A DNA stretch of 21,149 bases from a virus: positions 1 through 21,149 of IMG/VR virus record IMGVR_UViG_3300035698_016915. The stretch is one strand, 5' to 3'. This document shows positions 1 through 21,149 of the stretch, one piece after another. A model generated the notes under the pieces. The model did no database searches. It saw only the letters and a program-made list of their open reading frames with translations, and was not told where the DNA came from. The position numbers and the translations under genes were made by a program. Within the stretch, counting starts at the first letter, position 1, and the number at the start of each line of letters is the position of its first letter.

Positions 1-1
1 A

Positions 2-79
2 TATTGTCAGATCATCATTGACAGATGGCAGGATTACACTGGAAGAAATGCAGAGAAGATAGTGGTGACACAACCTTGA
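2..79 (+). CDS. C-terminal end of a probable DNA methyltransferase (5' partial)
   Basis: The frame opening at base 2 is open from the window edge to TGA at 77-79 and gives about 25 residues. These contain IIIDRWQDYTGRNAEKI, which resembles the C-terminal tail common in phage-type DNA methylases of the N4/N6 class (an 'RWxxxTG' segment after the last helix). The catalytic motifs lie outside the window, so the assignment rests on this tail alone. It would modify viral DNA, for example against host restriction. Its stop overlaps a candidate TTG start of the next gene. Confidence 0.45.
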   Translation, partial: YCQIIIDRWQDYTGRNAEKIVVTQP

Positions 80-486
80 GAATATACAAAAACAAGTTTT
101 TAGATATTGAAGCATTATCTAAAGAGCAGTATAAAGTTAATACTTTGGCTGAGGATTTTTGTATCTTGTATTATAAGAAAAGGAAATATCTGGTTGAAAG
201 AATTGGAGAATGTGATTATAAAAAGTGTGGGTGTGCATGCTGTAGATTCTTACATTTTTCTAACACAGACAACAAGTTCTTAGATGGATTCTTAAAAAGG
301 GATTTTAATGGCCATGTACTTAAAAAAAGATGTAAGAATTTATTAAGTTCAGGTAAATGTAAGCTTTGGGGAAAAAAGGGTTTTCCTGGTGCTTGTAAAG
401 ATTATCCAAATCTTTCAGATAATCATTATCTGCATATCCATAACAAATGTTTATTTAAATTCAAGGTGATTGGCGAGATAGTTTAA
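76..486 (+). CDS. Cysteine-rich, possibly metal-binding protein (CxxCxxCC/YkgJ-like)
   Basis: A small basic protein with a dense cysteine cluster, CDYKKCGCACC, followed by spaced cysteines ending in GACKDYP and a His-rich tail. This arrangement resembles the zinc- or iron-chelating CxxCxxCC (YkgJ/UPF0153) family, where a Cys-x-CC cluster is followed by C...C...(R)P..CR.(F/Y)P. The frame contains only one ATG, at position 25, which would make 153 residues but overlap the methylase end by 55 bases and has no visible ribosome site. TTG at 76 overlaps the methylase stop and has GGTG at 64-67 about 8 bases upstream, so it is preferred here (136 residues); ATG 25 remains possible. It stops 1 base before the terminase ATG, the position where a small terminase often lies, but it lacks a recognisable DNA-binding fold. 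Function is unproven. Confidence 0.6.
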   Translation: MRIYKNKFLDIEALSKEQYKVNTLAEDFCILYYKKRKYLVERIGECDYKKCGCACCRFLHFSNTDNKFLDGFLKRDFNGHVLKKRCKNLLSSGKCKLWGKKGFPGACKDYPNLSDNHYLHIHNKCLFKFKVIGEIV

Positions 487-487
487 A

Positions 488-1996
488 ATGGCTATCCCAC
501 CAGAGTTAAGAGAAGTAATTGCAAACGAGGATTTTATATTTATAGCTAAATGGTTATTTCCTAATCATAAGGCTGTTCAGAACATGACAATCTATCAGGC
601 TTATATTGGTAAACAGATTGCGTTCTCGAAATCAAGGCGTATTTCTATCTCTGCTTATACCAGGTATGGCAAGACTCAAGTGGTTGCAATTGCTGTATGT
701 GTTTATATCTTGATTAATAAGAATAAGAAGATTAAGTTCATTGGTCCAACAGATGACCAAGCAGGATTGATAAAGGATTACATGGCTGAGCTTATTCTTG
801 GCTCACGAAACGGGATTCTACTTAAACTTACAGACATCATGGCTCAAGGCCCAGCAAGGATAAAAGCCGAAGCATCACAAAAGAGAATGACGTTTAAGAA
901 TGGTTGTGAGTACCGAGTTGTTACAGCACATGGAAAAGGACTTACTGCAATGGGGCATGGTGGAGATCTTATTATTATGGATGAAGCAGCACTTATCAGC
1001 AGAGGAGCTTATGCAAAGATTGTAAGGATGCTTGGGGATGATCCAGAGAACTCTATGCTTGTTGAACTTTACAATCCATGGGACAGGGACACAAAAGCTT
1101 TTGACCATTCTATTTCGCCGAGATTCTTACGGATTCAGATCGACTGGAGTATAGGTCTAAAAGAGGATAGGATCACTAAAGACTTTGTTGATGAAATGCG
1201 CGAGGATATGTCACCGCTTGAGTTCACAGTCCTTTATAAAAGCCAATTCCCTGATGAGGCAGAAGATTCACTTCATTCATTAGCAAAGATTGAGGCAGCA
1301 GAGCATATATTATTCAACTTCGATGATGAGCTTAAATATATAGTAGATAAATTACAAAACCCTAAGTTATTAAGAAAGACAGAGAAAGACGCACTCATCC
1401 AAGACCTTAAGAGATATAAACTTATAATCTCCTGCGATCCAGCCGATAAAGGCTTAGATTTCACAGTAGTTTATTGGGGAATAGAACGCGACGGAGTTTT
1501 GTTTGAGATATATGGGGTCTGGGATGAGCCAAAGACTGATCCAATGGAATTAGTAGGCAGGCTTATTCAACGTGCTAAATCATATATTGATCCAATGGTG
1601 CAAAGCGAGATTAAGATTGATTGTATTGGAATAGGTGTCGGGCCATTAAGCAGACTAAAAGAAGTCAAGAAAGAACAAGGCATGAATAATCTTAAGATTG
1701 TTGGTTGTCATTATGGAGAAAACGCTATGAATAAGTTAGAGTTCAAGAACAAAAAGGCAGAGAATAATTTCAGGTTACGGGCTATATTTTCAGAAGGACA
1801 AATCGGGCTGGGTTATTTATCCAAGAGTCCGAAGTACCATAAAATCAAGAATGAGCTGCTTTCTATGAAATGGAAACTAACCTCAAGCATAAAAAAGATA
1901 ATCATAGATCCTGAAGATAAATCGCCAGATTATAATGATTCCATGGTATATTTTATCTGGAAAGACAAGAAAGCGCTTAACTATGATTTCGTTTAA
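488..1996 (+). CDS. terL: Terminase large subunit (packaging ATPase-nuclease)
   Basis: The motor that pumps genome DNA into the procapsid and cuts it. The 502-residue length is typical. The N-terminal ATPase half has a Walker A-like loop TRYGKTQ at about residues 58-64, a Walker B LIIMDEAA at 161-168 with catalytic Glu166, and a coupling motif ELYNP at 193-197. The C-terminal RNase H-like nuclease shows three spaced acidic sites: SCDPADKG (Asp317), IDCIGIGVG (Asp378) and YNDSMVYF (Asp484). It follows the Cys-rich gene by 1 base. Its TAA stop is also the first three bases of the 35-bp promoter repeat, so downstream structural genes can be expressed from their own start site. No small terminase subunit is recognisable in the window. 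Confidence 0.95.
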   Translation: MAIPPELREVIANEDFIFIAKWLFPNHKAVQNMTIYQAYIGKQIAFSKSRRISISAYTRYGKTQVVAIAVCVYILINKNKKIKFIGPTDDQAGLIKDYMAELILGSRNGILLKLTDIMAQGPARIKAEASQKRMTFKNGCEYRVVTAHGKGLTAMGHGGDLIIMDEAALISRGAYAKIVRMLGDDPENSMLVELYNPWDRDTKAFDHSISPRFLRIQIDWSIGLKEDRITKDFVDEMREDMSPLEFTVLYKSQFPDEAEDSLHSLAKIEAAEHILFNFDDELKYIVDKLQNPKLLRKTEKDALIQDLKRYKLIISCDPADKGLDFTVVYWGIERDGVLFEIYGVWDEPKTDPMELVGRLIQRAKSYIDPMVQSEIKIDCIGIGVGPLSRLKEVKKEQGMNNLKIVGCHYGENAMNKLEFKNKKAENNFRLRAIFSEGQIGLGYLSKSPKYHKIKNELLSMKWKLTSSIKKIIIDPEDKSPDYNDSMVYFIWKDKKALNYDFV

Positions 1997-2028
1997 TTAT
2001 GTCTTAACCTTAATAAAGTTTATAAACT
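1994..2028 (+). promoter_or_regulatory. Archaeal-type promoter, 35-bp repeat copy 1
   Basis: This 35-bp stretch is repeated exactly at 4515-4549. It holds TTTATAAA at 2019-2026, an archaeal TATA box, preceded by an A-rich segment that could act as the BRE. With a TATA centre about 26 bases from the start site, transcription would begin near 2049, leaving a leader of about 30 bases before the portal ATG at 2079. That gene has no Shine-Dalgarno sequence. The shared sequence reaches about 25 bases upstream of the TATA box, longer than basal elements need, so a regulator site may be included. Confidence 0.7.
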
Positions 2029-2078
2029 GAAACTATTCATAGGTAGATATGCTTAATTAAGATTCCACAATCACTTTT

Positions 2079-4511
2079 ATGATATCACTCAAATCGCTTA
2101 TTTTCGGAAAAAAGGCTGTGCCTTTTATAGATGTTATATCAGAGACTACTCGAGACGGAGTTAATAAAGCTTATATCCCTAAATTTCTTTATAAGCCACC
2201 TTTTGGTTATCCAAGATTTGCTAATATGAGTTATATCAGGTATCTTGCGCAGACTCCTTATGTTGAGATGTGTATCGATACGATTCTTAAAGAGCTTTGC
2301 TCAATACCTTGGGACATTATCCCAAACCCAGACATTCCTAAAGAAGAATTTCAAAATGAGAAAGGCGAGTTCACAGACCAAACCAAACTGGAGATAGCTC
2401 ATCAAAAGAATTTCCTTTTAAATCCAAATACTAACCCTAATGAATACTTTGAAGATGTGTTTATTAAAATGCCTATGCGTGACGTACTCGAGATAAACAC
2501 AGGTGTCATTAATAAAATCTTTAACATGAAAGGAGAAATGGTTGAGCTTGTTGCTCGAGATGGTGCTACTTTCACAAAGAACCCTGACATCCATGGTATG
2601 TTCACACATCGCGCAGATTTATTATTACAAAAAGTTATAACAGAAAATCCTCATGAAGTTATGAACCCATTCCAGCAGATATCTGCTCCAAGTGTAAGAG
2701 AACTCGGGGCTTATTTCCAGTATGGCTGGATAGCAGGGCCTGTACCTGTTCCGTTCGGTAAGCGTGAAATAGTCTGGCTACAGAACATGAAACGTTCTGA
2801 TGATATTTATGGCTATTCCGCAATCCAAGTTCTTGCTAAGAATTTACAAATGCTGTTGCACCAGATAGAAAGCGATCTGGAATATTACACTAATAATAAG
2901 GTGCCTAAAGGAATTATAGGTATTGATGCCTCTGATGCTGATGAGATTAAAGGATTTAAAGAACAATGGTACGAAAACAGCAGAACAAAGGATGAGTTTG
3001 GTAACTGGAAACAGATAAAAAACAAAGTTCCGATTCTTAATTATATCCCTAAGTTTGAACGTATTGAGTTTAGTTCTTCTGAGCTGGAGATAATCGAAAA
3101 GCAGAAATGGTACACTAAGATGGTTTGGGCTTGTTTTGGAGTAACCGCTACCGAGCTTGGATATACAGAAGATGCAAACGGGACGGCTAACCAGATAGTT
3201 CAGAGTAAAGTATTCAGAAAAAAGAGTATTAACCCTGCACTTCGTATGATGGAAAACGGGCTTAATAGAGAAGTCTTGCCTGAGTTTGAATATACTTATG
3301 ATTTAAAGCTTGGAAAAGAAACACTTATTATTCCTAAATATCTGTTCAAGTTCCAGGTATTTGATATTGATGAAGAAATGCAGAAAACAGAATATTACGA
3401 GAAACAGGTTGATAATGGTTTCATGACTGTAAACGATGTACGAAAAGAAGAAGGTAGAGAGCCTATTGAATGGGGGGATGAACGGCCTCAGAAGTTCAGA
3501 GAACAGGCGCAGCAGTTTAACATTGGCGGAAATGGTGAGCCAAGCATGGCTAATCGAGAAAAAGATGCAATGAATCAAGGCAAGAAGCCTACTGGCAAAG
3601 TTCCAAGAACCAAAGAGCCACAGAAGAATCAAGAGAAAGTCGAGAAACAGATGGCTAATAAGAAAGCTGCAATAATAACTTCTCCATTAATTCTTAAAGA
3701 AGGCGAAAAGCTAAACGAAAGGCATCTTGAGAAAGCAATAGATTATCTTTTGAAAGAAAATGAGAAGATGATTAAAGCTCTTGTTACAAAAGAGCATAAA
3801 AAAGGTGTACTTGACCAGATTAAATCAATGGATTCTCCTGATGGATATCCTAATAACGTAGAAGATAAAGACATCGAAATCAAATCAATACATGATATAA
3901 TCACAAAACTTAAATCTTTGTTAAACTTTGCTGGGCTTAAAAGTGTTGCGCATGCAGTTATCAAAAGCGAGTTCTTACGCGGCGCAGACAAATCAGAGGA
4001 TGATATCAATAAAGTAAAATCGTTTAATTATGTGCCTGATAAAGATGCAATCAATTATATTACAAACTATACTTTCGATAATATCAAAGGAATGACTGAT
4101 GATATCGCTGACAAGTTACGCGGAGAGTTACAGCGTGCTTTCATGAACGGAGAAGGTATCGACCAAATCAAGAGCAGGATTACTGCAATATTTGATGTAG
4201 GCGAAAACAGGGCTGAAATGATTGCAAGAACGGAATCATCAAGAGCGCATGCTTTCGGGAAGTTATCAGCTTACCAACAAAGTGAAGTAAAGGCAAAGAA
4301 ATGGCTGCTTTGGACTGATGATCATCGAACAAGCGAAATTACAAAATCATTACATAAGAAATATGGTTCTTCTGAACAAGCTATTCCTTTAGATGATAAT
4401 TTCAAAGCAAGGGTGCAAATCGGTAAAAAGACAGTTATTATTGATCAAGCAGCTCCCCCTTTTCATATTTCTGAACGCGACGAGTTGATGATTAAACCAG
4501 AAGGCCTTTAA
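2079..4511 (+). CDS. Portal protein fused to MuF-type head morphogenesis domain
   Basis: An 810-residue fusion. Residues 1 to about 480 are a phage portal, the dodecameric ring at one capsid vertex through which DNA passes; diagnostic segments are TPYVEMCIDTILKEL near residue 60, YGYSAIQVLAKNLQMLLHQI near 244-263 and the helical GVTATELGYTED region near 354. Residues 480-560 are a charged Lys/Glu/Gln linker. Residues about 640-810 match MuF (phage Mu gpF-like minor head protein): RTESSRAHAFG at 717-727, KKWLLWTDDHR at 740-750 and a PPFH segment at 793-796. The usual MuF C-terminal Cys-Arg-Cys is replaced by HISERDE. Portal and MuF are more often separate adjacent genes. The gene is flanked on both sides by copies of the 35-bp promoter repeat. 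Confidence 0.9.
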   Translation: MISLKSLIFGKKAVPFIDVISETTRDGVNKAYIPKFLYKPPFGYPRFANMSYIRYLAQTPYVEMCIDTILKELCSIPWDIIPNPDIPKEEFQNEKGEFTDQTKLEIAHQKNFLLNPNTNPNEYFEDVFIKMPMRDVLEINTGVINKIFNMKGEMVELVARDGATFTKNPDIHGMFTHRADLLLQKVITENPHEVMNPFQQISAPSVRELGAYFQYGWIAGPVPVPFGKREIVWLQNMKRSDDIYGYSAIQVLAKNLQMLLHQIESDLEYYTNNKVPKGIIGIDASDADEIKGFKEQWYENSRTKDEFGNWKQIKNKVPILNYIPKFERIEFSSSELEIIEKQKWYTKMVWACFGVTATELGYTEDANGTANQIVQSKVFRKKSINPALRMMENGLNREVLPEFEYTYDLKLGKETLIIPKYLFKFQVFDIDEEMQKTEYYEKQVDNGFMTVNDVRKEEGREPIEWGDERPQKFREQAQQFNIGGNGEPSMANREKDAMNQGKKPTGKVPRTKEPQKNQEKVEKQMANKKAAIITSPLILKEGEKLNERHLEKAIDYLLKENEKMIKALVTKEHKKGVLDQIKSMDSPDGYPNNVEDKDIEIKSIHDIITKLKSLLNFAGLKSVAHAVIKSEFLRGADKSEDDINKVKSFNYVPDKDAINYITNYTFDNIKGMTDDIADKLRGELQRAFMNGEGIDQIKSRITAIFDVGENRAEMIARTESSRAHAFGKLSAYQQSEVKAKKWLLWTDDHRTSEITKSLHKKYGSSEQAIPLDDNFKARVQIGKKTVIIDQAAPPFHISERDELMIKPEGL

Positions 4512-4514
4512 TTC

Positions 4515-4549
4515 TAATTATGTCTTAACCTTAATAAAGTTTATAAACT
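4515..4549 (+). promoter_or_regulatory. Archaeal-type promoter, 35-bp repeat copy 2 (predicted leaderless)
   Basis: Identical over 35 bases to 1994-2028, starting 3 bases after the portal stop. TTTATAAA lies at 4540-4547, so a start site about 26 bases from its centre falls at about 4570, exactly the ATG of the protease gene. No Shine-Dalgarno sequence precedes that ATG, which agrees with a leaderless mRNA. Sequences diverge right after the TATA box (2 bases downstream), as expected for a conserved protein-binding site. Confidence 0.72.
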
Positions 4550-4569
4550 AATTTCATTATTAATTATAT

Positions 4570-5742
4570 ATGATGAGTGGGGCAGACCAAAAGAGATTCG
4601 TATTCTATACTAAAGGAGTAGATTTTCATACTATAACTGATGTAAAATCTAAAAAACAGCGATACTTTGTTAAAGGTCATATCGATACTGAAGATGTTGA
4701 TCTTGTAAATGATATTGTAACCAAAGGCTGTATGACTGATGTTCAGAAACAGCTTAATGCTAGAACTATAAAGCTTGACCTTGACCATGAAACTTTGCGA
4801 AAAGGATCTGGTGAATCTGATTTTGACGTTAAACTTAACATGACTAAAATCCCACTTGGGAAAGCTATCAATGACACGCTTGATTCAAAGGGTAACCTTG
4901 TGGAGTTTGAATTAAATCCTAACTGGAAAAAGTTTGATTCTAAAGGTAATATTGTTATGACTTTTAAAGAGACTTGGGAAAATATCAAGAGCAAATTTTA
5001 TGATGCATTTTCTATTGCGTATATCCCTGTCAAGACAACATACAAATCTATGAAAGAAGGAAATATTAGGATGCTTGATAAAATCAATCTTATAAATGTT
5101 GCACTTACTGGTAATGCAATTAATCCTGCTGCAACTATTACAAATGTTATGGCTAAAAGCCTTGAATGGTTGAAAGAGAATGAGGTGTCTAATATGGAAC
5201 AAAAAGGATATGAAAAGGATGGAGCTCATGCTCACACTTCTGAATCTCCATTAGGAGAACACAACCATCCTGAGATTGAAAACAGAATTCAATCTGAGTA
5301 TAATTATCTTAGTGATCGAATTGAACGTTTATCTGATCGCTTATATAAATTTGAAAACGTTGATCCTGAAAGCAGTACGATGCTTAAGGGAAAAAATAAA
5401 ACTAAAGAGGGTGATAATATGACAGATGAAAAAAAACCTGCTGATGTTGTTAAACCAGCAGAACAAGGAACAGAAAAAAAACCTGATGCTTCTACTGATA
5501 CAACTTCAAAGGAAGCTCCAGCAGATGGTGAAAAACCTGCTGCAGAAGGAAAGTCTATTGATGCAAAAGCATTCGGCGAGCTAAAAAGCACAGTCGATAA
5601 ATTAACTGAAGGCATTGATAAAATAAACAAAGTTCTTGAGAAAGCATTACCTGCAGGGTATGGTACTGTTAATAAATCTGAACAGACAAATAATGTCTCA
5701 GATACAAAATCTCAAATAACTGGAACATTAGATTTAATCTAA
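4570..5742 (+). CDS. Prohead serine protease with C-terminal scaffold region
   Basis: A 390-residue HK97-type prohead protease (family U35/S78-like). The protease cleaves scaffold and itself inside the procapsid so the capsid can mature. Residues 1 to about 195 form the catalytic domain: LDLDHE with probable catalytic His73, YDAFSIAYIP with probable Ser148, and INLINVALTGNAINPAA near 172-188, equivalent to the family's 'EVSlV..PaNp' segment. Residues from about 200 to 390 are unlike the protease: a His-rich patch (HAHTSESPLGEHNHPE), a helical coiled-coil-like stretch (YNYLSDRIERLSDRLYKFEN), an acidic Pro/Ala/Lys linker, and a final amphipathic helix. This tail has scaffold character, and in-frame internal starts at 5194 and 5419 could produce it alone. 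ATG 4570 fits the predicted transcription start; the next codon is also ATG. Confidence 0.88.
   Translation: MMSGADQKRFVFYTKGVDFHTITDVKSKKQRYFVKGHIDTEDVDLVNDIVTKGCMTDVQKQLNARTIKLDLDHETLRKGSGESDFDVKLNMTKIPLGKAINDTLDSKGNLVEFELNPNWKKFDSKGNIVMTFKETWENIKSKFYDAFSIAYIPVKTTYKSMKEGNIRMLDKINLINVALTGNAINPAATITNVMAKSLEWLKENEVSNMEQKGYEKDGAHAHTSESPLGEHNHPEIENRIQSEYNYLSDRIERLSDRLYKFENVDPESSTMLKGKNKTKEGDNMTDEKKPADVVKPAEQGTEKKPDASTDTTSKEAPADGEKPAAEGKSIDAKAFGELKSTVDKLTEGIDKINKVLEKALPAGYGTVNKSEQTNNVSDTKSQITGTLDLI
5194..5742 (+). CDS. Nested scaffold protein, in-frame internal start 1
   Basis: Inside the protease gene, in the same frame, a perfect GAGGTG (5182-5187) lies 6 bases before ATG 5194. The product would be 182 residues: the His-rich patch, coiled coil, acidic linker and terminal helix, without the protease. 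A scaffold nested in frame within the protease gene is known from lambda C/Nu3. The parent gene itself appears leaderless, so a strong internal Shine-Dalgarno sequence at the domain boundary is unlikely to be chance, but expression is inferred. Confidence 0.5.
   Translation: MEQKGYEKDGAHAHTSESPLGEHNHPEIENRIQSEYNYLSDRIERLSDRLYKFENVDPESSTMLKGKNKTKEGDNMTDEKKPADVVKPAEQGTEKKPDASTDTTSKEAPADGEKPAAEGKSIDAKAFGELKSTVDKLTEGIDKINKVLEKALPAGYGTVNKSEQTNNVSDTKSQITGTLDLI
5419..5742 (+). CDS. Nested scaffold protein, in-frame internal start 2
   Basis: A second in-frame ATG at 5419 is preceded by GAGGGTGA (5407-5414), 4 bases away. It would give 107 residues beginning MTDEKKPADVV: an acidic Pro/Ala/Lys-rich segment followed by an amphipathic helix (KSTVDKLTEGIDKINKVLEKAL), a composition usual for capsid scaffolds. 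It may be made in addition to, or instead of, the product from 5194. Confidence 0.4.
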   Translation: MTDEKKPADVVKPAEQGTEKKPDASTDTTSKEAPADGEKPAAEGKSIDAKAFGELKSTVDKLTEGIDKINKVLEKALPAGYGTVNKSEQTNNVSDTKSQITGTLDLI

Positions 5743-5755
5743 GGGGGGAATGAAA

Positions 5756-6970
5756 ATGTTACAAACTTTAAACTTAAATGGTCAAACCCATCAAGTTGGG
5801 ACAAAAGATATGAAATCTGAGATGAACAGATGTGCAACTAAAGGTTATACACCAGCAACAAATTATGCACATAGCTTTGGATTATTAGCACATAAAACAA
5901 GGTATATGGATGGCTGGGCTATAGATGGTAAAGGCAAAGGCTATGACTTAAGAGGATTCTTAGGTGGAAAAGCTGTTGACGGATTTAATTCTATGGCACA
6001 AAAAGCTCTTGGTCCAGAATCAGGCGGAGCAGGAACAGCAGGTTTTGCACTTGTTCCAGTTTATGTTGATCCAAGGATTGTTGATCAGTCAAGGAAATAC
6101 ACTCCACTTGTTGAGATGATTCCAAGAGTTACCAATCAAGGAACAACTGCAGATTATAACATTGTTACAGCAAAAGGTGCTGCATATACTGCTAACCCAG
6201 ATGCACCATTACCAGAAGCAGATGATACAGAAAACAGAAAAAGCACATTAATCAAGTATCTTTATTCCATTGGAAGAGTTCTTGGTCCAATGCAGGCAGC
6301 AATGCCATCCTATATTCTTGAAGGTTTTCAACCAACAGGAGCAGGAAATGTTGCAGGTTCTGTATTTACTCCTCAGGGAATACCTAATGCAAAACAATAT
6401 CAAGTATTGATGAAAGCAAGGGCTATGAAAGAACTTGAAGAAAACTTGATTATCAATGGTGATGCAACAACTGATGCAACCCAGTTCAGTGGAATTGTTA
6501 AGTTACAAGATGTGACTAACCAGAACGATCTTGCTGGAGCTGCTTTAACTTGGGATGATGTTGAAGATACTGTAAGAATGGCTTTTGATGATGGCGGTCG
6601 ACCAAAGCTTGGTGTATGTGACTCAGCTACCATGACTGATTTAAGAAAAATCATGATTGATACTTTCAGATATACACCTGACCAGCTTGTAAGTGGTGCA
6701 ATTTTACCTTTCGGTGTTCCACCTCAACTTGTCTTACAAACTATGGTAGGTCCAATTCCTGTTCTTCCATCTATGTATTTATCAAACGCAGGCGGAGCAA
6801 AGCAACTTTATTTCCTTGATACTGACTTCATTGAAATGAGAGTTCTACAGGACATGACTTATGAAGATTTGGCAAAAACCAACGATTCACAAAAATTCAT
6901 GCTGAAAATCTATGAATGCTTAATTATGAGGTCAACACCTTTTAACAGCTTTATAGATAATATCGCATAA
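5756..6970 (+). CDS. Major capsid protein (HK97 fold)
   Basis: This builds the icosahedral shell. It lies directly after the protease/scaffold gene, and its roughly 405 residues suit HK97-type capsid proteins. Recognisable segments are the N-arm to E-loop transition ending in GFALVPVYVDPRIVDQSRKYTP, followed by LVEMIPRVTNQGTTADY, and later LEENLIINGDATTDATQFSGI, where the family commonly has 'e.liinG......f.Gi'. The C-terminal half alternates strands and helices as in the P and A domains. ATG 5756 is chosen because GGGGGG at 5743-5748 lies 7 bases upstream; ATG 5750 (406 residues) is only 1 base from that site. A 100-residue N-terminal region could include a segment cleaved by the protease, but no cleavage site can be assigned. 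Confidence 0.88.
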   Translation: MLQTLNLNGQTHQVGTKDMKSEMNRCATKGYTPATNYAHSFGLLAHKTRYMDGWAIDGKGKGYDLRGFLGGKAVDGFNSMAQKALGPESGGAGTAGFALVPVYVDPRIVDQSRKYTPLVEMIPRVTNQGTTADYNIVTAKGAAYTANPDAPLPEADDTENRKSTLIKYLYSIGRVLGPMQAAMPSYILEGFQPTGAGNVAGSVFTPQGIPNAKQYQVLMKARAMKELEENLIINGDATTDATQFSGIVKLQDVTNQNDLAGAALTWDDVEDTVRMAFDDGGRPKLGVCDSATMTDLRKIMIDTFRYTPDQLVSGAILPFGVPPQLVLQTMVGPIPVLPSMYLSNAGGAKQLYFLDTDFIEMRVLQDMTYEDLAKTNDSQKFMLKIYECLIMRSTPFNSFIDNIA

Positions 6971-6983
6971 GCGAGGTGAGAAA

Positions 6984-7316
6984 ATGGTATTATTAGTAGA
7001 AGGAACAGATTATTTAGTTGCTGGAAATCAGCGAGGGGATGTTACTAATGAGATAGTGATCAAAACAATTGACACAGTTGATAATGGTGACACAATTGTT
7101 CTTGATTTAACCAAATATGGAATCTCTGCAACAGGGTTCATGGGTGTTTTTGGATTTATCCATACAACTGCTAATTCAATAGTGACTCAAGAACAGCCTG
7201 CAACATCAGTATCTGGTGATAATATTACTTTGACAGTTGGGGGAGCTACTCCTAACAAGAACAGGTATTACACCATAAGTGGATTTAGCACACCAAATCC
7301 AGGAGCAGCATTATAA
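6984..7316 (+). CDS. Small decoration-like structural protein, tandem paralogue A
   Basis: 110 residues, beta-rich, no Cys. It starts LVEGTDYLVAGNQRGDV and carries a central LTKYGISATGFMGVFGF block. The next gene is a clear paralogue sharing the start, the central block and the NPGA(A/T)L ending. GAGGTG is 6 bases before the ATG. Placement directly after the capsid gene suggests a capsid decoration (cement) or minor head protein. No domain family is recognised, so the role is inferred from position. Confidence 0.75.
   Translation: MVLLVEGTDYLVAGNQRGDVTNEIVIKTIDTVDNGDTIVLDLTKYGISATGFMGVFGFIHTTANSIVTQEQPATSVSGDNITLTVGGATPNKNRYYTISGFSTPNPGAAL
7104..7158 (+). repeat. 55-bp near-identical block, copy 1
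   Basis: Matches 7435-7489 at 54 of 55 bases (only 7115 versus 7446 differs). It encodes the shared DLTKYGISATGFMGVFGF core of the two tandem paralogues. The flanking parts of the same genes differ at many positions. Confidence 0.9.
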
Positions 7317-7317
7317 A

Positions 7318-7647
7318 ATGACATTAGTAGAAGGAACCGATTATGAAGTAGTTGGAGTAAATCGTGGTGATGTCTATAATGAAGTTGTTATCAGAACAAT
7401 CAACACAGTTGATGCGGCAGATACAATCGATTTAGATTTAACCAAGTATGGAATCTCTGCAACAGGGTTCATGGGTGTTTTTGGATTTAAACACACTATA
7501 GATGATAGTGAGGCAGTCCAAGAAAATCCAACAACCTCTGTAACAACTGGGACTTTAACAATGACAGTTCCAGGCGGAACAGACGATGATGCAAGGTTTT
7601 ATACTGTAAAAGGATTCCACGATCCAAACCCAGGAGCTACATTATAA
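7318..7647 (+). CDS. Small decoration-like structural protein, tandem paralogue B
   Basis: 109 residues from ATG 7318, one base after the stop of paralogue A. An upstream ATG at 7279 is in frame but lies inside paralogue A and would add 13 residues with no counterpart in A, so it is rejected. The start LVEGTDYEVVGVNRGDV, central block and DPNPGATL end align with A, with many substitutions elsewhere. A T-rich terminator-like sequence follows at once, suggesting the capsid/decoration transcript may end here. Function inferred as for A. Confidence 0.75.
   Translation: MTLVEGTDYEVVGVNRGDVYNEVVIRTINTVDAADTIDLDLTKYGISATGFMGVFGFKHTIDDSEAVQENPTTSVTTGTLTMTVPGGTDDDARFYTVKGFHDPNPGATL
7435..7489 (+). 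repeat. 55-bp near-identical block, copy 2
   Basis: Second copy of the block at 7104-7158, offset 331 bases, one mismatch. Confidence 0.9.
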
Positions 7648-7672
7648 ATATTTTTTATTTTTTTATTTATTT
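7645..7672 (+). terminator. T-tract terminator-like sequence after the capsid/decoration genes
   Basis: Directly after (and including) the stop of paralogue B, runs of 6, 7, 3 and 4 T are separated by single A. Archaeal transcription commonly ends at such T-tracts without a hairpin. A closely similar sequence follows the next gene at 8900-8926. Confidence 0.55.
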
Positions 7673-7688
7673 CAATCCATAAGGATTC

Positions 7689-7707
7689 GCTCTGCTTTCA
7701 ACAGAGC
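7689..7707 (+). other. Small perfect hairpin in the leader of the fibre-like gene
   Basis: GCTCTG (7689-7694) pairs with CAGAGC (7702-7707) around a 7-base loop CTTTCAA. It lies between the T-tract and the GAGGTG ribosome site of the gene at 7739. It has no T run directly after it, so it is not a bacterial terminator. It could protect an mRNA 5' end or be chance. Confidence 0.4.
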
Positions 7708-7738
7708 AAGGACAAAACTAAACGTGAGGTGTTTATAA

Positions 7739-8902
7739 ATGGTATTAGGAAAAATAGGGGTATTTGGTCCCGTAACCAAACAGATTGCTAAAACAATTAC
7801 AGTTCATGCTGATAAAAAAATTCAATTCAGAGATACAGGAATATTTATACAATCTCCTGTTGACGGAAAACTTCTTATATCTTCAGATGGCGTAGGCGCA
7901 GATGATATCACATTAACAGGGAATGTTACAATCACTAATGATTTAACAATTTCAGGAGCATTTTCTTATGGAGCTGTAACTGCAACTTCATTAAATGTAA
8001 CTGGTGCTACAACATTAGATGGTAATGTAACATTAGGAAACGAAAAAGCAGATGATATTAAATTTAGTGGAGACACTATCGGTGATGGTGTTACTAACGC
8101 TGACTTTGATTTAAGTGCTTCAAGCGGAACATTCTTAACTCCAAGTGGTGAAGCAACACTCGGTGGAAATGTTACAATTTCTGGAACTAAAACATTTACA
8201 ACTGGAACAGGAAATGTTGATTTAAATGGAAACACAATTTTAGCAACAACTAAAACTTATACTTCTGGTGGTATAGCTGCAATCGGTGGAACACACATCA
8301 TCTATGGAGATGGTGCAGGAAGTAAAGCATTTGAAGTTGTGCCTGGAGTAAGTGTTTCATTAGGGCAAAATACTTTAATATTAGGTGCATCTACCTTTGG
8401 AACAGGAACTGGACTTACAACAATTGGAGGAAATTATACAATAACTGGTCATTTTGATAACCAAGAATTCACAGCAAATGCATTCCAATTTGAAGCACTT
8501 GCTGAATGGCATCCAGCTATTACTGGTGCAGTTTTAATAACAAACCAATCAGCTAAAAAATGTTGGATTCCACTAAACTTCTTGAAAATCGGTGATGAGA
8601 TTGTTTCTTATAAACTCGTTGGTGATGTTCATAAAGAGGGTGGAGATACTGTTACTCTTGATTGTAAGATTGTATCTATCAATTTAGGTGATCCAATTAC
8701 CACAACTGATATTGCAGGTGGTGGTATGACACAGGTTCTTGCTGATGGACAATTTGATGTCGAAACAACACTCGGTGGTTTTGAGACTGTTGCAACAGAT
8801 AAGCAGTATGCGCTTGAAATACTTGGAACAACTTCTAACGTATCAGCAAATGAATTTATTAAAGTCATGGGTGCTGAAGTTAAGGTTAACCGAAAAACAT
8901 AA
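7739..8902 (+). CDS. Beta-rich fibre-like or capsid-spike structural protein
   Basis: 387 residues. Residues about 50-240 are repetitive Gly/Thr/Asn/Ser-rich strands with recurring TLTGNVTI, SLNVTGATTLDGNVTLG, LGGNVTISGTKTFTTGTGN and IGGTHII patterns, typical of beta-helical or triple-beta fibre shafts in phage head and tail fibres. The last ~120 residues differ: a compact beta domain beginning WIPLNFLKIGDEIVSYKLVG, with GGDTVTLDCKIVSI and LEILGTTSN, like globular C-terminal domains of viral surface spikes. GAGGTG stands 7 bases before the ATG. Position among decoration genes, before the connector, favours a capsid surface spike. It is bracketed by two T-tracts, so its expression may be set apart from its neighbours. 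No signal peptide. Confidence 0.7.
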   Translation: MVLGKIGVFGPVTKQIAKTITVHADKKIQFRDTGIFIQSPVDGKLLISSDGVGADDITLTGNVTITNDLTISGAFSYGAVTATSLNVTGATTLDGNVTLGNEKADDIKFSGDTIGDGVTNADFDLSASSGTFLTPSGEATLGGNVTISGTKTFTTGTGNVDLNGNTILATTKTYTSGGIAAIGGTHIIYGDGAGSKAFEVVPGVSVSLGQNTLILGASTFGTGTGLTTIGGNYTITGHFDNQEFTANAFQFEALAEWHPAITGAVLITNQSAKKCWIPLNFLKIGDEIVSYKLVGDVHKEGGDTVTLDCKIVSINLGDPITTTDIAGGGMTQVLADGQFDVETTLGGFETVATDKQYALEILGTTSNVSANEFIKVMGAEVKVNRKT

Positions 8903-8926
8903 ATATTTTTTTATTTTTATTTTATT
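8900..8926 (+). terminator. T-tract terminator-like sequence after the fibre-like gene
   Basis: TAAATA at the gene's stop is followed by runs of 7, 5 and 4 T separated by single A, nearly the same as 7645-7672. It probably reduces or ends transcription of the fibre-like gene. No clear TATA box lies between here and the next gene, so downstream genes presumably rely on readthrough. Confidence 0.5.
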
Positions 8927-8947
8927 AATAAAAACACGAGGTGAAAA

Positions 8948-9070
8948 ATGCCAACAATACAAGGTCCGATAACATTTAAAGCAGGAAAAGAGCTTCCTGA
9001 CAAGTTCAAGAAATCAATGAAGGATTCAAAACAAGGTATTCCTTTTAAACTTAAAAAGAAGAGAGGCTGA
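8948..9070 (+). CDS. 40-residue basic protein, unknown function
   Basis: A short frame with a good ribosome site (GAGGTG ending 5 bases before ATG 8948) and TGA stop. The product starts MPTIQGPITFKAGKELPDKF and ends in a Lys/Arg cluster (KLKKKRG), with roughly 13 Lys/Arg in 40 residues. It fits the tight spacing between the T-tract and the next structural gene, so it is likely real. Its charge suggests binding to nucleic acid or to an acidic capsid surface; no family is recognised. Confidence 0.6.
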   Translation: MPTIQGPITFKAGKELPDKFKKSMKDSKQGIPFKLKKKRG

Positions 9071-9075
9071 TAATC

Positions 9076-9462
9076 ATGGTTGTTAAAATAACAAAATATA
9101 GAATATCTGGAACTACTGATGGATCAGGAGACTCAATTGATTTTTCAAATGTAATAAGGGGTAATATCAAAGCAGTTCAGTTTGCAATTAGTGGTCTTGC
9201 TGCTGGTGCTGCAGACATTACAATCACTACTGATGATGAGGTATCTCCACAGACAATTATAAATTTAACAAATACAAATGTAAATCAGACAATATATCCA
9301 AGACGACCAGCAGAAGATATTGACGGAACTGACTTTTTATATGTTGCAGGTGGTCAAATAGTACCTGTTGAGTTTACAGTATTCAGTAAACTAAAATGTG
9401 TGATTGCAGATGGTGGAGCAGCTGCTAAGTATGTTATTGATATTTTAGTCGAAGAAAATTAA
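9076..9462 (+). CDS. Small beta-rich structural protein (decoration-like, family 2, intact copy)
   Basis: 128 residues, beta-rich. It contains KYRISGTTD at the start, VIRGNIKAVQF, an NQTIYPRRPAEDI motif near residue 70-80, and ends AKYVIDILVEEN. The next two short frames together form a diverged second copy of the same protein, which shows the full domain runs from KYRISGTTD to DILVEEN. It belongs to the cluster of small head-associated proteins; decoration or fibre attachment are both possible. Confidence 0.7.
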   Translation: MVVKITKYRISGTTDGSGDSIDFSNVIRGNIKAVQFAISGLAAGAADITITTDDEVSPQTIINLTNTNVNQTIYPRRPAEDIDGTDFLYVAGGQIVPVEFTVFSKLKCVIADGGAAAKYVIDILVEEN

Positions 9463-9474
9463 AAAGATGAGATT

Positions 9475-9756
9475 ATGGTAAGCAAACTAAGAAGATATCG
9501 AATAAGTGGGACTACTGATGCAGATGGAACATTTACTGGAACATCTGAGGTTATTAGAGGTAGTATTAAATCAGTATCTCTTGATATTGATGCATTTGAG
9601 AATACTGCTTTGATTGCACTTTCCACAAATGCCGATTTAGATGTTCAAGACATAGTATTATTATTTGGATCAAATACTAATCAGACATTATATCCAAGAG
9701 TGCCAGCACAGGATATTGCAGGAACAGAACTTGTTTATGATATAGGTGAGCCATAA
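9475..9756 (+). CDS. N-terminal two-thirds of a split family-2 paralogue
   Basis: 93 residues aligning with the first ~90 residues of the protein at 9076-9462: RRYRISGTTD, EVIRGSIKSV, NTNQTLYPRVPAQDI and GTELVYDIG each have a partner there. It stops at TAA 9754-9756 in what is a loop of the intact copy. The stop overlaps the ATG of the next frame (TAATG), and GGTGAG at 9745-9750, inside this gene, is a good ribosome site for it. Confidence 0.65.
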   Translation: MVSKLRRYRISGTTDADGTFTGTSEVIRGSIKSVSLDIDAFENTALIALSTNADLDVQDIVLLFGSNTNQTLYPRVPAQDIAGTELVYDIGEP

Positions 9757-9881
9757 TGGGGCAAGGAGGATCACTTCCAATACCTTTAGAATTTAATATT
9801 AATGACAGGCTCGCAGTCGGTGTTATTATTGCAGGCGCAAATCGTAAATTTACAATAGATATACTTGTTGAGGAAAACTAA
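9756..9881 (+). CDS. C-terminal third of a split family-2 paralogue
   Basis: 41 residues starting MGQGGSLPIPLEF and ending RKFTIDILVEEN, matching the last third of the intact copy (IVPVEF ... KYVIDILVEEN). It lies in a different frame from 9475-9756. This frame is open upstream only to 9750, so the two parts cannot be joined except by a shift within the last few codons. A GGTGAG site 5 bases upstream and the TAATG overlap suggest translation by termination-reinitiation, giving a two-piece beta protein. A one-base sequencing error cannot be excluded. Confidence 0.6.
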   Translation: MGQGGSLPIPLEFNINDRLAVGVIIAGANRKFTIDILVEEN

Positions 9882-9891
9882 GAGGTGTAGA

Positions 9892-10308
9892 ATGTTATTT
9901 GAAAAGAAAGACGAAAAAGCAGAAAAAATAAGAATAGATGATCCAAGATCACCAAGTAAATATAGTTGGGTTACTCTCAGAAAAGGCAATCAAATTGAAC
10001 TATCAGAATATCGTGGAAAACAGCTTGGGCTTGTTCCTGTTAAAGAAGAAGCAAAAAAGCTTCCTGAACCAGTTGAAGAAAAAGAGCATAAGAAACCTGA
10101 TAAAAATCCGGAAGTTAAAAAAAAAGAAAAAGGCATTTATAAAGAGAATCTTGAATCTATCAAAGGTATTGGTGCTAAGACTGCTAAAGATATAATCCAA
10201 GTTTATCCTACAGAAGCTATTCTTGTTAAAGCTCTTAATCAAGGTTCTGATATCCCAATCAGGGATGATCTTGCTAAATTGTTAAAAAAGAAGTTCAAGG
10301 TGAGGTAA
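9892..10308 (+). CDS. Helix-hairpin-helix protein in the head module
   Basis: 138 residues from ATG 9892, chosen because GAGGTG (9882-9887) is 4 bases upstream; an earlier in-frame ATG at 9865 lies inside the previous gene. Residues 1-50 are a small strand-rich region (SWVTLRKGNQIELSEYRGKQLG); 50-82 are a Lys/Glu/Pro-rich linker; 85-120 carry a helix-hairpin-helix motif, LESIKGIGAKTAKDIIQVYP, with GIG at 92-94; the end is basic (KKKFKVR). Such motifs bind DNA backbone without sequence preference. Similar small proteins occur between capsid and connector genes in many phages. A role holding packaged DNA or at the portal vertex is inference. Confidence 0.65.
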   Translation: MLFEKKDEKAEKIRIDDPRSPSKYSWVTLRKGNQIELSEYRGKQLGLVPVKEEAKKLPEPVEEKEHKKPDKNPEVKKKEKGIYKENLESIKGIGAKTAKDIIQVYPTEAILVKALNQGSDIPIRDDLAKLLKKKFKVR

Positions 10309-10592
10309 TGGTATTGTTCAAAAGTGATGGTAATGGTGGGTATAATATCCAGAAAGGCACTTTAGCATTTATTATGGTTATAATCGCTCTTCTCAGTTGT
10401 GTTGCAACAGTTGTTGCTTATGGTGTCACAATGCGAGGTGACATAAATAATATTCAATCAGATCAGAAATTTACAAACAAGATTACATCAGACAATGAAA
10501 AGTCAATTATCATTAATCAGGAAAAAATATTAGCCATGGGTGATAATCTAATCGAAATAAAAGCAGACATTAAGGAGTTGTTATCAAAATGA
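10308..10592 (+). CDS. Single-pass membrane protein with coiled-coil tail
   Basis: 94 residues. One strong transmembrane helix at about 19-41 (TLAFIMVIIALLSCVATVVA) follows a short polar N-terminus; the rest is heptad-like and polar (NNIQSDQKFTNKITSDNEKS...LIEIKADIKELL). AAGGTGAGG precedes the ATG, which overlaps the previous gene's stop region by one base. A membrane protein between head genes is unusual. Holin, egress or virion membrane-contact roles are all possible; topology alone does not decide. Confidence 0.6.
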   Translation: MVLFKSDGNGGYNIQKGTLAFIMVIIALLSCVATVVAYGVTMRGDINNIQSDQKFTNKITSDNEKSIIINQEKILAMGDNLIEIKADIKELLSK

Positions 10593-11413
10593 CATATATC
10601 ACAGTTTCAGATGTAAGGATTGCAAGCGGTGCACCAGTCTCTTTAATCAGTAATACATCAGTTGAGCATGCTATTAATATAGTTGAGAAATTAACAGAAA
10701 AGAAAATGAATACTAAGTTTGTCCCTACAAGGAGAATAGACATTATGGATGGAACAGGGAACAATAGATTCTTTACTGATAAAAATCCAGTCCTAAAGAT
10801 TCTTAGTTGTGTTTCTGATGATAATGCAATTTTGCCTACTTACTTGGATGTTTCAAGAGAATCAGGCATGTGCAGACTAAACCAAGAAGCAGACACTAAT
10901 ACTTTTGTTGCAAAACAAAACGGTCTAAGAGTTTCATATTTACATGGTTATCTTATCGCTGACGATGATAACAGAACAACCACAGACGGAGCAGTTACAG
11001 CAGGAACATCAGTTGTAATAGCTGTTGATGATGCTGGAACTATTGTTGCAAATGATTGGGTTGAAATAATCGGTACTGATGGAAACAGAGAGGTTGCACT
11101 TGTTACATTAGTTGCAACAAATAACATTACTGTTAATCTTCTGAACTTTGATCATGAGGATGAATCAATTTTATACAAGATCCAAATTCCTTCTTTCATT
11201 AAAAGGTTTATGGAGTTAGAAGCAGCAATCTATGTTGGAATAAACGCAATCGGTGCAACATACACATTTAATGCTTCATATTCAATAGGTGACCTTTCAG
11301 TAGTAAAAGGTGTTCCTTATACACATTGGCGAGAGTCAGTTAATAAGAATATCCAGGAACGGGAAGGTTTAAGGCAATACATTAAGCCGAGATTTAAAAT
11401 ATTGGTGAACTAA
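10589..11413 (+). CDS. Head-tail connector (gp6/gp15-like adaptor) with beta insertion
   Basis: 274 residues, overlapping the previous gene by ATGA. The outer parts fit the helical connector that docks under the portal: N-terminal helices (SNTSVEHAINIVEKLTEKKM), strands ending in FVAKQNGLRVSYLHGY near 106-121, and the helix IPSFIKRFMELEAAIYVG near 200-217, where the family has 'P..l......la......'. Between about 130 and 196 sits a beta-rich segment (TAGTSVVIAVDDAG, NDWVEIIGTDGNREVALV, TVNLLNF) that looks like an inserted Ig-like or fibre-type domain; ordinary connectors are only about 100-150 residues. It probably projects from the neck. The order portal, capsid, connector, stopper supports the call. 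Confidence 0.65.
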   Translation: MTYITVSDVRIASGAPVSLISNTSVEHAINIVEKLTEKKMNTKFVPTRRIDIMDGTGNNRFFTDKNPVLKILSCVSDDNAILPTYLDVSRESGMCRLNQEADTNTFVAKQNGLRVSYLHGYLIADDDNRTTTDGAVTAGTSVVIAVDDAGTIVANDWVEIIGTDGNREVALVTLVATNNITVNLLNFDHEDESILYKIQIPSFIKRFMELEAAIYVGINAIGATYTFNASYSIGDLSVVKGVPYTHWRESVNKNIQEREGLRQYIKPRFKILVN

Positions 11414-11415
11414 AA

Positions 11416-11643
11416 ATGGCATTTGATGATACTAAAGCAGCACTTGATGATTTCACATCAGCAGATTGGAATAGTATGGTTATTGATCAAAAGACAAGAG
11501 CCATCAGAACAAGTGGTGCAGGTGCCCCAGGAACTGCTCCAGCCAATATTGGTGATATTTATATTGATACAACAAACAGTAAAATCTATCTGGCTGTTGG
11601 AACATCCGCAGCATCAGATTGGAAAAAGGTGATGTCAACATGA
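11416..11643 (+). CDS. Short fibre-tip-like protein
   Basis: 75 residues. The N-terminus is helical and acidic (FDDTKAALDDFTSADWNSM); the C-terminal half, GAPGTAPANIGDIYIDTTNS then KIYLAVGTSAASDWKKV, is a motif often seen at the ends or joints of phage tail fibres and collagen-like viral proteins. GGTGA precedes the ATG. It overlaps the following signal-peptide fibre gene by ATGA, so the two are translationally coupled and probably work together. Whether it sits in the neck or on a fibre is not known. Confidence 0.6.
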   Translation: MAFDDTKAALDDFTSADWNSMVIDQKTRAIRTSGAGAPGTAPANIGDIYIDTTNSKIYLAVGTSAASDWKKVMST

Positions 11644-13433
11644 AATCAAACAAACTATTTATGATCATTGTATTATTTTTAATTGGATTAATTGCAGTAT
11701 CTGCAAGTCCTTATCTTGTTGATGAGAATATGAATATTTTAAACAATACTATTTATAATGCAAGCAATATAAATTCCACTAATTTTTATCAGAATACTTT
11801 TAAAGTATTAGACGAGAACTCATCTATAAATGGGAGTAATGTTAATAGTAGTGGATTAACTGCAAACAATTCTATTTACTGGGATGGAGAAACATCACAG
11901 GCAGACTTAAGTGTAAACAAATCAGTTTGGTGGGCTACTATCAATAACTGGAGCGTTACAATGTTTGAATCAGTCGCAAATGCTTTAAGTATAAATATGT
12001 CTTGGTTAAATAATACAATCGATGACAGAGAAAAATTATGCTCAATTGATGAGGTTTGGATATATAACAATTCTGGGGATTTAAGCTGGAATACAACAAC
12101 AGGTGATGTAAGATATTATACACAAACATCAGCAAATTCAACATTTATTTTACAATCAGAAGAAAGCAATCTTAGTGTTTATAGTGCGGACTTTTGGGAT
12201 GGTTTAGATAGTCCTGATAATTTTACATGGTCTGGTGATCTATCAGGCACAGGCTTAAGTCCAGAAGTTGTTAATGATTCACATTATCATACAGATTCAA
12301 CAATAACAAGTGTTAATGGAAGCAAGATTCAGAACATGGATTTAACATGTGGTGCAGACACATATCTCACAAATTTAAATTTCACAAATGAAAGTGGTAT
12401 TTGTACAGGAATATCCGATGTGTATTTGCTTAATTCAGGAGACATCGGAACTTGGTTATATTTAAATAATCTTACAATTAATGAAACAGAAAATACAGGA
12501 AATGTTTATATTTATAGGGATTTAGGCGACGCCTCAGAAGTGCCAGTGGTTCAGATAATACAAGATGATACTGATAATTATCAGAATGTTTTAGACATAA
12601 GGAATGATGGAAGTGGTTATGGTCTTTATATTCATCAAATTGGTGCTGATTCAGCGTTTGTGATTAACCAAACATCAGGACATAACGCACAGGAGATATT
12701 TCAGAACAGAGAAAAAGCAGGTTTATATATTGAGCATTCAGGTGCAGGCGGAGCAGCAGCAATCGATGCCAGAGTCACAGGAGATTCAGGTCTTGGCAAT
12801 GCAGCATATGCAGCTTTCTTTTATAGAGATTTAAATTCAGCCAATACAAGTTCTGAGGTCGTTTCTATTGTTCAAGACAATGCAGGAGATGATCAGCCAG
12901 CTTTAAGTATTCAACAGGATGGAACAGGACTTGCACTTGATGTAGTTGGTAATGCTAATATAAATGGAAATCTAACTGCCAATATATTTTATGGTGAGAT
13001 GTGGAACTATTCATCAAACGCAACAGCTTGGGAGTTTCCAATCGCCAGTAATGGTATTTATTACAATATGACAAATTTAACTGGTGGAAGCCTTCATGGA
13101 TTTACAAGAACAGAAAGTCCAACAGCAGGATCTCATCTTACAGCACTTAACACAGGAACTTATAAAGTAGATGCAGCAATTAGTGTTGAGTCAACAGGAA
13201 ATAATCAACTTTATGGTTTTGCTATTGCTAAAAATCATGATGTTTCTTTAAGTAGGAATTGTTATGGGAGAAGGAAGATTAGCACACAATCAGCTGTAGC
13301 TTCGATTCCAATAAGTTGTATTTTAACTTTATCAGCAGGTGATAATATCTCGCTCCAAGTTGAGAATGAAGCAGGAACAGCAAACATTGAGGTTCATGCA
13401 ATAAATGTAAATGTAATGTGGGTAGGTCACTAA
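11640..13433 (+). CDS. Signal-peptide, sequon-rich fibre-like surface protein
   Basis: 597 residues from ATG 11640 (GGTG 8 bases upstream; overlap ATGA with the previous gene). An earlier in-frame ATG at 11619 would bury the signal peptide. Residues 1-23 form a textbook Sec signal: MKSNK, a hydrophobic core LFMIIVLFLIGLIAV, then SAS, with likely cleavage after Ala22 or Ser23. Residues 30-290 are Asn/Ser/Thr-rich with about 22 N-x-S/T sequons; the whole protein has about 30. Residues about 300-450 hold repeated strands (VVQIIQDDTDNYQNVLDI, GSGYGLYIHQ, VVSIVQDNAGDDQPALSI, GTGLALDV) typical of fibre shafts. The end, from about 480, is a jelly-roll-like tip domain (TGTYKVDAAISVES, LYGFAIAKN, CILTLSAGDNISLQVENE). 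A secreted, probably N-glycosylated fibre is implied if the host is an archaeon. Confidence 0.7.
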   Translation: MKSNKLFMIIVLFLIGLIAVSASPYLVDENMNILNNTIYNASNINSTNFYQNTFKVLDENSSINGSNVNSSGLTANNSIYWDGETSQADLSVNKSVWWATINNWSVTMFESVANALSINMSWLNNTIDDREKLCSIDEVWIYNNSGDLSWNTTTGDVRYYTQTSANSTFILQSEESNLSVYSADFWDGLDSPDNFTWSGDLSGTGLSPEVVNDSHYHTDSTITSVNGSKIQNMDLTCGADTYLTNLNFTNESGICTGISDVYLLNSGDIGTWLYLNNLTINETENTGNVYIYRDLGDASEVPVVQIIQDDTDNYQNVLDIRNDGSGYGLYIHQIGADSAFVINQTSGHNAQEIFQNREKAGLYIEHSGAGGAAAIDARVTGDSGLGNAAYAAFFYRDLNSANTSSEVVSIVQDNAGDDQPALSIQQDGTGLALDVVGNANINGNLTANIFYGEMWNYSSNATAWEFPIASNGIYYNMTNLTGGSLHGFTRTESPTAGSHLTALNTGTYKVDAAISVESTGNNQLYGFAIAKNHDVSLSRNCYGRRKISTQSAVASIPISCILTLSAGDNISLQVENEAGTANIEVHAINVNVMWVGH

Positions 13434-13434
13434 A

Positions 13435-13827
13435 ATGGAAGATAAACTAACAAAATCAACTTTTACAATAGCAGTTATAGCTTTATTAGTAGGTTTAGGA
13501 GTTCCGGTTTCCGAAAATATATTTAACAATGAATTAAATGATTATTATATCTGTGAAGTAACAACAAAATTGAATGAGTTTGCAGGCGGAATCTCAGGCA
13601 CAGCTTATTCAGGTTATCCATTTTCGGATAGCAGAAAGGGTGCTGTTTATTGTGGAACGTCAGATAACAAAGGAAGCTGGATTAAGTTAAGTGTTTATGC
13701 AGCAGAGAATAATATCGATCCGTATGACCTTATGCCTCAAGACAAGAATACAGAAACATCCACAGCTTCAGGGGTTTGGGGAGAACAATATATAGTAAAA
13801 CAGGGAAAAGATCCTATTAAGATATAG
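13435..13827 (+). CDS. Small membrane-anchored protein with exported Cys-containing domain
   Basis: 130 residues, one base after the secreted fibre-like gene. Residues about 8-25 (STFTIAVIALLVGLGVPV) form a signal-anchor or transmembrane helix after a short charged N-terminus. The rest looks extracellular: YYICEVTTKL and GAVYCGTSDNKGSW place Cys40 and Cys73 for a possible disulfide, followed by an acidic, Ser/Thr-rich tail. It ends in TAG. Adjacency and topology suggest it works with the secreted fibre-like protein, perhaps as its membrane partner. No family recognised. Confidence 0.6.
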   Translation: MEDKLTKSTFTIAVIALLVGLGVPVSENIFNNELNDYYICEVTTKLNEFAGGISGTAYSGYPFSDSRKGAVYCGTSDNKGSWIKLSVYAAENNIDPYDLMPQDKNTETSTASGVWGEQYIVKQGKDPIKI

Positions 13828-13834
13828 GTGTTAA

Positions 13835-14338
13835 ATGGGAATCATAATTACTAAATATGAAGATACAACTAATCTAAACGTAAGGTTTGATTTCAGTAAA
13901 TTTGATTATATGTATGATGATAATCCGTTTCCAGCCGACACAGCAACAGACTTTAATAATATAATTCTTGAGAATGGTGATGTTTTTAACGTTATTGTTC
14001 AAACTATAACAAATGATACAATGGGGACTGTTTCAGATGTCACAGAGACTTCTTTTTTAATCCATGCTTATATTATGGATATCAGTAAAAAAGACCGTAT
14101 GGTGCATGATATGGGGCTTGCTGTTCCAGGAAACAGGATCATGTATGTAAAGCCAGCTTATATAACAACATCTGGTGGAGTCGAAACATCAAAGATAGTA
14201 AAAGAAGGGGATATCCTTGTAGATCGAAACAGTTATAAATGGCGAATTGTTAAGATTATTCATGAACCTTTTTTGAACAATATTGAGATTTATAAGAAAT
14301 GTGTTGTTAAAAATATAGGTCTTACAGGCTCACCATGA
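13835..14338 (+). CDS. Head-completion/stopper-like neck protein
   Basis: 167 residues, AGGTG 4 bases before the ATG. It has the pattern of SPP1 gp16/HK97-type stopper or head-tail joining proteins: a chain of strands with a modification-prone loop and a late GDILVDRNSYKWRIVKIIHEPF segment (residues about 128-147), comparable to the 'gd.i...g..y.V..v' core that these small barrels use to close the DNA exit. IHAYIMDISKKDRMVHD is the preceding strand-helix. It lies between connector and gp10-like genes as expected, and its stop overlaps the next ATG (ATGA). Assigned mainly by gene order and pattern. Confidence 0.6.
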   Translation: MGIIITKYEDTTNLNVRFDFSKFDYMYDDNPFPADTATDFNNIILENGDVFNVIVQTITNDTMGTVSDVTETSFLIHAYIMDISKKDRMVHDMGLAVPGNRIMYVKPAYITTSGGVETSKIVKEGDILVDRNSYKWRIVKIIHEPFLNNIEIYKKCVVKNIGLTGSP

Positions 14339-14775
14339 AGATAAATTTCAGCGTTCAAACACCTGGGATGCAGATTTCTCAAAACAGAACTATTGCAAAA
14401 GCCAAGAAAGTTTTATGGTTATCTATGCATAAGATGGAAGAACTTGCAAAGTTGCGCGTTCCTGTTGATACTGGTTTACTTAGAAGATCAATTAATTTAC
14501 AACCGCGTGCGGAAGGTTCTAAAGAATACATCCTTGCGGATGGTGTTGAATATGGAGAATACATTGAATATGGGACAAGTCCACATTATCCACCTATTGC
14601 ACCGCTTAAGAAATGGAGTAAGCGAGTTCTTGGTGATGAGTCGCTTGCTTATGCTGTTGCAAAGAAGATAGCAATCAAAGGAACATCAGCTCAACCTTTC
14701 TTTAGACCAGCACTACTTGAAGTTAAAACTATATGGGTAAAAAAATATTGGGCTCGGATTATGTCTCAAGGTTAA
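14335..14775 (+). CDS. HK97 gp10-like tail completion/neck protein
   Basis: 146 residues with the hallmarks of the HK97-gp10 family: a long N-terminal helix (AKAKKVLWLSMHKMEELAKL), then RVPVDTGLLRRSI at 42-53 (the 'PvdTG.Lr.S' signature), EYIEYGTSPH near 75-84 and AQPFFRPAL near 119-127 ('qPf.rPA'). These proteins act at the head-tail interface of siphoviruses. It overlaps the stopper-like gene by 4 bases. Its TAA stop forms part of a promoter-like element for the tail genes. Confidence 0.88.
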   Translation: MKINFSVQTPGMQISQNRTIAKAKKVLWLSMHKMEELAKLRVPVDTGLLRRSINLQPRAEGSKEYILADGVEYGEYIEYGTSPHYPPIAPLKKWSKRVLGDESLAYAVAKKIAIKGTSAQPFFRPALLEVKTIWVKKYWARIMSQG

Positions 14776-14788
14776 TAATGTTTATATA
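14772..14788 (+). promoter_or_regulatory. Diverged third copy of the TATA promoter element
   Basis: Matches TTAATAAAGTTTATAAA (core of the 35-bp repeats) at 15 of 17 bases, both changes A to T. TTTATATA at 14781-14788 would place a start near 14811, about 64 bases before the tail terminator ATG at 14875. The 99-base gap here is the longest intergenic stretch of the tail half, consistent with a promoter for the tail genes. Confidence 0.5.
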
Positions 14789-14814
14789 GAACGATACAGA
14801 TTTAAATACTATGC

Positions 14815-14847
14815 TATGATCTGAGTCAAGAGACAAAGATGATCATA
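14815..14847 (+). other. Leader hairpin upstream of the tail terminator gene
   Basis: TATGATC (14815-14821) pairs perfectly with GATCATA (14841-14847) around a 19-base loop. The loop contains GTCAAGAGACAAA (14825-14837), which recurs as GCCAAGAGGCAAA at 14855-14867 (11 of 13) just before the ATG and includes its weak ribosome site. It may be a regulated leader; evidence is modest. Confidence 0.35.
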
Positions 14848-14874
14848 ATTTAAAGCCAAGAGGCAAAATTACAA

Positions 14875-15588
14875 ATGTATCTTAATCCAAAATTCGTTAT
14901 TGTAGATTTTCTCCGTGGTAGATTAACAGATCCAAGAACCACCCGAGAATATGATGCAAATTCTAATAACTTTATTGCGACTGCAGGTCAAACAACTTTC
15001 GCTTTAACTCCAACTCCTGGAACAACAGTTTCTCATATTACATCTGTGACAATCGATGGAGTAACCACAAATGCTAAAAAGTGGCAAGATTATTATATAG
15101 ATTTTAGAGATCAGGAAGTAATATTTTTTACTGGAATGACAGGTGCTGAAGTAGTTATTGTTAATTTTAAAGAATGCTCAACAAACTGGATATTCTGGGA
15201 CAAAATCCATGAAAATTTAACTGAATTATCATTTCCAAGATTGGTTGTTCAGACTGCTGCAGGAAGTGGAGCAAGGCTCGGAGAATATACAGCAATAGTT
15301 GAAAGCGTTATTCAGTTTCAGGTTGATGTATGGTGCAAAGAAGCAGGTGCAAATCAAAAGTTTACAATAGATGGTAAAACTATGACAGGAGAAAACCTTG
15401 CAGAATATCTTGCTTATCAGGTTATGCAGGCTTTTGAAGATAATATTAACGATTTACATCCAGTCATGTATGATTATGAACCTACTCAAGTGCCACCGCG
15501 AGATTTACCATTCAATGATGAATTTCAGGCACATCATAAAGCAGTAGAATTTATGCTTAAAGGAATTAAGCTTGGGAGAACAAGCTAA
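14875..15588 (+). CDS. Tail terminator-like protein with inserted beta domain
   Basis: 237 residues. The C-terminal part resembles the tail terminator that caps the tail tube and joins it to the head: FPRLVVQTAAGSGARLGEY, FQVDVWCKEAGANQKFTIDG, then the helix AEYLAYQVMQAFEDN and a final HHKAVEFMLKGIKLG strand ('qvDvw.k... ...l...v...l'). Between about 28 and 98 there is a separate beta segment, NNFIATAGQTTFALTPTPGT followed by SVTIDGVTTNAKKWQDYYID and EVIFFTG, a type often found in phage fibres and spikes. This accounts for its length, above the usual ~130-170. Position between gp10-like and tube genes supports the role. Confidence 0.65.
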   Translation: MYLNPKFVIVDFLRGRLTDPRTTREYDANSNNFIATAGQTTFALTPTPGTTVSHITSVTIDGVTTNAKKWQDYYIDFRDQEVIFFTGMTGAEVVIVNFKECSTNWIFWDKIHENLTELSFPRLVVQTAAGSGARLGEYTAIVESVIQFQVDVWCKEAGANQKFTIDGKTMTGENLAEYLAYQVMQAFEDNINDLHPVMYDYEPTQVPPRDLPFNDEFQAHHKAVEFMLKGIKLGRTS

Positions 15589-15627
15589 TGTTTAACAAAA
15601 TTATTATAAAAACAAGGGGTGAATAGT

Positions 15628-16584
15628 ATGGCTTTTAGTGAATTTTTATTAGGAAAACGTCAAAGATTAACATGGATTGCTGAGACGTCTTACGCAACAG
15701 GTGGTGTTATGACAAGCGGAGAGATGATTGGTCTTAATGCATTAATGGAGCCTGATTTCAATCAAAACTGGCAAGAAATTTTACAAGCAGGAGCAGATAA
15801 CAGATTTGTTCAGGACAGAGTAGCAGGTCCGCTTGATTTACCATTTACACTTACATTTATCCCTATCAACTGGCGATTCTTAAAATATTGTGGATATAGT
15901 GTTGCAGACACAGGTGGCCCAGCTTATATACATACTTTTACAATTGCAAATGTTATACAAAGCTTTAAGCTTGAATGGGCTTTAAGGGCATCTACATCAG
16001 TAGTATATACACTTACTGGCTGCACAGTTCTTGGTGCAACAATTTCATTTCAGAAAGCAACAGGAGAAGGTGGAGAAGGATTTATCTCAGTTGTTCTTAG
16101 ATGTGTTGCTCAAGGTTATGCAATCGGATCAGCAGTTTCAGCAGTTTCAGCAACAACAAGAACACCATTCCAATGGCGACATACAATTCTTGACTTTAAC
16201 AATGTTGAGATAGCTGAGATAAACAACGGTGAAATCATAATTGAGCAGGGCATAGATCCAGCAGACTCAAGATATTGTAATGCAACTCTTGACCGAGAGA
16301 TTGGTGAGCCAATCGCCAAAGTCCATAGAGTATCTGGTAGGTTCAATGCGAACATGAAAGACAGCACATTTCCTGATGGTTGGGATTCTGCAGCAGTTAT
16401 TGCAAATTGTGGAATCGATTTTTTTCAGACTGCAACTAACAAGCTTGTAACTACATTTACAAACTTTAGGATGCCTCAGGGAACTCCATCCACAGTATTA
16501 GAAGGAGTTACTAATGTAGATGTTCCATTTACTGCTGAGAGTTTTGCATCATTAATCGCTACTGATGATATCGCAACATATTAA
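15628..16584 (+). CDS. Major tail tube protein
   Basis: 318 residues forming the stacked rings of the tail. ATG 15628 is chosen because AGGGGTG lies just upstream; a GTG at 15619 would add only three residues and overlap that site. The first segment, GKRQRLTWIAETSYATGG, is typical of phage tail tube proteins ('...yg.E.tyGt'). It is followed by alternating strands, including RVAGPLDLPFTLTFIPINWRFL, FKLEWALRASTSVVYTLTGC and ISFQKATGEGGEGFISVVL. It directly precedes the frameshifted chaperone gene and tape measure, the normal order tube, chaperone, tape. Confidence 0.8.
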   Translation: MAFSEFLLGKRQRLTWIAETSYATGGVMTSGEMIGLNALMEPDFNQNWQEILQAGADNRFVQDRVAGPLDLPFTLTFIPINWRFLKYCGYSVADTGGPAYIHTFTIANVIQSFKLEWALRASTSVVYTLTGCTVLGATISFQKATGEGGEGFISVVLRCVAQGYAIGSAVSAVSATTRTPFQWRHTILDFNNVEIAEINNGEIIIEQGIDPADSRYCNATLDREIGEPIAKVHRVSGRFNANMKDSTFPDGWDSAAVIANCGIDFFQTATNKLVTTFTNFRMPQGTPSTVLEGVTNVDVPFTAESFASLIATDDIATY

Positions 16585-16604
16585 AAAAATAAAAGAGGGA
16601 TAAC

Positions 16605-16985
16605 ATGGCATACGAAAATGATTTTGTAAAAGAGGAAGTTGTAGATCTTAAAATCGAAGGCTACAAGAAAGGGGATTTTAAATATAATCCAACAGATGCA
16701 GGAGCAGAGCTTGACTGGTTAGACGAATATATGGTAATCGGAGAAGATAAGAAACCAAAGCCAAGTTATGCAAAGCTAAATAAGTTGAAATTCAGGCGGA
16801 TTACTGAAGTACCTTATGATCAATCAACCATAAAAAATGCAATAAATATTGATAAGGCATGGAATGATCTCGATGTAGAAGAAAGATGGACTTTAATCAG
16901 AAAACTTAAAGGACCAATCTTTGATAAAATACTTAATGCTATGGACACTTTTGATAAAGGAGATAACGCAGCAAAAAAAGCCTGA
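16605..16985 (+). CDS. Tail assembly chaperone, short product (gpG-like)
   Basis: 126 residues, acidic and Lys-rich, with GAGGG before the ATG. It starts FVKEEVVDLKIEGYKKGDF and has a helical C-terminus (DLDVEERWTLIRKLKGPIFDKIL). The gene between tail tube and tape measure is, in most siphoviruses, a tail assembly chaperone that coats the tape measure; it is made in a short and a frameshifted long form, like lambda gpG and gpGT. The last sense codons, GCA AAA AAA GCC, contain a slippery A-AAA-AAA and are followed at once by TGA, exactly what is needed for a -1 shift into the next frame. Confidence 0.82.
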   Translation: MAYENDFVKEEVVDLKIEGYKKGDFKYNPTDAGAELDWLDEYMVIGEDKKPKPSYAKLNKLKFRRITEVPYDQSTIKNAINIDKAWNDLDVEERWTLIRKLKGPIFDKILNAMDTFDKGDNAAKKA

Positions 16986-17019
16986 TCTCTAAGATTCAAC
17001 TCAGCAATCCAGAGATCGG
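16973..17019 (+). other. Predicted -1 ribosomal frameshift site with downstream stem-loop
   Basis: Slippery heptamer A AAA AAA at 16973-16979 in the correct X XXY YYZ phase, followed after 4 bases by a perfect 7-bp stem, GATCTCT (16984-16990) with AGAGATC (17011-17017), extendable by U16983-G17018 and C16982-G17019. The loop is 20 bases. The -1 frame then stays open to 17215. An alternative hairpin, AATCC (17006-17010) with GGATT (17018-17022), would compete with the main stem. Confidence 0.75.
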
Positions 17020-17215
17020 ATTTAATTTAAGCGGAGTAAGTGAAGTCATGCTTTTTTATAAATGGCTTTATTGGGAAAAAGGAATTTCAGCTCGCGAGTT
17101 CAGGCACGAATGGAAACGTGATATTGATGATATCATGGCAATCCAAGGTGTAATAAATCAAAAAGAGCTAAGGGAAGCTCAAATCAGAAAACTAATAAGC
17201 AAGGTGAGACACTAA
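16979..17215 (+). CDS. -1 frame extension of the tail assembly chaperone (gpT-like part)
   Basis: Read after a -1 shift at 16973-16979, this frame adds 78 residues to the first 125 of the chaperone, giving a 203-residue long product. It begins SLISKIQLSNPEIGFNLSGV, continues MLFYKWLYWEKGISAREFRHEW and ends in a helical, charged tail (VINQKELREAQIRKLISKVRH). The WxxxxxIxxxxFxxEW type of helix is usual in the C-terminal half of these chaperones. TAA at 17213-17215 is 1 base before the tape measure ATG. A separate start at ATG 17048 (55 residues) is possible, but its ribosome site is poor. Without this frame the 231 bases between the chaperone and tape measure genes would be empty. Confidence 0.78.
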   Translation, partial: SLISKIQLSNPEIGFNLSGVSEVMLFYKWLYWEKGISAREFRHEWKRDIDDIMAIQGVINQKELREAQIRKLISKVRH

Positions 17216-17216
17216 A

Positions 17217-18200
17217 ATGGTAGGAGCAGCAAGCGGTGCAGGAGCAGGTGCATTATCTATAAAAGGAAGCATTGACACTTCTAATATAGAAAGTGGATTT
17301 AAGAGAGTGAAATCAGGCTTTGATGGTGTAAAAGGTCAAGCAAAAAGCTTTGGTTCAGACCTTGTCCGTATGACTTCTGCTGCTGGAAGGCTTGTTAAAA
17401 AATTAACATTACTTGGAATCATAGGTGGAAGTGCTATTGTTGCAATTGCATCAAAAGCTCCAGCTGTCGCACCAGCACTTGCAAAGATGGGTGTTTCTTT
17501 GGATAAAATAACACGAAGTCTTGGAGAAGCACTTGCTCCAGCTTTTGAGCGTGTATCTATCTGGCTTGATAAACTTGCTACATGGGTTGGAGAAAACAAA
17601 GGTACTATCGGAGAAATTGCTAATACGTTTCTTGATTGGGCAGAAGCAGTTGGAGAATTTCTATGGCCAGCTCTAAAAAAAATTGGAGAATGGGCTGCTG
17701 ATAATCCAAATCTTTTTGCAGGAATACTTGCAGGACTTGTATTAAGTGCGGGTGTGATTAAAGGAATAGCTGCCGTATCTGGTTTAGTTACAACATTGGC
17801 TGGCGCAACAATTAGTGCTGCATTATTAACAGCTCTTGGTTATCTTTCAATTATTGCAGTTGCAGGTGTATCCTCATTAGGTGTTGGTCAAGGTTTGGCA
17901 GATCAGTTCAACGTAGGTGGAGGCACACCGATTCAACTACCTGAAGCTGCACAAAGACAAATCTCTCAAGCAAATCCAGAAAATTATGCTGATTTGGTTA
18001 ATAGATATGCTGATAGAACTTCAGATGTAGGGTTTGGCCCTGAAAGAACGGCAAGGATTAATCCAGAAACAGGTAGATTATACTCACAAGATGATATGGT
18101 CAATGGTATAATTCAAAATGCTAATATAAATTCAATGTCTCAAGGAGATTTAGATCGAAGATTTTTTATGATGAATTCATGGGATTCAACATGGGGTTAA
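17217..18200 (+). CDS. Tape measure protein (short)
   Basis: 327 residues. It determines tail length and spans the tail lumen. The Gly/Ala/Ser-rich N-terminus (AASGAGAGALSIKGSIDTSN), then amphipathic helices, hydrophobic segments (LLGIIGGSAIVAIAS near 62-76; LFAGILAGLVLSAGVIKGIA and following to about 225) and the central GEALAPAFERVSIWLDKLATW pattern are all typical of tape measures. AAGGTGAG precedes the ATG. At about 1.5 angstrom per residue the tail would be only about 50 nm. It follows the chaperone genes, as the family requires. The C-terminal 100 residues are polar and may reach the tail tip. Confidence 0.8.
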   Translation: MVGAASGAGAGALSIKGSIDTSNIESGFKRVKSGFDGVKGQAKSFGSDLVRMTSAAGRLVKKLTLLGIIGGSAIVAIASKAPAVAPALAKMGVSLDKITRSLGEALAPAFERVSIWLDKLATWVGENKGTIGEIANTFLDWAEAVGEFLWPALKKIGEWAADNPNLFAGILAGLVLSAGVIKGIAAVSGLVTTLAGATISAALLTALGYLSIIAVAGVSSLGVGQGLADQFNVGGGTPIQLPEAAQRQISQANPENYADLVNRYADRTSDVGFGPERTARINPETGRLYSQDDMVNGIIQNANINSMSQGDLDRRFFMMNSWDSTWG

Positions 18201-18203
18201 AAA

Positions 18204-18968
18204 ATGACAAGTATGAAAATCCAAAATTATACAGGAGCAGCAGACCTTTTTACATTTCCAAACAATCCACAGGTGTTTGATGATACATTAAATTCCAATC
18301 ATCAGATAACACCAATCACATTTCAAAGGCATCATATTCTTGTTTCAGGAGGAGGTATTTCTCCAACAAGTGTTATACTAACAGGTCAGTTCAATGGTGC
18401 AGATAGATTTACTAATTATAGATTACTTTCTAAACATTTTGTTCAGACAACATTACTTAAGAAGTTATATTTTGAAACAGACAAGTTTTATTTAGGGATA
18501 GGAAAACAGATTAAAAAGACTCATACAGGTGCAAGGACTATGTTTATAGACTACGTTGCAAGCTTTGAGTCAATTATTGGGATATTATTTTCAGATACAG
18601 AAGCAAGCACAGGAACAAACGGTGGTAATGTTACAACTTTTGTTACAGAAATCACAGGCACAGTTACAAATGGAGCAGTAGATATTACAATTGCTGATGC
18701 TTTAGGAAATTCAATTAAAGTTCCAGCTTCTGCTTTGACAACAGGCCATACATTTCTTTATAAACTTGTTCAGATGGTTGATAGTGGTTCAGGAATCTTT
18801 GTTTCTGAATATGCTTATGTTGAACTTAATGGTAATCAGACTAAAGCAGTAAGCACAACAGGAGGGTTTGGAATATTACAGCTCGCAGTAGGTGCAAATA
18901 TCACAACAATTACTACAACAAATATCACAACTGCTGTTGAAAAGTTCAGAAATGGGTATTCAGACTAA
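18204..18968 (+). CDS. Distal tail protein (Dit-like)
   Basis: 254 residues directly after the tape measure, where the distal tail (Dit) protein that starts the baseplate normally lies. The start, MKIQNYTGAADLFTFPNNPQ with VFDDTLNSNHQ, is followed by VSGGGISPTSVILTGQFNG, LLKKLYFETDKFYLGIGKQI and FIDYVASFESIIG, a pattern of strands common in tail proteins of this position. The last 120 residues are Thr-rich strands and may form an appended beta-sandwich. Its TAA overlaps the next ATG (TAATG). The call relies on order and general pattern. Confidence 0.6.
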   Translation: MTSMKIQNYTGAADLFTFPNNPQVFDDTLNSNHQITPITFQRHHILVSGGGISPTSVILTGQFNGADRFTNYRLLSKHFVQTTLLKKLYFETDKFYLGIGKQIKKTHTGARTMFIDYVASFESIIGILFSDTEASTGTNGGNVTTFVTEITGTVTNGAVDITIADALGNSIKVPASALTTGHTFLYKLVQMVDSGSGIFVSEYAYVELNGNQTKAVSTTGGFGILQLAVGANITTITTTNITTAVEKFRNGYSD

Positions 18969-21149
18969 TGGGATCATATATTATCAAAGCAACAAATCTT
19001 GTTCCTGAGACTGGAACAGTCGTTGCAGATGCAGGATTTTATTATACTGATGTTCTTAATGACGTGAACGAAGCAGAGATAAAGATATCAGGTACAAGTG
19101 CAACAAAAAGGTCTCTTCTTGTAATAGGCTCTGAGATTGAAATATCCAGAGATGGAACAATGGAATTTCTTGGATTCATTGATGATATAGATTATTTTGA
19201 GGGTGGGACTGTAGTGTTTCATGCATCAGGTTATGAAATCTGGCTTGCAAAAGAAAACGGAGATTATGCAAACTCGCCTTGGCAAAGTATTGCTTCCGCT
19301 ACTATTTTTAATGATATTCTAATTGAGAGTAATTATCTGTCTGTAGGAACAATTGAAGCTGGCTTTGCAATAGACTTTCGTTTAAGTACATCTCAGAGTC
19401 TTTGGAATGGGATTACTAATCTTGCAAAAAAGACCACTCAAGATATTCAGGTTGATTATGTTACTAAAGAGATTGACATTCTTGATCATCGAGGATCAGC
19501 TACTTCTGTAGGAACTTTTAATGATAATATCAGTATAAAGAATGTCCGAGTTAATTTTGCATATCCGCTTGGAAACCATATCTTAGTTTTTGGAAAAGGA
19601 GATGGAATAAATCAAATCAAAGGCACAGCAGAGGATGCTGCATCTATTGCTGCTTATGGTAGAATTAAAAGAACTATTATTGATCTGTCTATTATCAGTA
19701 CAGGTGAAGCAAATAAACTCGCTATTGCTGAGCTTGCGTTAATGAAAGATCCTCCAAAAATCATAGACTTTGAATTTGTTAATCCAAATGAAAATGTAAG
19801 CACAGGAGACATTATAACACTTAATGCTGAGGAACTTTCTGAAGAAGAAGTCAGGATTGTCGGTCTTGAAAGGGGTGTTCGCGGAAACAATGAATACCTT
19901 ACTGCTCAGGTTACAAATCCAGCTTTAAAACAATTGATGAAAACAAGAAATAAAATCTTAGGTCAGTTAAAAAAAGAACAAATTGATGAAGGTTCATACA
20001 TGCAGGGATCAACAGTTATTAATACTTGGGGAGCTGGAATTAATGCTAAAACTGATTATCCGCTTAAAGTTGGTTTTTATGTTTCTGCTGGGTTCAAGGA
20101 TGAGGCAAATAATCTACAAATCAATAGTATAGAAGTTGATTATGATATTGATCCATACAATCAGCAATATGGAACTGCATCATTTGATGGAACAGATCCG
20201 CAAGTTCAAAATACCTCTGGTGATACTGAGCCAGATGTTGAGAATAGTTCTGGCAGCACAGCTCCTTCAGTAAGTGGAACAAGTAGTAATACACTTTTAA
20301 CAAGCGATCAAGGAATTGATACTTTTGCCGAAAATGTTACAACATCATGGGATTTAATTTTGGGTGAAGCAATAAGTGGCACATTTTCATTTGTATATGT
20401 AGATATTGAAATAGAGCATGATGCTTGGAGTGGAAATGATACTTTTGGGATTGAGATTCAATTAGGTGCTGAAGTTAAAGTTACTGATCTTGATCTTACT
20501 TATTCATCAGTTTATGGTCCATTCAAAAAAACTTATGTTGTTCCAATATTTGCGAGCACAACAGGCACAATAAATGTTTATATGTATAGTGCTGGAAATA
20601 ATGATTATAAAGGTGGTTTGCATGTATATGGAACTGATGAAACTCATAGTCATGGTGACGGATCTTATGCTGCAGCAAATCATGGTCATACGGATGGAAC
20701 ATATAACGCAGCAGATCATGGTCATCCTGATGGTTCTTATGATATCAATTCAGCAGACCTTGATAATATCAGTATAGGTGACGGAGTTAGTGAGGGTGCA
20801 TCAGTAAATGCAACAAGCGTTACAATTTACTTAGATTATTTTGAGAATAAAGCAATCACAAATAATGAAGGTTCTGGTGCAGGTGTTGTTATTGAAATGG
20901 CTGACACAGGCACTATTACTGCAGGGGATGTTGTTTATTTTGATGGTCGAGTAAGTGGCAACGCAGAATGGGCAACTGTTGCTTCAGTAGTTCCAAATGT
21001 TAGTATAACTTGCACAATTGCGACAAACAAATCAGCAGGCGATTTTGTTACCTGGACAAATAAACATTCTGTTGTTAATGCAGCAACCATTGATGAAGAG
21101 ATTGACATAAGCGATAGCTCAACATATCCTGATGTGTTTGGTTATTGGC
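18968..21149 (+). CDS. Tail hub/tail-associated protein with fibre-like extension (3' partial)
   Basis: At least 727 codons, open to the window edge. Residues 1 to about 330 look like the gp27/Tal-type hub that closes the tail tip: an early EIEISRDGTMEFLGFIDDID segment, a domain with LWNGITNLAKKTTQDIQVDY, then ILVFGKGDGINQIKG, AAYGRIKRTIIDLSIISTG, LALMKDPPKIIDFEF and VSTGDIITLNAEEL, the usual closing 'yG.r...i... ...A...L......P.......p.....GD.v.l' of hub proteins. Residues about 360-560 are strand-rich and Ser/Thr/Asn-rich. Residues 560-591 carry three HxH repeats of 12 residues, and more beta-rich sequence follows. It probably binds the host surface. Translationally coupled to the Dit-like gene (TAATG). 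Confidence 0.75.
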   Translation, partial: MGSYIIKATNLVPETGTVVADAGFYYTDVLNDVNEAEIKISGTSATKRSLLVIGSEIEISRDGTMEFLGFIDDIDYFEGGTVVFHASGYEIWLAKENGDYANSPWQSIASATIFNDILIESNYLSVGTIEAGFAIDFRLSTSQSLWNGITNLAKKTTQDIQVDYVTKEIDILDHRGSATSVGTFNDNISIKNVRVNFAYPLGNHILVFGKGDGINQIKGTAEDAASIAAYGRIKRTIIDLSIISTGEANKLAIAELALMKDPPKIIDFEFVNPNENVSTGDIITLNAEELSEEEVRIVGLERGVRGNNEYLTAQVTNPALKQLMKTRNKILGQLKKEQIDEGSYMQGSTVINTWGAGINAKTDYPLKVGFYVSAGFKDEANNLQINSIEVDYDIDPYNQQYGTASFDGTDPQVQNTSGDTEPDVENSSGSTAPSVSGTSSNTLLTSDQGIDTFAENVTTSWDLILGEAISGTFSFVYVDIEIEHDAWSGNDTFGIEIQLGAEVKVTDLDLTYSSVYGPFKKTYVVPIFASTTGTINVYMYSAGNNDYKGGLHVYGTDETHSHGDGSYAAANHGHTDGTYNAADHGHPDGSYDINSADLDNISIGDGVSEGASVNATSVTIYLDYFENKAITNNEGSGAGVVIEMADTGTITAGDVVYFDGRVSGNAEWATVASVVPNVSITCTIATNKSAGDFVTWTNKHSVVNAATIDEEIDISDSSTYPDVFGYW
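20645..20740 (+). repeat. Tandem 36-bp coding repeat (HxH-DG-Y motif)
   Basis: Units begin at 20645, 20681 and 20717 with a 36-base (12-residue) period: HSHGDGSYAAAN, HGHTDGTYNAAD and HGHPDGSY. Each unit has a His-x-His followed by Asp-Gly. HxH pairs on three-fold phage fibres often bind a metal ion along the fibre axis, so this may be a trimeric, metal-stabilised shaft. Confidence 0.8.

Follow-up and report, generated by a model that had tools for sequence, protein, structure and literature searches.

Assembly of tailed viruses is understood to take place entirely within the cell, and host N-glycans are therefore not expected on their fibres. The first-pass annotation of the DNA described here, a 21,149-base virus record (the window, taken at its full length), assumed that such fibres normally lack signal peptides, and this held in 25 structural proteins from four archaeal tailed-virus records (HSTV-1, HSTV-2, HVTV-1 and an Altiarchaeum virus record); there is no clear N-terminal signal among them, one protein having a hydrophobic stretch beginning at residue 23, and their N-x-S/T sequons are near chance. 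HSTV-1 (Haloarcula sinaiiensis tailed virus 1) shares with the window the gene order terminase, portal-MuF, protease and capsid, and its tower gene lies between the portal and protease genes, the site at which one related locus (L005; related loci are given L numbers) carries a cassette for exported proteins. The HSTV-1 tower protein is without a signal and has 6 sequons against 8.0 expected, and no exported protein was found among the HSTV-1 genes tested.

Glycosylated virion proteins of archaeal viruses include the spikes of HRPV-1 and HFPV-1, the capsid proteins of SSV1, VP4 and B210 of SSV19, and putative glycoproteins of HRTV-DL1 (PMC10384203). These resemble the window fibre in having N-glycosylation sites and in the proposed use of host machinery, but most of the viruses concerned contain a membrane and bud (PMC10384203). 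HRTV-DL1 is head-tailed, with glycoprotein staining and an attachment protein that has nine sequons, with no signal peptide mentioned, and its life cycle was unchanged by deletion of aglB (PMC10384203). The turrets of HFTV1, built of a base and a trimeric head protein with a deacetylase-like head and seated on capsid hexamers, are similar to the fibre proposed here as a two-protein surface appendage of an archaeal tailed virus, and differ in that neither signal peptides nor export is mentioned (PMC12494034). The C1q/TNF-tipped fibres of phages and of the haloarchaeal tailed virus HSTV-2 (L7TJZ8) have the same C-terminal C1q/TNF-like fold and a fibre-like build. The Bacillus exosporium proteins BclA and ExsF also have this fold and are among the best fold matches, although they are not viral and are anchored differently; they have a collagen-like shaft and another type of glycosylation. 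Virion proteins made with Sec signals are familiar from the filamentous phages, whose pIII and pVIII are assembled in the membrane into extruded filaments, but these phages are not tailed and their coat proteins are not N-glycosylated. No signal-bearing or exported tailed-virus fibre, and no glycoprotein of a DPANN virus, was found described in the open literature searched.

The window encodes a terminase, a portal-MuF fusion, an SU10-type capsid protein and a Neck1 protein, and the features of the locus are listed in Table 1. The capsid protein was used as the query for relatives and hosts, giving 77 related viral loci; its best match in a phage collection is in HSTV-1, a haloarchaeal tailed virus (25.8% identity, E 3e-5). 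Six capsid relatives are present in a one-genome-per-species set of about 85,000 species, four of them in MAGs deposited as Nanoarchaeota, Woesearchaeota (two) and 'archaeon' and the other two in MAGs deposited as bacteria; three fall in one order, as its only matches among 353 genomes. A DPANN archaeal host is by far the best reading, with the caveat that the binning of single contigs may be wrong. An STT3/AglB oligosaccharyltransferase scores above cut-off in 70 of the 79 sampled genomes of the presumed host order, and is present in five of the six MAGs with capsid relatives, the host itself being presumptive. In samples of two host MAGs the sequon enrichment is 2.24 and 1.31 among exported proteins and 0.95 and 0.89 among cytosolic ones, the value of 2.24 coming from a MAG that looks contaminated and being dominated by one 4956-aa protein. 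Two paralogue pairs follow the capsid gene (6984-7316/7318-7647 and 9076-9462/9475-9756, all +; cross-matches E 5e-40 and 1e-19) and probably encode duplicated head-decoration proteins.

Table 1. Features of the exported fibre locus and neighbouring structural genes (positions in the window)
Feature	Position	Strand	Remarks
Major capsid protein (SU10_MCP)	5750..6970	+	Pfam PF17236, E 1.8e-20
Head-completion/connector-type protein	10589..11413	+	Upstream of stub; 43 other ORFs in related loci are homologous
Fibre anchor stub, 75 aa, cytosolic, without signal	11416..11643	+	N-terminus of long fused fibre in relatives
Stub/fibre junction	11622..11643	+	SD-like AAGGTGAT, then ATGA: stub stop TGA / fibre start ATG
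Sec signal peptide, residues 1-22	11640..11705	+	Predicted cleavage between VSA and SP
Sequon-dense N-terminal shaft, residues 23-290	11706..12509	+	Begins SPYLVDENMNILNNTIYNASNINSTNFYQ; 22 N-x-S/T
Beta-repeat-like shaft, residues ~291-445	12510..12974	+	Few sequons; profile repeats
C1q/TNF-like domain, residues 446-597	12975..13430	+	C-terminal, likely trimeric tip
Small N-terminal-TM protein, short ectodomain	13435..13827	+	Directly downstream of exported fibre
Neck1/tail-completion protein	14335..14775	+	Downstream; phrog_5, E 5e-16

The open reading frame at 11640-13433 (+) encodes 597 amino acids from an ATG preceded by a Shine-Dalgarno-like GGTGAT that is kept in relatives. Its N-terminus, MKSNKLFMIIVLFLIGLIAVSA followed by SPYLVDEN, has the anatomy of a Sec signal (MKSNK-LFMIIVLFLIGLIAV-SA, with SP after the cut), with a basic n-region, a hydrophobic h-region, small residues at -3 and -1 forming an AxA-type cleavage site, and a maximum 14-residue hydropathy of 3.34. 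It is the only such N-terminus among the long window proteins, a hydrophobic N-terminal segment of comparable kind being found in two small ones (10308-10592 and 13435-13827). The call rests on this three-region anatomy and on conservation of the junction in homologues, where A/G-x-A followed by (x)PF/PY is retained while the signal sequence itself varies. The Sec signal suggested in the first-pass annotation is thus well founded, and its absence from homologues, which would have counted against it, was not seen: the signal is kept wherever the N-terminal domain is shared. By its sequence the protein is predicted to be exported and cleaved. We note that the product of 10308-10592 (+; 94 amino acids, one transmembrane segment, charged tail), which is conserved in 10 loci, its gene immediately preceding that of the connector, is holin- or spanin-like in shape; its Pfam match to Glyco_hydro_59M is below cut-off and was disregarded.

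The mature protein is unusually dense in sequons, as had been noticed on first reading (about 30, some 22 of them in the first ~270 residues). Residues 23-597 contain 30, compared to 13.2 +/- 3.1 expected from 20,000 composition shuffles, none of which reached that number; the shuffled control proposed beforehand therefore places the count above chance. The excess is strongest in residues 23-290 (22 versus 9.4 +/- 2.5, not reached in any of 20,000 shuffles), with 8 versus 4.4 in residues 291-597 (p = 0.05). Asparagine makes up 12% of the protein, but the reversed motif S/T-x-N occurs only 19 times, spacing variants N-x(k)-S/T with k = 0 or 2-7 occur 9-15 times, and 23 sequons against 10.3 +/- 2.8 remain when the first 80 residues are removed; low-complexity asparagine repeats as the source are rejected on these controls and the shuffles. 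The remaining window proteins have sequons at or near expectation, none being comparably enriched. The protein thus fits an N-glycosylated archaeal surface protein, with glycans predicted from the excess in its exported segment.

Across the family, proteins with a signal, most of them rich in sequons, are found repeatedly downstream of the capsid gene. In 17 of the 29 loci for which 5.5 kb or more of downstream sequence exists, at least one signal-bearing, sequon-containing protein is encoded somewhere in the available stretch. Pooled over the family, the ratio of observed to expected N-x-S/T is 1.85 in 41 signal-bearing proteins and 1.16 in 459 proteins without a detected signal, with reversed-motif ratios of 0.97 and 1.00. 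The signal filter used was a home-made hydropathy rule that admitted a few terminase starts and missed membrane proteins in L042, L046 and L058, errors that weaken the contrast and do not create it. The excess is not a rule for the family, however. Sequon z-scores are high for the window (5.4), L022 (6.3) and L094 (8.8) but mild for L081 (1.5), L083 (2.1) and L103 (0.8), and the closest full-length homologue, in L011, keeps the signal, anchor stub and partner gene yet has 10 sequons where 17.1 are expected (z = -2.0). Export is therefore the conserved trait and glycan density the variable one, differing among relatives perhaps with the host. Three sequon columns of the N-terminal domain are kept in 8-9 of 9 aligned homologues and 40 are unique to one sequence, so that many sites arise independently.

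Three parts can be distinguished in the mature protein. The N-terminal domain (residues 23-290) recurs, by profile search, in other exported viral proteins (e.g. L022, L021, L094, L096, L102, L081 and L083). Of the shaft repeat that follows, the window protein has two partial copies, L081 has two and L011 about six. The C-terminal part gave an AF2 model with 11 strands (mean pLDDT 88.8, pTM 0.83); C1q/TNF superfamily domains are jelly-roll beta sandwiches of about ten strands. Foldseek matches of the model in the PDB include EDA-A1, ExsF, BclA and 4-1BBL (TM 0.55-0.7; 0.6-0.7 for EDA-A1, ExsF and 4-1BBL). Many phage C1q proteins were also matched, and its profile matches include adiponectin, ExsF and collagen X; in Pfam, BclA_C is below cut-off (0.024). 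As modelled, this is likely a trimerising tip of a fold that is frequent in phage fibres, and further exported members of the family (L005, L024, L044, L064, L081 and L053) also have a C1q/TNF-like domain. Searched whole, the fibre has no PHROG match and no Pfam match above cut-off, and neither an enzymatic domain nor a C-terminal membrane anchor was seen. It also found no relatives when used as the query against viral contigs and the phage collection, and its relatives were therefore reached through the capsid and anchor genes. A free-standing 152-aa C1q/TNF-like protein without a signal is encoded in a distant relative on a Bacteroidia MAG contig (L086:1701-2159), which is either a bacterial relative of the family or a misbinning.

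The key to the locus is the short gene immediately upstream. An alignment of the stub (A2) contains 12 sequences of 41-72% identity, and residues 32-73 match phrog_9464 (unknown function, E 6e-9); a Pfam match to Flagellin_D3 is below cut-off and was disregarded. In five loci (L010/L098, L066, L009/L101, L077/L100 and L099) the anchor runs in frame into ORFs of 449-804 amino acids. None of the five fused proteins has a signal, and although they are also Ser/Thr-rich their sequons are at chance (z -1.0 to 1.5); the C-terminus of that in L066 matches PHROG 9017 'tail fiber protein' (E 5e-15). In 13 loci (the window, L022, L030, L008, L011, L021, L048, L094, L095, L096 and L102, and the MAG contigs L081 and L083) the module is instead split, with a stub of 75-78 codons followed by an ATGA-overlapping, signal-bearing and usually sequon-rich protein. 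The short stubs end in DWKKV[IMLV][ST][QT], and in all 12 other split loci the junction has a AAAAAGGT/GAAGGT motif and the 4-nt overlap, (G/A)AAGGT being followed by ATGA 8-10 nt later; longer variant stubs in L015, L044 and L103 likewise precede a signal-bearing gene. The fused form is thus unexported and the split form exported, one excluding the other. Sequon z-scores differ between split (n=16) and fused (n=5) proteins with a Mann-Whitney p = 0.0056, a value that is only indicative because the loci are related. In the capsid protein tree the fused forms are nested among split ones, requiring at least two changes with moderate support, and the two forms therefore seem to replace each other in close relatives. 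The window fibre differs from a one-piece fibre in that its anchor is a separate 75-aa gene; and because this stub is a fibre anchor, fused or split across the relatives, we read 11640-13433 as that half of a split fibre module which is exported. Fused fibres have the anchor in common with this module and no demonstrable sequence homology to the exported shaft or tip, and the simplest reading is that the exported protein substitutes for the cytosolic fibre shaft.

The gene directly 3′ of the fibre is also recurrent. Homologues of its small membrane protein are similarly placed behind exported fibres in L011, L081 (12795), L064, L044, L016, L024, L102 and L005, with a divergent form in L059, and the ectodomain is Cys-rich in most relatives; for the window protein AF2 gave a pLDDT of only 60.8 and no fold match was found. 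The connector-type protein upstream of the stub has a weak match to the head protein phrog_1236 (0.008). The fibre gene is not confined to the neck region, since L005 carries the stub and exported fibre, together with the membrane protein and one more exported protein, between its portal and protease genes. To the right of the neck genes, 17217-18200 (+) encodes a 327-aa protein that looks like a tape measure protein; at only 327 residues it would mean an unusually short tail.

We propose that this is the split fibre module of a tailed DPANN virus, whose exported half is glycosylated outside the cell and docks on the anchor of released particles, a reading to which we give a little under an even chance. 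The anchor would be made and kept in the cytoplasm, presumably on the neck or head of the particle, and coupled translation would then yield the fibre, to be exported by the Sec system with removal of its signal. The host oligosaccharyltransferase could add N-glycans to the sequon-dense shaft. Trimers of the fibre, formed through its C1q/TNF-like tip, would remain outside the membrane, perhaps tethered by the small membrane protein encoded next. It would finally dock on the anchor of particles leaving the lysed cell and, bearing its glycans, act there in receptor binding or adhesion. Computation shows the signal, the sequon excess, the fold of the tip, the homology of the anchor, the mutual exclusion of the two forms, the conserved junction and the recurrent gene pair; that the protein is in fact exported, glycosylated, trimeric, tethered and docked is what we infer. 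Attachment to virions outside the cell is its likeliest, though unproven, end, with display on the infected cell as the main rival. Counting against docking, the exported gene and its membrane partner also occur away from the neck, between portal and protease in L005, so the gene has no fixed link to this anchor; an exported fibre that is soluble would have to stay near the cell to meet virions; the low sequon count in L011 means that dense glycosylation is not required everywhere; and the virus is known as a metagenomic contig. The fuller proposal, of a two-compartment fibre with a cytosolic anchor and a host-glycosylated exported shaft and tip docked after release, exchanged among relatives with a one-piece fibre, is put forward more tentatively.

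A glycoprotein that never joins virions but remains attached to the infected cell through the membrane protein could instead block re-adsorption of released or competing virions, mask the cell or alter adhesion, with the stub an independent virion protein left over from the fused fibre. This is possible, if rather doubtful. It accords with the pairing, in eight or more loci and at more than one genome position, of an exported fibre with a small protein anchored in the membrane by its N-terminus, with a signal that is universal among homologues, and with further large membrane-anchored or exported sequon-rich proteins nearby in some relatives (L005 5400-7985, 45 sequons versus 16.7, and L046). 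An exclusion gene, however, is expected early and outside the morphogenesis module; superinfection-exclusion proteins of phages are typically small, early-expressed membrane proteins or lipoproteins, whereas the window fibre has 597 residues, is encoded inside that module in a late structural position, is tightly coupled in translation to the fibre anchor, and alternates strictly with a one-piece fibre at the same site. Improbable, in our judgement, is a secreted adhesin or enzyme acting independently of particles, released to the medium or bound to the S-layer or to neighbours such as the partner archaeon of a DPANN symbiont. The lack of a visible C-terminal membrane anchor and the many ligands bound by C1q/TNF tips would suit such a role, but there is no enzymatic domain to be found, the gene sits within the head-neck order, and the product would be costly for a lytic virus.

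Two further explanations were weighed. It is very improbable that this is an ordinary cytosolic fibre whose N-terminus is no working signal and whose sequons are a by-product of Asn-rich repeats like NATNINATN: the asparagine content and the start motif YNASNINSTN, which itself contains sequons, point that way, but the excess outlasts shuffling and truncation, the reversed motif is less enriched, the Ser/Thr-rich fused fibres of near relatives are at chance, the AxA-type site is conserved over a varying signal, and an N-terminus of this kind is absent from the structural proteins examined in isolated archaeal tailed viruses. Least probable of all, and rejected here, is a programmed frameshift fusing anchor and fibre around an internal membrane segment. 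In the window the fibre frame is open for 57 nt before its ATG, and its phase with respect to the stub is the same throughout; against this, the open overlap is only ~21 nt in several relatives, no X XXY YYZ heptamer was seen by inspection, and the overlap holds a conserved Shine-Dalgarno at the right distance from the ATG.

The 597-aa protein is best filed as a variant tailed-virus fibre that is exported, probably N-glycosylated and split from its anchor. Of what the first-pass annotation made of it, export and likely host N-glycosylation are supported, given the conserved signal, the concentration of the excess in exported viral proteins, the oligosaccharyltransferase of the likely hosts and a matching bias among the proteins that hosts export; nothing specific speaks for camouflage, adhesion or superinfection exclusion, and addition to virions at the cell surface is supported indirectly, by the preceding gene being the anchor of the relatives' unexported one-piece fibre. 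The anchor stub, the membrane-protein partner and the C1q/TNF tip were not part of that annotation. If the two-compartment proposal is true, virions display sugars of host type on fibres that could not have been glycosylated had they been assembled in the cytosol, and a conserved, widespread exported fibre would change the picture of assembly for viruses whose hosts are DPANN archaea, a group that is large and little studied. As nature offers both a fused-unexported and a split-exported fibre on one anchor, the choice between virion and cell is testable, and the exported fibre is a practical marker for archaeal virus structural genes missed by standard libraries.

Some further features were seen in the related loci. 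A 1745-aa protein in L046 (3668-8905, +), encoded upstream of the capsid gene, has an N-terminal membrane segment and 88 sequons versus 29.6 expected, and L042, L058 and L053 encode other large TM-anchored sequon-bearing proteins with a RIDVEKT-type start; these are possibly the main surface glycoproteins of these viruses. L022 encodes a second exported protein (10019-11983, +) with a LamG-like start ALIDDLIAYYKFDESSGDVIDSYGNNDG and 30 sequons versus 11.5 expected. Homing-endonuclease-like genes, called from sequence by eye (HNH type; LAGLIDADG-like fragment), are found by the fibre locus in L022 (12027-12434), L030 (14053, +) and L015 (13516-13749), and may lie behind a frequent swapping of this locus.
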